A stretch of 64,000 nt of DNA from Verrucomicrobia bacterium LW23. Lineage in GTDB: Bacteria > Verrucomicrobiota > Verrucomicrobiia > Methylacidiphilales > UBA1321. Location: NCBI GenBank assembly GCA_003054695.1, contig QAZA01000009.1:124001-188000 (forward strand). The letters are read 5' to 3'. The first letter of the stretch is position 1. Every line of letters begins with the position of its first letter. The position numbers were made by a program, and so were the translations under genes. Under the pieces are notes generated by a model. It was not told where the DNA came from. It did no database searches and saw only the letters and a program-made list of their open reading frames with translations. Below, one piece after another: positions 1-64,000 of this stretch.

Positions 1-1
1 G

Positions 2-325
2 GCGGTTTCCCGCCCCAGCGGCCTGCCCGCCGATCCCAACTCGGCGATGTACAAGGACGCACCGCACACCGCCAGCCTGATGCGCCTGGTGGCCGAAGTG
101 CGCCGCCGCCTGCTGACCTGCCAGTTCCCGCCTGAGGCGAACACCAGCGACCTTCTGCACTACAAGGGCGCCGAAACAATCACCGTGGAAACGGCGGTGC
201 TTGCCGCTCTGCGCATGCGCTTCGAGTTGACCAGCGCAATTCCCGGCCCGACCGGCGCTTACGACGATCCCGCCGCCGATTTACGTCTCCTCACCATCCC
301 CACCGACACACTCGACCCCACTTAA
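2..325 (+). CDS. Phage protein, 5' end cut by window edge
   Basis: The reading frame is open from the first bases of the window and stops three bases before the next gene, so the true start lies upstream; an internal ATG at 47 is probably not the start. At least 107 residues are visible, with no motif I recognise. It sits directly before the probable tail-tube gene on the same strand, where tailed phages usually carry head-tail connector, neck or tail-terminator proteins. A connector or tail-completion role is therefore an inference from gene order only. Confidence 0.6.
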   Translation, partial: AVSRPSGLPADPNSAMYKDAPHTASLMRLVAEVRRRLLTCQFPPEANTSDLLHYKGAETITVETAVLAALRMRFELTSAIPGPTGAYDDPAADLRLLTIPTDTLDPT

Positions 326-328
326 TTT

Positions 329-676
329 ATGGCCGCACCTACCAATCCCGTCATTCGTGGCGACAATACCGTCATATGGGGCAGCAACGGCGTTTTCAAC
401 ACGGGCTACATCAAGTCCGCGAAGAAGAGCAACACCTCCGACAAGGTCGAGGTGCAGGATAACACCGGCTACGTTGTCACCACTATCTACTTTAACCACA
501 AGGGCGAGTGCGAGTTTACCATGGTGGTGCGCGGCGCCATCCCTGAGTTCAACTCCGGTGACCTCATCACCGTGGCCGGCCTGGTGAACTGCCAGGTGGA
601 CAATGCAGACGTGAACTGGGCTCAGGCCGGTGTGGTGGAGATGAGCATCAAGGCCACCAAGTACGCCAAGATTTAA
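329..676 (+). CDS. Probable phage tail tube / major tail protein
   Basis: 115 residues from an ATG three bases after the previous stop. The protein is small and rich in beta-forming segments (for example GYVVTTIYFNHKGECEFTMV), with no signal peptide or membrane helix. It lies directly before the tail assembly chaperone pair and the tape measure gene, which is the usual place of the major tail (tube) protein. The role is inferred from position and size; no diagnostic motif is visible. A minor tail protein is the alternative. Confidence 0.55.
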   Translation: MAAPTNPVIRGDNTVIWGSNGVFNTGYIKSAKKSNTSDKVEVQDNTGYVVTTIYFNHKGECEFTMVVRGAIPEFNSGDLITVAGLVNCQVDNADVNWAQAGVVEMSIKATKYAKI

Positions 677-758
677 CGCAACCGCTTCGCCCGGCTGAGT
701 GGTGCCGCCGCCCCTCAGCCGGCTTCGTGTCCGGCGGTCAACCTCGTTCCCTTCATCC

Positions 759-1277
759 ATGTCGAATCCTCCTCCTGCCCCCGTCCCGGTTAAGCCCGCG
801 GCTCCGGCCAATCCTGCGGATCCCATACTCGCCGCCGTCGTCCAGCAGTCCGCGGAGCGCAATCAGCTCAACAACCCCACACGAGTGGTGAATGCATTCT
901 ACCCTGAGGTCGTCACAGTGGAAGGGATAAAGCTTCACCCTGTCTCGCTTCACACCTTCATGCTACTGGAACAGGTGGGTAACGCGCTCGTGGATCAGCA
1001 GGCGCAGGCTGAAGAGCGAAAGGTGACCTTCCGGGATCTGCTGGAAGCGTTTTACGCCCTCACCATCTCTGCTGACGAGCTTGAACAAGTGGTGGGCGAC
1101 GGCACCTTCCGCGCCAAAGCCCTGGCCTTCAGCCGCACGGTGACACCGAAGAAGGCGGTAGAAATCGGCGAGGCCGTGAAGAAAGTCTTTATTCTGGGCT
1201 GGTCCACTGTGCCGGGCCCTGGCGCACAGGGTGCGCCGGGAAAAGAGCAGGCGGCGCCGGCGACAGCCCCGAACTAG
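759..1277 (+). CDS. Phage tail assembly chaperone (zero-frame product)
   Basis: The ATG at 759 gives 172 residues; an in-frame start at 699 would add 20 arginine-rich residues that look non-coding. The N-terminus is Pro/Ala-rich, the middle is helical and acidic, and the C-terminus is Pro/Gly/Ala-rich. It sits between the tail tube and tape measure genes, the invariant place of the lambda gpG-type chaperone, which coats the tape measure protein during tail assembly. A GGGAAAA slippery heptamer near the 3' end and a second open frame in -1 make this call much stronger than position alone. Confidence 0.75.
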   Translation: MSNPPPAPVPVKPAAPANPADPILAAVVQQSAERNQLNNPTRVVNAFYPEVVTVEGIKLHPVSLHTFMLLEQVGNALVDQQAQAEERKVTFRDLLEAFYALTISADELEQVVGDGTFRAKALAFSRTVTPKKAVEIGEAVKKVFILGWSTVPGPGAQGAPGKEQAAPATAPN

Positions 1278-1286
1278 CCGCCGCCT
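1238..1286 (+). promoter_or_regulatory. Programmed -1 ribosomal frameshift signal
   Basis: GGGAAAA occupies 1238-1244 and falls as G GGA AAA in the frame of the upstream gene, the canonical X XXY YYZ arrangement and the same class as lambda G-T. A perfect 8-bp stem (AGGCGGCG at 1249-1256 with CGCCGCCT at 1279-1286) begins after a 4-base spacer. Slippage puts the ribosome into the frame that runs without a stop to 1531. The zero-frame product ends at 1277 inside the stem-loop. Confidence 0.8.
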
Positions 1287-1531
1287 TTTGGGATGTGCCG
1301 GAGACAAGCAACGGGCTGGGCTGGGCGCTCACGTTGCTGGATACGCTGTGCAGTGAGTACGGATGGACGGCGGAATACGTGTTGCGAATGCATATAGCCA
1401 AAGCGTTTTGCCTGTACGCCGCCTGCTGCGCCCGGCATGGCCGCCCCCCGCGCGGACCCAAGTACGCCGATATGGACATGCTGGACGCCCTGGCGAAAGC
1501 GGAAGCCGCCGCAGCCGCGGCCCAGGCCTAA
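1244..1531 (+). CDS. Tail assembly chaperone, -1 frame extension (gpT-like part)
   Basis: This -1 frame is open from the slippery site to a stop at 1529-1531 and adds about 95 residues to the upstream chaperone, giving a fusion of about 257 residues. A GTG at 1295 could start a separate 78-residue protein, but no ribosome binding site is evident and the frameshift explains the arrangement better. The segment is helical, contains several Cys residues and ends in an Ala-rich tail. In lambda-like phages the longer fusion joins tape measure to tail tube subunits; the same role is inferred here. Confidence 0.72.
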   Translation, partial: RAGGAGDSPELAAAFWDVPETSNGLGWALTLLDTLCSEYGWTAEYVLRMHIAKAFCLYAACCARHGRPPRGPKYADMDMLDALAKAEAAAAAAQA

Positions 1532-1552
1532 CGACTCACCCCACTCACCCCG

Positions 1553-3436
1553 ATGCTGAACCTTGCCGCAACACTGACACTGGAGGGGGGCGGATTCATG
1601 TCCACGCTCCGATCCATGTCGGGCGGCGTGGGCGGCGCGCTGGGCGCACTGGGCAGCCTGGGGCAGGTGATTACCGGGCTGGAGAGCGCTCTCAACCTCG
1701 CGGCAATGGCGGGTGAGCGGTTGATTGCCGCGCTGGATCCCGCAGGCAGGGTGCAGCAAAGCACCGGCACGTTTGAGACGTTGCTGGGCTCGCTGGGTGC
1801 GGCAAAGACTCGCATGGGCGAGTTGCGGGCGATGGCCGCCACCACCAACTACGGCACGGCAGACCTGGTGAAAGCCAGCACGATGTTGCAGAATCTGACG
1901 GGCAACGCTCTCTCCGCCGGCAAAGGTCTGCGCCTGGTGGGTGACGCGGCGGCGGTGGTGCCGGATATGGCGCAGCTCGATGAAGTGGCGCTTCACATCG
2001 GCCGCATCTACAGTGCCACGCAAAACGGCACGGCTGGCGGCGAGTCGCTGGCGCGTCTGTCGGATGAGCTGGGCTTGATCGACGCCAAAACAAAAGCGGC
2101 AGTTGTTGCTGCCCTGGAGATGGGCAAGAAAGGCCCGGAGGTGTGGGCTCTGGTGGAAAAGAGCCTGATGCGCTTCGGCGGGCAGATGGACAAGCAGAGC
2201 AAGAACTGGCTAGGCCGGATGTCTGCGTTTGAAGATGGCGTGACTGAACTCTATGTGGCGTTCGGCACCCCGATCATCGAGACGCTGGGGCCGCTGCTGG
2301 ATGCGGCGACCGGTATGCTGGGGCAGTTGGTGCCGCTGGCCACCTCAGTGGGGGATGCGATCGGCGGCTCGCTGCGTTTGCTGACGGAATCGTTTGCGGA
2401 CGGCACCATTACATCCGTGCTTTTTACAGCGCTTGAGGCCGCTTTTGTCTCGGGCGTGAATGTGTTTGCGCGGCTGATGATCGGCGCCGGCGCGGCGCTG
2501 CATTCGGTGCTGACTCAGGTGCCCCGGATGCTGATGACTGCCGTGCAGGTTATCGGGAACCCCTCCCTGTGGACGGCTATTGGAGGCATGGCAGCCGGCG
2601 CGGCCAACATGATGATCGGCGGGTTTGACCTGCTGGGCGACTCCTCCTTCTGGGGCGGCATCGGTTCGGTGATCATCGGCTCGTTTAAAAGCGTGGTGGG
2701 GAAGCTGATGGAGATGTTTCTTTCCGTCCCCGCAGCCTTTGTGGCGGCGATGGTGACGGGCATGTCCGGTGTGATGAATCGCCTGCCGAAGATGGTGAAG
2801 GATCAGATCGGCTGGAAGGACGACGACCGGTCGTTTGGCGAGGTGTTCAAGGATGTCCAGGGAGCGACCATGCGCGGGTCGGGAACGGCCTCGCTGCTCC
2901 AGGGCGGCGCCTCGGACATCGCCTCGGGGATGCAACAGATTCAGGACAGTCGCAGCGTGTCGGAGCGGTTTCAGGCCGGGCTGCAAAACGTGATGAGCAG
3001 CGGCGCACAGGTGCTGAGCGTTACCAAGCCCCTGGGTGAGGCGATGACCAAGACGGCCGTGAATGCCGGTAAAGTGTTCGTTTCCCAGTTTGCGGAGGCG
3101 GGAGACGTGATCCAGAACACGGCGGCTGCGCGGCTGGGCGACATGATGGCCGGCATGGCGGGTAGCGCGGCCGCAAAGGCCGGCATGATGTTTACCGACC
3201 CCAAGAAGGGGGCCGACGCACCCGGCCCGAAGCCGCTCAAGGCCGCGAAACTGGAGGCGCCCGATAACCTGGCGCGCATCGGCGGCTTTGTGGGCGGGCA
3301 GGGGCCCGGCTTTGACTACGCCCGCGCCACGGCGGGAAATACGGAGCGTTTGGTTAAGCAGAACGACACGCTCATTACCCAGAACAAGCAGTTTCTGGAA
3401 GAGCAGAAGAAAAAGAGCTCCGGCACCTGGACTTAA
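1553..3436 (+). CDS. Phage tail tape measure protein
   Basis: 627 residues, the longest protein of the tail module. The N-terminal third resembles phage tape measure N-terminal domains, including a TTNYGTADLVKASTMLQ region and the segment around GGQMDKQSKNWLGRMSAFEDG at residues about 205-225. The centre has several long hydrophobic stretches (residues about 240-420), common in tape measure proteins that insert into the host membrane. At about 0.15 nm per residue the tail would be roughly 90-95 nm. It starts 21 bases after the chaperone fusion stop. Confidence 0.88.
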   Translation: MLNLAATLTLEGGGFMSTLRSMSGGVGGALGALGSLGQVITGLESALNLAAMAGERLIAALDPAGRVQQSTGTFETLLGSLGAAKTRMGELRAMAATTNYGTADLVKASTMLQNLTGNALSAGKGLRLVGDAAAVVPDMAQLDEVALHIGRIYSATQNGTAGGESLARLSDELGLIDAKTKAAVVAALEMGKKGPEVWALVEKSLMRFGGQMDKQSKNWLGRMSAFEDGVTELYVAFGTPIIETLGPLLDAATGMLGQLVPLATSVGDAIGGSLRLLTESFADGTITSVLFTALEAAFVSGVNVFARLMIGAGAALHSVLTQVPRMLMTAVQVIGNPSLWTAIGGMAAGAANMMIGGFDLLGDSSFWGGIGSVIIGSFKSVVGKLMEMFLSVPAAFVAAMVTGMSGVMNRLPKMVKDQIGWKDDDRSFGEVFKDVQGATMRGSGTASLLQGGASDIASGMQQIQDSRSVSERFQAGLQNVMSSGAQVLSVTKPLGEAMTKTAVNAGKVFVSQFAEAGDVIQNTAAARLGDMMAGMAGSAAAKAGMMFTDPKKGADAPGPKPLKAAKLEAPDNLARIGGFVGGQGPGFDYARATAGNTERLVKQNDTLITQNKQFLEEQKKKSSGTWT

Positions 3437-3439
3437 ACC

Positions 3440-4165
3440 ATGGCACTCCCCACGCAACCCGTATGGAACGGCTCCCACGAGTTAGAGGAGCAGCCTGGCT
3501 CGCCCGACTGGAATTTTCAGGCCGGACGTGAGCAGGTAACCCGTGTGTGGCAAGGCCCCTACGAGTCCTGCCTGGCCGCGCGCCCACCCATGAACCAGGC
3601 GATGAGCGGCACCCCTGCCGATTTGCTGGTGAGCAACGCCCGCGTGGTGCACATGGAGGGCGGCAAAGGGGAGCTCACTGTTACCTTGAGCAAGGAGGGC
3701 CGGGGCGACAGCGAGGAAGAGGAGGAACCCTACCAGGCCAAATACGAAGTGGAGTGGCTGCGGGTGGAGAAGAAGCTGGAAAGCCATACGTACTTTCGTG
3801 ATCTGACGACAAGTGATCTAGACAAGCTTCGCGAATGGGAGGGCAAAGACAAAGCGTCGGAGCGTGCTACTGCATATGCGGCGCTCAGCTCGTTAGCCAA
3901 AGAGCTTGCCGACAAAAAGGCGCGAGGTCAGGACACCTACCTGATTTACACGCCGATCGCGCGGCGCACCATGCTGGTGAACAATATGCCGACTGTTACA
4001 CCTTGCGGCGTGCGGGAGAACCCTCCAGCCGGGTGCAAAGCGCCGTCTGGCTACGACTACCTGAAGACAGCGTGCAGGGGAACCAAGACAGGCACTTTTG
4101 GCCGGTGGGAGTTGATTGAAGAGTGGACCGGCGTGGATGAGTGGGACCCCGACATTTACGAGTAA
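3440..4165 (+). CDS. Phage tail-associated protein, unknown
   Basis: 241 residues from an ATG three bases after the tape measure stop. The protein is soluble and mixed alpha/beta, with an acidic run of Glu near residue 97 and a C-terminus rich in Trp, Asp and Glu. No signal peptide, membrane helix or known motif is visible. Genes in this position usually encode distal tail or baseplate proteins, so a structural role is likely, but the exact one is not shown. Confidence 0.65.
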   Translation: MALPTQPVWNGSHELEEQPGSPDWNFQAGREQVTRVWQGPYESCLAARPPMNQAMSGTPADLLVSNARVVHMEGGKGELTVTLSKEGRGDSEEEEEPYQAKYEVEWLRVEKKLESHTYFRDLTTSDLDKLREWEGKDKASERATAYAALSSLAKELADKKARGQDTYLIYTPIARRTMLVNNMPTVTPCGVRENPPAGCKAPSGYDYLKTACRGTKTGTFGRWELIEEWTGVDEWDPDIYE

Positions 4166-4173
4166 CCAGCACC

Positions 4174-4758
4174 ATGCCCACACTTCCCGATCCCCCAAAC
4201 GAGGGCGAACCGCTGCGAGCTGCATGGGGCCGCAAGCTCCTTGCCTTTGTGCGCTCGCTCACCCCCACGTCGTCGCCCGACATTGCGCCAGAGTGGGACG
4301 CCAACGGGCTGAGCTGGAAGATCAAGAACCCTGGCCGCCGCGGCGGCTCAGCCGCCCCCGAGCACAGCTACCAGGTGTACGACGCCAGCACTGGTGCGAC
4401 GCCCCGCATCCGTGTACGACCCGGTAACCACAACGGCATTGTTCCGACGATCGGCGGCACCCCTATCAACACAACAACGGGCGATCCGGCGGAGTACCCG
4501 GCGCTCACAGTGGGTACGGGCGACACGATTGTCTGGTTCAAGCTGACGATCACCGAAGAGGGCAACATCGATACGATCGAGATCGAATCGGGCAGCACGC
4601 TGCCGACATCCAGCGCGAGCACGGCCTACCAGGTATGCGCGTATATCACCGTCGCCATCGCCGGCGGGGTGGCGAGCGTGACGAACCAGGAGGGCGGCGT
4701 CAGTGGGTCGCAGGCTTACCTGCAATGCGGAGGGGGCCATCTCTTCGGCCTGGTGTAG
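4174..4758 (+). CDS. Phage virion-associated protein, unknown
   Basis: 194 residues from the ATG at 4174; an earlier in-frame ATG at 4141 overlaps the upstream gene by 25 bases and is less likely. The N-terminal 50 residues are Pro/Arg-rich; the rest is rich in Thr, Ser, Gly and beta segments, in the style of tail-tip or fibre proteins. No family was recognised. It lies 8 bases after one tail gene and 3 bases before the next, so it is part of the same late operon. Confidence 0.62.
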   Translation: MPTLPDPPNEGEPLRAAWGRKLLAFVRSLTPTSSPDIAPEWDANGLSWKIKNPGRRGGSAAPEHSYQVYDASTGATPRIRVRPGNHNGIVPTIGGTPINTTTGDPAEYPALTVGTGDTIVWFKLTITEEGNIDTIEIESGSTLPTSSASTAYQVCAYITVAIAGGVASVTNQEGGVSGSQAYLQCGGGHLFGLV

Positions 4759-4761
4759 CCC

Positions 4762-5298
4762 ATGCCTGGCCAAAACTTTCTGGGGGAGTGCTCAGCAACC
4801 GTGCGACGGCCGGCGGTGTTCAGCACTATTACGGTCTCCGCGTCACAGATTGCCCATTGCGACGGCGACTCCGGGCCATCCAACGGGTTTTCAGATTCGT
4901 TTGTTCTAACCCTCGCGGACAGCGGCCCGATTAACGCGCAGCCTGTTGGGACCTTCTCCTTTTTGGGCCTCGGATGCTGTGGCTGCCCTTTTATTCAAAT
5001 TGGCGGGCCGACTGGTATCGGAGGGTCCTACCATAAACTCATTCCCCCTGCCGACAATGCCTGCCATGAAGCAGAGATTGATGGAGGCTCATTCGGCATT
5101 GACTACATGTTCGTCGAGGTCGACCCTGACGAACCACGGAAGTGCCAGATCCGGGTGCAGATATCCTCCCTGTTCGTATCTCACTACTCTTTTGAACGGG
5201 AGTTTGCATTGCCGCTGGGCACGGGAGGGGCCACCCATACCGAGACATTCAGCCCCACCGTGGGGTATTCAGGGACGTTGACCATCACTATTACATGA
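4762..5298 (+). CDS. Phage virion-associated protein, Cys-rich beta protein
   Basis: 178 residues. Beta-strand-rich, with Cys residues clustered in the segment LGLGCCGCPF at about residues 70-79 and others nearby, and a Thr-rich C-terminus. No known motif. The stop overlaps the start of the next gene as ATGA, which implies translational coupling. That partner resembles Erv1/ALR thiol oxidases, so the Cys content here may be functionally linked; this is speculation from adjacency. Confidence 0.6.
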   Translation: MPGQNFLGECSATVRRPAVFSTITVSASQIAHCDGDSGPSNGFSDSFVLTLADSGPINAQPVGTFSFLGLGCCGCPFIQIGGPTGIGGSYHKLIPPADNACHEAEIDGGSFGIDYMFVEVDPDEPRKCQIRVQISSLFVSHYSFEREFALPLGTGGATHTETFSPTVGYSGTLTITIT

Positions 5299-5714
5299 GC
5301 GAGGTACGTCTTTACGACAAATCGGGACGTCTGAAGGGAGTCGTCGATCGCCCTATCGGTCCCACGCCCACACCGCAGGCCAGCCCCGCAACATGGGCGG
5401 AGTTGCATTGCTACGTTCCCGTGGGGGATGAGCGGGACGTCGCCTGGCTCGCCGCCTTTTCCGCCCGAGTGCATGGCATCGGCTGCAACTGCCGCGCCCA
5501 TTGGCGCGCCTGGTGCGCGGCGCATCCGCCGCCACTCCGCGGGACCGCCGCGGAGTGGTTTGGGTGGACGGTGGACGCGCACAACGCTGTCAATGGCCGC
5601 CTCGGCAAAGCAGAAATCTCGCTGGGCGAGGCCTACTGCATCTGGACGGTGGACGGCAATGGCGGCACGGGGCGCACAGCGGGTAGCCCGGAAAAGGGTG
5701 GCGTGAGAGGCTAG
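5295..5714 (+). CDS. Erv1/ALR-like thiol oxidase-type protein in phage tail cluster
   Basis: 139 residues. The signature of the Erv1/ALR sulfhydryl oxidase fold is visible: a helix DVAWLAAFSARV, a CNC motif at residues 64-66 followed by RAHW, then WFGWTVDAHNAVNGRLGK at 88-105, where HN and VN match the FAD-binding HNxVNxxLxK motif. Canonical Erv1 has CxxC; here it is CxC. Such small ALR-like proteins do occur in phage tail clusters. Whether it binds FAD and oxidises thiols is unproven; a structural reuse of the fold is possible. The start overlaps the upstream stop. Confidence 0.66.
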   Translation: MSEVRLYDKSGRLKGVVDRPIGPTPTPQASPATWAELHCYVPVGDERDVAWLAAFSARVHGIGCNCRAHWRAWCAAHPPPLRGTAAEWFGWTVDAHNAVNGRLGKAEISLGEAYCIWTVDGNGGTGRTAGSPEKGGVRG

Positions 5715-5719
5715 GTGCA

Positions 5720-6433
5720 ATGTCCTTACCCTGGCAGCGCATTATCAACCTCTACATCGACGCCGACGCGTACGGGAGTTTTCCGCTGCTGGCCAGCCAG
5801 ACAAGCCCGGCGCGCTGGCCTTTTGACCGGGTGCAGTGGGTGCAGGCAGATCAGTTTATTCTGCGGGTGTGGTATCGCCGGAAGACGGCAGTGGTAAGTG
5901 CGGCCACGCAATCGCTGGATCTGGGTGATGGCTGGAACCTTGTGGTGAGCGGGAAGATTGATGCGCAGCTTGGTGGCGAAACCCTTTACTTTGAGACGGA
6001 TACCTTTGCCGAGGTGGTGGAAGGTACGGAGACGTACTACGAGGGTGAAATTAACCTCAACACCACGGAGCTGCAGGCGGTATTTGCCGCGCTGCCCTCC
6101 AGCACCACGCTGGTGCCAATGCACGTGGATATTGAGGTGCAAGACAGCGGCAATACCCGGCGCATTACTCACCAGTTTGAACTTGATGTCGCCCGGCAGA
6201 TTTACAAGGGCACCGAGAGCAGCCCGACACCCGCCACGCCGCTGTACCCCAGCCCGAGCGACCTGGTAGTGCGGGCGCCAGTCAATGGCAGCTACCGCTT
6301 TATCTCCAACGAAGACGGCAACTTCCTGCAGATCTGGAACCCTGACGAGGGTGTATCCGGCGCATGGCACACCGTGACGGTGGCCGGCGTTGGCGCGGCC
6401 GCGCACCTGGAGCTGGGCCCCGCCGAAACCTGA
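5720..6433 (+). CDS. Phage baseplate/tail protein, unknown
   Basis: 237 residues, beta-rich and acidic, with no signal peptide or Cys motif. The N-terminal half has alternating hydrophobic strands typical of baseplate or receptor-binding shoulder domains; residues about 165-237 look like a separate beta domain with Pro-rich linker (SPTPATPLYPSPSD). It precedes the fibre-like gene, which fits a baseplate adaptor, but no family was recognised with confidence. Confidence 0.6.
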   Translation: MSLPWQRIINLYIDADAYGSFPLLASQTSPARWPFDRVQWVQADQFILRVWYRRKTAVVSAATQSLDLGDGWNLVVSGKIDAQLGGETLYFETDTFAEVVEGTETYYEGEINLNTTELQAVFAALPSSTTLVPMHVDIEVQDSGNTRRITHQFELDVARQIYKGTESSPTPATPLYPSPSDLVVRAPVNGSYRFISNEDGNFLQIWNPDEGVSGAWHTVTVAGVGAAAHLELGPAET

Positions 6434-6447
6434 ACCTGACTTTTCCC

Positions 6448-8322
6448 ATGTCCCCCCACAAACACGAACGCACGTCGGATTTCCGCGACTGGATCATCAC
6501 CGCCTTTGGCGTCCTGCTGCTGCTGATAACGGCCTCAGCCACCCTGATTGGCGCGCCCACACTGCCCGAGCCCGTCAGCCGTACGGTGATGGTGGGCGGC
6601 AGTAACAGCGTGGTGACGTTCCCCACCAACTTCTGGGCGGCGAATCAGGACCGCGTGCTGGTGTACTACACCAACGTGATCGATGCGCCCGTTGGCGGCA
6701 CCGGCGATATGCTGGCCGCCAACAACCTCAGCGACGTGGACGACGCGCCCACGGCGCGCACCAACCTGGGCACCGACAACGCCACCAACCTGACGACCGG
6801 GTACATCCCGCCCGGCCGCTACGCCACCAACACCGTCAGCCCGTGGGCGCTGATGGCCACCAACTCCCCCAGCGCGGGGAAGGTGTACGGCTTTGACTCC
6901 GGCATTACAGGCGGCTGGTACACGCCCTCCATCTCCCTCACGGCCAACGTCACTGGCATCCTGCCCAAAGCCAACGGCGGCGTGGGGATTGACCTGACGG
7001 CCACAGGCGGCGCCGGCCACGTACTGCAACAAGGCAGCTCCGGCGGCACCATCACCGTGGGCTCGCTCTCATTTGCGGACATCGCCAGCAAGCCCACCAC
7101 ACTGAGCGGCTACGGCATCACCGATGCGGTGCCGTCCTCCCGCACCATCACGGCCACCAGCCCCCTGACGATCGGCGGCGGCTCCAGCGCGGACCTGAGC
7201 GCGAATCGCACCATCGCCCTGGGGACTGTCTCCATCGCTAACGGTGGGACGGGTGCGACTACCCAGCAAACCGCGCTCAACAACCTGATGCCCGGGTCGC
7301 CTGTTACGGGCGATCTCAGTATGTACAACGGCAGCAACTGGGTACGGTTTGCGCGCGGAAGCGACGGGCAGGTGCTGGGATCCACCAGCACCACCATCAG
7401 CTGGACGACGCCCACCACGAGCATCGATCCCCTTACGATGGGGTGCCGTATCAGCGCCAGCACCGATCCCGTGCCGGCCACAGACCAGGTAGGGGCAGGG
7501 ACGCTGTACCTGGTGCCAGCCGCCAAGCCTACGTCCTACGCCGGCGGCAGTGGTGCGGGGCGCATCGCCCTCTACTCGGGCGGCGGGTGGGTGATCCGCA
7601 CCGTGAGCGCCAGCGGCACCACCAACCTGACGCTAAGCCTGACCGCCTCGCGCAACTTCGACGTGTTTGCGTACGACAACAGCGGGACCGTGGCGATTGA
7701 GGTAGCCCAGTGGGACACCACGGGCGGCGCCGGCGGCACCGACTCGCAGACGCGCGTAAGCGTGTCGCTTACGTGGCAGGATGGCGTGCTGGTGAAGAAC
7801 GGGGACGCCACGCGGCGGTTTCTCGGCACAATCCGCTCGAGCGGCACCAACACGGTGGAAGACTCCACCAGCCGGAGCTATGTGTGGAACACGGACAATC
7901 AGGTCGAAAAGGTTTTGCGGGCCACCGACACCACCGACAACTGGGACTACACCGTAGCGACGTATCGTGAGGCCAACGGTTCCAGCACAGTCGGCACCAG
8001 CCGCGTGGAATATATTGACGGACTGGGCCGGGGGTTGGTGCGGGCGCGGGTTCACTCCATCGTATACAACGCCAGCAGCCTGACCACGGTGGCGTCGGGT
8101 ATTGGTATCGACAGCAGCAGCACCAACAGCGCCCAGCTATACGGCGGGTTTGTGTCGTCCAACGGCGCTGTGGTGCCTGCCGACTACAGCGGGTACCCTG
8201 GCCTGGGCCTGCATTCCATCCGGCGGCTGGAGATCTCCAACGCAGTGGGCACGACCAACTGGCGCGGCGACTCCGGCAGCACCATCCACCAGACGGGCAT
8301 GCACGTCTACATCATGCGCTAG
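6448..8322 (+). CDS. Phage tail fibre-like protein with N-terminal membrane segment
   Basis: The ATG at 6448 gives 624 residues; an upstream in-frame ATG at 6364 lies inside the previous gene. The body has repeats typical of tail fibres: NLSDVDDAPTARTNLG near residue 92, GTVSIANGGTGATT and LSGYGITDAVPS. The C-terminal third is Thr/Ser/Gly-rich and beta-like, as expected of a receptor-binding domain. Unusually, residues about 14-37 form a hydrophobic helix (WIITAFGVLLLLITAS) that looks like a membrane anchor or uncleaved signal. Fibre identity is inferred from repeats and position. Confidence 0.72.
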   Translation: MSPHKHERTSDFRDWIITAFGVLLLLITASATLIGAPTLPEPVSRTVMVGGSNSVVTFPTNFWAANQDRVLVYYTNVIDAPVGGTGDMLAANNLSDVDDAPTARTNLGTDNATNLTTGYIPPGRYATNTVSPWALMATNSPSAGKVYGFDSGITGGWYTPSISLTANVTGILPKANGGVGIDLTATGGAGHVLQQGSSGGTITVGSLSFADIASKPTTLSGYGITDAVPSSRTITATSPLTIGGGSSADLSANRTIALGTVSIANGGTGATTQQTALNNLMPGSPVTGDLSMYNGSNWVRFARGSDGQVLGSTSTTISWTTPTTSIDPLTMGCRISASTDPVPATDQVGAGTLYLVPAAKPTSYAGGSGAGRIALYSGGGWVIRTVSASGTTNLTLSLTASRNFDVFAYDNSGTVAIEVAQWDTTGGAGGTDSQTRVSVSLTWQDGVLVKNGDATRRFLGTIRSSGTNTVEDSTSRSYVWNTDNQVEKVLRATDTTDNWDYTVATYREANGSSTVGTSRVEYIDGLGRGLVRARVHSIVYNASSLTTVASGIGIDSSSTNSAQLYGGFVSSNGAVVPADYSGYPGLGLHSIRRLEISNAVGTTNWRGDSGSTIHQTGMHVYIMR

Positions 8323-8343
8323 CCCCCCCCACAGCCAACGATC

Positions 8344-8838
8344 ATGAGCATCGCCACCCTCAAATCCCTGCTGGACGCCGCGGAGATCCCGTACGCGCAG
8401 ATCATCATCACCCCCGGCCCTGGGGCAGATGCCCTCTCGATTGCCTACCAGCCCGAGGCCAGCCCGGAGCAAGTCGCCGCCGGTAACGCCATCCTGACCA
8501 CAGACTACCCCTCCAACGTAGCCGCTGCCAAGCAAGCGGAAGCGAGCCGCCTCCAGTCCATCACCAACGCAGCCGCCGCCGGATGCCCCATCACCCTCGA
8601 AGGCAAGACCATCGTCTTTGGCGTAACAGTAGGGGACTACACCGCCCTGATGGCCGATCTCGGCGCCATGGGTGTCCTGGACGCCGATGGTGATCCCGAA
8701 GCCCCGGAAGCTCTCATGGACATCCATGAGCACATCCACACCCTGCCCACCCGCGCGTTGGCAAAGTCATTCCTGAAGGCCTACCGGTCACAGGTCAAAC
8801 CCGCCTGGGCCGGTGCTTGGCCCCCCGCGCCAAGTTGA
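8344..8838 (+). CDS. Last gene of prophage tail operon, unknown
   Basis: 164 residues, mostly helical, Ala-rich, starting 21 bases after the fibre gene stop. The middle has an EGKTIVFGVTVGDYTALMAD-type segment resembling the small proteins that follow tail fibre genes, which can act as fibre assembly chaperones or bind the fibre tip. No catalytic motif is seen. After it the gene-dense phage region ends. Confidence 0.55.
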   Translation: MSIATLKSLLDAAEIPYAQIIITPGPGADALSIAYQPEASPEQVAAGNAILTTDYPSNVAAAKQAEASRLQSITNAAAAGCPITLEGKTIVFGVTVGDYTALMADLGAMGVLDADGDPEAPEALMDIHEHIHTLPTRALAKSFLKAYRSQVKPAWAGAWPPAPS

Positions 8839-8866
8839 CCCACACCCTTTTCCGTTTGGCCCCTCG

Positions 8867-8911
8867 ACCCTTTTCATTTATTTTGGGCCACCCTTTTCAT
8901 TTATTTTGGGC
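8867..8911. repeat. Tandem 22-base direct repeat
   Basis: The sequence ACCCTTTTCATTTATTTTGG followed by GC occurs at 8867-8888 and again at 8890-8911, a 23-base period. A degenerate third unit lies upstream at about 8843-8862 (ACCCTTTTCCGTTTGGCCCC). It begins 28 bases after the last phage gene. Confidence 0.75.
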
Positions 8912-9326
8912 GGTTACGATTGTGGGTGGTTGTGTATGGAGTGAGTCTTTGCTTATCTTGAGATAAGCAGGAAGCTTTTTTACTCTTATTATCTTTCATC
9001 TGACTCCTCCCCCCCCCCTTTGCGACCTTCGCGTTCGTTGCGTCCTCTGCGCGGAATCAGGTAAGCGCTTTGCCTCACCTATTCGTCATGCAATACGTGT
9101 GGGGGAGTTCGCGCAAAGGACGCAAAGGACGCAAAAGACGCGAAGGGGGATGAGAAACCGTATGAGAGGATTAACGCACAGACTTCATGATATATATATT
9201 ATCTTCATGAAATCAGCTTATTAACTTTCCTCTAAGATTATCTCATTATGAGTAAAGTAATAACTACGTACACTTACCCGACACTTTAACTTACAATCCC
9301 TCCCCCCAATCCCCTTTTCGTCCCCT

Positions 9327-9363
9327 CCGTAAATTTCGTGTGATTCGTGTGTTTCGTGGTTAA
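9327..9363. repeat. Intergenic TTCGTG repeat (NHETHESHE-type)
   Basis: The stretch AATTTCGTGTGATTCGTGTG plus TTTCGTGGTTAA is a 10-base periodic TTCGTG repeat. Read on the minus strand it spells the peptide NHETHESHE, an artefact often annotated as a short protein. From memory, this intergenic repeat is scattered in several bacterial phyla including Verrucomicrobiota. It is non-coding here. Confidence 0.6.
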
Positions 9364-9549
9364 AAGAGCCCTTTCGCTTCAGGTGCATGGCGGGTGGCCG
9401 CTGTGCACGGGGGGACGCATCCCACAAATTTTCGCTTTTCTTTTGGTTCAAGTGCTATACACCACACATCAGGATTGCCCGCATCACCGCCTTTAACTCC
9501 CCCTGAGGCACCCTGTCAGCGCGGGCTGCTCCTGACTTCTCACTTCTTC

Positions 9550-10467
9550 ATGAAACACGATCTCTCGCTCGAAAAGATTCGCATTGGTACGCTGGCCGGC
9601 AAGGGTAAGGATACCCCGGCTTACATCAAACAGATTCTCCCGCACGGGTTTGAAAGCTTCCAGATCAACTTTTGGCAAAAGCTGGATGGCGTTGACCTGC
9701 AGGACCTTGGCAAACGCACGCTCGATGTGCTGGCGGAGGATGGCTCCGGGGCCATCGTCTCGTCCATCGGCATGTTTGGCAACCCCATGGGCACCAAGGA
9801 GATCGACGCGGAGACGCTGGCGGGGCTGCGCACGGCCATCGATAGCGCATCGGCCTTTGGCACCAACCTGGTGTGCGGCTTTACCGGGCGCGTCGTCGGC
9901 GCTTCCATCCCGGATTCCATCCCACGGTTTAAGGAAGTGTGGAGCGACCTGGCCAAGCGCGCCGCGGACAAGGGCGTCAAGCTGGCGTTTGAGAATTGCG
10001 CAATGGGCGGCAACTGGAAATCCGGCGACTGGAACATTGCGCACAACCCCGCCGCATGGGAGCTGATGTTTGACGCCGTGCCCGACGCCAACATCGGCCT
10101 GGAGTGGGAGCCGTGCCACCAGATGTGCGAGCTGACCGACCCGATGCCGCAGCTGCGCGAGTGGCTGGGCAAAGGCAAGATCTTTCACGTGCACGGCAAG
10201 GACGCGACGATTCACTGGGACGTGGTGAAGAAGAACGGCATCGGCGGCAACAAGCCGTTTGTCTTCCACCGCACGCCCGGCTTTGGCGACTGCAACTGGA
10301 CGGATATTATCAGCGACCTGCGCATCGGCGGCTTCACCGGCTCGATCGATATTGAAGGCTGGCACGACCCGATTTACAAGGGCGACCTGGAGATGACCGG
10401 CCAGGTGCACGGGCTGAATTATCTGAAGCAGTGCCGCGGCGGTTACTTCGTGCCGAATCCCGTCTAG
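9550..10467 (+). CDS. Sugar phosphate isomerase/epimerase family protein (TIM barrel)
   Basis: The ATG at 9550 gives 305 residues; the frame is open further upstream into the repeat region, but that part is not gene-like. The pattern fits the AP endonuclease family 2 TIM barrel of IolE/IolI-type isomerases: LAFENCAMGG with the metal-ligand Glu near residue 140, then IGLEWEPCHQ (about 182-191), a KIFHVHGKDA strand with His residues (about 213-222) and a late SIDIEGWHDP Glu (about 264-273). Substrate cannot be told from sequence; these often act on inositol or keto-sugars. It stands alone, followed by a hairpin. Confidence 0.82.
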   Translation: MKHDLSLEKIRIGTLAGKGKDTPAYIKQILPHGFESFQINFWQKLDGVDLQDLGKRTLDVLAEDGSGAIVSSIGMFGNPMGTKEIDAETLAGLRTAIDSASAFGTNLVCGFTGRVVGASIPDSIPRFKEVWSDLAKRAADKGVKLAFENCAMGGNWKSGDWNIAHNPAAWELMFDAVPDANIGLEWEPCHQMCELTDPMPQLREWLGKGKIFHVHGKDATIHWDVVKKNGIGGNKPFVFHRTPGFGDCNWTDIISDLRIGGFTGSIDIEGWHDPIYKGDLEMTGQVHGLNYLKQCRGGYFVPNPV

Positions 10468-10477
10468 CCAGCGCGCG

Positions 10478-10526
10478 GCGCTGGAACCCCGGTAGCGGAC
10501 GGCGCATCGGGCGCCGTCGCGAGGGA
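10478..10526 (+). terminator. Hairpin of a repeated CCCCGGTAGC element
   Basis: Ten bases after the stop of the TIM-barrel gene comes GCGCTGGAACCCCGGTAGCG, then a perfect stem GACGGCGC/GCGCCGTC with a five-base loop. The same skeleton recurs at 42802-42853 with a compensatory change in the stem. There is no T-run, so it may be a processed or Rho-linked 3' end rather than a classical intrinsic terminator. Confidence 0.55.
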
Positions 10527-11009
10527 TGAGGACGCGCGATCTCGGCATCGGAGGCAATGGCGACTTACTCGCCCTTGCCAAGTTTGTCTATTTGCGGGAG
10601 TGTAAAGCGCGGAACCAAGAATGTTCCCCGGGTGTCGCATCAACACTTTACACTCCTTACAGGACAGGCCTGTGAGCTTGAATCTCATTGTCTTTGCGTC
10701 CCACACCGAGCCATCCCCCATCTTTTATACAAGATGAGTTTTGTCCTGTTTGGCATTGAAATTCCTCAAAAGTCTGTCATCTTTACAGGATTCAGTCCCT
10801 GCTCCCGGCCCATACAGGCTTTGCCGGGCTGCGCCGTGTACGTCGTGGTCATCCAACTTGACCGGGGCGGCGGGGTGGCTTAGGCTGGGATGCTTAGCTC
10901 CGCTACACACACAGACAGGGACGTGCCGGGACAGCGTGGGAGCAAGGGGCGGCGATATCGCTCTGAACCTGCGCGCGCCTGGCAGCAACCAAACTGCAAT
11001 TGCATTGTT
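10527..11009. other. Intergenic region before the superoxide dismutase gene
   Basis: 483 bases without a supported gene. It has an 11-bp inverted repeat, GGAGTGTAAAG at 10597-10607 and CTTTACACTCC at 10646-10656, with a 38-base loop. The rest carries open frames on both strands that lack any gene-like composition. A promoter for the downstream gene is expected here but I could not pick one with confidence. Confidence 0.5.
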
Positions 11010-11624
11010 ATGGCATATAAATACGAGAACAAACAGGCAGCTCTCCTCGCCAAAGTTAAAGGCAAGACCGGGAAAATCTCCGACAAAACTCACGAAGAGC
11101 ACCTGAAGCTCTATACGGGTTACGTCAACAAGTCCAACGGCATCCTGGAGGCCATTGAGAAGCTGGGCACGCCCGATCCCGCTGATCCGGCGGTGGCGAA
11201 TCAGATCGCTTCGGTTATCCGCAACCTTAAGGTGGATTTCACGTTTGCGGTGGGCGGTCTCAAGAATCACGAGCTTTATTTCGACATTCTCGGTGGCGAC
11301 GGCGTGGCCACGGGCGCGATTGCGGAGCTGATTGACCGCGATTTCGGATCGTTTGAGGCGTACAAGAAGGACCTTAAGGCGACCGGCATCGCAGCGCGCG
11401 GCTGGGCCTGGACGGGTATCGATAACGAGACCGGCAAGCTGTTCAACTACATTGGCGACGCGCAGAACACGTACCCCGTGTGGGGCGTAACGCCGCTGCT
11501 GGGCCTGGACGTGTATGAGCATGCGTACTACGCGGATTTCTACACCGCGCGCGCCGGCTACATCGACGAGTTTCTGGCTCACGTGGACTGGACGGCGGTA
11601 GCCGCGCGTCTGCCCAAGGCCTGA
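11010..11624 (+). CDS. Fe/Mn superoxide dismutase family protein, divergent
   Basis: The ATG at 11010 gives 204 residues; the longer frame from 10890 adds a non-homologous extension. All four metal ligands of the Fe/Mn SOD family are in place: His31 (HLKLYTGYV), His87 (GLKNHELYF), Asp167 and His171 (GLDVYEHAYY). The N-terminal helix differs from classical SodA/SodB: HxxxYxxYV replaces the usual HHxxYV, a variant I associate with a separate SOD-like clade. No signal peptide, so cytoplasmic. It should convert superoxide to peroxide and oxygen; metal choice is not readable. Confidence 0.85.
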   Translation: MAYKYENKQAALLAKVKGKTGKISDKTHEEHLKLYTGYVNKSNGILEAIEKLGTPDPADPAVANQIASVIRNLKVDFTFAVGGLKNHELYFDILGGDGVATGAIAELIDRDFGSFEAYKKDLKATGIAARGWAWTGIDNETGKLFNYIGDAQNTYPVWGVTPLLGLDVYEHAYYADFYTARAGYIDEFLAHVDWTAVAARLPKA

Positions 11625-11712
11625 GAACTGGCGTTTAGCGCCTGGTAGTAAAGCCTTTACGACGACCACCGCCCCGCGTGCGGGTGGTGGTGCGTTGGGA
11701 AAAAGCGGCTTC

Positions 11713-11755
11713 AGGAGCAGGTGCTTCCTTGCATCTTGCAGGGAAACCTGCTCCT
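11713..11755 (+). terminator. Hairpin downstream of superoxide dismutase gene
   Basis: AGGAGCAGGT at 11713-11722 pairs perfectly with ACCTGCTCCT at 11746-11755, with inner pairing possible around TTGCATCTTGCA. It is followed by a short TTGTTG, a weak U-tract. It lies 88 bases after the stop, so it may be the transcript end or an independent structured RNA. Confidence 0.45.
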
Positions 11756-11841
11756 TTGTTGTGAGACGGGCGTGACTCTGGCCCGGTGTTGTGCGATGTT
11801 AGCCGCGCACCTGCAAATGCGGATGTATCTCGGGGCACACT

Positions 11842-12021
11842 ATGAATGATTCCAAGCCAGCACCATCTCTTACCCCCAGCGCATTGCAAAAGCGCGCCCG
11901 GCGCAAGCTGGTGGCTGGGGAGCTGAAGCAGGCTCGCAAGGCGGTGGATCGCCTGAAGGAGGAGCTGGTGGAGGCGCAACGCGTGGCCCGGTATTTGCTG
12001 AAGCGCGTGGGACGGGAGTAG
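11842..12021 (+). CDS. Small basic coiled-coil protein, unknown
   Basis: A 59-residue frame from ATG at 11842 to TAG at 12019-12021. It is strongly basic and helical, with heptad-like spacing in KLVAGELKQARKAVDRLKEE, followed by a short basic tail. The amphipathic pattern and codon use look like a real gene rather than chance. It stands alone between the SOD gene and the long inverted repeat. A small DNA- or RNA-binding, ribosome-associated or phage-remnant protein are all possible; none is shown. Confidence 0.45.
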   Translation: MNDSKPAPSLTPSALQKRARRKLVAGELKQARKAVDRLKEELVEAQRVARYLLKRVGRE

Positions 12022-12147
12022 TTCCTTAAAAGGCCAAACAGCGGTACGAAGTGGCCTAAGGGGAGCGCGTGTTAAGTAAAGGTGTATGCAGTTTTTGACG
12101 CTACCCGTTGTTCATCGCTGACTCAGTGCAAGGCCTGCTCACGTTTT

Positions 12148-12308
12148 CCCTTCCCCCCGTAGCGTACGTTGCGTATCTGCCCGTTGCGGCCGTTGCGTGA
12201 AAATCCTCTATGGACTATGCCGAGTTATCGCGTGTAGCGAGGCGTGGAGCGGATTTTCACGCAACGGCCGCAACGGGCAGACGCGCAACGTACGCTACGG
12301 GGGAGGGG
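12148..12308. repeat. Long inverted repeat, 58-base arms
   Basis: Left arm 12148-12206 and right arm 12251-12308 are reverse complements with only about three or four mismatches; the core GTAGCGTACGTTGCG...CCGTTGCGGCCGTTGCGTGAAA TCC pairs almost throughout. The loop is 44 bases. No transposase or other gene is attached. A transcript across it would form a very stable hairpin. The following 12309-12542 shows no supported gene. Confidence 0.85.
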
Positions 12309-12542
12309 ACGATTGTCAGTGCAGGCTTGTTCGCGAGTGTTATTCGAATCGCCGATCGTGGTTCACGCCGCGACTGTTTAGATGTGTGAGATGCGCAGGC
12401 GTGTGGAAAAAGCGCTTGCGTGGGCGAGATTGGTGCATAAGTTTTCGCCGCTGCTTCGTTATCCCGGCAGTGCGCGGGTCGGTCGACAGTGGTCGCCTTG
12501 CGGCTTTTCTCTTCCTTCCCTTCGCTAAAATACACAACTCTC

Positions 12543-12878
12543 ATGAACCCTTATCTTCCCCAGCAGCCTCTTTCGGAGGCGGAGTCCGCCGAGCGTGTAC
12601 GGCAGATTATGGCGCAGCATCATGCCGATGAGGCGAGGCGGCAGGGCACGCAAGTCGACAGCACCGTTGGGGATGCAGCAGGAAACGCGCTGGACCTGGC
12701 GGACGTGACGGGAAGCCTTATCGAGGTGGTAACCTCCACCACAAGCACCGTTGCCGGCGCAACCGAAACGGTTGTCTCCACCGGTGCCGGGCTGCTGAGC
12801 CCGGTGGCGGAAGGCGCATCCGCCGCGGTGGGTGCCGTGGCGGAGGGCATTGGCGGGCTGTTCAGCGGGCTTGGGTAG
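12543..12878 (+). CDS. Small protein with Ala/Gly/Val/Thr-rich repeat-like C-terminus, unknown
   Basis: 111 residues from ATG at 12543. The N-terminal 40 residues are charged and helical (AESAERVRQIMAQHHADEA); the rest is a low-complexity sequence of small residues with Val and Thr (SLIEVVTSTTSTVAGATETV and similar), ending in GGLFSGLG. That composition suits an amphipathic or membrane-associating tail. No family recognised. It ends 61 bases before lolC on the same strand. Confidence 0.5.
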   Translation: MNPYLPQQPLSEAESAERVRQIMAQHHADEARRQGTQVDSTVGDAAGNALDLADVTGSLIEVVTSTTSTVAGATETVVSTGAGLLSPVAEGASAAVGAVAEGIGGLFSGLG

Positions 12879-12939
12879 GAGAGGCAATTTGCCGGGGATA
12901 AACCATTGCCGTTTGCTGGGATACGGCTATGCTGTCGGC

Positions 12940-14331
12940 GTGAATCTGCCTGTTGAGCTGTTTCTTGCCGTGCGGTACATTCGGCCGCAGCGCAATTTCG
13001 TGTCTGTTATCACCGTTATTTCCATCCTGGGCGTTACCCTGGGTGTGGCAGTGCTGGTGCTGGTGCTGAGCGTGATGTCCGGGTTTCGCAAGGAGCTTAC
13101 GGACAAGATTACCGAGTTTAACGCGCATATTGACGTGGTGCGCGACGGCCTTCTGGACGATCCGGACCAGCTGGTAAAGGAAGTGTTGCGGCAGCCGGAT
13201 GTGCTTGCGGCTACGCCATTTGCGGTGGGGCCGGTGCTGGTCAAGTCGCCGCGGTCCGGCAAGGTGTCCACGCCTACCATTCGCGGGATTCCGCCCGATC
13301 GCGATGACCCGGTGCTGCCGGTCAAACGCTATATCCGCACGGAGGCGGAGGGTTCTCCTCCGGGCGAGTTTGAGCTGCGCGGCGACTCCGTGCTGGTGGG
13401 CGCCGACTGGGCGCGCCGCAACAACGTGCTGGTGGGCGATACGATTACCGTGTTTGCGCCCAGCACCATTACGGAGAGCAAGGCGTTTCGCGAGGCGATC
13501 GGCCCGGAGGCGCCGCAGGGCTCGGGCGGGGCCACCAACGCGACTAGCCGGCCGCCGCAGGGCAACCAGCCGGGACAGGACCCGCTGCCGGAGCCGGACA
13601 TGGAGGAGCGCATTTTGCCGGTGGATATGACGGTAACAGGCATCTTTGCCACCGGGTACTATGCGTTCGATTCCAACTTCCTTATCGTGTCGCTGGAGAA
13701 CGGGCAGCGCTTTTACAAGCTGGGGCGCTCCGTGCATGGCATTGCGGTAAAAATCAAGGATCCGATCCAGGCGATGGCCACGGCAAAGGCGCTGGAGTCG
13801 CTGCCGACGTGGCGCTCTGCCGATCCGCCGATTCGCGCGGTGCCGTGGATGGAGCGCAACAAATCGCTGCTGGGCGCAATTGCGACGGAGCGTGCGGTGA
13901 TGGCGCTCATCCTTTTTGTGGTGATGGTGGTGGCGGCGTTTGGCCTGTGCTCCACGCTCATTACCGTAACGGTGCAGAAAGCCGGCGAGATCGGCGTGCT
14001 TAAGGCGATGGGGGCCAACGACTTGCAGGTGGGATCCATCTTTGCGATGTACGGGCTGGTGGTGGGGGTGTGCGGCTCCATCATCGGCGTGATTCTGGGG
14101 CTGTTTTGCCTGCACATTCGCAACGACTTTCTCGCCTTTCTCAGCAAAAACTTCGGCATCGAAGCGTTTCCAAGGGATATTTATGGCTTTACCAACATTC
14201 CGGCCATTGTGGAGCCTGAGCTTGTTGTCGCCGTGGTTATTGCGGCGATTTGCGTGTGCGTGTTTGCCGCGCTGCTGCCCGCCATGCGCGCGGCGCTTAT
14301 CGACCCCGTGAAAGCCTTGCGCCATGAGTAA
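12940..14331 (+). CDS. lolC: LolC/LolE-type ABC transporter permease
   Basis: I place the start at GTG 12940 (VNLPVELFLAVRYI), which matches the usual LolC N-terminus; the frame is open further upstream. 463 residues: first membrane helix at about 26-50 with the family segment ITVISILGVTLGVAVLVLVL, a large periplasmic domain, then three C-terminal helices (FtsX-like permease domain). The periplasmic part holds a Gly/Pro/Gln-rich insertion at about residues 190-220. With LolD it should extract lipoproteins from the inner membrane for transfer to the outer membrane. The 3' end overlaps lolD by 8 bases. Confidence 0.87.
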   Translation: MNLPVELFLAVRYIRPQRNFVSVITVISILGVTLGVAVLVLVLSVMSGFRKELTDKITEFNAHIDVVRDGLLDDPDQLVKEVLRQPDVLAATPFAVGPVLVKSPRSGKVSTPTIRGIPPDRDDPVLPVKRYIRTEAEGSPPGEFELRGDSVLVGADWARRNNVLVGDTITVFAPSTITESKAFREAIGPEAPQGSGGATNATSRPPQGNQPGQDPLPEPDMEERILPVDMTVTGIFATGYYAFDSNFLIVSLENGQRFYKLGRSVHGIAVKIKDPIQAMATAKALESLPTWRSADPPIRAVPWMERNKSLLGAIATERAVMALILFVVMVVAAFGLCSTLITVTVQKAGEIGVLKAMGANDLQVGSIFAMYGLVVGVCGSIIGVILGLFCLHIRNDFLAFLSKNFGIEAFPRDIYGFTNIPAIVEPELVVAVVIAAICVCVFAALLPAMRAALIDPVKALRHE

Positions 14332-15172
14332 TCCGCCTCCCGCATCCTCCCCTGCACCATCCGATCCCAGGCCGGCGCCTTCCCCCGCGCAGCAGCAGCA
14401 CACGCCGGCCGGGCCGTCCGCGCCCGCGCTGGCGCCGCAAAAGGAGATTTACAACCCGGCCCTCAAGCTGGGCGGCGCTGCCCTGCCGGCCGGCGGCGGG
14501 CAGGACGTTACCGTGCGGCTGTGGGCGGAGGGGCTGACGCGCCAGTACTCCATGGGCACCAGCAAGTTAGATGTGTTGCGCGGGCTGGATGTGGACTTCC
14601 CCGCCGGGCTCTCGTGCATTATCCAGGGGCAGTCGGGCTCCGGCAAATCCACGCTGCTGCATTTGCTGGGCGGGCTCGACCGGCCGGACGGCGGGCGCGT
14701 GATGTGGCGGGGCGAAAGCATTTATGGGTGGAGCCGCAATAAACTGGCGGAGTGGCGCAACCTCAACGTCGGTTTTATCTTTCAAAGCTACCAGCTGTTG
14801 CCGGAGCTGACGGCGTGGGAAAATGTGGATATCCCCGCCATGCTGGCCCGTCGCGGCAGCCGCAAAAAGGCGGAGGAACTGCTTGAGATGGTGGGACTTA
14901 AGGGGCGCGCCACCCACAAGCCGCGACAGATGTCGGGCGGCGAGCAGCAGCGTGTGGCCATTGCCCGCGCCCTGCGCAACGACCCCGAATTGTTGCTGGC
15001 GGATGAGCCCACAGGCAACCTCGATCCGAAAACTGGACGCGAGATCGTCCATTTGCTGCTTGCCTTGCAAAGGGAAAAGCAGAAAACATTAATCCTTGTT
15101 ACTCACGACGAAAGCGTGGCGGCCATGGGGCACTTCCGCTTTCAGATGAGAGACGGACAATTAGTCACATGA
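14324..15172 (+). CDS. lolD: LolD-type ABC transporter ATPase
   Basis: 282 residues. Walker [10 protein letters not shown] near residue 104, Q-loop [10 protein letters not shown], signature [15 protein letters not shown] near 203, Walker [13 protein letters not shown] and the H-loop VTHD all read clearly. The first 60 residues are Pro/Ala-rich and not part of the normal 230-residue LolD core, an unusual extension. It overlaps lolC upstream and ilvE downstream (ATGA), so the three genes are translationally coupled. It powers lipoprotein release from the inner membrane. Confidence 0.9.
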
Positions 15173-16044
15173 AGATCTTTATCGATGGTCAATATCTGGA
15201 CAAAGCCGACGCGAAAATATCCGTGTTCGATCACGGTTTGCTCTACGGCGATGGCATTTTTGAAGGCATCCGCATCTACAACGGCCGCGTATTCCTGCTG
15301 GACGAGCACCTGGACCGCCTCTGGGACAGCGCCAAGGCGATCATGCTCAACATCCCCATGACATATGAGGAGATCAAGGAAGCGACGCTGGAGTGTTGCC
15401 GCCTCAACGGGCTCAAGGACGGCTACATCCGCCTTGTGGTGACGCGCGGCGTGGGCAACCTGGGCATCAACCCGGAGAAGTGCCCGAAGGCCACCGTGTT
15501 TATCATTGCGGACACGATCTCCCTGTACCCCGAGGAGTGCTACACCAAGGGCCTGCGCGTCAACACCGCGGCCACGCAGCGCATTAACGTGGCGGCGTGG
15601 AGCCCGGCCATCAAGTCGCTCAACTACCTCAACAACATCCTGGCCAAGATCGAGGGCAACCTCTACGGCGCGCAGGAGACGGTGATGCTGAACCAGGACG
15701 GCTACGTGGCGGAGTGCACGGGCGATAACATCTTTGTCCTCAAAAAGGGCGAGATCTTTACCCCGCCTATTTATGCGGGCGCGCTTGGCGGCCTTACCCG
15801 CAAGGTCATCTTCGACCTGGCCAAATCCATCGGCAAGACGGTGGTGGAGACCAACCTGACGCGCTACGACCTGTTCGTCGCCGACGAAATCTTCCTGACC
15901 GGCAGCGGCGCGGAAGTGGTGCCCGTGTACGAGGTGGACGGCCGCACCATCGGCTCCGGCCACGTGGGCCCCGTTACGGAAAAGCTGATGGCGCTCTTTA
16001 AAGACCTGACGCGCTCCACGGGCGTGGAGATCTACAAGAGCTAA
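15169..16044 (+). CDS. ilvE: Branched-chain amino acid aminotransferase (fold type IV PLP enzyme)
   Basis: 291 residues, typical for IlvE. Diagnostic segments are FDHGLLYGDGIFEGIR (residues 20-35), the PLP lysine Lys149 in AIKSLNYLNN, the AECTGDNIF strand and the TGSGAEVVPV loop. It transfers amino groups between glutamate and branched-chain keto acids. D-amino acid transaminase and aminodeoxychorismate lyase share the fold, but the EGIR and SLNYLNN signatures favour IlvE. Its start overlaps the lolD stop, an unusual coupling to lipoprotein export. Confidence 0.87.
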   Translation: MKIFIDGQYLDKADAKISVFDHGLLYGDGIFEGIRIYNGRVFLLDEHLDRLWDSAKAIMLNIPMTYEEIKEATLECCRLNGLKDGYIRLVVTRGVGNLGINPEKCPKATVFIIADTISLYPEECYTKGLRVNTAATQRINVAAWSPAIKSLNYLNNILAKIEGNLYGAQETVMLNQDGYVAECTGDNIFVLKKGEIFTPPIYAGALGGLTRKVIFDLAKSIGKTVVETNLTRYDLFVADEIFLTGSGAEVVPVYEVDGRTIGSGHVGPVTEKLMALFKDLTRSTGVEIYKS

Positions 16045-16110
16045 GCCCGGGCAAAGCGCCCGGCACCAACGACTTAACGCTCGACATCGCTCGACATCCC
16101 TCACTCATTC

Positions 16111-17163
16111 ATGATTGCGCGCCCTTGCATGATGGTAATGTGGCTGCTGGCAGCCCTGCTGTTCAGCGCCGGCGTTACCGTCATGCAGGGGCAGCAGCCG
16201 GCGGCGACCAGCCCGGCGCCCGTCACGCGCGGGCCGGTCGCGCAGCAGGTCGATCCGCTGCCCTTTCAGTTTTACGGTAAAGTGGTGGACGAGAAGGGGC
16301 AGCCTGTGCAGGGCGCCACGGTTACCTTTACGGTAACAGGGCGCAACGCTAAAGGCGATATGTCGGCGGGGGAATCCAAAGCAACGAGCGACGAGCACGG
16401 GCGCATGGCCCTCTCCGGCACGGCTTACGCTATCAATGCCAAGGTGGCGCACCCTGGCTACCACACCCGGCCGGAGAGCGACTTTTACGGCACCATCATC
16501 CACCCCAAGGGCTTGAAAGGCAAAGCCTTCCCGCCGATTACAGATCCGCAGATCTTCCGACTGGTCAAAAAGCTGGAGCTGGAGCCGATGGAGCACGTGC
16601 GGCACTCGGTATCGCCCAGGGAGGTGTCGCCGAATGGCTATCGCATTAACATGCTTACCGGCCGGCAGCACGCCTACGCGGAGAGCGCGATCGTCCTGAA
16701 TATCCATAACAGTACTGAGGATGCTGACTCGCAGGGGCGCTGTTCGTGGTACTACAGCATTGAGTTTGAGGGAGCGGAGTGTTTGCCTCGTGAGGACCGG
16801 CTGGCCTTTATGGCCCCTGCCGCAAACTACAAGCTGGCGCGCACGGAGGGTACGGTGCCGCCCTACGGCAAGGACTGGACGAACTGGAAGGCGCATCACT
16901 TTTTTGCAAAGCTGCCCGACGGCCGCTACATGCGGGGCGTCATTCAGGTCCATGGAGGCTCCTCCCGCAGTCCCGGCGGCTGGTATTTCGAGGCCTACAT
17001 TAACGCCACGCCCGGCTCGCGCAATCTGGAGTGGGAGGATCAGAAGCCGCCATCCCATTCAGGGGTGGCCCTTCCCGATGTGGTGGAGAAGCAATCCGGC
17101 ACGCTCCGGCCATCCTCCACATCCCCGGCCTCCGGCCCCTCCGCAGGAGGTCCCACATCATGA
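16111..17163 (+). CDS. Secreted protein with carboxypeptidase-regulatory-like domain, unknown
   Basis: 350 residues. An N-terminal signal sequence (hydrophobic residues about 7-26) is followed by a Pro/Ala linker. Residues about 52-115 carry the FYGKVVDEKGQPVQGATVTF pattern of a CarboxypepD_reg/Ig-like beta domain, common in exported proteins of this group. The C-terminal half has aromatic-rich strands and a Pro/Ser tail. Its exact job is unknown. It is coupled to the next gene by an ATGA overlap. Confidence 0.65.
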   Translation: MIARPCMMVMWLLAALLFSAGVTVMQGQQPAATSPAPVTRGPVAQQVDPLPFQFYGKVVDEKGQPVQGATVTFTVTGRNAKGDMSAGESKATSDEHGRMALSGTAYAINAKVAHPGYHTRPESDFYGTIIHPKGLKGKAFPPITDPQIFRLVKKLELEPMEHVRHSVSPREVSPNGYRINMLTGRQHAYAESAIVLNIHNSTEDADSQGRCSWYYSIEFEGAECLPREDRLAFMAPAANYKLARTEGTVPPYGKDWTNWKAHHFFAKLPDGRYMRGVIQVHGGSSRSPGGWYFEAYINATPGSRNLEWEDQKPPSHSGVALPDVVEKQSGTLRPSSTSPASGPSAGGPTS

Positions 17164-17606
17164 ACACGCTGCGCGAGATCGGATGGGTGGCGCTGGGCGC
17201 CGCGCTTATCGTCGGCTGCTTTTACGCCGGCGCGTTTATCAAGTCGGCGTTCGGGCTCATCATCCCCGACAACGTCATCGGCCTGTTCCTGATGCTCGCC
17301 CTCCTCGGCACCGGCGTGCTCCCCGTCTCCTGGGTGGAGCCGGCCAGCAAGTGGCTGCTCTTTTTTCTGCCCATGCTGTTTGTGCCGATTTATGTGATGG
17401 CCGCGCGCGACAAGGCGCTGTGGGCGCAGTGGGGCTGGGTCATCGTGCCCGGCATGATGGTTGCCGTGGCGGTGATGTGGATCGTCGTGGGCCACTTTTC
17501 GCAATTTCTCAACCGGCGCCTGGAAGGCGATAACGCAGATGACGCAACCGCCGAGATCAACGGCGGCATGCCTTCCACCTCCCCGGGACGCGACAAAAAT
17601 CCATGA
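17160..17606 (+). CDS. CidA/LrgA-like membrane protein
   Basis: 148 residues from ATG 17160, overlapping the previous stop. Four predicted membrane helices; the segments IIPDNVIGLFLMLALLGTGV and ASKWLLFFLPMLFVPIYVM match the LrgA/CidA (holin-like) family, whose members modulate murein hydrolase activity or small-molecule export. The C-terminal 30 residues are hydrophilic. Normally a CidB/LrgB gene follows; here a hybrid kinase overlaps its end by 4 bases, so the usual partner is missing from the locus. Confidence 0.8.
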   Translation: MNTLREIGWVALGAALIVGCFYAGAFIKSAFGLIIPDNVIGLFLMLALLGTGVLPVSWVEPASKWLLFFLPMLFVPIYVMAARDKALWAQWGWVIVPGMMVAVAVMWIVVGHFSQFLNRRLEGDNADDATAEINGGMPSTSPGRDKNP

Positions 17607-20600
17607 CCGCGCAGCCATCTCCTCCCCCCTCTTCCGGCTCTGCCAGCTCCTCCGCGGGGGCTGCCCCCCTGTCTCCCACCGCCACGGTACTGCCCGGCGC
17701 GGTACCGGGTGTGTCGTCCGCCTCCTCGGTCTCCAGCGGCCGGCCGACGTACAACGCCACCACCATTATCAGCCCGCGCCCCACCGTAAGTGGTGGCACG
17801 GGGGGCTCCGGCAGCAATGGCAGCTCGGCCTCCGGCTCAAAGACAGGCATCAGCTGGCAATTTGTACGTCGCTGGCTGATGCTGACGCTACCCATATGGG
17901 CCCTGCTCTTCGTCGCCACCTGGGTGCTGTGGAATCTCTACACCGAGGCCATTATGCGCGAGACGCAGAGGGGCATTACGGAGATGCTGGAGCTGGAAGT
18001 GGCGCTGGCCAAGCGCAGCGTGCAGAATCTCGCCTCCGACCTGCTCGTCATCTCCGACGCCAGTGAGATTCCCATGATGGAAGGCTCGCCCGAGGAACAG
18101 GAACTGGCCATCGACGCGCTGAAAAAGGACTTTGTTTCGCTGGGCATCCACAAGCGCTTCTACGATCAGCTCCGCTTTATCGACCGCACCGGCATGGAGC
18201 GCGTGCGCGTCAACTTCGAGCGCTTTCAGCCGCGGATTGTTCCCGACGGCGAGCTCCAGAGTAAAGCCGGCCGCTATTTTGTGAAGGAGACGCTGGCGCT
18301 CAAGCCTGGCGAAATCTTCATCACGCCGCTCGACCTCTCCATTGAGTGGGGCCATATCGAGCTGGTAGACGGCCACTACAAGCCGATGATCCGCTTTTGC
18401 AGTCCCGTCTTTACTCCGGCCGAGCGGGTCAAGCCCGATGGCAAGCCGTTCGGCATCATCACCATCAGCTACCTGCCGGAGCAAAACATGCTGCGCGACA
18501 TGCGCGACCTGGCCGCTCCCAGCCCCGGCGATCTCTTCCTGCTCAATGAGGATTCCTACTGGCTGATGGCGCCCAACCAGGGGTTGGAGTGGGCGTGGAT
18601 GGACAAGGAACTCAAAGCCGTGGGCATCGAGCGCCGCAACGTCAAATTTGCGGACCGCTACCCCGATGCGTGGGAGAAGATCGGCAAAGAAGACATTGGC
18701 GAGTTTTACACCAGCGACGGCTACTTTGTCTTCGCCACCGTTTCCCCTCTGGACGCCCTGCGCACGCTCAATCCCAACCTCAAGTACAAGGGCTACAACT
18801 GGAAGTTCGTCAACTTCATCAGCACAGCGGCGCTGGCCGATATCCTCTCCTCCCGCTGGCACGTGTTGCAGGGCGGACTCACCGCGGCGGCGGTGGCTGC
18901 GGTCGTGGCGTGGTTCCTGACGGGCAGCCGCATGCGGCGCGAGCAGGCGGAAGCCGATTTGCGTGCGGAACAGATTGAATCGCAAAAGCTTGCGCTGGTA
19001 GCCAGCCGTACGGACAACGCCGTCATCATTCTGGACAAAGAAAAGCGTGTCGACTGGGTCAACGAAGGCTTCCACCGCATGATCGGCTACGCGATGGACG
19101 AGGTGAAAGGCAAGGCGATGGCCCACATTATGAAGGGCCCCGAATACAGCCGCGAAGGCATCGCCGCCACGCTCGACGCCATCGAGCGCACCATCCCCGT
19201 GCAGGCGGAGCTGCTGCTGGATACCAAAGAGGGCTTCCCCCTCTGGGTGTTTATGGACGCGCAGCCGGCCTACGACGACAGCGGCGCCTACTCCAACTAC
19301 ATTATTGTTAACGCCGACGTTACCAGCCAAAAGCTGGCCGAGGAAGAAGCCCGCGCCGCCCGCCAGACCGCAGAGACCGCCAACCAGGCCAAAAGCGAGT
19401 TCCTGGCCAATATGTCGCACGAGCTGCGCACGCCGATGAACGCCATCCTCGGCTTCTCCGACCTGCTCGCCGGCATGGTGCAGGAGGGCAAGCAGAAGTC
19501 GTATCTCCAGGCCATCGCGTCGTCCGGCCGCTCCCTCCTTACCCTGATTAACGACATCCTCGATCTCAGCAAGATTGAGGCGGGCAAGCTGGAGTTCCAG
19601 TATGAGCCCTCCTCGGTGCGTAACCTGCTCAATGAGATCAAGCACATCTTCTCCGCCAAAGCGTCCGAAAAGAGCCTCTACCTCAATACCGACATCCCCG
19701 ACGACGTGCCGGGCGGCCTGCTGCTGGACGAAGTGCGCATCCGGCAGATTCTCTTCAACGTCATCGGCAACGCGCTCAAGTTTACGGAAAAAGGCGGCAT
19801 CACCGTCGTCGTCCGCACCACCATCAAGGAGGACGACGAAACCAAGGTGGACTTGCTGTTTGAGGTGACCGACACCGGCATTGGCATCCCCGCCGACCAG
19901 GTGGACCGCATCTTCTCCGCCTTTACGCAGGTGAGCGGCCAGAGCACCCGCAAGTACGGCGGCACCGGTCTGGGCCTCACCATCACCAAGCGGCTCACGG
20001 AGATGATGGGCGGCAAGATTTCGGTACGCTCGCGCTCTGGCGAGGGCTCCACGTTCTCGTTCTTCTTCCCCAACGTCACCGTCACCGCCTTCCAGGACAA
20101 CGGGCTGGGCGACGCTGCGTCGATTCGGGTCGATCAGTTCAAGCCGGCCAAAATTGTGGTGGCGGACGACGTGGACCTGAATCGCATGCTGATAGCCGGC
20201 TACTTTGAGGGCAGCAAACACACGCTCTACATGGCCGAAAACGGCCGCGAAGCGGTGGAGCTGACGCAGGAGCACAAGCCCGCCATCATTCTGATGGACG
20301 TGCGCATGCCCGAGATGGACGGTGTGGAGGCCAGCCTGGCCATCCGTAAGATCGACGAGCTTAAACACATCCCGATTATCGCCGTTACGGCCAGCGTGCT
20401 GAAGCACCAGGAGGACGAGGTGCGCGAAGTCGTCGACGGCTTCCTGGCCAAGCCCGTCTCCAAGCGCGACCTGGTGGAGATGATGAAGAAGTACCTGCCG
20501 CTGGAGGAGATCTCCCCGGAGGAAGCCGCCGCCGCCGAGGCCGAGGCGGCCGGGGGTGCCCACGCGCACGTGGATGCCGGCGCGGGGGACCCCGAGCTGT

Positions 20601-21955
20601 GGCCCAAACTGCTGGATTTGCTGCGCGATGCGGAGACCGGCACCGTGCCCGGGCTCATTCAGCACCAAAAGATGGGCGAGATCGAAACCTTCTGCGGCAC
20701 CCTTACCGAGTGGGCGGAAGCATACAAGGCGCCCGCCCTGGGCAAGTACTCCGCCGACCTGCTGGAGCAGGTGCAGCTTTTTGATCTGGACGCCATGGCG
20801 CAAACGCTGGAGAAATTCCCCGCCCAGGTGGCCGCCGTGGCCGCGTTTGTGGAGAAGAAAGACGAGCCGCCCGCAACTGGCGCCGCCTCCGCCCCCTCCC
20901 CGGCCAAAACGGCGTCCGTCGTGCCCGGCCCGACCGCATCCATCGCGCCGGCGGCGACGGCCAGCACCGCCGGCACATCCCCTGCTCCTGCCGCTCCTGC
21001 CGCGGCGGGGGAGCCCGGCGACAGCGCCAGCACGCTCGGCGTCACCCCCGGGCGGAATACGGACTCCGCCATGACGGGGCTGTTTGCCTCCGCTCCGCCC
21101 GCCCCAAGCTCTCGCGTGGCGGACAGCGTTCCGCCCGGGGCTCCCACCCGGTTCGGGGGCAAGGCTGTCGGACTTTCCGCACCAGCCCCGGATGGCACGC
21201 CTGCTCGCCCGGCCGCCGGCGCAGTCGTCATGCCCACGGAGGTTACCGTCTCCTCGCTGCTGCCCGGGGCCGACGGAGCCGGCGCGCCCCCCACGTCCGT
21301 GGCTCAGGCGGATCCCGCGGCGGAGTGGGCCGGGCTTATCTACCAACTGCGCGCCGACCGCGCGGGCACATGGAGTGAGCTGGTGAAATCGCAAATGCTG
21401 GGCGAGATCGAGACGTTCGGCGCCAGGCTGCGGGACATGGGCACGGAGTACAACGCCGCCACCCTTACCGCCTACGGCAAGAAGCTGATTGCCCAGGCGG
21501 AAGAGTTCGACCTCGACAACCTGCCCGCCACGCTTAACGAGTTTCCGGACCTGATCGAAGCGCTTTCCGCGCAGCACAAAGCGGCCATCATGAACGCGCC
21601 GCCTACCGGTGCGTCCGTGCTGCCCACCCCCGCGACGCGCCCCACCGGCGACATTGCACCCGCCCAGCCAAAGGGGCTGTCGGCCCCGCCCCCGCCGCCC
21701 AAAGTCGTCGACCCGGCCCTGGCGGAACGGCTGACCGAGCTGCGCGAAACCAGCTACAAGCGGCTGCGCGAGAGCCAGCTGATGGGGGAGGTGGAGAGCT
21801 TTGCCCGCGATATCATCAGCCTGGGCGTGGAGCATAGCTGCAAGCCTCTCAAAGATTATGGTGCGCAATTGCTTGAGGCCTCCGATCTTTTCGATGTAGA
21901 TTTGATCAATGCGAAGCTCGATGAGTTTCCAGCCTTGTATAAAACGCTCACTTAA
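17603..21955 (+). CDS. Membrane hybrid sensor histidine kinase with three C-terminal helical repeats
   Basis: 1450 residues. Order: low-complexity N-terminus, membrane helix about 89-111, large periplasmic Cache-like sensor to about 415, second helix about 425-443, PAS about 462-576, HisKA with His606 ([11 protein letters not shown]), HATPase (N-box near 720, DTGIGIP near 757, GTGLGL near 788) and a receiver with Asp899. After that, three copies of one domain at about 996-1083, 1237-1325 and 1370-1450, each with a MGEIETF-type helix and a KYSADLLEQVQLFDLD-type helix, joined by Pro/Ala linkers. The copies lack a phosphotransfer His, so they are not standard HPt domains. Confidence 0.9.
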   Translation: MTAQPSPPPSSGSASSSAGAAPLSPTATVLPGAVPGVSSASSVSSGRPTYNATTIISPRPTVSGGTGGSGSNGSSASGSKTGISWQFVRRWLMLTLPIWALLFVATWVLWNLYTEAIMRETQRGITEMLELEVALAKRSVQNLASDLLVISDASEIPMMEGSPEEQELAIDALKKDFVSLGIHKRFYDQLRFIDRTGMERVRVNFERFQPRIVPDGELQSKAGRYFVKETLALKPGEIFITPLDLSIEWGHIELVDGHYKPMIRFCSPVFTPAERVKPDGKPFGIITISYLPEQNMLRDMRDLAAPSPGDLFLLNEDSYWLMAPNQGLEWAWMDKELKAVGIERRNVKFADRYPDAWEKIGKEDIGEFYTSDGYFVFATVSPLDALRTLNPNLKYKGYNWKFVNFISTAALADILSSRWHVLQGGLTAAAVAAVVAWFLTGSRMRREQAEADLRAEQIESQKLALVASRTDNAVIILDKEKRVDWVNEGFHRMIGYAMDEVKGKAMAHIMKGPEYSREGIAATLDAIERTIPVQAELLLDTKEGFPLWVFMDAQPAYDDSGAYSNYIIVNADVTSQKLAEEEARAARQTAETANQAKSEFLANMSHELRTPMNAILGFSDLLAGMVQEGKQKSYLQAIASSGRSLLTLINDILDLSKIEAGKLEFQYEPSSVRNLLNEIKHIFSAKASEKSLYLNTDIPDDVPGGLLLDEVRIRQILFNVIGNALKFTEKGGITVVVRTTIKEDDETKVDLLFEVTDTGIGIPADQVDRIFSAFTQVSGQSTRKYGGTGLGLTITKRLTEMMGGKISVRSRSGEGSTFSFFFPNVTVTAFQDNGLGDAASIRVDQFKPAKIVVADDVDLNRMLIAGYFEGSKHTLYMAENGREAVELTQEHKPAIILMDVRMPEMDGVEASLAIRKIDELKHIPIIAVTASVLKHQEDEVREVVDGFLAKPVSKRDLVEMMKKYLPLEEISPEEAAAAEAEAAGGAHAHVDAGAGDPELWPKLLDLLRDAETGTVPGLIQHQKMGEIETFCGTLTEWAEAYKAPALGKYSADLLEQVQLFDLDAMAQTLEKFPAQVAAVAAFVEKKDEPPATGAASAPSPAKTASVVPGPTASIAPAATASTAGTSPAPAAPAAAGEPGDSASTLGVTPGRNTDSAMTGLFASAPPAPSSRVADSVPPGAPTRFGGKAVGLSAPAPDGTPARPAAGAVVMPTEVTVSSLLPGADGAGAPPTSVAQADPAAEWAGLIYQLRADRAGTWSELVKSQMLGEIETFGARLRDMGTEYNAATLTAYGKKLIAQAEEFDLDNLPATLNEFPDLIEALSAQHKAAIMNAPPTGASVLPTPATRPTGDIAPAQPKGLSAPPPPPKVVDPALAERLTELRETSYKRLRESQLMGEVESFARDIISLGVEHSCKPLKDYGAQLLEASDLFDVDLINAKLDEFPALYKTLT

Positions 21956-22073
21956 GTAAGCTAAACCTTCGCCAGCGCGCGCGGGACGGCTACCTTCGCA
22001 CCACGCGCACCATTCCTTTCCGCTCTCTTTCTCCTCCTCTTCCTCCCGCCGTCCCTCTGGGTCGCCGCGCGCC

Positions 22074-23315
22074 ATGCATTCCACCGCACCAGCCACCGCC
22101 CCCGCTTCTATACCGCGCTCCATGATCTCCACGCCTTCCACCCCCGCGCCGCCGGCGCACACGTCCATCATTCTGGTGGTCGACGACGTTGCCAAGAACA
22201 TCCAGGTAGTGGGCACCATGCTCCGCGCGGAGGGCTACGAGGTGATGGCCGTAACCAGCGGCGCCAAAGCCCTGGAGCGCGTGCAGACGCAGCGGCCGGA
22301 CCTGATTCTGCTGGACCTGATGATGCCCGAGATGGACGGCTTTGAAGTATGCCGCCGCCTCAAGGCCGATCCCTCCACGCGCGAGATTCCCGTCGTGTTC
22401 CTTACCGCGCATACGGAGACGGACATGGTGGTGGAAGGCTTCAGCATCGGCGCTGTGGATTATGTCTCCAAGCCCTTTAAAGCGCCCGAACTGCTGGCAC
22501 GCGTGCGCACGCACCTGGACCTGAAGCACAGCCGCGAGGACCTCAAGCGCGCCTACGAGGAGCTGAACGCCGCCAACACCCGCCTGCAGCACGAGTTGCA
22601 CGAAGCCTGCACCTACGTGGAGAGTCTGCTGCCGCGCACCATGAGCGAGCCGTTCCAGATCAACTGGATCTTTGACCCGTGCACGGAGCTGGGCGGCGAC
22701 TGCTTTGGCTACCACTGGGTGGACAAGGAAAACTTCGCCATCTACCTGCTGGACGTGTGCGGCCACGGCGTCGGCTCCGCCCTGCTCAGCGTCTCCGCCG
22801 CCAATACGCTGCGCAACCGCAGCCTGCCGGGCGTCGATTTCCGCAACCCGGCGCAGGTGCTGACGGCGCTGAACAACGCGTATCTGATGGAGAATCAGAA
22901 CGACCTCACCTTCACCATCTGGTACGGCGTCTACCACGCCCCCACGCGCAAACTCAGCGCCTCCACCGCCGGCCACCCGCCGCCCCTGCTCACCATAGGC
23001 GCGCGCGATGCCGTGAAGCAAGTAGTGGAGATGGGCGAGCCCAACATGATCCTGGGCATGTGCGAAGGCGTAGCGTACAACGCCAGCGAGTACGACGTGC
23101 CCCCCGGCGCGGACCTCTACGTCGTCAGCGACGGCGTGTACGAGATTGCCAAACCCGACGGCACCATGCTCTCCTACGACGAGTTCTCCGCCTACCTCGC
23201 CCAGCCCATCACCTCGCCCAAAAAAAACGTCGATATCATTACCGAACACATGCGTGCCGCCGGCGGCGGCCTGCCGTTTGAGGACGACTTCAGCCTGCTG
23301 CACATCCGCTTTTAG
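22074..23315 (+). CDS. Response regulator with PP2C/RsbU-type phosphatase output
   Basis: 413 residues. A receiver domain at about 31-150 (VVDDVAKN, LLDLMMPEMDG, TAHTETD, SKPF) is followed by a coiled coil (about 155-185) and a SpoIIE/RsbU phosphatase domain whose metal motifs are ELGGDCFGYH, LDVCGHGVGSALLS and VSDGVYE. Such proteins dephosphorylate an anti-sigma antagonist or another phosphoprotein on receipt of a phosphate. The preceding hybrid kinase gene is on the same strand 118 bases upstream and is a plausible donor. Confidence 0.9.
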   Translation: MHSTAPATAPASIPRSMISTPSTPAPPAHTSIILVVDDVAKNIQVVGTMLRAEGYEVMAVTSGAKALERVQTQRPDLILLDLMMPEMDGFEVCRRLKADPSTREIPVVFLTAHTETDMVVEGFSIGAVDYVSKPFKAPELLARVRTHLDLKHSREDLKRAYEELNAANTRLQHELHEACTYVESLLPRTMSEPFQINWIFDPCTELGGDCFGYHWVDKENFAIYLLDVCGHGVGSALLSVSAANTLRNRSLPGVDFRNPAQVLTALNNAYLMENQNDLTFTIWYGVYHAPTRKLSASTAGHPPPLLTIGARDAVKQVVEMGEPNMILGMCEGVAYNASEYDVPPGADLYVVSDGVYEIAKPDGTMLSYDEFSAYLAQPITSPKKNVDIITEHMRAAGGGLPFEDDFSLLHIRF

Positions 23316-23350
23316 TGCGTGACAGGTGTCAAGGTATTCAATGCGATCCG

Positions 23351-23574
23351 ACAACCTCAAAGAGGTTGTATATCGTAGCCCAGGGTTCCCCGAGAGAAGC
23401 GAGAGAACCCTGGGTTAAGGCCAAATCAGACCGACCCCAACGAGGGTCGTATCCCATTCTCACGTAAAGGGATACAACCCACGTTGGGGTTGTTCAGAAG
23501 CGAATCCTTCCCCAGGGTTCCCTCTCTTCGTTCGGGGAACCCTGGGCTAAGATATACAACCTCTTCGAGGTTGT
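23351..23574. repeat. 224-base nested foldback repeat
   Basis: The outer arms (about 65 bases, from 23351 and ending at 23574) are reverse complements with few mismatches and contain ACAACCTCnAAGAGGTTGT and CCCAGGGTTCCC...GGGAACCCTGGG sub-palindromes. Inner arms CGACCCCAACGAGGGTCGTA and its partner around 23469-23490 pair too, so the whole unit folds on itself. The elements look like mobile or repetitive foldbacks known from Planctomycetes/Verrucomicrobia genomes. No gene lies within 23316-23706. Confidence 0.82.
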
Positions 23575-23706
23575 CAGATTGCCTTGCTGGTCCAGATCTG
23601 GTTATCGCTTACAACTTGTCAGCGGTGTCAACTGCTCGCATTGCGCACCTTTACGCCGCATTCTCATTGACACCGCACCGCCTGCCAATGAATTGTTAGC
23701 GGACTC

Positions 23707-24879
23707 ATGCAATCGACAGCTACCGATACGTTACTCCGCACGGCGCTTGCCGACACCCACATTGCCGAAGGCGCCCGCATGGTCGAGTTTGGCGGGTGGT
23801 ACATGCCGGTCCAGTACCGCGGCATTCTTCAGGAACACAAGGCTGTGCGCGAAGCGGCCGGCCTGTTCGATATCTCCCACATGGGCGAGCTGCTCATCAC
23901 CGGCGAAGGGGCTGCCGCGTGGCTCGATACCGTGCTTACCAACAACGTCAGCCGCCTCAAGCCCGGGCGCGGCCAGTACACGTTCCTGCTCAACGACAAG
24001 GGCGGCGTGATCGACGACCTGATCGTCTACTGCATTACCCCGGAGCGCTACCTGGCGGTTATCAACGCCTCCCGCATTCAGCAGGACTTCCTCTGGCTGC
24101 GCGACAAGCTGCCGTGGACGCACAAGCACCCCCAGGCGGAGCGCGTGCACCTGTTTAACGAGAGCGATGTGCTGGCGGCCGTGGCCCTGCAGGGGCCCAA
24201 CGCGCAGAAGATCCTCAGCGCCTTTCTGGCCAGTGATGCCGAGCACACCGGCCCGTGCGCGCTGGAGACCCTTCCGCGCAGCGGCATCATCGCGCACGAC
24301 GTGGAGCATCGCGAGTTCTTTATCGCCCGCACCGGCTACACGGGCGAGGACGGCTTTGAGATCTTTACCATTCGCGAGGACGCCGAGTACCTGTGGAAGG
24401 AGCTGCGCAAGTTTGGCGAGCCCCACGGCCTCGTCCCCTGCGGCCTGGGCGCCCGAGACACGCTGCGCCTGGAAATGTGCTACCCACTCAACGGCAACGA
24501 CTTAAGCGAGGAGATTACTCCGCTGGAGGCAGGCCTGGGCAAGTTTGTGGCACTGGATAAGGAGTGCGGCTTTATCGGCCAGGCGGCCCTTAAGGCGCAA
24601 AAGGAGGCGGGGCTGAAGAAGCACCTCATCGCCTTCAGCGTTACCGGCAAAGGCGCACCGCCCCGCTCGCACAATCCTATCCTCCTCAACGGCAAGCAGA
24701 TCGGCGAGACGACCAGCGGGGGGTTCTCCCCCAGCCTGGGCGGCGGCATCGGCATGGGCTATGTCGAAATCGCGGCCGGCGCCACCGAAGGCACGGCGAT
24801 CGAGATTGACGTGCGCGGCAACAAGATCCCCGCCGTTATCGTGGCCAAGCCCATCTACAAAAAGGCGGCGAAATCCTGA
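23707..24879 (+). CDS. gcvT: Glycine cleavage system T protein (aminomethyltransferase)
   Basis: 390 residues. Clear GcvT pattern: [11 protein letters not shown] near residue 27, [13 protein letters not shown], the folate-binding [19 protein letters not shown] segment, and [18 protein letters not shown] near the C-terminus. It takes the aminomethyl group from the lipoyl arm of GcvH and transfers it to tetrahydrofolate, releasing ammonia. gcvH follows 66 bases downstream; gcvP is not in the window. No glycine riboswitch was recognised upstream. Confidence 0.93.
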
Positions 24880-24945
24880 GCGCCGCGCCCGGGCTTTCTT
24901 TGTTTCTGATTCATAACTTCATCTCCTGCAATAACTTCCCATCCC

Positions 24946-25320
24946 ATGAACGTACCTGATACCCTGAAATACGCCGAGAGCCACGAATGGGCCCTCATCG
25001 ACGGCGACACCGCCACCGTCGGCATCACCGACCACGCCCAGAGCGAACTCAGCGACGTCGTGCACGTCGAACTCCCCAAAGTCGGCGCCACCTTCACCGC
25101 CGGCGCCGTCGCCGCCACGGTGGACAGCGTCAAGGCCGCGTCGGATATCTACTCCCCCCTCAGCGGCACGGTTACGGAAGTCAACCCCGCCCTCTCGGAC
25201 CCGTCGCTTGTCAACACCGACGCCTTCGGTCAGGGCTGGATGTTCAAGCTCAAGCTCAGCGATCCCTCCGAAGCGGCAAAGCTCAAAAGCGCCGCGGAGT
25301 ACATCGCGCAGATCAGCTAG
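24946..25320 (+). CDS. gcvH: Glycine cleavage system H protein (lipoyl carrier)
   Basis: 124 residues, the usual size. [20 protein letters not shown] leads into the lipoyl hairpin [13 protein letters not shown], where Lys63 is the lipoylation site. It shuttles the methylamine group between GcvP, GcvT and the L protein. The stop codon's last base is the first base of a foldback element, so repeats abut the coding region directly. Confidence 0.94.
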
Positions 25321-25625
25321 AGGCTGTCGACATTTGGCCTCTTCCTTTATCCCCTGCTTAGAGGCTTGTATCCCCCTTAGAGCGAGACATTCTCCTCCAT
25401 ATTGCAGTACGGCTTCACAGATGTCTCGCTCTAAGGGGGATACAAGCCTCTAAGCAGGGGATAAAGGGGGAACGTAAGGAAGGTTGAACATCGTGGAAGC
25501 AACCCTCTTGGCGAAACTTTCCGCACTTGGCGATGTTATCTGAAGGTCCGTAGATCCAAGGCAGATAGCATCGCCAAGGACGGAAAGTTTCGCCAAGGGG
25601 ATGCAGCGGAAATGTCGACAGCCTC
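25320..25625. repeat. Foldback element with 16-base terminal inverted repeats
   Basis: GAGGCTGTCGACATTT at 25320-25335 is exactly repeated in inverse at 25610-25625. Inside are a perfect 47-bp stem (25344-25390 with 25421-25467, 30-base loop, containing CTGCTTAGAGGCTTGTATCC) and a second stem of about 36 bp (25507-25542 with about 25562-25597, three mismatches, containing CTTGGCGAAACTTTCCG). No gene is inside. The ends and size resemble a MITE-like element; no target duplication was identified. Confidence 0.85.
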
Positions 25626-25626
25626 C

Positions 25627-25969
25627 AGAGCATTTTCAGATAGCTTGTCGCGAATTTGCCAATCTCCGAGATCGGAGCCGAGCGTTTGCAAATACAGTCG
25701 ACCGGGCACAAGGCTCTGAGAACGGCGGAGCAGAGCGTTTGCAAATGGAGTTGTCACGAGCGAAGTGCTCCGAGAACGGCGGAGCCGTTCCATAACATAG
25801 CCCGGGGTTGCCCGCAGCATTCAGAATGCTGCGGGCAACCCCGGGCTATGTTATGGAACGGCTCCGCCGTTCTCGGAGCCTTGTGCTCGGTCGACTGTAT
25901 TTGCGAACGCTCTGCTCCGCCGTGCTCGGAGCTTGGCGAGCTCGCGACACGCTATCTGGAAACCGCTCT
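25627..25969. repeat. Foldback element around a perfect 113-base palindrome
   Basis: The core is perfectly palindromic: 56-base arms 25767-25822 and 25824-25879 with one unpaired central base. Outside it, partly diverged inverse copies continue to about 25627 and 25969 (AGATAGC-TGTCGCGA segments on both ends), and a roughly 52-base unit beginning GAGCGTTTGCAAAT occurs twice on the left in direct order and once on the right inverted. It abuts the previous foldback. No gene is supported between 25970 and 26223. Confidence 0.85.
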
Positions 25970-26089
25970 CATTGCCGCGCTCCAATCAAATCACCCGGCA
26001 GGGCACAGCTTTTGCATTGCAAAGACAAATTGGCTGGCCGGGGCTTTTTGTGCAGGCGGCGGCAGTGTTGACGCCAGAGCGGGAATTGA

Positions 26090-26117
26090 TTGACTTTGCT
26101 CTGTAAGGATGTAAAAC
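26090..26117 (+). promoter_or_regulatory. Putative sigma-70-type promoter for poly-HAMP kinase
   Basis: TTGACT at 26090-26095 and TAAAAC at 26112-26117 with a 16-base spacer lie 107 bases before the kinase start and just outside the foldback cluster. Match to consensus is fair and position is sensible, but no other support exists. Confidence 0.4.
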
Positions 26118-26223
26118 TTTAGCGTCCTTAAGCGGTAACCATCCGCCGTCCACGCCCTGCTGGGCCGCGGACGGGGGCAAGGCGGCGGCGTGCAGTTCGC
26201 GGCCACACTCAATTTCCCTGGTC

Positions 26224-29200
26224 ATGACCTCTATGAAAAAGAACGGTGTCGGGCACAAGGAGGCTGCGGTGGCGGCCCCGGCAAAGGCAAAGCGGAATGG
26301 TTCGGCAGGAAAGACGGGAGTGCCTGCGCGAGGCACGGCTGCGGCGGCCGTCGACGACGACTTTGATCAGGTGCAGCTTCTTGAGGCGCTGACGGCGCTG
26401 AAGAAGGGCGACTTTACGGCGCGGCTTCCGCTGAACTGGGATGGCACGGCCGGAAAGATTGCCGACGCGTTTAATGAGGTGATGGAGCGCAACCAGCGCA
26501 TGTCCGCCGAGTTGGCGCGCATGAGCCGGGTTGTTGGTAAGGAGGGCCGCATTTCCCAGCGCGCCTCCATCGGCGAGGTTACGGGTGCGTGGGCGGACTC
26601 GATCGACTCCGTAAACGCGCTGGTGAGCGACCTGGTGCACCCTACCAGCGAAACGGCGCGCGTGATTGGCGCCGTGGCGAAGGGCGATCTGACCCAGACC
26701 ATGGCGCTGGAGATTGAAGGGCGCGAGCTGAAGGGCGAATTCCTCCGCACCGCCAAGACGGTGAATACGATGGTGAACCAGCTCAGCTCCTTCGCCTCGG
26801 AGGTGACGCGCGTGGCGCGCGAGGTGGGCACGGAGGGTAAGCTGGGCGGACAGGCCAAGGTGAAGGGCGTGGCGGGTACGTGGAAGGATCTCACCGACTC
26901 GGTCAACTCCATGGCCGGCAACCTTACGGCGCAGGTGCGTAACATTGCGGCGGTAACCACGGCGGTGGCCAAGGGCGATCTCTCCAAGAAGATTACCGTG
27001 GACGTGAAGGGGGAAATCCAGGAGCTGAAGAACACGATCAACACGATGGTAGACCAGCTCCGCTCGTTCGCGTCGGAGGTAACGCGTGTGGCGCGCGAGG
27101 TGGGCACGGAAGGCAAACTGGGCGGCCAGGCCGACGTGCGCGGCGTTGCGGGCACGTGGAAGGATCTGACCGATAACGTGAACTCCATGGCGCGCAACCT
27201 TACGGGGCAGGTGCGTAATATCGCCGCGGTAACCACGGCGGTGGCGAACGGGGATCTCTCCAAGAAGATTACCGTGAACGTGAAGGGCGAGATTCTGGAG
27301 CTGAAGAATACCATCAACACGATGGTGGATCAGCTCAGCTCCTTCGCGTCGGAGGTAACGCGCGTGGCGCGCGAGGTGGGCACGGAGGGCAAGCTGGGCG
27401 GTCAGGCGGACGTGAAGGGTGTGGCGGGTACGTGGAAGGATCTTACCGATTCGGTGAACTCCATGGCGGGCAATCTTACCGCGCAAGTGCGTAACATTGC
27501 GGATGTGACGACGGCGGTGGCCAACGGCAATCTCTCCAAGAAGATTACCGTGGACGTGCGCGGGGAGATTCTGGAGCTGAAGGACACGATCAACACGATG
27601 GTGGATCAGCTCCGCTCGTTCGCGTCGGAGGTAACGCGTGTGGCGCGCGAGGTGGGCACCGAGGGCAAGCTGGGCGGCCAGGCCGATGTGCGAGGCGTTG
27701 CCGGCACATGGAAGGATCTGACCGACAACGTGAACCTGATGGCGAGCAACCTTACCGCCCAGGTGCGTAACATTGCGACGGTGACGACGGCCATCGCCAA
27801 CGGCGATCTGTCCAAGAAGATCACCGTGGACGTTAAGGGCGAGATCCTGTCGATGAAAGACACGATCAACACGCTCGTCGATCAGCTCTCAAGCTTCGCC
27901 TCGGAGGTAACGCGCGTGGCGCGCGAGGTGGGCACCGAGGGCAAGCTGGGCGGCCAGGCCGAGGTGCGTGGCGTGGCGGGTACGTGGAAGGATCTCACCG
28001 ACTCGGTGAACTCCATGGCCGGCAATCTTACCTCGCAGGTGCGTAACATTGCGGACGTAACGACGGCGGTTGCCAACGGCAACCTCAGCAAGAAGATTAC
28101 CGTGGACGTGCGCGGAGAAATTGCGGAGCTGAAGGATACGATCAACACGATGGTCGACCAGCTCAACTCCTTCGCCTCGGAAGTAACCCGTGTGGCGCGC
28201 GAAGTCGGCACGGAAGGCAAGCTGGGCGGCCAGGCGGAAGTGCGAGGCGTTGGCGGAACCTGGAAGGACCTCACCGACTCGGTGAACTCCATGGCCGGCA
28301 ACCTTACCTCGCAGGTGCGCAACATTGCGGATGTAACGACGGCGGTGGCCAACGGCAATCTGTCGAAGAAGATCACCGTGGACGTGCGCGGGGAGATTGC
28401 GGAGCTGAAGGATACGATCAACACCATGGTGGATCAGCTCAACTCCTTCGCGTCGGAGGTAACGCGTGTGGCGCGCGAGGTGGGCACGGAAGGCAAGCTG
28501 GGCGGCCAGGCCGAGGTGCGAGGCGTCGGCGGTACGTGGAAGGACCTCACCGATAACGTGAACTTTATGGCCGGTAACCTCACCTCGCAGGTACGTAACA
28601 TCGCGGCGGTTACCACAGCGGTGGCCAAGGGCGATCTTTCCAAGAAGATCACCGTGGACGTTAAAGGCGAGATTCTGGAGCTGAAGAATACCATCAACAC
28701 GATGGTCGACCAGCTCTCCTCCTTCGCCGCCGAGGTAACGCGTGTGGCGCGCGAGGTGGGCACGGAAGGCAAGCTGGGAGGCCAGGCCGACGTGCGCGGC
28801 GTGGCGGGTACGTGGAAGGATCTGACCGATTCGGTGAACTCCATGGCCGGCAATCTTACCTCGCAGGTGCGTAACATTGCGGACGTGACGACGGCGGTGG
28901 CCAACGGCAATCTGTCCAAGAAGATCACCGTGGACGTGAAGGGGGAAATTCTGGAGCTGAAGAACACCATCAACACGATGGTCGACCAGCTCAACTCCTT
29001 CGCCTCGGAGGTAACGCGCGTGGCGCGCGAGGTGGGCACGGAGGGCAAGCTGGGTGGTCAGGCCGACGTGCGCGGCGTGGCCGGCACGTGGAAGGACCTT
29101 ACCGATAACGTGAACTTTATGGCCGGTAACCTGACCTCGCAGGTGCGCAACATCGCGGCGGTAACCACAGCTGTGGCGAGGGGCGATCTCTCCAAGAAGA

Positions 29201-32200
29201 TCACCGTGGACGTGAAGGGCGAGATCCTGGAGCTGAAGAACACCATCAACACCATGGTGGATCAGCTCAGCTCCTTCGCGGCGGAGGTAACACGTGTTGC
29301 CCGCGAGGTGGGCACGGAAGGCAAGCTGGGTGGCCAGGCCGAGGTAACCGGCGTGGCCGGCACGTGGAAGGACCTAACCGATAACGTGAATCTCATGGCC
29401 GGCAACCTCACCGACCAGGTGCGCGGTATCGCGCTGGTCGTAACGGCTGTGGCCAACGGTAACCTGGCGCGAAAACTGACGGTGGAAGCCAAAGGCGAAA
29501 TCGCCGCGCTGGCCGAGACGATTAACTCGATGACCAACACGCTCGCCACCTTCGCGGACCAGGTTACCACCGTCGCACGCGAGGTGGGTGTCGAGGGCAA
29601 GCTGGGCGGTCAGGCCAGCGTGCCGGGCGCCGCCGGTACGTGGAAGGATCTGACCGATAACGTCAACCAGCTCGCCGCCAACCTTACCACGCAGGTGCGC
29701 GCTATTGCGGAAGTAGCGACGGCCGTGACGAAAGGCGATCTCACGCAGTCCATCACCGTGGAGGCGCTGGGCGAGGTGGCCGCGCTCAAGGACAACATCA
29801 ACGAGATGATCCGCAACCTCAAGGACACCACGCTGAAGAACTCCGAGCAGGACTGGCTGAAGACCAACCTCGCCAAGTTCTCCCGCATGCTCCAGGGCCA
29901 GAAGGATCTGCTCACCGTCGGCAAGCTCATCCTTTCGGAGCTCGCGCCCGTCGTCAGCGCGCAGCAGGCCGTCTTCTACACCGTGGATACCACCGGCGGC
30001 ACCCCCGGCAAGGAGGACGCCCAGCCCTTTCTGCGCCTGCTGGCCAGCTACGCCTACCGCAGCGGCCGCAAAAACACCGGCAACGCCTTTAAGCTGGGCG
30101 AGGGCCTGGTGGGCCAGTGCGCGGTGGAGAAGGAGAAGATTCTCGTCAGCAATGTGCCCAAGAACTACCTCACCATCGGCTCCGGCCTTGGCACCGCGAG
30201 CCCGGCCAACATCCTGGTGCTGCCGGTTATCTTCGAGGGCCAGGTGAAAGGCGTGATGGAGCTCGCCTCCTTCGAGCACTTCTCCCCTACGCACCACGCG
30301 TTCCTCGATCAGCTGACCGAGTCGATCGGCATCGTGTTCAACACCATCGAGGCCAACACCCGCACCGAGGACCTGCTCAAGCAGTCCCAGTCCCTGGCCA
30401 AGGAGCTGCAAAGCCAGCAGCTCGAGCTCCAGGCCACCAACCAGCAGCTCGGCGAAAAAGCCAAGCTGCTGGCCGACCAGAACGTGGAGGTGGAGCGCAA
30501 GAACGCCGAAGTGGAGCAGGCCCGCCAGGCGCTGGAAGAAAAAGCGCGGCAGCTGGCGCTGACCTCCAAGTACAAGTCGGAGTTCCTGGCCAACATGTCG
30601 CACGAGCTTCGCACGCCGCTCAACTCGCTGCTGATCCTCTCCGACGACCTCTCGCGCAACCGCGATCAGAATCTGACCGCACGGCAGGTGGAGTTCGCGA
30701 AGACCATCCACGCCGCCGGCAACGATCTGCTCGCGCTCATCAATGACATTCTGGACCTCAGTAAGATCGAGTCCGGAACCGTGATGGTGGACGTGGGCGA
30801 GGTAACGCTGCGCGAGCTGCAGGACTACGTGGAGCGCGGCTTCCGCCACTTTGCGGACAGCAAAAAGCTCGATTTCGAGGTGTCGCGCGCGGTCAACCTG
30901 CCCCGCACGATGCAAACGGACGCCAAGCGCCTGCAGCAGATCCTCAAGAATCTGCTCTCCAACGCGTTCAAGTTCACCGAAAAAGGCCGCGTCACCTTCA
31001 CCATCGACAGCGCGACGGAGGGCTGGAACCCCGAGAACGAGACGCTCAGCCGCGCCAAATCAGTTCTCGCCTTCAGCGTCAGCGATACGGGCATTGGCAT
31101 CTCGCCGGACAAACAGAACATCATCTTCGAGGCCTTCCAGCAGGCGGACGGCTCCACGTCGCGCAAGTACGGCGGCACCGGCCTCGGCCTGGCCATCTCT
31201 CGCGAGATTACCCGCCTGCTCGGCGGCGAGATTCGCCTCTCCAGCACGCCGGGCGAGGGGAGCACCTTCACCCTCTACCTGCCGCAAAACTTTGTACCCG
31301 TCAAACCGGCCAAGCGCCAGGCGCTCCTCAGCCCGCCGCCGCCCGCCGCCCCGGCCCCGGCCGTTGCCGTGCCCGAGGCGGAGTCGGAACCGGACCCCGA
31401 GTTCAGCGGCCACACCATCGTCCTGCCCGATCCGGAGCCCGAGCCCGAGCCGCCCGCGCCCATGCGCGCCGAGGACGACATGGACGACATCGGCCCGGAC
31501 GACAAAGTGGTGCTTATTGTGGAGAACGACATCGCCTTTGCGCAGCTGCTGCTGGAGATGGCGCATGAGTCCGGCTTCAAAGCCATCATCTCCCCGCGCG
31601 GTGCGGATGGCCTCCTTATCGCCGCCGAGCGCAACATCTCCGCCATCACGCTGGACATCAACCTGCACGATATGGACGGCTGGCGCGTCATGGCCCGGCT
31701 GAAGGACGACTTCCGCACGCGCCACATCCCCGTCTACCTCATCACCACGGAGGAGGCGCAGATGCGGGGCTTCCGCCAGGGCGCCGTGGGCGTGCTGAGC
31801 AAGCCGCTTAAATCCCGCGAGGAACTGCGCAAAGTGTTTGCCCGCCTGCGGACCATCACCGCCCAGGGCATCCGCCACCGCCTGCTTATTGCCAGCAACG
31901 AGGGCGGCCTGCGCCACCACGTTACCCAGTGGATGGGCGACCAGGATGTGGAGCTGCTGGAGGCCGCCAGCGGCAAGGAGGTTCTCCGCCTGCTGAAGGA
32001 TCCCACCGCCGAGCCGGTCAGCGCCGTCATTATGTCGCTGGACCTGGAGGACATGACCGGCCTGGACCTGGCTGAGGAGGTGAAGAAAGAAACCTGCCTG
32101 GAGCACCTGCCGTTCATCGCCTACGTGCCCCGCAACCTCACCAAAAAGGACGACGTGCACCTCAAACGCCTGTGCCAGTCCATGAACCTGAAAGAAGTGC

Positions 32201-32688
32201 ACAGCGAGGAGCGCCTGCTGGACGAGTGCGCCCTGATTCTGCACCAGGATGTGCGCGCCATGCCCGACGCGCGCCGCGAAGCCATCGAGCGCCTCTACCA
32301 GGCCGAGACGGTATTGCGCGACAAAAAGATCCTCATCGTCGACGACGACATCCGCAACATCTTTGCCATGACAAGCCTGCTGGAGCGCTACCAGATGGAG
32401 ATTTTCTCCGCCGAAACCGGCAAGATCGCCCTGGAGCTGCTGCAAGCCACGCCTGACATCGAGGCGGTGCTCATGGACATCATGATGCCCGACATGGACG
32501 GCTACGACACCATGCGCGCCATCCGCAAGTTCCAGCGCTTCCGCACCCTGCCGATGATTGCCGTAACCGCCAAGGCAATGAAGGGCGACCGCGAAAAGTG
32601 TATCGAGGCCGGCGCTTCGGATTATATTGCCAAACCGGTCGACAGCGCCGAACTTCTCTCTATGCTGAGAATCTGGCTTCACCGCTGA
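26224..32688 (+). CDS. Soluble poly-HAMP hybrid histidine kinase, Nik1-like, with GAF and three receivers
   Basis: 2154 residues without a membrane helix. Residues about 50-1215 are HAMP-type 92-residue units: one divergent, about ten near-identical, then one and a half diverging. Each carries [13 protein letters not shown] and [11 protein letters not shown]. Next come a GAF domain (about 1228-1376), a coiled coil, HisKA with His1460, HATPase (GTGLGLAIS), receiver 1 with Asp1811, receiver 2 with Ser1938 at the phosphorylation site, and receiver 3 with Asp2085. The HAMP array closely resembles fungal group III (Nik1/Os-1) kinases that sense osmotic stress. It probably heads an operon with the two following genes. 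Confidence 0.92.
26680..29730 (+). repeat. 276-base tandem repeats encoding HAMP units
   Basis: About ten consecutive in-frame 276-base units, strongly conserved at DNA level, for example GCGCGCGAGGTGGGCACGGA recurring throughout. Middle units are near-identical; units at both ends diverge. The period exactly equals 92 codons, so copy number can change without frameshift. Confidence 0.92.
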
Positions 32689-32721
32689 TACAGGTTACGC
32701 GGACGGGCCGCCACCTCAGGA

Positions 32722-34004
<1,283 letters not shown>

Positions 34005-34008
<4 letters not shown>

Positions 34009-34427
34009 TTCACGATAAATACGCGGTCCTTCTCGTCGATGACTCCGACGACGACCGCCACTTTGTGCGCCGCGCCCTCGAACGCCACGGACGCTTCGCC
34101 ATTGCCGCCGAGGTCAGCGACGGCCAGGAAGCCATCGACTACCTCGCCGGCACCGGCCCCTACGCCGACCGCACCGCGTGTCCGTGGCCGGATCTCATCC
34201 TGCTCGACCTCAAAATGCCCCGCAAAAACGGCTTCGACGTCCTGGCGTGGATCCGCAGCCAGCACATTGCCGACGTAAAAGTCGTCGTCCTCAGCGGCTC
34301 CTTCCTGGAGCAGGACGTTACCCAAAGCCTGGAGATGGGCGCCCACGGCTACCACAAAAAGACAAGCGTCCGCCAGGAGCAACTGGAGATGGCCAGCCAA
34401 CTGGAGCAACTGGTGGCGGGCGGGTGA
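34005..34427 (+). CDS. Single-domain response regulator (Rcp1-like)
   Basis: 140 residues, a lone receiver: LLVDDSDDDRHFVRRAL (acidic pocket), LLDLKMPRKNGFDVL (phosphorylation Asp near 67), a VVLSGS strand and a KKTS segment in place of the usual KP. The insert between strands (GTGPYADRTACPWPD) and sequence style match Rcp1-type regulators, which pair with phytochrome-type kinases. It overlaps the preceding kinase start-stop, so the two are a cognate pair; output is probably protein-protein contact. Confidence 0.88.
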
Positions 34428-34570
34428 GGGAGGAGAGGGAAGGGAAGCGTGTGACCCGAGGAGGGGCCGAAAGGTGCGACGTAGTGGATCATTTTGGTGT
34501 GTTTTCCTAAATAGTCTCCTTCGCTAATCAGTGTTGCCTCCCTCCTCGCGCTGGGCTACCGTTTGCGGCG

Positions 34571-35350
34571 ATGCCAGAAGCCAACGTCTCCAATCTCAAG
34601 GACACCATCCCCATCGTCCACGCGCCCCACTCTCCGCTTACGGACTATTACTCCGACGAGGCTTCCCGGCGCGGCTGGATCAGCCGGATGTTTGACAGCA
34701 CGGCGGCGGATTATGATCGCATCGAAGCGCTCCTGAGCTTTGGCTCCGGCTCCTGGTACCGCGGCCAGGCGCTGCTGCGGGCGGGACTTCAGCCCGGCAT
34801 GCGCGTGGCGGATATCGGCATGGGCACGGGGCTCGTCTCCGCGCAGGCGGCCCATATCGTCGGCGATCCCGCGCTGGTTACCGGCGTGGACCCCAGCCCG
34901 GGCATGCTGCGCAACGCGCGTGTACCGGCCGGCGTGACGATTGTGGAGGGCCGCGCCGAGTCTATCCCGTTCCCCGACAACACGTTCGATTTCCTCAGCA
35001 TGGGCTACGCCCTGCGCCACATCAGCGACCTCTCCCTGGCCTTTACCGAGCTGCGCCGCGTGCTCAAACCCGGTGGCCGTCTCTGCATCCTGGAGATTAC
35101 CTGCCCGGAGAAAGGCCTGCGCAAGTGGATGCTGAAGACGTACTTGCGCAACATCGTCCCCACGCTCGCCGCCATTACCACGCGCAACCGCGACACGTCC
35201 GTGCTCTGGCGCTATTACTGGGATTCCATCGAAGCCTGCGCCACGCCCGCCAGTGTGGTGAGCACTCTCAGCGAGTCCGGCTTCACGGCGGTCCACCGGC
35301 ATTTGGAAAACGGCATTTTCTCCGAGTACCGCGCTCAACGCCCCGCATAA
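34571..35350 (+). CDS. UbiE/MenG-type SAM-dependent methyltransferase
   Basis: 259 residues. SAM motif I VADIGMGTG near residue 79, motif with VDPSPGML, the UbiE-like MGYALRHISDLSLAF segment near 143 and LKPGGRLCILEIT near 166. The family methylates quinone precursors (menaquinone or ubiquinone), acting at the inner membrane face. The N-terminal DSTAADYDRI matches UbiE FDxIAxxYD. Not placed with quinone genes, so a different lipid-like substrate is possible. Confidence 0.78.
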   Translation: MPEANVSNLKDTIPIVHAPHSPLTDYYSDEASRRGWISRMFDSTAADYDRIEALLSFGSGSWYRGQALLRAGLQPGMRVADIGMGTGLVSAQAAHIVGDPALVTGVDPSPGMLRNARVPAGVTIVEGRAESIPFPDNTFDFLSMGYALRHISDLSLAFTELRRVLKPGGRLCILEITCPEKGLRKWMLKTYLRNIVPTLAAITTRNRDTSVLWRYYWDSIEACATPASVVSTLSESGFTAVHRHLENGIFSEYRAQRPA

Positions 35351-35361
35351 GGCTGACGCGT

Positions 35362-36129
35362 CTACCTGGTAGCGGCTTCCGTGCCGGCACCAAGCAACCC
35401 CGCAATATACCCGTGCGCCTCCCTTAGCGAGGGAAAGATGCCATGCGCCAGGCCCTGGGTCTCGGCGTCTGGCTGCACCAGGTCCGGCACCATCAGCGCA
35501 ATGGCTCCGGCGGCCTGGGCGGCGCGGATGCCGGGCTGGCTGTCCTCCAGCACAACGCACCGGCGCGGGTCGACGCCCAGGCGCTCGGCGGCGCGCAGAA
35601 AAATCTCGGGGCTGGGCTTACCGGTGGAGACCTCGTCGCCGCACACGCTGGCGTGGAAGAACGGCCACAGCCCGGCGCGCTTCAGGCGCGGCTCCGCATG
35701 CACGCGGGCGGTGGAGGTGGCGACGGCAAGGCGGATGGGCGCCGGCTCGCCCGTATTCCCCGCATCCTGTTGGATCGCAACGCTTTGCGCGAGGAATCCG
35801 AGCAGCTCCAGGATGCCCGGCTTGAGGGGCACGCCATGCACGTCCGTCCACGCTCGTATCCAGCGCTCGCACGCTACCCGCACATCCAGCAGGGGGAACG
35901 TCGGCCCGTACTGAGCCATCAGCATGCGTTCGGAGTCCACAGCGGTGCGGCCAATCATGCGCACAAACACCTCTTCGTCCAAGGCAAGTCCGTGCGCCTC
36001 AAGGGCATGCATCCAGCCTCGCTTAAAGAGCGCTTCGCTGTCCAGCATCAGCCCGTCCATATCAAAGATGACGGCCTGGATGGCAGGGGAGGAGGTGGTG
36101 GAGGTCTCAGGAAAAGGGGGCTGCGTCAT
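35362..36129 (-). CDS. HAD-superfamily hydrolase (beta-phosphoglucomutase/phosphatase-like)
   Basis: 255 residues if the start is the ATG at 36129 (MTQPPF); 36141 is an equal alternative and longer forms overlap the upstream gene. HAD motif I FDMDGLMLDSE is near residue 22, motif II VATSTARV, motif III Lys in TGKPSPE, and motif IV VLEDSQPGIRAA. The helical cap after motif I fits subfamily IA phosphatases or beta-phosphoglucomutases acting on small phosphorylated metabolites. Substrate cannot be assigned. Confidence 0.85.
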   Translation of the reverse strand: MTQPPFPETSTTSSPAIQAVIFDMDGLMLDSEALFKRGWMHALEAHGLALDEEVFVRMIGRTAVDSERMLMAQYGPTFPLLDVRVACERWIRAWTDVHGVPLKPGILELLGFLAQSVAIQQDAGNTGEPAPIRLAVATSTARVHAEPRLKRAGLWPFFHASVCGDEVSTGKPSPEIFLRAAERLGVDPRRCVVLEDSQPGIRAAQAAGAIALMVPDLVQPDAETQGLAHGIFPSLREAHGYIAGLLGAGTEAATR

Positions 36130-36221
36130 CGTCTGGTACATCTGTACAGCAAACTGCGCGACGGGGCGCCGCGCCGCAAGGAAAATCGGTGCGTGCGGCG
36201 CCACAGGGAGAGTGCGCGCGA

Positions 36222-36539
36222 TCAATCCTCGTCCACGGCGCCATCCTTGGCGGGGGGCTCCAGAAGGTAAAACTCGATACTGGAGATGCCCTGGATGCCT
36301 TCCTTCAGGTTGGTCGTCTTGGTTTCGTCGAGGATGTCGGGTACCAGCTGGGCCAGGCGGGAGGTGTGGACGACAATACTGCCGTCGTCCATAATCAGTT
36401 CCACGTCGTCGCGCGTCAGCACGGCGCGGTAGATCTCCGACTTGCGGTACAGAAAAATACGCTGCGGATCATCGCTAAAGATGACGTGGAGCCAGCCGGA
36501 GGTGGCGCCACCCGGGGCGGGGGAAGCGGGGTTAGGCAC
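36222..36539 (-). CDS. Small protein, unknown
   Basis: 105 residues from a GTG at 36539. Pro/Gly-rich first 15 residues, then a compact alpha/beta sequence (WLHVIFSDDPQRIFLYRKSE, DDGSIVVHTSRLAQLVPDIL), acidic at the C-terminus. It starts 15 bases after the stop of the upstream gene on the same strand and its stop lies close to the HAD gene start. Likely co-transcribed with both; function not recognised. Confidence 0.6.
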   Translation of the reverse strand: MPNPASPAPGGATSGWLHVIFSDDPQRIFLYRKSEIYRAVLTRDDVELIMDDGSIVVHTSRLAQLVPDILDETKTTNLKEGIQGISSIEFYLLEPPAKDGAVDED

Positions 36540-36554
36540 AGGTTCGTCAGCAGC

Positions 36555-37982
36555 TCAGTTCTTTTTGCCGGCGAGACTCGCGGCTTGTTCGCCCGTGGCC
36601 TCAAGGATGAGATTGCCGCCCTTGTCGAGGAACAGGGCGAAGCCCTCGCTCTCCACACGGCTCTCCAGCAGCGAGCGCAAGTCATTGGCGCTCAGTTTCT
36701 TCTCCTGGCCGTTTGCGCTGATAAACACGTCGCCGGCCTGGGTCTTTTTAAAGGTGACGGGATGCCCGCCGCACATCGTCTGCACTTCCTGCCCGGGCTG
36801 GATTTTCTCGCCGATGGAGGGCAGGAGAATCATGCCAAAGTGGAACATGCGGGGCTTGACCCACTTGGCGGACCAGACGCCGCGCTTGGGATCGTAGTTG
36901 GTGTAGGCGCTTTCCAGCAGCGATTTGTCGTGGGCGATGGACGCCATCATGTTGGGCTGGGCGGAAAAGCCAGGGTCCGGCACAGTGCCGGGGGCCACGG
37001 GGGCGCCCGGGGCGACGGGCGCGGCGGCAGGTACGGTGGGCTGGGCCGGCTGGGCGGTGGGCACGGCAGGCTCGCCAATGGAGCTCTCCACCGTTTTGCG
37101 CTGCGGGCGGGTGCGCGGTTTGTCGGGCGTGGTCTCGCCCAGGGCGGCTTCCACGGGGCCTTCCGCAACGGCGGGGGCGGGGAGGGTGAGGCGGCCCATC
37201 GCGCTCATGCCGGGCTCGACGGTAAGGCGCAGGCTGGGGCCGGCCATCTCGCCGGGCGCGGCGGCCATCGGCTTGCCCAGCTGGTCGCGCGGGGACTTGG
37301 CGGCGGGCTGCGGCCTGGTGGCGGGCGCGGGGGCCGGGGCTGCTGGCTTGGTAGCGGGTGCAGGTGCGGGCGCGGGGGTTTCCAGCTCGGAGCCGGTATC
37401 GGCGTTGCCCTTGATGGAGAGGGGTTTATCCTTCTTGGCGGACTTCTCGCCGGCCTTCGGCTTGTCCTTGTCGCTCTTGGCTTTGCCGCCGCCGGCGTTC
37501 AGCGCAATGTCCGAGATATCTAGTGCCGCGGCGTCCGCGTCGGCAAGCGCTTTTTTGGAGGGTTTGGCGTTCTTAACGGCGTCCGGGTCGTTCTGCGGAA
37601 TCTCTTTGTCCTTATCCTTCGGATTCTCGCGCGTCAGGACGTCCTTGACGGAACCGCCGCCGGTAAGTTCGATAATGGGCTGCGGCACCGGCGCGTCGTA
37701 AGCGCCATCGTAAGTGCTTGTCGTGGAGGGGATAATGGGCGTGGGCCGTGCGGCGGCCACCGGCGTGGCCGGCTTTTCGGGCCCGATGAGGTCCGGCTCG
37801 GCGCTCTCGGTGGCAGGGGCGGGTGCGGAAGCGGTGAACGAGAGCCACGAGGGCGCGGCGCCGTCAACCCGTGTGTGCGAAGCGCGGCCAGCTTCGAAGA
37901 CCCACATGCAGAGGCCCAGGAGTGCGACGCCCATCATGGCGGGCACCGACTCACGGAGCTTTATGGAGTGGCGAAAGTGCAT
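36555..37982 (-). CDS. Membrane-anchored Pro/Ala/Lys-rich protein, unknown
   Basis: 475 residues from ATG 37982; upstream in-frame sequence to 38120 is less gene-like. One membrane helix at about 16-33 (VPAMMGVALLGLCMWVF), then a long low-complexity periplasmic linker (about 45-340) with Lys/Asp runs and Pro/Ala repeats, and a compact C-terminal domain (about 350-475) with a WVKPRMFHFGMILLPSIGEK segment. The layout resembles tethers that cross periplasm to reach an envelope partner. No family recognised. Confidence 0.65.
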   Translation of the reverse strand: MHFRHSIKLRESVPAMMGVALLGLCMWVFEAGRASHTRVDGAAPSWLSFTASAPAPATESAEPDLIGPEKPATPVAAARPTPIIPSTTSTYDGAYDAPVPQPIIELTGGGSVKDVLTRENPKDKDKEIPQNDPDAVKNAKPSKKALADADAAALDISDIALNAGGGKAKSDKDKPKAGEKSAKKDKPLSIKGNADTGSELETPAPAPAPATKPAAPAPAPATRPQPAAKSPRDQLGKPMAAAPGEMAGPSLRLTVEPGMSAMGRLTLPAPAVAEGPVEAALGETTPDKPRTRPQRKTVESSIGEPAVPTAQPAQPTVPAAAPVAPGAPVAPGTVPDPGFSAQPNMMASIAHDKSLLESAYTNYDPKRGVWSAKWVKPRMFHFGMILLPSIGEKIQPGQEVQTMCGGHPVTFKKTQAGDVFISANGQEKKLSANDLRSLLESRVESEGFALFLDKGGNLILEATGEQAASLAGKKN

Positions 37983-38366
37983 AAGAAAAGGTTTTGCGTA
38001 GGTTCTCTCTCTAGTGAGCGGGGCGATATGCTGATTTCTGGCAGATCGGGAGAGGTGATGAATTCGGCTGTATGGGGCGTGGGTGTACCGCCCCGGTTGG
38101 GGGAATGGGCCGAAGGGCACGCGAAGTATACCACGATTCTGGAAAGTGTGTATTCATTTGTAGGTCCCCTTATCCATCTCATGCGCCGAAAGGGGGTGCA
38201 TGGGCGCAATGGCTAATCCAGATGCAGCGAGCGCATTGCTTTTGATTTTACGTATTTATCTGTAAAAATCAAGCTCGATTCCCGGCAAAAAACTTTTGCC
38301 CGATATCGCCGCATGTGTCCCATCGCCGCATGTCTCCCCTTACCATCGCCAAAAGCCCTGCGTATG

Positions 38367-38903
38367 CTACACCCGTGCGTTCCCCTTCCTATCTTCCTCA
38401 TTCCTGCCCGGATCTATTTCGGGCAATGCCTCCACAAGCGATTCGCCCCGCACCAGCTTTCCGTCAGAGGTTTTCGCCACGTAATACCATTTGACGGGGC
38501 GCCTTCCCAACAGGCGATTCGCCCCCTGCCAGTTCAGCGGGTCGGTATACGCGTGGTTGGGTAGCAACACCGCGTCGGGGCAATTGTACCATTCGGCGAA
38601 GTCGTTGGCCGTGAAGGGTTTGCCTGTGTAGGTTGTCAGGACCCAGCCGGTTTCGGTCAACGTCATGGCACCGAATTCCAGCATCTCCAGGCGTTCACCC
38701 CGCGTTTGCACAGACGTGGCGAACTGCCAGGTGAAAGCGGAGCCGCTCCGCCCGCCGCGACGGGCGCGGACTGGGTTGGGCAGGTGGGTGACGAAGATGC
38801 CGACAGGCAGCTCATCGTAGTCGATACCGTCTTCCGGAAGGCTGCCGCCGCCAAACATGCGACGCAGGGAGCGAAAGAACGAGTGGCGTTCATGGGAGGC
38901 CAT
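38367..38903 (-). CDS. Protein of unknown function
   Basis: 178 residues from ATG 38903. Soluble, with a basic N-terminus, a central beta-rich region (FATSVQTRGERLEMLEFGAM, GWVLTTYTGK) and a Trp-rich segment (EWYNCPD, LNWQGANRLLGRRPVKWYYV) that recalls small interaction modules. No motif identifies it. The preceding 38121-38366 and following 38904-39186 have no supported gene; the latter holds a perfect GACCACGTGGTC palindrome near 39077. Confidence 0.55.
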   Translation of the reverse strand: MASHERHSFFRSLRRMFGGGSLPEDGIDYDELPVGIFVTHLPNPVRARRGGRSGSAFTWQFATSVQTRGERLEMLEFGAMTLTETGWVLTTYTGKPFTANDFAEWYNCPDAVLLPNHAYTDPLNWQGANRLLGRRPVKWYYVAKTSDGKLVRGESLVEALPEIDPGRNEEDRKGNARV

Positions 38904-39186
38904 ACGGTGAGAAACTACCTTCGGTATGCACGTGCTCTTTGACGGGCAATCGCAAAAATAGGGTGAAATTTATATAACTGATTAAAGTAAATGGTATGTG
39001 GAATGCTTTTCGTAGAGATAGGTCCTGTCGAGCCGGCCTGTGTCGTTATCATTTCGCCAGTTTTGCGTCTTTTTGACCACGTGGTCGAATTGCGAACAGT
39101 TTCGTCGCTATCGTGGATGATTTGCGACATTGCATCGCGTCTCCAAGTTGCCCCCGCGTACGGTCGCTCTGGTCGTTCCCGCCCGC

Positions 39187-39250
39187 AAAAGAAAGGCCCG
39201 CCGTGTCGGGCGCCGCGCAGGAGAGTGCACGGCGGACGGGCGGCGGGCCT
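39187..39250 (-). terminator. Rho-independent terminator of glnA
   Basis: On the minus strand the stem AGGCCCGCCG (complement of 39241-39250) pairs with CGGCGGGCCT (complement of 39194-39203) and is followed by TTCTTTTG. The loop of about 37 bases can form further GC-rich pairs. It lies 85 bases after the glnA stop. Confidence 0.72.
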
Positions 39251-39334
39251 GTTGCTTTCCCCCCGCCCAGGTGTAGCTATGTGCGGCACGGGCAGGGGGA
39301 AAGACGCGAAGCAAACTCCTGATGGAGAACTTCC

Positions 39335-40348
39335 TTACTTGGTGGGGACGGTGGCGATCGTCTGCAGAATGCGCGAGGCAATCTTGTAGGGGTCGCCGGC
39401 GGAATTCGGGCGGCGATCTTCCAGGTAGCCCTTGTAGCCGTTGTTGACGAAGCTGTGGGGGACGCGGATGGAGGCGCCGCGGTTGGCCACGCCGTAGTTG
39501 AACTTGTCGATGGACTGCGTCTCGTGCAGACCGGTCAGGCGCAGGTGGTTATCCGGGCCGTAGACGGCGATGTGCTCGTTGCGGTACTTGTTGAAGGCTT
39601 CCATCAGCGCTTCGAAGTATTCCTTGCCGCCGACTTCGCGCATATACTCGGTGGAGAAGTTGGAGTGCATGCCGGAGCCGTTCCAGTCGCCACGGATGGG
39701 TTTGCAATGGAACTCGACGTCCACGCCGTACTTTTCGCACAGGCGGATGAGGAGGTAGCGGGCGACCCACACTTCGTCAGCGGCCTTCTTGGAGCCTTTG
39801 CCGAAGATCTGGAATTCCCACTGGCCCTTGGCCACTTCGGCGTTGATGCCTTCGTGGTTGATGCCGGCCGCGAGGCAGAGATCGAGGTGGGTGTCGACGA
39901 TTTCGCGGGCGATGTTGCCGACGTTGTTGAAGCCGACGCCGGTGTAGTACGGGCCCTGGGGGGCGGGGTAACCCTTCTCCGGGAAGCCAAGCGGGCGGCC
40001 GTCCTTGTACAGGAAGTACTCCTGCTCAAAGCCGAACCAGGTGCCGGGATCGTCCAGAATGGTGGCGCGGGAGTTGGTGGAGTGGGGCGTGCCGTCGGCC
40101 AGGTACACTTCGGACATCACGATCGCACCGTTGGTCTTGGTGATGTCCGGGAACACGGCCACGGGCTTGAGGATACAGTCGGAGCTGTGACCTTCGGCCT
40201 GCTGAGTGGAGGAACCGTCGAAGCCCCAGTTGGGGAGCTGTTCCAGAGTGGGGAACGCGTCGAATTCCTTGATGAGGGTCTTACCGCGAAGGTTGGCAAT
40301 GGGTGTGTAACCGTCGAGCCAGATATATTCCAGTTTGTACTTTGCCAT
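39335..40348 (-). CDS. glnA: Glutamine synthetase type II (eukaryotic-type)
   Basis: 337 residues, far shorter than the 450-470 of GSI and matching GSII. Visible signatures: LEYIWLDGY at the N-terminus, LPNWGFDGSSTQQAEG (residues 39-54), the metal-ligand Glu pair in WFGFEQEYFL, HEGINAEVAKGQWEFQ and GSGMHSN. It makes glutamine from glutamate, ammonia and ATP. GSII is sporadic in bacteria but found in Verrucomicrobiota, Actinomycetota and rhizobia. GSII lacks the adenylylation Tyr of GSI, so control must be at the level of expression. A leader with hairpins precedes it. Confidence 0.94.
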   Translation of the reverse strand: MAKYKLEYIWLDGYTPIANLRGKTLIKEFDAFPTLEQLPNWGFDGSSTQQAEGHSSDCILKPVAVFPDITKTNGAIVMSEVYLADGTPHSTNSRATILDDPGTWFGFEQEYFLYKDGRPLGFPEKGYPAPQGPYYTGVGFNNVGNIAREIVDTHLDLCLAAGINHEGINAEVAKGQWEFQIFGKGSKKAADEVWVARYLLIRLCEKYGVDVEFHCKPIRGDWNGSGMHSNFSTEYMREVGGKEYFEALMEAFNKYRNEHIAVYGPDNHLRLTGLHETQSIDKFNYGVANRGASIRVPHSFVNNGYKGYLEDRRPNSAGDPYKIASRILQTIATVPTK

Positions 40349-40378
40349 TTGGGTCAGGGTTGATTTGAATCAGACGGA

Positions 40379-40437
40379 GTCGGGCACAGAATCGTGCCGA
40401 CAACGCAGCGCCATCGGACCGTGCAGGACGATGGCGC
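40379..40437 (-). promoter_or_regulatory. glnA leader with two hairpins
   Basis: Read on the minus strand, 31-89 bases before the glnA start, a perfect 9-bp stem GCGCCATCG/CGATGGCGC (40408-40416 with 40429-40437) is followed by a second stem with one bulge (40379-40387 with 40394-40401). The leader may regulate glnA by attenuation or protein binding. No match to known glutamine riboswitch motifs was evident. Confidence 0.4.
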
Positions 40438-40777
40438 GACGATTGCAACATCTCGGAAGATGAAAAAAGCGTCGCCGCCGGGCTGTCCCGGGTGCTTCGG
40501 AAACTGCGGAATTGGGATGAGGTGCGGGGAAGCAGGACGCAGGCCAATGTTGGCAATCGCTTTCATTTTGCCTGAGATTTTCGTCGCAATGATTGTAGCG
40601 ACGGGGAGCTATGAAGCGCTTTCATAGAATCGGGCGCCCTGTCCACTTCTCTGCATTCTGTGCCCGCTTTGGCTCGATTTTCGCAGCCACCAGCGCAAGC
40701 CTGAGCGCGCACGCAAGGAAAGCCCCGCCGTCTCTCCCCTTGCCCCGGTGGACAAAATAGGGCATGCTTTCTTCACC

Positions 40778-41209
40778 ATGCATGAAGTGAAGGATACACA
40801 ACGCGCAAAGGTGCGCATTAGTTATGAGGGCAAAGTCTATAAGACCTTCCGCGGCCCCAAAGCCGAGGAGCGTTTTGAGAACGAAGTGCGCGTGTTGAAA
40901 CACCTGGAGGAGGCCGGCTGTACTTTCGTGCCCAAACTGCTCAGTTCCGACCCGGATACGCTGACGATGGTAACCACCAACTGCGGTCAGCGCGTGGAGC
41001 ATCTGGACGACGCGCGCTGCAAGGAGATTTTTGCGGAGCTGATCCCTTACCGTGTGCGCCACGACGACGCCGAGATGCGCAACATCACCTACCGCCAGCG
41101 CGACGGCCGCTTTTGCATTATTGATTTTGAATTTGCGACGATCCTCACCGAGGAGGAAGCGGCCGCGGCGGGTGCCGGTGCCGGCGCGCCCTCGCCGAGT
41201 GCAATGTAA
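40778..41209 (+). CDS. Compact protein-kinase-like protein
   Basis: 143 residues from ATG 40778 (a GTG at 40748 would add ten). Kinase-like features are compressed: a YEGKVYKTF strand with a candidate ATP Lys near 22, RFENEVRVLKHL helix with Glu, a VRHDDAEMRNITY segment matching the HxDxxxxN catalytic loop, and IDFEFATIL in place of DFG. It is about half the size of a standard kinase domain, like lipopolysaccharide or RIO/Bud32-type minimal kinases. The C-terminus is Ala/Gly-rich. It sits directly upstream of a PP2C phosphatase gene. Confidence 0.65.
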   Translation: MHEVKDTQRAKVRISYEGKVYKTFRGPKAEERFENEVRVLKHLEEAGCTFVPKLLSSDPDTLTMVTTNCGQRVEHLDDARCKEIFAELIPYRVRHDDAEMRNITYRQRDGRFCIIDFEFATILTEEEAAAAGAGAGAPSPSAM

Positions 41210-41483
41210 CATTTTGTGGGTTGATGCATGGCCCAGGCGCAAATCAGGTACGGAACCTGCGATCAGTTGGGAGATGAGGCGGACCGGCGCGTCCGACTCC
41301 GGTGGCATTCGTGCAATCGCCTTTTTAGCTGCTTAAAAGATTGCTATCGGGCAGATTTTACCTACCATACCTTCCTCCCCGCGCTTTCGCTGCTCGACAT
41401 TTCTGCAAAATTCTCGCGAAATTTCGGGCCCCGCCGCTCGTCTCACCTCCAGCCTTCCCAACCCCTCACCCCCTCGCACCGCC

Positions 41484-42386
41484 GTGTCTTCCCCGATTCC
41501 CCTGCCGCTTGTCGCCAGCGTCTCCAACGCGTCCCGTACCGAGTCCGTAACCGAGCGGCTGCGCTGGTACGGCCATACGGACGCGGGAACGGTACGCAAG
41601 AATAATGAGGACTCCTTTCTTGCCCTGCTGTTTGACGCACAGGAGGTGCACTACCTGGGCAAAGCCGGCGAGGCGTTTACGGGGAGAAAAGATTTTGTGT
41701 TTGCTGTAAGTGACGGCATGGGCGGCGCCTCCGCAGGGGAGCTGGCCAGCCGCATTGCCGTGGAGCGTGTCACGCGCCTGCTCCCCAAAGCGTTTAAGCA
41801 GACGGCTTTAGGCATGGAGGCCGGCTTTTCGGACGTTCTGGAGGAGCTCTTCGATCAGATCCACAAAGCGCTCACCTTTGTGGGCGAGGGCTATACGGAA
41901 ACGAAAGGCATGGGCGCCACGCTCACCCTCACCTGGTTCACCCCCGGCTGGCTCTACTTCGGCCACATCGGCGACAGCCGCCTCTATTACCTGCCGCGCC
42001 GCGAGCCCATTCTGAAGCAGCTGACGCAGGACGACACCCACGTGGGCTGGCTTCTCCGCAACGGCCATATTAATGAGCGCGAAGCCCGTTACCATCCGCG
42101 CCGCAACGTGTTGCAAAAAGCGCTGGGCGCGGGCCACCAGTTCGTCGATCCCCAGGTCGGCGCGGTCGGCTACGAAAAGGGCGACATCTTTTTGCTGTGT
42201 ACCGACGGCCTGATGGACGGACTGCACGACCACGACCTGCTCGACATCCTGCGCCCCGCCCCCAACGCCTCGCGCACCCTCGCAATGGCTGAGGAGGGCG
42301 CCACCCCCGCGCAACGCCTCGTCAACCGCTCCGTCAAACAGTCCGGCAAGGACAACACGACGGCGCTGGTGATTGAAGTGATGTGA
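41484..42386 (+). CDS. PP2C-type serine/threonine protein phosphatase
   Basis: 300 residues from GTG 41484. All PP2C metal and catalytic motifs are visible: RKNNEDSFL near 38, DGMGGASAGE near 78, GMGATLTLTWF near 137, HIGDSRLYYL near 155, TDGLMDG near 234 and GKDNTTALVIEV at the end. Mn/Mg-dependent dephosphorylation of Ser/Thr proteins in the cytoplasm is expected. It lies 274 bases after the kinase-like gene on the same strand; the intervening region has no gene. Together they could form a reversible phosphorylation pair. Confidence 0.92.
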   Translation: MSSPIPLPLVASVSNASRTESVTERLRWYGHTDAGTVRKNNEDSFLALLFDAQEVHYLGKAGEAFTGRKDFVFAVSDGMGGASAGELASRIAVERVTRLLPKAFKQTALGMEAGFSDVLEELFDQIHKALTFVGEGYTETKGMGATLTLTWFTPGWLYFGHIGDSRLYYLPRREPILKQLTQDDTHVGWLLRNGHINEREARYHPRRNVLQKALGAGHQFVDPQVGAVGYEKGDIFLLCTDGLMDGLHDHDLLDILRPAPNASRTLAMAEEGATPAQRLVNRSVKQSGKDNTTALVIEVM

Positions 42387-42592
42387 CGCAGGCAGGCGGA
42401 GCCGGGCCTAGCTGAGCTGAGTCAAACCGACCTGAGGCCGGCGCCAGGTATTACTTTTTCAGCAAGGCGCGCATGGCGGCTACAAAAGCGCGTGGCTTCG
42501 GTTTTTCGGCTTGTCAACCGGCGCGCATTTGTTGACTTTATTCACCAGCATCACGCTTCTCTTTTTCAACTTCAGCCTGCATCATCATCATC

Positions 42593-42802
42593 ATGAGCGA
42601 ACCCGCCGCATCCTCTGCGTTCGATCCCCACAACATTCCCGTCGCCGTTAACACGCCTGTGGAGCCTCTGCCGGGCGAGCCCTCTGTGGCGTTTGTTGTC
42701 TCCAGCCTGGTCATCGGCGCGCTGATTAAAATTACCGTCATCCTCTTCATCCTGTTTTTGATGTACGTGAACAACTTCAACATCATTGACTGGTGGACCT
42801 AG
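42593..42802 (+). CDS. Small single-pass membrane protein, unknown
   Basis: 69 residues from ATG 42593. The first 30 are Pro/Ala-rich; residues about 33-58 form a membrane helix (FVVSSLVIGALIKITVILFI), and the C-terminus is NIIDWWT. No family recognised. The preceding intergenic region (42387-42592) has no other gene. A repeated hairpin element begins right at its stop. Confidence 0.6.
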   Translation: MSEPAASSAFDPHNIPVAVNTPVEPLPGEPSVAFVVSSLVIGALIKITVILFILFLMYVNNFNIIDWWT

Positions 42803-42853
42803 GCAGCGCTGCACCCCGGTAGCTGACGGCCCTGCGGGGGCCGTCGCTGCGGA
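42802..42853 (+). terminator. Second copy of the CCCCGGTAGC hairpin element
   Basis: The motif GCAGCGCTGCACCCCGGTAG lies at the stop codon of the small membrane protein, followed by stem GACGGCCC/GGGCCGTC with a 5-base loop. The inner stem bases differ from the copy at 10478-10526 on both sides, retaining pairing. Confidence 0.55.
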
Positions 42854-42971
42854 GGGGAGAGGGGGGAAGTGCGGGGTATGTATGTAAGGGGATGGGGATG
42901 CGCTGCAAATAACGTGCATGCACCCCATTGATTTAGCAGGGGGCTGCCCTTAAAGTCTGTACACTAACATT

Positions 42972-43535
42972 ATGATCCGACTTTTTCTGCGGCAATACGT
43001 TTTGGCTCTGCTCCTTTCCATCGCAGGTACCGCGGGTTTGATGCTCCCCGGCGCCGCGATCGCGCAAAGCACGGAGATGGACTCCAAAACCGCCCCGACC
43101 AAGGAGCAGGTGGTGAAGGCGATGACGGATTTCACCAAGGACCCTCTCAGCCCCGAGGCCATCGAGGCCACCGAGATCATCGCCCGCTACGCCAAGGATA
43201 GCCCCGACTGCTGGCTCAATCTCGTCGAGCCCATCCTGGAGTTTGGCCGCAACCAGGGCGATAACGACCCTCTCGCGCAGTTCCGCCGCCTCCTCTTCGT
43301 CGCGTTTCTCGCCGGCAACATCAAGCCGCAGGTGGATAAGGGTGTGGTCAAGGATCACAGCTACGAAGGCGTGCTGCAGGTTATCCAGACTTACGATCAG
43401 CTCAAGGCGCTCAATCCCAAAATGAACATTGACGCCATCGAAAAATTCCGCGCCATGGAAAAGGGCGGCCAGCTCAAGCAGTGGGTCGAGGATACCGTCG
43501 CCCGCGAGACGAGCAAGGGCGGCTCCTCCATCTGA
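42972..43535 (+). CDS. Exported helical protein, unknown
   Basis: 187 residues. A signal sequence at 1-31 (LALLLSIAGTAGLMLPGAAIA, cleavage near AQS) is followed by a mature, helical, charged domain of about 155 residues without Cys. No known motif. Its length and helical content suggest a periplasmic partner protein. The following 43536-43803 lacks a gene and contains a GGGCA tandem run near 43600-43620. Confidence 0.65.
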   Translation: MIRLFLRQYVLALLLSIAGTAGLMLPGAAIAQSTEMDSKTAPTKEQVVKAMTDFTKDPLSPEAIEATEIIARYAKDSPDCWLNLVEPILEFGRNQGDNDPLAQFRRLLFVAFLAGNIKPQVDKGVVKDHSYEGVLQVIQTYDQLKALNPKMNIDAIEKFRAMEKGGQLKQWVEDTVARETSKGGSSI

Positions 43536-43803
43536 GGGAAGGCGGAAGCAGGGCCGAAGGATGCTGCCGGCCCTCGCGGTATAGGCGGACTGGGAGGTCG
43601 GGCAGGGCAGGGCAGGGCAGTTCGCTACCTGCCCGCCGCCCGCTTAGCGCGCCCTGACCTCGGCCGGCAGGAGAAAGATTTAATGCCGGGGCGGCGATGT
43701 TCGCTTGATCTCCGGCGCCGGACTGTGCCATAACATCCGGGCGCCCGCCCGCCTCCGCTATTGCGTCGGCTGGCGTATCTGCATCGCCACACTCCCACGG
43801 ATC

Positions 43804-44544
43804 ATGCGTACTCCTACCCCTTTGCCCGCGCCCCCGCCGCCACGGAACTCTGCCACTCGCCTGGCCGCCCTGCTGTTGCTGGCGGCTATGCTGACCCTTG
43901 CAGGCTGCGGCCCGTCCCACGTCGTCAAGCGGTCCGATATCGACTCCGACTTTGCGTACAGCCCTACCGATAAGGAAAAGGGCCAGCTCCGCAGCACGTC
44001 CTCCCCCGCCCCGTCCGCAACGGCCGGCCCGCGCTCCATCCCCGGCGCCGAAGCCGAGAAAGAACGGCAAATCCGCGAGAAAGAAAAGCAACTGCTTGCG
44101 CGCGAAAAGGAAAAGGAAAAACTGGCCGCCGCCGAAAAGGAGAAACAAAAGGCCAGGGACAAAGAAAAGGCCAGGGAGAAGGAAAAAGAGAAACTTAAGG
44201 ACAAACCCAAAGACGACGGCACCGTCCCCCCTCTGCCCACCACTGTTGCCAAACAAAAAGCGCCGGCCGGCACCACCACGCCCGCCTCGCCCAGGCCGCC
44301 GGAGACGCCGGCAAGCACCCCCACTGCGGATCGCAACGATCGCACCGAGCGCAACGACAAGCCCTCCGCACCCGCCCCGGCCCCCAGCGAGGAGCGCCTC
44401 CCCACGGCGCGCCCCGTCCCCGGCAAGCGCGGCTTCGTGTACAGCCCCTACGTCGCCACCGGCGGCCCTGTGGATATTCGCGGCTTCTCCTCGGGCATGA
44501 AGGTAAAGTGCCCCTACACGCACAAGGTATTCCTCGTACCGTAA
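43804..44544 (+). CDS. Lipoprotein with Lys/Glu coiled coil and Pro-rich linker
   Basis: 246 residues from ATG 43804; longer forms have no support. The signal ends in a lipobox LAGC at residues about 36-39. Residues about 80-140 form an almost uninterrupted charged helix (KEKQLLAREKEKEKL and similar), followed by a Pro/Thr/Ala linker and a C-terminal domain with a SPYVATGGPVDIRGFSSGMK segment and CPYTHKVF. Such rods can span periplasm from the outer membrane. Function unknown. Confidence 0.7.
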   Translation: MRTPTPLPAPPPPRNSATRLAALLLLAAMLTLAGCGPSHVVKRSDIDSDFAYSPTDKEKGQLRSTSSPAPSATAGPRSIPGAEAEKERQIREKEKQLLAREKEKEKLAAAEKEKQKARDKEKAREKEKEKLKDKPKDDGTVPPLPTTVAKQKAPAGTTTPASPRPPETPASTPTADRNDRTERNDKPSAPAPAPSEERLPTARPVPGKRGFVYSPYVATGGPVDIRGFSSGMKVKCPYTHKVFLVP

Positions 44545-44580
44545 AGGCGGAGGGCGGTGCCGGGGCGGGCGGAGGGGACA

Positions 44581-45051
44581 TCACGCGCCCGAGCTTCCCG
44601 AATCCGGCGCCTGCGTTGGCGATGGCGGCGCCTCCACCAGGGCTCGCAGGCGATCCAGCGCGCCGTCCCACTGGGCGGAGATGCGGTCCAGGCACACGCG
44701 CGCCTCGGCCAGCGGGGCCGGCTCGAGCTCCCAGCGGTGCTCCCGGCCCACGCGGCAATCCCGCACCAGCCCGGCGGAGGCCAGCGCGCGCAGGTGCTTG
44801 GTTACAGCCTGACGCGTCACCGGCAGCCCCTCGCTCAGGCGCGCGATGGACAGCGGCCCCTCCTGGCAGAGGCGGGAGACCAGGTGCAACCGCGTCGCAT
44901 CGCCCAGCGCCGCAAACACCGGCGCCGCGGCTAATGCGCGCGCGGCGGCTGCGGAACCACCCGCGGGTGCAAGCGCGGCGCGTAGGTCAGGAACGGGCGG
45001 CGGCGGAACGGGCACCCTCTGCTGCGGCTGCGGCTGCGGTTTTGTCGACAT
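44581..45051 (-). CDS. ArsR-family winged-helix regulator
   Basis: 156 residues. Pro-rich first 45 residues, then a winged helix: FAALGDATRLHLVSRL (about 46-61), LSIARLSEGLPVTRQAVTKHL recognition helix and GLVRDCRVGREHRW wing. No CxC or other metal-binding Cys pattern, so it is the metal-independent branch that travels with SRPBCC proteins. It overlaps the upstream SRPBCC gene by 65 bases. Two inverted-repeat sites before that gene are its probable operators, giving autorepression. Confidence 0.86.
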   Translation of the reverse strand: MSTKPQPQPQQRVPVPPPPVPDLRAALAPAGGSAAAARALAAAPVFAALGDATRLHLVSRLCQEGPLSIARLSEGLPVTRQAVTKHLRALASAGLVRDCRVGREHRWELEPAPLAEARVCLDRISAQWDGALDRLRALVEAPPSPTQAPDSGSSGA

Positions 45052-45493
45052 ACTCCGTGATATTCTCCAGCTGACCTTCCCATCCGCCTTCGTTCATCCG
45101 AAAAGCCTCGTCCCGGCGGTCCGGCGGAAGCTGGTCAAATCCGGATTCCGTAACGGTAAGATGCGTGTCCGGCCCCTCCTGACGCAAGGCAAATTCCACC
45201 AGCGTCATCGGCTCGGCGGAGTAATCGCGCTCCGGATCCTTGGGGTAGGGATGCCAGCGAAACGACATAAAGTCCTCCGGACGAACGCGTTCCACCACCA
45301 GCTGAAGCTTGACATGCTCGTACCCGGGGTAAAGCACGTTGCCGGTAACCGTGGTGCCTTCCACAAACGGAGCATGAAGGCGGGCGTTAAACCAGGTGCC
45401 GAATTCCTTGTAGTCGGAAACAGCCCGCCACACGCGGGAGCGCGGGGCGCGAAGGAGGACAGATTTGACGATATGATCGGTAGGTGAGGGCAT
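44987..45493 (-). CDS. SRPBCC/AHSA1-domain protein
   Basis: 168 residues. START-like fold of the activator of Hsp90 ATPase homologue 1 group: VLLRAPRSRVWRAVSDYKEFGTWF near the N-terminus, then PAHSA-type strands and a GGWEGQLENITEYVDKT C-terminal helix. It likely binds a small hydrophobic ligand. The C-terminal Ala-rich tail is encoded within the overlap with the ArsR gene. Transcribed leftwards first in a two-gene operon. Confidence 0.86.
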   Translation of the reverse strand: MPSPTDHIVKSVLLRAPRSRVWRAVSDYKEFGTWFNARLHAPFVEGTTVTGNVLYPGYEHVKLQLVVERVRPEDFMSFRWHPYPKDPERDYSAEPMTLVEFALRQEGPDTHLTVTESGFDQLPPDRRDEAFRMNEGGWEGQLENITEYVDKTAAAAAAEGARSAAARS

Positions 45494-45502
45494 AGGATAA
45501 GA

Positions 45503-45566
45503 TATGCAACGTTAAGGTTGCATATAAGATCGTGGATTTTCCACCAAAGAGCAACCAAAAAGTTGC
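45503..45566 (-). promoter_or_regulatory. Two ArsR-type operators before the SRPBCC-ArsR operon
   Basis: Site 1, 45503-45524, is TATGCAAC-GTTAAG-GTTGCATA, a perfect 8-bp inverted repeat 10 bases upstream of the SRPBCC start. Site 2, 45551-45566, is GCAAC-CAAAAA-GTTGC. Both share GCAAC/GTTGC half-sites with six-base spacers, the form expected for an ArsR dimer. A possible -10 (TATATG on the minus strand) overlaps site 1. Confidence 0.72.
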
Positions 45567-45614
45567 GCAAATTGAAGAAAACGTGCTGTTGAGAAAGTTC
45601 CCCCTGATTTTATA

Positions 45615-45643
45615 TTGACACTAACACTGTCACATAGTATCTT
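45615..45643 (+). promoter_or_regulatory. Promoter with embedded operator for MerR-like gene
   Basis: TTGACA (45615-45620), 17-base spacer, TATCTT (45638-45643): a strong sigma-70 match. The predicted start of transcription falls about at the ATG at 45650, only 6 bases after the -10, so the mRNA would be leaderless. The spacer holds ACACTAACACTGTCA, which recurs inverted at 46485-46501. Confidence 0.7.
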
Positions 45644-45649
45644 CCTGTC

Positions 45650-46384
45650 ATGAAGCCCGGAACCCCTCCCGAATCCGCTTCCTCCGCCGACGGCGCGGAT
45701 GGCCGCGGGAAGGCGCGCCACACCGCCCCTCGTCACGAGGGTAGCTCGGACCGCCCCGAAAAGTGGTCCGCGGCCGAGCTTGCTGAAGTGGTCAACACGT
45801 GGTGCCGCCTGCGCGGAATCGAGCCGGTCAGCGGCCAGGCCGCGCCCGAGCTTACGGAGCGAATCGTGCGCTTCTATCGCACGCAAGGCATTATCGATCC
45901 CCCCCAAAGCGGTGGCACGGGCGCCGGCCGCGCCGGATTTGGCCGCAAGCACCGGCTGCAACTCAATCTTTTGCGCCTGTTGCAGGCCGAGGGCACGCCG
46001 CTGCGCCGCATCCAGGAACTCCTCTACGGCCGCACCGAGGACGAACTTGCCGCCCTGGAGCGCCACGCCACGCGCCCCGGCGCCTCGCTCCTGCCCCGCT
46101 CCGCCGTCGCCCCCGCCGCCGCCGTACTGGCGGATTCGCCGGCAGCACTGGCCGAGCAGATATCACAACCTGCTGCAACACAACATGTTACACCAGGGCG
46201 AGACGCTTCCGCCGCCGGCGCGCCTGCCGTCAGCGCGGAATACCCTGCCTGGCGTATCGGGTCCGATTTCGTGCTCCTGCCCCTCTCCAATCGCCGCCTT
46301 ACCGAGGCGGAACGGTCGGCTATCGCGGCCATCCTCTTCCCTTCTCCCTCTGGGCCGCCCGCCATGGGTGCCCCCGCTTCCTGA
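45650..46384 (+). CDS. MerR-like transcription regulator
   Basis: 244 residues. After a charged 35-residue N-terminus comes a MerR-type winged helix: ELTERIVRFYRTQGIIDPPQ corresponds to TIRYYE-GLI, and RLQLNLLRLLQAEGTPLRRIQELLYG to the second helix pair. The C-terminal half is Ala-rich with a final globular segment (AWRIGSDFVLLPLSNRRLTEAE). No Cys ligands, so not metal-sensing. It probably controls itself and the VIT-VWA gene downstream through the shared operator. Confidence 0.72.
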   Translation: MKPGTPPESASSADGADGRGKARHTAPRHEGSSDRPEKWSAAELAEVVNTWCRLRGIEPVSGQAAPELTERIVRFYRTQGIIDPPQSGGTGAGRAGFGRKHRLQLNLLRLLQAEGTPLRRIQELLYGRTEDELAALERHATRPGASLLPRSAVAPAAAVLADSPAALAEQISQPAATQHVTPGRDASAAGAPAVSAEYPAWRIGSDFVLLPLSNRRLTEAERSAIAAILFPSPSGPPAMGAPAS

Positions 46385-46483
46385 TCGTTTGCTTCAGATT
46401 ACGTCCGCCCACTTTCTGGCGGGCGGCCCCACCCAACGCTCTGTTGCCCTAACCAGATTCTTCAGGGCGGCGTCATTCTCTTA

Positions 46484-46514
46484 CTGACAGTGTTAGTGTT
46501 AATGCAGCCATAAC
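46484..46514 (+). promoter_or_regulatory. Second operator and candidate promoter before VIT-VWA gene
   Basis: TGACAGTGTTAGTGTTA at 46485-46501 is the inverse of the element in front of the MerR-like gene (one mismatch). CTGACA (46484-46489) and CATAAC (46509-46514) are 19 bases apart, the over-long spacing typical of MerR-activated promoters. The -10/-35 assignment is tentative; the operator match itself is clear. Confidence 0.62.
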
Positions 46515-46601
46515 CAGCCACAAGTTCCCGTAACGCCAACGTTCTACCTCTAAAAGGCTCGCCCGTCTCCCCTTGCCTCCATCCCAACCTTCCTCCTTTA
46601 T

Positions 46602-49196
46602 ATGCCCCGCCTCGATTACACCGCCACTAATGCGCAACACTATGGCATTGTTGCCCTTATGGAAAGCACCCGCGTTCGGCTGCCGCTCCGTGCGGTGGAA
46701 TGCAGGTTTGATATCCTCGACGACGTTGTCTCTGTCGAAATCGACCAGGCTTATCACAACAATCAGGCCAAAGCGCTCGATTGCCTCTACACCTTTCCGC
46801 TGCCCGGAGACGCCGCCGCGTATCGGTGCGAAATGCTTGTCGGCCAACGTGTTATATCCGCCCGCGTGGAGGAGCGCCAGGAAGCGCGCCGCGTGGCCGC
46901 CGAGGCAAAGGCGGAGGGCCACCGTGTTGCCCTGGTGGAGGTGGAGCGCGACAATCTGTTTACTCTCAGCCTTTCCAATATTCAGCCGCAAGAGATTGTG
47001 GTGGTGCGCTTTGCCTATTTTCAGGCGCTCGATCGCCTGGACGACGAATTGTCGTGTATGATTCCCTTTTGCCCCGGCATCCGCTACATCCCCGGCCGCC
47101 CGTTGCTGCGTTCCAGCCGGGGGAAGGGTACCGAGCAGGACACCGACCAGGTGCCCGATGCCTCGCGCCTCTCTCCACCGCGCATGGACGAGTTCCACCC
47201 GGACGCCACGTCGCTGCACATCCGCGGCACCATGTCTCACGCCCTGGCGCGCTACGCATTCGTCACGTCGCCCTCGCACAACGTGGTGATGCGCGAGGAG
47301 AACGGCCGCGTGGGTATCACCGTGCCACCCGGCGGCGCGTTCCCCGACCGCGATTTTGTACTGCGCTGGAAGGCCGCGCCCGATGCCGGCGCCGTGTACG
47401 AGGCGTGGAGCTGCGCCGCGCCCCGGCCCGCCGAAGGGACTGTCGACAACCTCCGCCCCGCGGACACTTACGCCATGGTGCGCCTGCAGGCGCCGGCGGT
47501 CGCCCCCTCCGCGGCCGCCGCCGGGCAGGATTTCTATTTTCTGGTGGACCGCAGCGGCAGCATGGACGGCACCAAATGGCAGCAGGCCGGCCGCGCGTTC
47601 CGCGAGTTTTTGAACGCGCTGGGCAAGGGCGACCGTGCCTGGGTCACCTTCTTCGAGTCCACCTACCAGGACTTGTGCGAGTGGCCGCTGGAGCCCCGTG
47701 AGCTGCTGGCCGACCGCACCGTGCAGACGCTGGAGCACCTGCCGACGCTGGGCGGCACCGAACTGCTGCCCGCCCTGGAGCACGTGCTCGGCGCCATCGA
47801 CGAGCACTCGCCCGACCGCCGCAGTGTGGTTATCCTGATTACCGATGGCCAGATGGGCAACGAGCTGGCCGTGCTGCGCCTGCTGAAAAAGCGCAATTCC
47901 CCGCTCCCCGTCATCGCGCTTGGTATTGATACGGCTGTGAACGACGCGTTCCTTCGCCGCCTGGCCCGCCAACAGCGCGGCCAGTGCTACCTGCGCACCC
48001 CGTCGGACGACATCGTTGGCCTGGTAGCTACGCTGGGAGACAGGCTGAAGGCGCCGGTTCTCACGGACATCGCCGCGGCCGAAGGCTGGGAATTCCCCAC
48101 CGGCGCGCTGCCGGATCTCTTTGCGCGCGATACAGTTACAGCCGTGCTGCGCGGCCCGGCCACAGCAAAAAGCATCGCCCTTACCGCCCGCGACGCGTCG
48201 GGTGAAACGCGGACGTTCGAGTTTGAGCTGAAACCCTCGCCGACCGAAGCGCTGGGGCAAATCTGGGCACGCCGGCGGATTGCGGAGCTTCAGGAGGATG
48301 CGGTCGGAGCCTCGCCCGCGGAGCGTAAAGAGTTGTCGGCCAAAATGATAGCGCTTGCGAAGGAATTCAACATCCTGTGCGAAGGCGCCGCGTTCATCGC
48401 CGTCGATTCCGCCCACAAAGGCGATTTGGCGAAGACGGAACTTTATCAGCCCAGCTTTGTGCCTGCGGAGTGGGAGAGTGGCGCGGTCTGCCAATCCATG
48501 GCGGCCCCCTGCGCGGCGCCTGTTCCAGCGTCGTTTGCGGACACGGGTGCCATTCCGTGCCCGCCTGTGCTCAAGAGGGCGGCGCCCATGGCCCCCCCGC
48601 CCCTTGTTTTGCCTGCGCCGATTTCTTCCGGGGGGCTGAAGCCCACGTCTCCCTCGAAGCCTTCGATGCCTGTCGCCCTTCACGCACGGGCACCGATTAT
48701 GCGTGCCCCGGCCCCGATGAAACCGACGGGGGTGCCTGGCGGTGTAGCCGGCTCCGGCGGTGGGGGAACGGCCGGTACCCCGAACGATCCCGATCCAGAG
48801 ATCATTTCCCTTCTTTGCGGAGCCGAAGAGGAGTTTGCGCGCATGAGCGACGGTGCGCCGGCGCTGAGCTGGTCTGACGTCGAGCCAGAGATCAAAGCCC
48901 GTATGATCGGAGCCTCGCTCATTCTCCAAAACCGCGTGGATGACTGGGTGGCGGAAGTCGTCAAGCACCAGTTGCTTCCGACTCCGCGGACGATGCGGGC
49001 CATCGCCCTCTGGCTGCTGAGCGACAGCAAGCTGACGCAACGCCGCTGGAAGGCCTTGGCCGACCTCACCGCTGCGTTGCTTTCCATGGGTGCTCCGCTG
49101 GAGCGTCGCGTCGCGGTCATCGCTTTCCTCAGGACGGAAGTCCTTGCGGGGGAAGCAGATATCGACAAGGCCGTGGAGGCGTTGCTTGTCGATTAG
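46602..49196 (+). CDS. VIT and von Willebrand A domain protein
   Basis: 864 residues. VIT domain at about 1-135 (VSVEIDQAYHNNQAKALDCLYTFPLPGDAAAYRCEM pattern), VWA domain at about 305-470 with the metal site DRSGSMDG near 315 and ITDGQMG near 410, then a linker region, a Pro/Ala-rich stretch (about 620-720) and a C-terminal helical domain. No signal peptide or membrane helix. In eukaryotes VIT-VWA occurs in inter-alpha-trypsin inhibitor chains and PARP4; bacterial versions are poorly known. Regulated, I infer, by the upstream MerR-like protein. Confidence 0.85.
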   Translation: MPRLDYTATNAQHYGIVALMESTRVRLPLRAVECRFDILDDVVSVEIDQAYHNNQAKALDCLYTFPLPGDAAAYRCEMLVGQRVISARVEERQEARRVAAEAKAEGHRVALVEVERDNLFTLSLSNIQPQEIVVVRFAYFQALDRLDDELSCMIPFCPGIRYIPGRPLLRSSRGKGTEQDTDQVPDASRLSPPRMDEFHPDATSLHIRGTMSHALARYAFVTSPSHNVVMREENGRVGITVPPGGAFPDRDFVLRWKAAPDAGAVYEAWSCAAPRPAEGTVDNLRPADTYAMVRLQAPAVAPSAAAAGQDFYFLVDRSGSMDGTKWQQAGRAFREFLNALGKGDRAWVTFFESTYQDLCEWPLEPRELLADRTVQTLEHLPTLGGTELLPALEHVLGAIDEHSPDRRSVVILITDGQMGNELAVLRLLKKRNSPLPVIALGIDTAVNDAFLRRLARQQRGQCYLRTPSDDIVGLVATLGDRLKAPVLTDIAAAEGWEFPTGALPDLFARDTVTAVLRGPATAKSIALTARDASGETRTFEFELKPSPTEALGQIWARRRIAELQEDAVGASPAERKELSAKMIALAKEFNILCEGAAFIAVDSAHKGDLAKTELYQPSFVPAEWESGAVCQSMAAPCAAPVPASFADTGAIPCPPVLKRAAPMAPPPLVLPAPISSGGLKPTSPSKPSMPVALHARAPIMRAPAPMKPTGVPGGVAGSGGGGTAGTPNDPDPEIISLLCGAEEEFARMSDGAPALSWSDVEPEIKARMIGASLILQNRVDDWVAEVVKHQLLPTPRTMRAIALWLLSDSKLTQRRWKALADLTAALLSMGAPLERRVAVIAFLRTEVLAGEADIDKAVEALLVD

Positions 49197-49202
49197 GCGA
49201 CG

Positions 49203-49226
49203 GGACCCCGCCGGATTGCGGGGTCC
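49203..49226 (+). terminator. Hairpin after VIT-VWA gene
   Basis: GGACCCCGC at 49203-49211 and GCGGGGTCC at 49218-49226 form a perfect 9-bp stem with a 6-base loop, 7 bases after the stop. No strong T-run follows (TATCC), so it is a probable but weak terminator. Confidence 0.5.
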
Positions 49227-49394
49227 TATCCACGTCAACACTTACCCGACTGACCGGAGCTGCCCGCACCCCATGGCGGGCGGCTCCACCCGGGGAGGGC
49301 GGACCAGGTGTTCAGACCTTGTGCTCCGCCAGCCGTTGCCCGGCGTTTAACCTGCTGCGTACTGCATGTGCAAACGGCGGCTTAGTATCAACCG

Positions 49395-50849
49395 CTACAC
49401 TTTGCCTGCCACGTAAGTCAAACGGCGCCAGTACCATACGATTTTGCCATCTTCCTGGCCGATGCGGAAAATTTCGCGGGCCATGGTGGGGGCGCGGGCT
49501 ACCAGTTCCAGGATGCGCTTGCGGTTTTCGCGCGGGGTGTTGGCGGCGTTCATGTAGGCGTTGAGATCGGGCATCTTGATGGAGGCCATCTCGCTTTTGA
49601 CGGTGCGCAGGTTGCACTCGGCGGCCCACTTTTCCCAGGTGCGCGGCTTGATGAAGCGCTGGTGGTGGGGGTCGCGCAGGGCTTCCACTTCCTGCATCCA
49701 CGCCTCGGCTTCGGGGTGGTCGTCCATTACGGAGGCGTCGATGACGATGAGGTAGCCGTACATACGTAGCACGCGCGCGGCTTCCATCACAAAGTGTTGC
49801 GGGTTTTGGAAATAGCGGGGTGCCATGCGACAGGTGACGAGGTGGAAGGAGCCATCGGCGTAGGGCATTTGGTCCGCGCCATGCTTCTGCAATTCAAGCT
49901 TCACGCCTTCATGCGCAGCAAACTTTTTGGTTTCATCCAGCATCTCCTGCGATATATCGCATGCAGTTACCAAAAGGCCCTGCTTGGCTACATACACAGC
50001 GGTGTTGCCGGTGCCGCACGCCACGTCCAGCGCTTTAACGCCCGTGCGCATTTTAAGGGGGGCCAGCGCGGACATGATGTCCGACGTATCGGCCAGGAAC
50101 TGGGCGGCTTCGCCCGCCTCGCCGTGCGCGTGGTCGGCGGAGGCGGCGCGGTGCAGCTCGTCCAGCGGCTTGGGGAAGTTGCCAGCGCGCATTTTGCCGT
50201 ACCAGGTGCTCAGCATCATGAAGTCCGAGCTGAGGCTGGTGACGCCCGGGTGCAGGAAGTTGCCGACGACGCCGGCCAGGGCAAAGTCCGCGTAGGTGGC
50301 CTTGTCGCCAAGGAGAAACGGCTGTTTGGTCAGCATGTGTTCCAGCGGGGCCAGCAGGGCGAAGAAGGCGGCGGTGAGTTCCTTTTCGCTCTTTTTCCAG
50401 GCGTCCAGGCAGCCGGGTCCGAACTTGCGCTCCTTGTGGCGGCGCATCAGGCCGCGTTCCAGGTCGCTGTGCAGCCACACCTCGGCGTGGGCGTCGCACA
50501 CCTTAAAGCCTGCGCCTTCGCAGTCGTTCTCGATGTAGTGGGTGAGGATGGTCTGGATGCCGCTGAGCTCGTCGGGAAAGAGTGCCATGCCGGCGAGGGC
50601 ATCGATATAGCGGGCGCAGTTTTGTGTATCGGGGCCGGTTTCGTAGATGATTTCGTCGGAGATTAGATCATGAATGACCGGAACCTGATAGCATTCACCT
50701 TTTGTAAGCATTACAATAGGCGAAGGTTCGCAATAATTCAGGTCAACAACTTCATGCGGAACACCGGAAAACTGCAGAATGATCTGAAGCGGAATGCAGT
50801 ACGGGCTGTGCGTATATTGATAGAGCCGAATGCGTGGATTCTCGTTCAT
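49395..50849 (-). CDS. Glutathione S-transferase-like / SAM methyltransferase fusion
   Basis: 484 residues. The N-terminal 85 residues are a thioredoxin-fold GST domain (RLYQYTHSPYCIPLQIILQ with SPYC in the active-site position; KGECYQVPVIHD is the cis-Pro loop), followed by a GST C-terminal helical domain to about 230. Residues about 255-400 are a class I methyltransferase: ALDVACGTGNTAVYVA, CDISQEM and MPYADGSFHLVTCRMA. The C-terminal 80 residues suit the UbiE-like lid. Separate domains are each common; the fusion is unusual. No frameshift is seen. Confidence 0.82.
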   Translation of the reverse strand: MNENPRIRLYQYTHSPYCIPLQIILQFSGVPHEVVDLNYCEPSPIVMLTKGECYQVPVIHDLISDEIIYETGPDTQNCARYIDALAGMALFPDELSGIQTILTHYIENDCEGAGFKVCDAHAEVWLHSDLERGLMRRHKERKFGPGCLDAWKKSEKELTAAFFALLAPLEHMLTKQPFLLGDKATYADFALAGVVGNFLHPGVTSLSSDFMMLSTWYGKMRAGNFPKPLDELHRAASADHAHGEAGEAAQFLADTSDIMSALAPLKMRTGVKALDVACGTGNTAVYVAKQGLLVTACDISQEMLDETKKFAAHEGVKLELQKHGADQMPYADGSFHLVTCRMAPRYFQNPQHFVMEAARVLRMYGYLIVIDASVMDDHPEAEAWMQEVEALRDPHHQRFIKPRTWEKWAAECNLRTVKSEMASIKMPDLNAYMNAANTPRENRKRILELVARAPTMAREIFRIGQEDGKIVWYWRRLTYVAGKV

Positions 50850-50935
50850 GATTTGTAAAGGCGGCTTGCTGGCAAACAGCCTAGCATCAATAAGACGTGC
50901 TTTCCAGCAACAACTGTCCGAAGCAGGGCAAAAGG

Positions 50936-50980
50936 CAAAAAAAGCGGCGCCCGACGGGAAGAATGTCCCGTCGGGCGCCG
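50936..50980 (-). terminator. Rho-independent terminator of the secretion operon
   Basis: Perfect 15-bp stem, arms 50945-50959 and 50966-50980, GC-rich with a 6-base loop, followed on the minus strand by CTTTTTTTGCC. It lies 43 bases after the gspF stop and is the strongest terminator in the window. Confidence 0.93.
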
Positions 50981-51022
50981 TGCAAGATGTTGAAGTTAAA
51001 GCGCTTGCGCTTGCGCTGGAGC

Positions 51023-52270
51023 TTAGTTGCCCTGCGTGCCCAGCTGGGTAACGATGGTGACCAGCGGGAGGAAGAGCGCGATAACGATGGTACCCACGAT
51101 CAGCGCCAGCAACACAATCATGATCGGCTCCAGCAGGCTGGTGAGGGCGGACACGGAGTTGTCTACCTCGACGTCGTACACGTCGGCCACCTTGATCAGC
51201 ATGTCGTCGAGCTGACCGGTTTCCTCACCCACCTGGATCATGCTGACCACCATGGGCGGGAACACGCCGGAGGCCTCGAGCGGCGCGACCATCGGCTCAC
51301 CTTCCTTCACGCTGTCGTACACTTTGGCGATGGCGTTGGAGAGAATGACGTTGCCGGCCGTCTCCTTGGTGATGTTGAGCGCCTGCAGGATCGGGACACC
51401 GGAGCTGACGAGCGTGCCGAGGGTGCGCGAGAAGCGGGCGATTGACGTTTTGCGCACGAGATCGCCAAGGATCGGCGAGTTGAGCATCAGCTTATCCAGA
51501 ATAACCACGCCCGCCGGTGTTGCCGCAAAGATGCGGAAGCCGATGACGGCGATGACCGAGGCGATGGAGATCTCGATAATGTGGTTGGTGACGAAGCCCG
51601 AGAGGTTGATGACAAACTGTGTAAGCTCCGGCAGCGGTTTGCCTTGCAGCAGATCCGAGAAGATGGCCTGGAAGCGTGGGACGATGAAGACGAGCAGGAA
51701 CGCGAGGATGGCCAGTGCGATGAAGAGCACGACGGCCGGGTAAATCATGGCCGAGAAGACTTTGGCTTTGATCTTCTCCGATTTTTCCTGGAACTCGGCC
51801 AGGCGCTTCAGGATGACCTCGGGCACACCGCCGATTTCACCGGCCTTTACCATGTTGACGTACAGCTTGTTAAAGATGCGCGGGTGCTGGGCCAGCGCCT
51901 CGGAGAACGTGCTGCCGGATTCGACGGAGGCGGCGATGCTTTGCATGGCGCGTTTCAGCACCACGTTGCGCTCCTGCTTGATGAGCGTCTCGAGGCTCTT
52001 GAGGATCGGCAAACCGGCGTCGATGAGCGTTGCGAGCTGACGGGTGAAGGTGGTCAGCACCTTGCTCTTGACGCGGCCCCCGCCCGCGCCCGCCTTTTTG
52101 GGCTTGCTGGCCGCGGCCTGGGCCTGCTGGGCGCTGATCTCCGCCACGCGGGTGGGGAAGTAGCCCATCTGGCGGATTTGCACTGTGGCTTCGTTGGAGT
52201 CCGTGGCGTCAACGGTGCCGGATTGTTGCGCGCCGCGGGAGTCGACGGCTGTGTAGGTAAACTTTGGCAT
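51023..52270 (-). CDS. gspF: PilC/GspF-type inner membrane platform protein
   Basis: 415 residues, typical length. Starts MPKFTYTAVDSRGAQQSG as the family does, has two GspF domains (about 70-195 and 270-395) with paired FTRQLATLIDAGLP and FSRTLGTLVSSGVP motifs, and membrane helices near 175-195, 225-245 and 380-400. It forms the base on which the ATPase acts in type IV pilus or type II secretion assembly. It is last in the minus-strand run, downstream of two ATPase genes. Confidence 0.92.
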   Translation of the reverse strand: MPKFTYTAVDSRGAQQSGTVDATDSNEATVQIRQMGYFPTRVAEISAQQAQAAASKPKKAGAGGGRVKSKVLTTFTRQLATLIDAGLPILKSLETLIKQERNVVLKRAMQSIAASVESGSTFSEALAQHPRIFNKLYVNMVKAGEIGGVPEVILKRLAEFQEKSEKIKAKVFSAMIYPAVVLFIALAILAFLLVFIVPRFQAIFSDLLQGKPLPELTQFVINLSGFVTNHIIEISIASVIAVIGFRIFAATPAGVVILDKLMLNSPILGDLVRKTSIARFSRTLGTLVSSGVPILQALNITKETAGNVILSNAIAKVYDSVKEGEPMVAPLEASGVFPPMVVSMIQVGEETGQLDDMLIKVADVYDVEVDNSVSALTSLLEPIMIVLLALIVGTIVIALFLPLVTIVTQLGTQGN

Positions 52271-52332
52271 AAAGGGAGTGGTCCGTTAAAGGGAGAGGGA
52301 AGGAGGGAGCAGTGGCGGTGGAATAGAATCGT

Positions 52333-54009
52333 TTACGTATACTTCAGTACTTCCTCAATTGAGGTATCTCCATCAAAGATGCTACGCAGTCCGTCGGAAC
52401 GAAGGGTGACCATGCCAAGTTCTATTGCTTTTTGCCGAATAACAATAGAGGGCGCCCTGTTCGTGATGAGTTCGCGTATCGGCTCCGTCACGTCGAGCAG
52501 CTCATAGATTCCCTTACGGCCCTTATAGCCGGTATTATTGCAGAAATCGCAGCCACTGCCATAATAAAATATCTTATCTCCAACTTCGTGCGCGGACAGG
52601 CCGATTTGCTCCAGGATGTCTTCGGAGGGCTCGTACGGCGTTTTGCAGTTGGGGCACAGCTTACGCACAAGGCGTTGACCCAGAACACCTTCCAGCGTGG
52701 CGGCGATAAGGAACGGCTCGACACCCATATCGATGAGACGGGCGACGGCGCCGGGCGCGTCGTTGGTGTGAAGCGTGGTAAAAACGAGGTGGCCGGTGAG
52801 TGACGCCTGGATGGCGATCTGCGCCGTCTCCAGGTCGCGCGTTTCCCCAATCATGATGCGGTCCGGATCCTGACGGAGAAAGGCGCGCAGCACTTTGGCA
52901 AAGCTGAGGCCGATCGCCTCGTTTACCGGCACCTGCATAATGCCCTCAATCTCGTATTCCACCGGGTCCTCTGCTGTCAGCAGCTTGGAGTCGACGGTGT
53001 TAATGCGGTTAAGGCAGGAGTACAGTGTTGTTGTTTTGCCGGAGCCGGTGGGGCCGGTAACGATGAAGATGCCGTTGGGCTTTTCAATCGTTTCGCATAT
53101 ATAATTATGGATCTTGGGCGGCATTTTAAGCGCGTCCAAATCCAGCTTTTGCATGGAGCGATCGAGCACGCGAAGCACTACGCTCTCGCCAAACTGGGTG
53201 GGCAGGGTGGAGACGCGGAGATCGACGGGGCGGCCGGCCATGTTTGTCTGGATGCGGCTGTCCTGCGGGATGCGGCGCTCGGCGATGTTCATGGACGCCA
53301 TGACCTTGATGCGCGAGGTGAGCGCGGTTGCCAGCTTGCGCGGCGGCGTTTTCATCTCGTACAGGGCGCCGTCCACGCGGTAGCGGATCTGGAAGGTCGA
53401 CTCGAAGGGCTCGAAGTGGATGTCCGAGGCGCCTGCCTTGATGGCCTGGGCAATGATATTGTTGACGTAGGCGATGATGGGCGCCGAGTTCGCTTCGTCC
53501 AGGTTGACATCGCCGCTGGCACTTACAGCGCGCTCGGCGTCGCCCATCAGCTTGTTGAGAAGATCGTCGGCGTCGGCCTGGCTTGCGCCGTAAAACGCAT
53601 CCACAAAGCGCTGAATATCAGCGGGATCCGCCACGACGACGTTCACTTCCTGCTTGGTCGTCTGGTGCAGCGTATCGGCCACCTGCGGGTCAAGCGGATC
53701 GGATACCGCGATGTGCAGGATGTTGTCCTCAAACGCGATGGGGATGGAGACGTAGACGCGGCCGGTGTGCGGGGAGAGCATCGACACTACGGCGGGCGAG
53801 AACTGGATCTGGTTGAGATCGATGACGTAGGTGCCGAGATGCTGCGCAATGGTCTGGTAAAGCTTATGTTTGTCGACAATGCCGTAGTCCTCAACGATGG
53901 TCTCGATCGGCTTACCGGACCGGGTGGCTTCGTCGAGGAGGTCGGCGTACTGCGTGTCGTCGATGTACGAGCTTTCCTGCAAAAGGGAGAGGACGAGATT
54001 CGGGTTCAT
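52333..54009 (-). CDS. gspE: PilB/GspE-type assembly ATPase (second)
   Basis: 558 residues. N-terminal GspE domain (SYIDDTQYADLLDEA), then Walker A GPTGSGKTTTLY near 320, Asp box, Walker B IMIGETRDLETA near 383 and His box LVFTTLHTNDAP. A zinc-binding tetracysteine is formed by CPNC near 460 and CDFCNNTGYKGRKG near 495. A hexameric motor for pilin polymerisation or export of pseudopilins. 59 bases separate it from the first ATPase; the two are paralogues rather than a duplication error. Confidence 0.93.
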   Translation of the reverse strand: MNPNLVLSLLQESSYIDDTQYADLLDEATRSGKPIETIVEDYGIVDKHKLYQTIAQHLGTYVIDLNQIQFSPAVVSMLSPHTGRVYVSIPIAFEDNILHIAVSDPLDPQVADTLHQTTKQEVNVVVADPADIQRFVDAFYGASQADADDLLNKLMGDAERAVSASGDVNLDEANSAPIIAYVNNIIAQAIKAGASDIHFEPFESTFQIRYRVDGALYEMKTPPRKLATALTSRIKVMASMNIAERRIPQDSRIQTNMAGRPVDLRVSTLPTQFGESVVLRVLDRSMQKLDLDALKMPPKIHNYICETIEKPNGIFIVTGPTGSGKTTTLYSCLNRINTVDSKLLTAEDPVEYEIEGIMQVPVNEAIGLSFAKVLRAFLRQDPDRIMIGETRDLETAQIAIQASLTGHLVFTTLHTNDAPGAVARLIDMGVEPFLIAATLEGVLGQRLVRKLCPNCKTPYEPSEDILEQIGLSAHEVGDKIFYYGSGCDFCNNTGYKGRKGIYELLDVTEPIRELITNRAPSIVIRQKAIELGMVTLRSDGLRSIFDGDTSIEEVLKYT

Positions 54010-54068
54010 GGCGTGGCGTGCGTGCGAGGTGGCGGGGTGCGGCTGGGCTGGCTATGGGTTCGTCCTGC

Positions 54069-55778
54069 TTAGTCTTTGTCTCCCATGCTGGCGGAGATCA
54101 CTTCGTCCGGAGTGGTGACGCCGGCGAGTACCTTGCGGATGCCGTCCTCGCGCAGGGTGCGCATGCCGAGATCTCGCGCGCGCTGGCGGATGGCGGAGAG
54201 GGACATGCGCTCGTTAACCATGCGGCGGATTTCGTCGTCGAGAACAAGGATCTCGAACATGCCGAGACGGCCTTTGTAGCCGGTATCGCGACAGCGCTCG
54301 CAGCCTGCGCCTTTGCGGAAGCTGGCCTCTGCCAGGGCGCTGTGGCCGATGTTGAGCGAGCGCAACTCGTGCTCGGTCGGCTCGTACGGGCCGCCGCACT
54401 GGCTGCAAATGCGGCGCAGCAGGCGCTGGGCCATAATGGCGCGCACCGAGGAGGCCACAAGGAAGGGCTTGACGCCCAGGTCGACGAGACGGGTGACGGC
54501 GCTCGGGGCGTCGTTGGTGTGGAGCGTGGAGAACACCAGGTGACCTGTGAGGGACGCGTTGATGGCGATCGAAGCGGTCTCCAGGTCACGAATCTCACCA
54601 ATCATGATGATGTTGGGCGCCTGACGCAGCATGGCGCGCAGCGCGGCGGCGAAGGTCATGCCCACGGTCTCGTTTACCGGCACCTGGTTAATGCCCGCTA
54701 GCTGGTACTCCACCGGGTCCTCCACGGTAATAATCTTGCGGTCCGGCTTGTTGACGTAGTTGAGACAGCCGTACAGCGTGGTGGTTTTGCCGGAGCCCGT
54801 GGGGCCGGTGACCAGGAAGATGCCGTCGGGCAGGCCGAGGAGCTTTTCCATTGTCACCTGGTCGTCCGAGAAGAAGCCGAGTTCCGGCAGGCCGAGCGTG
54901 AGGCTGGATTTGTCCAGAATACGCATGACGATGCTCTCGCCCTGCGCGGTGGGGACGGTGGAGACGCGAAGATCGATGGAGGTGGGCTTGCCGCCACGCT
55001 CGCCGCCGGAGTAGAACTGGATGCGGCCGTCCTGCGGGATGCGCTTCTCGGCAATGCTCATCGACGACATGATTTTGATGCGCGCGATGATGGGGGCCTG
55101 CAGCTGTTTGGGGGGATCGGGCATGGCCTGCAGCACGCCGTCAATGCGGTAGCGCAGGCGCAGGCGCTTTTCCAGCGGCTCGATGTGGATATCGCTCGCC
55201 TTCAGGCGGTAGGCTTCCACAATAATCTGGTTAACAAGGCGGATGATGGGGGCGTTCTCGTCTTCCTTGATGGGCCCGTCGCCGGTGATGTCGATGTTGC
55301 CGACGGAGTCCATCAGCTCCTGGTCTTCCGCCGAGTACCCGCTCGGGCCCGTATTGTAGTACTTCTTGATCGCCGCCTCGATCTCCGCCTTCGGCACCAC
55401 CGTGCAGTCGATGGCCTTATGCAGCATGTTGGTGAGCGTGTCGACCGTCTCGAAGTCGTACGGATTGCTGATGGCAATGCGCAGCGAACCCTCCTCCTGC
55501 GAGAGGGGGAAGATGTTGTAGCGCAACACCAGGTCGCGGCTGATGGAATCGAGGATATCGCCGTCGACTGGGCCGATCTTCTCCTGCAGCGGATAGCCGG
55601 CGTCGCTTGCCGTCGTCTCCAGCACGTCCATGGCGGTCACAAACCCCATGCGGATCAGCTCATCCACGGGGCTGGTGTGATTGCTGCGGGCCAGCTCTTT
55701 GGCCTGTTCCGCATCCGTTGGTTCGATAAAACCGTTGTTGATCAGCAGTTCCAGAATATATTCGTCGCGAGGGAGCAC
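54069..55778 (-). CDS. gspE: PilB/GspE-type assembly ATPase (first)
   Basis: About 569 residues if the start is GTG 55778, which has AAAAGG about 10 bases upstream; the frame is open beyond it and overlaps the upstream gene, and there is no ATG nearby, so the start is uncertain. Walker A GPTGSGKTTTLY, Walker B IIMIGEIRDLETA, His box LVFSTLHTNDAP, and tetracysteine CSQC/CERC are complete. The N-terminal domain DEYILELLINNGFIEPTDAEQAKEL resembles the MshEN domain that can bind cyclic di-GMP in some PilB-like ATPases. Together with the second ATPase it may power different machines. Confidence 0.9.
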   Translation of the reverse strand: MLPRDEYILELLINNGFIEPTDAEQAKELARSNHTSPVDELIRMGFVTAMDVLETTASDAGYPLQEKIGPVDGDILDSISRDLVLRYNIFPLSQEEGSLRIAISNPYDFETVDTLTNMLHKAIDCTVVPKAEIEAAIKKYYNTGPSGYSAEDQELMDSVGNIDITGDGPIKEDENAPIIRLVNQIIVEAYRLKASDIHIEPLEKRLRLRYRIDGVLQAMPDPPKQLQAPIIARIKIMSSMSIAEKRIPQDGRIQFYSGGERGGKPTSIDLRVSTVPTAQGESIVMRILDKSSLTLGLPELGFFSDDQVTMEKLLGLPDGIFLVTGPTGSGKTTTLYGCLNYVNKPDRKIITVEDPVEYQLAGINQVPVNETVGMTFAAALRAMLRQAPNIIMIGEIRDLETASIAINASLTGHLVFSTLHTNDAPSAVTRLVDLGVKPFLVASSVRAIMAQRLLRRICSQCGGPYEPTEHELRSLNIGHSALAEASFRKGAGCERCRDTGYKGRLGMFEILVLDDEIRRMVNERMSLSAIRQRARDLGMRTLREDGIRKVLAGVTTPDEVISASMGDKD

Positions 55779-55836
55779 AGGAGATGAGCCTTTTAGAGGG
55801 AGGAGGGGGGGGAGAGTTGAAACGAAGGTTGCGGGA

Positions 55837-56523
55837 CTAGTTGGGGACGCCAGCTCCTCTGGATGGAGCGGAAGCCGAGTCACGGTTCTCTGCAACAGAG
55901 ATAACAGCTCCGTTGGAAAAATCGATAATAAGTTCGCCTATGGGTACTTTCACATAATACGTCTGTGCGATGACGTTGCCATACGGTCCGCGCACGTACC
56001 GGGTTTCCGGCACGGAGTCATAGGCGATATAGCGCCAGGTGTCGGTGCGGCCGTTAGTGTTCTCCTGAAAGGAGGTTTTCTCGGGCCGGCCCAGCGCCTT
56101 GCGCACGTCCTCAAAAGCCATACCCAGGATGACCTTGCGGTCCTTGATCGCCTTGGCAATCGCGTCGCGTTTGTCCTGTTTGGCACGGGCTTCGTCCATC
56201 ACCTCCCTGGGGATGGGGGGCAGCGTCGTCTCCGCCACCCAGCCTTCGATCTTGCGCGAGGGTGTGCGGACGGTTATGAGGTAGAGCCCGCGGGTAACGC
56301 CGGCAATCTCCACGATGGCGCCGACAGGGGCGGTGCCTAATCGGGTCGTCAGGTCCCGCCCGCCAAAGATATCGACCGGCTTGGTCAGCTCCACCCGAAT
56401 CGGCTCGGCCAGGTTGTCCGCAAAGTAGAAGACGTCCTTTTCGCGCATCTCCGGCGGCACTGCGCTCGCGGCACAAATGCCAAGAGTCAGGAGCAGGACC
56501 AGGATGCACGACTTGTTCGCCAT
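55837..56523 (-). CDS. Exported SH3-like / SmpA-like protein, unknown
   Basis: 228 residues. Signal sequence 1-21 (ILVLLLTLGICAASA), then an SH3-like beta segment (about 45-95, with VTRGLYLITVRTPSRKIEGWV) and a C-terminal region (about 130-220) that recalls SmpA/OmlA: a KVILGMAFEDVRKALGRPEKT helix followed by WRYIAYDS strands. Probably periplasmic. 35 bases separate it from the FG-GAP gene upstream. Its part in the operon is unknown. Confidence 0.68.
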   Translation of the reverse strand: MANKSCILVLLLTLGICAASAVPPEMREKDVFYFADNLAEPIRVELTKPVDIFGGRDLTTRLGTAPVGAIVEIAGVTRGLYLITVRTPSRKIEGWVAETTLPPIPREVMDEARAKQDKRDAIAKAIKDRKVILGMAFEDVRKALGRPEKTSFQENTNGRTDTWRYIAYDSVPETRYVRGPYGNVIAQTYYVKVPIGELIIDFSNGAVISVAENRDSASAPSRGAGVPN

Positions 56524-56558
56524 ACGCGGTGCCGGATGGTTGCGGCGCGAAGCCGATG

Positions 56559-58298
56559 TTAGAAGGGATTGTTCCCTTCGGTCAGGGAGACATCATCCAA
56601 GTAGAAGAAGCCGGTGCCTTCAAAGTAGATGCGCAGCGTAAAGGTAACGGGCTTGTCGGCCGGCTCCACTTTGTCGGAGGATCTGCGGGTAAACTTCACC
56701 GTGCCGCGAATCTTATTCCATTCGCTGCCGACGCTAAAGCCATTTTTGATCGTATAGTCAGCATCGCCCCACACCACCAGGCCGTCCTCGTCCTTGGAGG
56801 CCGGAATATGCTCGTGACCGTAGATGTTCCACTCCAGACGGCGGGTAAAGCCATTGCCCTTGGCCCAGAAGGAGAGCGTGTACTCCTTGCCGGGGACAAG
56901 CTTGAAGTCGTTCTTGAAGCGGATGCCGTAAGTATTGCCCAGGTTATCGCTCCACAGCTCGGACTTGTCGCTCTCGTACGGCAGGGGCAGGGGATTGGTG
57001 AACACCTTTTGCCCGGCGTCGTAGAACTCCATCTTAAGCGCCTTATTGCCCTTGGACTCCGGCGGCGGTGTAAAACCTTCCTCGTACGTCTCGACCTCCT
57101 CCTTTTTGTTGGAGACGACGCGAAGCAGGTGGAACGTGCTGCGCTCCGGCGGGCGAAAATCAACGTCGGGCGAAGTCGCATAGTTGGGGAACGGCTGCAC
57201 GCCCTTGATGTCCTCCAGGTTGCCAAACACCGGCGCGCCCTTGGTGCCCTTGTTGAGCGCCAGGCCGATACGACCGTTGGAGCGGCCCGCAAAAGCGTCG
57301 GGCAGGCCGTCGCCGTTGATATCGGCGAACGTTACGCGCGAGAGAGCGCCGATCTTGTCCGTGGTGCCAAACTTGACGCCGAACGGTTCCGCAAACTTCC
57401 ATTCCCGGTTGTTGACGGACTCGTTGATATAGACGGAGACTTTGCCTTCACGCTCGCCGGTCACCACGTCGGGCTTACCGTCCTCGTTCCAGTCGATAAT
57501 AAAGGGCGTCAGGTGCTCGCGGCCGAGGCCGCGCACCAGCGCTATCTTTTTGCCGTCCTTCTGGTTATACACTGGCGTGGTGTTATTGCCCTGGTTAAGG
57601 AAAAGCCAGATGCTGTTGGCCGAGTAGGTGCCCTCGCCAATGATGAGATCCTTGCGACCGTCGCCGTCCCAGTCGTACACCTGGGGGTAAAAGTAGTTGG
57701 CCCAGAGGTCACCCTTCAGGCTGGTGGCCACCTGGTTGTCGCTGGTCAGTTTGGGCTGGATAAACTTGGGCACTGCTTTGCTGCCCTGATTGGGCACAAA
57801 ATAGATTTTTCCGAGCCAGTCGCCATATACCAGGCTGATCTTGCCGCTGTCGTCGTAGTCGACGGCCGCCATGCCGGGGCACTGGGTGCCGGGGCCGCCG
57901 CGCAGATAGCCGCTGGAGAGCATTACCGGGACAATTTCGGCGCGCGTAAACTTGGGCTCCGTTTTGGTGCCGGAGTTGAAGTAGCACCACGTATAGCCGT
58001 CCGCGTCCACCACCATCAGATCCAGCAGCCCGTCGTTGTTCATGTCCACCGGGCACGGCGTGCAGGGGAAAGGGGTGCTGGCCGTGTTGCCCATATTGGT
58101 AACAACGCCGGCCCGCGCCTCAAAAGTGCGGAGAAAACCCTGGCCGTCGACACCGCCCCACGGATTGTAGGTTTTGGTTATGCGTTCAAACTCGCCGCCG
58201 GTCCGCAGGAGATTGCCGACAGGCGCGTCCGGTTTCTGCCCGTAGCCGATGCAGGGCAGCGCGCCGAGAAGGAGCAGGAATGTGGTGATTCGAAGCAT
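56559..58298 (-). CDS. Secreted FG-GAP/VCBS repeat protein with C-terminal carbohydrate-binding-like domain
   Basis: 579 residues. Signal sequence 1-20. FG-GAP-type repeats include VDMNNDGLLDLMVVDADG (near 83), VDYDDSGKISLVYGD, YDWDGDGRKDLIIGEG and DINGDGLPDAFAG, each with a DxDxDG calcium-binding loop, so a beta-propeller. The C-terminal 150 residues contain beta-sandwich strands (YTLSFWAKGNG, YLDDVSLTEG) as in carbohydrate-binding domains. An exported or surface-exposed binding protein; ligand unknown. Confidence 0.83.
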   Translation of the reverse strand: MLRITTFLLLLGALPCIGYGQKPDAPVGNLLRTGGEFERITKTYNPWGGVDGQGFLRTFEARAGVVTNMGNTASTPFPCTPCPVDMNNDGLLDLMVVDADGYTWCYFNSGTKTEPKFTRAEIVPVMLSSGYLRGGPGTQCPGMAAVDYDDSGKISLVYGDWLGKIYFVPNQGSKAVPKFIQPKLTSDNQVATSLKGDLWANYFYPQVYDWDGDGRKDLIIGEGTYSANSIWLFLNQGNNTTPVYNQKDGKKIALVRGLGREHLTPFIIDWNEDGKPDVVTGEREGKVSVYINESVNNREWKFAEPFGVKFGTTDKIGALSRVTFADINGDGLPDAFAGRSNGRIGLALNKGTKGAPVFGNLEDIKGVQPFPNYATSPDVDFRPPERSTFHLLRVVSNKKEEVETYEEGFTPPPESKGNKALKMEFYDAGQKVFTNPLPLPYESDKSELWSDNLGNTYGIRFKNDFKLVPGKEYTLSFWAKGNGFTRRLEWNIYGHEHIPASKDEDGLVVWGDADYTIKNGFSVGSEWNKIRGTVKFTRRSSDKVEPADKPVTFTLRIYFEGTGFFYLDDVSLTEGNNPF

Positions 58299-58397
58299 GT
58301 GCGGGAGAGAGGGTGAAGGGCTGGGGCTATGGGCGCTGGTGCCCCCGCCTTGCTGCCAATGGCAGTGAGGCGGAGGCAGGCTTGCATGGGAGTGGGA

Positions 58398-59699
58398 TCA
58401 GAGCGCCGTCTTGAGCTTGTCCTGAAAGCGCAGCAGCAAATGGCAGATGATGTTGAGACCAAGCTGGTACGCCTTGTCAGCCGCTGGCCCTTCGAAGTTG
58501 CGGTACAGTGTGCCGCGATTGCGCCAGAAATTCCAGGGCAGCTGGCCGATACGATCCGGGCCGCGGCGCTCATCCACCACCTTGGTGCCGGGCTTGAAGG
58601 GAATGCGCATCAGGTCCGAGTAATCGTTGGAGGTATAGATAATGGCGGTAATGCCATCGAGCTTGAGCACTTCGATCGGCTCGGCGTAGTAGTTCATGCC
58701 CACGGGGATTTCGCCCAGGTCAAAAAACGCCTTCTGGCCGCCGAAGATGTCGTGGTTCATTGGAATAACCTCAAAGTTCTTGTCCCCGTCGGGAATCACC
58801 CGCTTCATCTCGCGGCGGAACGCGATGTCGAAGCGGCTGCCCTTGCCGGCCAGGCACGAGTCGGCCCAGATGGCACCGCCGGCCATGAGGTAGCGGCGCA
58901 GGTTCTCCACTTCCGCCTCGGTCAGCACAAAGTCCTTGTGGCCGTGAAAGAAGACGAACGGAGGGCGCTTCTCCATCAGGTCGGGACCGGCAATGTCGAG
59001 CGGCTCCGGAACGGTTTCAGCCGTAATGCGCCGCTGGCTCCACTCACCCGCCAGGCGAAGGAGGTTGGGGATCGAGCCGCGCCAGATCTTGCCGTCCTTG
59101 ATTTCGAACGTGGCCGCCCAGTCGCCGCCCGCGTACTTGGCAATATGGATGACGAACTTCGCGCGCACCGATTTGCCGGAGTCGCCGATAGGGCCGCGAG
59201 CCTTGCCTTCGGGATCCCACGAGCCGATTGTCTTGCGGATTTCCGCAACGCGGACATCGAACGTGGAGCCCTTGCTGATGCTCGTCTGCGCCATGCCCAT
59301 GCTGCTGGGCCCGATGCCGGGGGTGCTGGACGGGGTAGGGCTGGTGCTGGGGGTAAAGGTGGGGCCGATGGCCGTGGGCACCGCGATGGGCGGGCCGCCG
59401 TCGCTCTCGCCGGCAAAGGCGACCAGCTCGGTGGGGCCGGTGTTGGCGCTGCCGCTGGGGGCCGCGGCGGCGGAGTCGGGCTGCACTTCCTCCGGCTGCG
59501 GGGGCGGAGGCGGGGGAGGCGGTTCGCCCTGCTCACCCTGGATGGTGCCGCCGTCAAAGTCGGTAACCGGCAGGATTGCCGAGAAGATCACGACCGAACT
59601 GATCATGAAGAAAAGCACGCCGTGCAGCGAGGCGGCGATCACGAGGTAGCGACTCTTGGAGAGCCGTTCCATGTAGACGTTTTTATTGGGGGCGTGCAT
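58398..59699 (-). CDS. TonB-like membrane-anchored DUF4159 protein
   Basis: 433 residues. One membrane helix at about 19-42 (LVIAASLHGVLFFMISSVVI) with His26 inside it, as in TonB, then a Pro-rich linker (EPPPPPPPPQPEE) and low-complexity region to about 150, and a globular C-terminal half with DUF4159 signatures: PPFVFFHGHKDFVLTEAEVENLRRYL, GGAIWADSC and FDIAFRREMKRV. The layout copies TonB but with a DUF4159 domain where TonB has its binding domain. It is encoded after exbD-exbD-exbB, so it likely works with that motor. Confidence 0.82.
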   Translation of the reverse strand: MHAPNKNVYMERLSKSRYLVIAASLHGVLFFMISSVVIFSAILPVTDFDGGTIQGEQGEPPPPPPPPQPEEVQPDSAAAAPSGSANTGPTELVAFAGESDGGPPIAVPTAIGPTFTPSTSPTPSSTPGIGPSSMGMAQTSISKGSTFDVRVAEIRKTIGSWDPEGKARGPIGDSGKSVRAKFVIHIAKYAGGDWAATFEIKDGKIWRGSIPNLLRLAGEWSQRRITAETVPEPLDIAGPDLMEKRPPFVFFHGHKDFVLTEAEVENLRRYLMAGGAIWADSCLAGKGSRFDIAFRREMKRVIPDGDKNFEVIPMNHDIFGGQKAFFDLGEIPVGMNYYAEPIEVLKLDGITAIIYTSNDYSDLMRIPFKPGTKVVDERRGPDRIGQLPWNFWRNRGTLYRNFEGPAADKAYQLGLNIICHLLLRFQDKLKTAL

Positions 59700-59798
59700 G
59701 ATGTATCCTCGGCGATGGGGTGTCGGTCGGATGCGTGGGGTTTAAGGAGCGGGGGAAGGGAAAGGGGAGGGGATTGTAAAGCGTTGCGTTTACGTCAT

Positions 59799-60221
59799 TT
59801 ATTTGGGGATGCCAAACGCAAGGTGGGCCACCTTCGCCTCCGTACAGGCGCTAAGCACGGCCACAATGCGGGAGTTTTTGGCGCTGAGCGACGGATTGAT
59901 GACGACGACCTGCTTCGGGTCGGCCTCCACCAGCGCCTTCAGGCGGGCCACCAGCGGCAGCAGCTCGCGATCCTCGGGCGTGCTCACGTCCTGGGAATTC
60001 ATGTAAACCTGCCCGGCGGCGTTGATGTCGATAAGCACGGGAACGCTGGGCGCATTGTCCCTGGGTTTGCCCGTGCTGGGCAGTTTGATGCCGAGCTCCG
60101 CCTCCTTCTGCTGGCCGCCTGCGGAGACCATGAAGAAGAGGAGAAGCACAAACATTACGTCCAGCATCGGGGCAATCTGCAGCCCGAATTCGCCTGAATC
60201 ACCACCACCACCACCTGCCAT
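59799..60221 (-). CDS. exbD: ExbD/TolR-type biopolymer transport protein
   Basis: 140 residues. A Gly-rich cytoplasmic N-terminus, one membrane helix (about 17-35) containing the essential Asp: LQIAPMLDVMFVLLLFFMV, and a periplasmic domain with VLIDINAAGQVYMN and LVARLKALVEADP. It forms the proton path with ExbB. A second ExbD gene follows upstream in the operon, so the motor may use a mixed ExbD dimer. Confidence 0.92.
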   Translation of the reverse strand: MAGGGGGDSGEFGLQIAPMLDVMFVLLLFFMVSAGGQQKEAELGIKLPSTGKPRDNAPSVPVLIDINAAGQVYMNSQDVSTPEDRELLPLVARLKALVEADPKQVVVINPSLSAKNSRIVAVLSACTEAKVAHLAFGIPK

Positions 60222-60307
60222 AGTCGTCTCTCCAGTTAGGGTAAAATATACTTCAGTTGTGTAAATTGCAACGGCTTCGCGCGGAAATCGTATTCTGCAG
60301 CCACCGC

Positions 60308-60790
60308 CTAGGGGGCGGGCGCGGCCGGTTTCGGGGCATCCTTGGACGTCAGCACAGCAAAGGTTACATTGCCAATCTGGTTGGCGCCGACGACCTTCAT
60401 GATGTCCGCCAATGTGCGGTATTCGATATTTTCGTCCGCGCGAATCAGCACCCGCAACTGTGGGCTTTGTGCTTTGCGCGACTGCAATACGGGGCCGATC
60501 TGGTCGACGCTGCCGTAGCCGACCTGGTCGATGCTGATGGCCGGTGGCTTGTCGGGGCCGGGGTAGCTCACGTTCACCACAACTTCGCCGCCGCCCTTTT
60601 CCGCCTTCTTGTCCTTATCCTGGCTGTGGATAGCCTCGGGCAGCTGCAGGTCGGCGACTTTCTTCAGCACCTCGGTGGAGGTGATGCTCATAAAGAACAT
60701 CAGCAGCACCAGAAGCACGTCGACCATCGGGGCGACCTGGAACTCCGGCTCGGGCTCGCCCTCTTCGTGTTTTTTACGTTTCCTCGACAT
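60308..60790 (-). CDS. exbD: ExbD/TolR-type biopolymer transport protein (paralogue)
   Basis: 160 residues. Charged cytoplasmic N-terminus (RKRKKHEEGEPEPE), a membrane helix with the proton Asp in VAPMVDVLLVLLMFFMSI, then a periplasmic domain of the ExbD fold (QLRVLIRADENIEYRTLADIMKVV) and a Pro/Ala tail. Compared with the other copy it has a Lys/Asp-rich insert near 50-70, and about 15 percent more length. It is 122 bases after exbB. Confidence 0.92.
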   Translation of the reverse strand: MSRKRKKHEEGEPEPEFQVAPMVDVLLVLLMFFMSITSTEVLKKVADLQLPEAIHSQDKDKKAEKGGGEVVVNVSYPGPDKPPAISIDQVGYGSVDQIGPVLQSRKAQSPQLRVLIRADENIEYRTLADIMKVVGANQIGNVTFAVLTSKDAPKPAAPAP

Positions 60791-60912
60791 ATCGGGTTGT
60801 TATTGCAGGGGGAAATTCGGAAATGGGGAGGGGGCCGCAGCCCCCTTTAGCCTGTCAGCTGTCGGGCGGCGGCGCCTCGAGAACGCTCTCGATCCGCCAC
60901 CGCGGGAGGCCC

Positions 60913-61887
60913 TTACGAGCCCCACTCCAGCACCGCACCGCAGTGCGGGCAAGGGGTGGCGCCGGCCTGGATGCCGCCGTTGCACACCGGGCAGTTCGTC
61001 TGGCCGGCGGTAACGCGCTGGGATACAGCGGGAGCGGTACGGCCGGAACTGGTGGCGCGGGAGCTCTGCTGGGATTTGTGCTGGGCGGGCGCGGCGGAGA
61101 AGTTCTCACCGATGCGGATGCCGGAGAGCTGGTCGTAGGGGATCTCCTCAAGGAGGCGATTCACTTCGCTCTCCGCCACCATAATGGCGCCCTGGGCCAG
61201 GTTCTTCAGCACGTAAAAGAACACGAAGGCGGGGATGGCGACCACCAGGCCGGAGGCGGTCGCGATCAGCACTTCCGAGATGGCTGCCGCGAGGCCGGAG
61301 GGGTTGCCGATACCGGCGGCGCCCAGTTCCGCGAAGGCCTTGATCATACCGATAACCGTACCGGTCAGACCGATCATGGGGGTGACAACGCCGATAACCG
61401 AGAGGTAGGTCACGTTGGCCTTCAGCAACACGCCTTCGCGGGCGGAGGCGGATTCGGCGGCGTACTCGGACGCCTCTTTGCCGCGGCCGATGCGTTCCAG
61501 CGCCTCGGCCAGCACGGAGCTGATGAAGCTGGGGTTGGCTTTACACACCGTCCAGGCCTCCTGGTAGTTGCCCTGGTTGATGGCTTCGCGAAGGCGGGCC
61601 ACCAGAGCCGGCGGGGCCAGCTTCTTGCTGGTCAGCTTCATAAAGCCTTCCACCGTAAAGGTAAGGGTCAGGATGGAGGCGATCAGCAGAAACCACATGA
61701 CAATGCCGCCTTCATGGAAGATCTCCATGACCGTCTTGTCTTTGCCGTGGCCATGGGCGTCGTCCGCAGCTTTGGTTTCTCCGGCGGGCGCGGCGTCAGC
61801 CGCAAACGTGGAGTCGATACCCGCGGGCGAGAACAGCAGGAACGCGGCAAGCACCAGGGTGAGAATGGTCAGAAAACGGATCTTCAT
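60913..61887 (-). CDS. exbB: ExbB/MotA/TolQ proton channel with C-terminal zinc ribbon
   Basis: 324 residues. An N-terminal signal-like segment (about 5-29) is followed by the three ExbB helices (about 59-82, 160-185, 200-225; for example VTYLSVIGVVTPMIGLTGTV). After the last helix the cytoplasmic tail has a CPVC...CPHC zinc ribbon at about residues 298-319. Standard ExbB proteins lack such an appendage. With ExbD it converts proton flow into work on the TonB-like partner. Confidence 0.9.
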   Translation of the reverse strand: MKIRFLTILTLVLAAFLLFSPAGIDSTFAADAAPAGETKAADDAHGHGKDKTVMEIFHEGGIVMWFLLIASILTLTFTVEGFMKLTSKKLAPPALVARLREAINQGNYQEAWTVCKANPSFISSVLAEALERIGRGKEASEYAAESASAREGVLLKANVTYLSVIGVVTPMIGLTGTVIGMIKAFAELGAAGIGNPSGLAAAISEVLIATASGLVVAIPAFVFFYVLKNLAQGAIMVAESEVNRLLEEIPYDQLSGIRIGENFSAAPAQHKSQQSSRATSSGRTAPAVSQRVTAGQTNCPVCNGGIQAGATPCPHCGAVLEWGS

Positions 61888-61919
61888 GATACCTAGCAGG
61901 AGTTAGTGGTGTGGGGGGG

Positions 61920-62681
61920 TTAGTTGACAATCAGGTTGGGGTTGCTTTGACGTAGCTTGGCCGCCAGGTCCTCTGCTTTCTTCGCCGCGTCTTCGTTCTG
62001 GTAGAGCGTTGTTACGACGGTGAGGTATGCCTCCAACGCTTCCGCGTTCTTGCCCTGCGCCTGCAGGGCCCGACCGCGGACGAGGAACGCGTTGGCATAC
62101 AGCCGCGCGTCGTCATCGTTGGGGGAAAGGGATTTATTGGCCTGCTCAATAATAGGCTGAACGATTTTCAGCGCCTCATCGTGCTTGCCGGCCCGCACGG
62201 CCATCTCGGCTTTGCCTGCGGCGGCCTGGATGCGGAAGCGGTTGTTGGGGTAAAGCTTTTCCATCTCCTCATAAATGGCCATGGACTGGGATTCCTGGCC
62301 CAGCTCGACGTGCGCGCGTGCGATCTCGGCCATCGCCTCGGTCACCCACTCGGCCGGCAGGCCCTTGAATTTCGCCACCACGGGCGTCAGCATTTTGATG
62401 CGGTCGGCCGGCGTCTGAGTCTTGGAGCGCGCCACCTCAGGGGGTGTCTGCATCTCCACCTTGTTAACATCGCGCGACGGCACGCCGATGACGGCACCGT
62501 TTACGTTGAAGGAGATTGTGCCCGCACCGTCTTTTACGGTATATCCTTGTACAACTCCCTGCAGGACACTACCATCATTGCGGACGATTTTGTCCTGAGC
62601 GTGAAGGCTTGTGCCGGCAACCAGAAGTGCCAGTCCAACACATGAAAAAATAAGATTGCGCGTCAGCATTGCCATTAACAT
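61920..62681 (-). CDS. Exported TPR-like protein, first gene of operon
   Basis: 253 residues. Signal sequence to about residue 28 (cleavage after SLHA), a beta-rich segment about 30-80 (VRNDGSVLQGVVQGYTVKDG, similar to small Sm/SH3-like modules) and helical repeats at about 100-245 (AWVTEAMAEIARAHVELGQE, ALEAYLTVVTTLYQNEDAAK), fitting tetratricopeptide repeats. Probably periplasmic scaffold. 32 bases separate it from exbB, and the promoter of the operon should lie in the 62682-62744 gap, shared with the divergent chaperone gene. Confidence 0.75.
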   Translation of the reverse strand: MLMAMLTRNLIFSCVGLALLVAGTSLHAQDKIVRNDGSVLQGVVQGYTVKDGAGTISFNVNGAVIGVPSRDVNKVEMQTPPEVARSKTQTPADRIKMLTPVVAKFKGLPAEWVTEAMAEIARAHVELGQESQSMAIYEEMEKLYPNNRFRIQAAAGKAEMAVRAGKHDEALKIVQPIIEQANKSLSPNDDDARLYANAFLVRGRALQAQGKNAEALEAYLTVVTTLYQNEDAAKKAEDLAAKLRQSNPNLIVN

Positions 62682-62744
62682 AGTTCACCTTATCAAACGG
62701 CCCTGGAGGGGTCAACAACCGAAGAGTTATTTTTGGAGCATTGA

Positions 62745-64000
62745 ATGATTAATTTTTTCCGCGAGCAGTCTCGCGCTTTTTACGGCTTCCTTCTCGTCAT
62801 TATCGGAGTGAGTTTTTCGTTCTTCGGTGTGGCAAGTATTCCTCAGCTGGGCGGCGGATCGGATGTCTTTGGCAAGATTCAGGGCCATAACGTCCATCCG
62901 GACGTCTACAATATGCAGAATGCCGGGACGGAAGTCATCTTTGCCCTGCAGGCCCGCAATAACCCCCGCGCGCGCCTGTCGGAGCTGGAGCGCGACTATA
63001 AGACGTGGCAGCGCCTTCTGCTGCTGAACGAGGCGAAGAAGATTGGCCTGGATGCTGATCCCGATCAGGTCCGCCTCTATATCCGCCGCATTTTCTCCAA
63101 TTCCGCCGGCGTGTTCGATCCCCAGGCCCTCAACGACTTCCGGCAGGTGCTGGAGCGCAAGGGCGTGAGCGACGACCGCTTCGAGTCGATTGTGCGCGAG
63201 GAGATTATCGCCACCAAGATGCGCGATGCCATCGTCTCCCCCGCCCAGCTTACCAAAGAGGAGGCTGATGCGTGGTTCAAGAAGACATGCGGTGCCACCA
63301 AGGTCAAACTCATCAAGTTTACCCCGGAAAACGTGCCGGCCCCCGCCGCGCCTTCGGACGCCAAGATTGCGGAATACTACGAGTTTGCCCGCAAAATCGG
63401 CAGCGCCTTTATGACGCAGAAGCAGTATCAGATTGCCTACGCCTACATCCCCTATCGCGACGGATACGACAAACTGACCGAGCAGCAGAAGACCGAAGCG
63501 CGCCTGGAAACCATGGCCCGTACCGAGAAGTTTATGGGCAGCGTAGCCGGCGAGCCCGGCAAGCCCGCCCCGGATTTTGAGGCCGCCAGCAAGGCCGAGA
63601 AGTTCCGCTTCGGTGTAACGGAGCTTTCTCCCGCGCCGTCCCTCCCTGCGGATCTGCCTCAGTCCCAGGCCTTTGCGTTCCACCTGCAGAACCTTAGCAC
63701 CACCAACCCGTACGAGAAGGTGATGACCGACGGCGGCTATTTCGTCATCAAGCTGGTGAAGCTGGAGGAGCCCCGCCGCCTGACGGTGGAGGAAGCGCGC
63801 CCGCAGATCATCGAGATGCTGACCAGCCACGCCCGCAACAGCGCCATGGAGACCCAGGGTAAATCGGCCGCAGCCCTGCTGCGCAGCCTGCTCACCGGCG
63901 GTACTCCTTTCGACAAGGCGGCCGAGATGCTGAAGCTGAAGGTGGAGAATCTGCCCGAGTACGTGCCGGTTGATAACAACATCACCAACTTCGATATCTT
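62745..64000 (+). CDS. PpiD/SurA-like periplasmic chaperone, 3' end cut by window edge
   Basis: From ATG 62745, at least 418 residues, open to the end of the window. The N-terminus has a short cytoplasmic start (INFFREQSRAFYG) and a membrane helix FLLVIIGVSFSFFG at about 14-30, the layout of PpiD. The N-terminal chaperone domain (SurA_N-like, NEAKKIGLDADPDQVRLYI and DRFESIVREEIIATKM) follows, then a parvulin-type or degenerate parvulin region (GGYFVIKLVKLEEPRR, LTVEEARPQIIEML). It assists folding of exported proteins. Confidence 0.85.
   Translation, partial: MINFFREQSRAFYGFLLVIIGVSFSFFGVASIPQLGGGSDVFGKIQGHNVHPDVYNMQNAGTEVIFALQARNNPRARLSELERDYKTWQRLLLLNEAKKIGLDADPDQVRLYIRRIFSNSAGVFDPQALNDFRQVLERKGVSDDRFESIVREEIIATKMRDAIVSPAQLTKEEADAWFKKTCGATKVKLIKFTPENVPAPAAPSDAKIAEYYEFARKIGSAFMTQKQYQIAYAYIPYRDGYDKLTEQQKTEARLETMARTEKFMGSVAGEPGKPAPDFEAASKAEKFRFGVTELSPAPSLPADLPQSQAFAFHLQNLSTTNPYEKVMTDGGYFVIKLVKLEEPRRLTVEEARPQIIEMLTSHARNSAMETQGKSAAALLRSLLTGGTPFDKAAEMLKLKVENLPEYVPVDNNITNFDI

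Follow-up and report, generated by a model that had tools for sequence, protein, structure and literature searches.

Introduction

Engineered long palindromes in Escherichia coli are cleaved by SbcCD (PMC4245961, PMC3315005); Rec+ SbcCD+ cells of this species tolerate a 246-bp interrupted palindrome without noticeable problem, whereas a 460-bp perfect one is lethal (PMC4245961). The locus described here likewise presents a perfect palindrome in a chromosome coding for SbcD and an SbcC-like protein; unlike the engineered cases, however, it is natural, probably derived from a mobile element and, at 113 bp, well below the lethal 460 bp. Among mobile elements the closest described relatives are the IS5-type MITEs, such as MITEPsy1 of Pseudomonas syringae, which inserts at CTAG/YTAA and has ISPsy2 as its parent (PMC3189936). 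The two adjacent elements that we name P and M resemble these in being short, gene-less and dispersed, with terminal inverted repeats and a YTAR-like target, and M has the ends of an IS5-family insertion sequence of its own genome. P differs in being a long modular foldback of up to ~450 bp, with ends unlike those of M and a parent insertion sequence that was not found. REP/BIME elements and REPINs share with P the GC-rich hairpin units shuffled in direct and inverted orientation, but P is not linked here to Y1 transposase loci and has long terminal repeats with TA flanks. Finally, template switching that perfects stems has been described (PMC8794818), and the literature on quasipalindrome correction (PMC7202029, PMC8794818) predicts that switching across a foldback leaves the inner arms identical and the outer arms diverged. 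This is the pattern of the P copy at the present locus; our inference of such correction draws on this single copy and a few related ones.

Results

The palindrome and its locus

The window, i.e., the whole 64-kb stretch of DNA that was analyzed, lies on a contig (C9) of a 6.6-Mb genome assembled in 56 contigs. The preliminary description had pointed to a perfect 113-base palindrome with 56 pairs around a single base, and re-verification on the letters bore this out: positions 25767-25879 are exactly self-complementary, and a scan of the window for perfect palindromes (arms ≥12 nt, loop 0-1) recovered this one alone. By our own arithmetic, the chance expectation of perfect 56-nt arms is 4^-56 × 6.6 Mb, or ~1e-27, and the palindrome is therefore not a chance occurrence. 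Complementarity continues outward past it at 94% over 66 nt, and beyond it lie unit pairs of 59 and 39 nt together with direct repeats at 53-54-nt spacing in each arm. The earlier depiction of a larger, diverged foldback in which direct and inverted units are shuffled is thus right. The features of the region are:

24946-25320, + strand: gcvH, the left neighbor gene (annotation of the flanks)
25320-25625, + strand: M element, a ~306-bp MITE with IS5-type ends GAGGCTGTCGACATTT and two internal hairpins (family ends; IS5-family match)
25344-25467, no strand: hairpin 1 of M, 47-nt perfect arms and a 30-nt loop (foldback scan, copy comparison)
25504-25600, no strand: hairpin 2 of M, 39-nt arms, 90% complementary (foldback scan, copy comparison)
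25628-25968, no strand: P element, a MITE-like foldback copy, probably centre-deleted (dispersed matches in its own genome; ends at the terminal-repeat motif)
25628-25654, + strand: left terminal inverted repeat of P, GAGCATTTTC-AGATAGCTTGTCGCGA (sequence, family ends)
25673-25751, + strand: left arm, a tandem unit of ~53-nt spacing with direct repeats D5 and D7, the 'shuffled units' (repeat comparison)
25767-25879, no strand: perfect palindrome, 56-nt arms around a central A at 25823 (sequence and self-complementarity)
25861-25932, - strand: right arm, the matching unit of 53-nt spacing, D8 (repeat comparison)
25942-25968, - strand: right terminal inverted repeat of P, GAGCGGTTTCCAGATAGCGTGTCGCGA (family ends)
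26224-32688, + strand: hybrid histidine kinase, the right neighbor gene, with receiver domains and a region of multiple HAMP repeats (domain matches)

The kinase has 2154 aa, with eleven tandem HAMP matches (276-bp DNA repeats) and three receiver-domain matches. A scan of other genomes with gcvH returned distant relatives only (best 63-69% identity), too remote to show an empty site.

A lineage-specific family of foldback elements

Queried with 25632-25965, the genome of the window returned over 100 match segments, mostly 77-93% identical and spread over tens of places, and the 77-nt core of P alone matched 45 segments. By contrast, P was unmatched in the 39 relatives searched; its end motif occurs in this genome (17 times forward, 19 reverse) and is absent from the 387 others of the 388 phylum genomes searched, as well as from viral contigs. 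The element likewise had no match in plasmid or phage collections, and a phage, plasmid or viral source was rejected for want of such matches; a reading of P as a structured RNA was set aside too, as no Rfam family matched it. The terminal inverted repeats of P are GAGCRTTTTCCAGATAGCTTGTCGCG, and the family ends mostly read YTA followed by GAGCRTTTTCCAGATAGCTTGTCGCG. Genome-wide, 45 ends fall within two mismatches of GAGCNTTTTCCAGATAGC vs none for a reversed-pattern control, so that the ends are not due to chance. The flanking triplet is YTA at 21 of 44 P ends and at 37 of 51 M ends, the rest including decayed forms (e.g., TCA or CTG); the target-site evidence is accordingly weaker for P than for M. 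As for target-site duplication in the P family, L039, L040 and L042 are flanked by TA on either side, and many single ends have YTA. Complete copies span from ~156 bp (the short form: L035, L039, L042) to 452 bp (L040); they are multi-copy, short and non-coding, and lack a transposase gene. Copies with one detectable arm are common. To judge from this anatomy (gene-less, terminal inverted repeats, TA flanks, dispersed copies), P appears to have the features of a MITE.

The search for an autonomous element sharing the ends of P came up empty, also at the PF13358 and PF01609 loci. IS630/mariner was rejected as the driver, the PF13358 loci carrying other terminal repeats. No P end within four mismatches lies beside the PF01609 loci, and it is the YTA preference alone that agrees with the IS5 family. 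P would be mobile by means of a transposase acting in trans, which may, by analogy with M, be IS5-like.

In the window copy, the left terminal repeat is one base short of the family motif and is preceded by CA (25626-25627), probably a decayed TA; the right flank has TGA instead of YTA. The clean TA has been lost on both sides (decayed to CA/TCA).

The neighboring M element

The foldbacks at 25344-25467 and 25504-25600 belong to M, which lies directly upstream of P and is a separate element, listed at some 40 places and with 115 ends within one mismatch genome-wide. Its ends, TAGAGGCTGTCGACATT, are identical to those of a multi-copy IS5-family insertion sequence of the same genome: at L230, the beginning and the end of a transposase reading frame, separated by a gap of Ns, lie within a pair of M-type ends, and NCBIfam IS5_3 matches the partner at L218. 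Copies of this insertion sequence (L230, L218, L268-L272) have the ends TAGAGGCTGTCGACATTC, and several contigs begin within them; the first bases of five (C11, C13, C22, C23 and C39) place their starts inside such an M/IS5-end copy. The target TA of M (25318-25319) lies in the stop codon of gcvH, and the first base of M (25320) completes TAG, so that the stop is kept.

At L039 and L042 a single TA separates P from M, and the window has nearly the same junction (CA); judging by these junctions, TA-targeting elements appear to have been inserted side by side more than once. A third foldback family, with ends GACCAATTATCGGAATAAACCGGTACATTGG, occurs at L048, L079, L087 and L265 near 9358-9570, and C9 begins inside one of its copies. 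Further, L039, L040, L046, L064, L073 and L273 (contig ends) display a common ~60-bp terminus ending in CTCAGGACAYTA beside P or M ends, which is probably the end of another TA-targeting insertion sequence.

The missing centre and the identity of the arms

Full-length P copies have ~200 nt between imperfect arms. In five of these (L034, L038, L040, L043, L048) the arms run ...GCATTC, TGATGCGAGG...CCTCGCATC, AGAATGC...; with small variations, the same copies read ...CCCGSAGCATTC TGATGCGAGGACTACCCCGGG...(~200 nt)...CCCGGGGTAGTCCTCGCATC AGAATGCTSCGGG.... The window copy lacks exactly the middle that runs from TGATGCGAGG to CCTCGCATC, and GCATTC is joined directly to AGAATGC. Its arms show 0 mismatches in 56 positions vs 2-9 in seven other P copies. 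At the same time, its outer arms and two terminal repeats differ from each other and the inner tract alone is identical, which indicates that two old arms existed. Comparing arms within copies to arms swapped between copies, we found the former to be more alike (p=0.012, a weak signal from only 8 copies; p=0.026, likewise weak, from the 7 copies other than that in the window). Hairpin 1 of M gave a similarly weak signal (p=0.037), whereas hairpin 2, as control, gave the opposite of P (p=1.0); its arms keep fixed left/right differences, and we discarded it as evidence for arm homogenization.

We place a probability of roughly 0.7 on the reading that the palindrome is a real feature of the assembly and the core of a centre-deleted copy of the lineage-specific MITE family P, with inner arms corrected and the whole passively carried. 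Under this reading P, a non-autonomous TA-targeting miniature transposon built as a long foldback (~27-bp terminal inverted repeats, modular arms and a ~200-nt hairpin-rich centre), would have inserted beside M in the intergenic region between gcvH and the histidine kinase gene, its copies being moved by a transposase supplied in trans (putatively IS5-like, by analogy with M). The central segment of this copy would then have been deleted between GCATTC and AGAATGC. Quasipalindrome correction, in which replication switches templates across the foldback, would most likely have rendered the inner 56 nt of the two arms identical and left the outer arms diverged. Centre deletion plus such correction is the most likely cause of the palindrome, the arm-likeness statistics lending it weak support, and the palindrome would have no function of its own.

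Discussion

The foremost rival is that the locus in truth holds a P foldback of the ordinary, imperfect kind, whose arms and centre the assembler collapsed to one consensus. Many contigs end in these repeats, the hairpins evidently breaking assembly, and positions 1-149508 of C9 are, in the samples compared (~52 kb), the reverse complement of C10:1-149508 save for three bases. All three (25401, 25430 and 25447) lie in hairpin 1 of M, where the arms are perfect on C9 but not on C10; thus, either C9 or C10 is wrong at this hairpin or the segment is really duplicated. C10 repeats the left neighborhood of the palindrome (8,000 bp, with 3 differences, all in the adjacent hairpin) and does not cover the palindrome itself. 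Hairpin 1 is perfect in 2 of 3 copies on C9 vs 0 of 9 on other contigs. Since C10 shows the neighboring hairpin with three different bases, the exact perfection of the arms could be assembler-made. However, the 13-nt centre GCATTCAGAATGC joins sequences that are non-adjacent in every full-length copy examined, and collapse of the arms alone would not make it. Moreover, the outer arms of the window copy were kept distinct, and the third M hairpin on C9 (L076) is imperfect. On balance, we hold an artefact to be unlikely. The shared 149.5-kb segment, which includes window positions 1-25508, has hairpin elements at both ends on C9 and C10; it probably reflects redundant contigs and possibly a real duplication.

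Somewhat less likely still is an origin in which one template-switch event recently duplicated a one-arm copy in inverted orientation, as opposed to an existing second arm being corrected. The frequency of one-arm copies and the one-base centre, which fits strand switching, are in its favor; but both outer ends of the window copy have separate, differently decayed terminal repeats, which points to two old arms.

The preferred reading, a centre-deleted P copy with corrected inner arms, also bears on the view that, given the instability of such palindromes under SbcCD, this one implies recent arrival or special tolerance. A check of the sbcCD genes showed that SbcD, above the curated cut-off, and an SbcC/Rad50-like protein are both encoded. 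The latter has 1312 aa and contains both SbcC/Rad50 halves, N-terminal and C-terminal (AAA_23 and SbcC_Walker_B); it falls below the TIGR00618 cut-off, a threshold that only 1 of 14 control genomes passes. As E. coli with SbcCD tolerates a longer interrupted palindrome, and 113 bp is far below the lethal length, no special tolerance is needed, and with the family present in tens of copies the proposed implication does not follow. What stands of recency is that the perfection looks young relative to the imperfect arms of other copies; local correction of the arms within an old element accounts for this apparent youth better than arrival does. A bolder extension, that P arms are continually re-perfected by template switching, which renews long palindromes despite SbcCD, and that the hairpins bound large duplications (the 149.5-kb segment of C9 and C10 then being real), strikes us as very doubtful.

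No more plausible is a functional cis element (a bidirectional terminator, an attenuator or a protein-binding cruciform) between gcvH and the kinase gene. The very stable stem between two same-strand genes appears terminator-like in a simple scan, but a real T tract is missing after it, P is scattered over unrelated loci, the searches of related genomes did not recover it, and the Rfam families offered no match. Least credible of all is a REP/BIME-like element mobilized by a RAYT (Y1) transposase: a small GC-rich hairpin unit, GCTCCGCCGTTCTCGGAGC, does recur in shuffled order, and the genome has five Y1_Tnp matches, yet the unit is absent (at up to four mismatches) from all Y1_Tnp loci and the P copies, unlike REP, are bounded by long terminal inverted repeats flanked by TA, so that we rejected a RAYT/REP origin.

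A striking palindrome thereby becomes recognizable as what is probably a single decayed copy of a lineage-specific miniature transposon family; it looks like an ordinary genome parasite, the arms of which were probably made identical by a copying error. If its perfection is confirmed, the P family, whose tens of copies are at different stages, would constitute a natural data set on the rate of foldback-arm homogenization in a host with SbcD and an SbcC-like protein.
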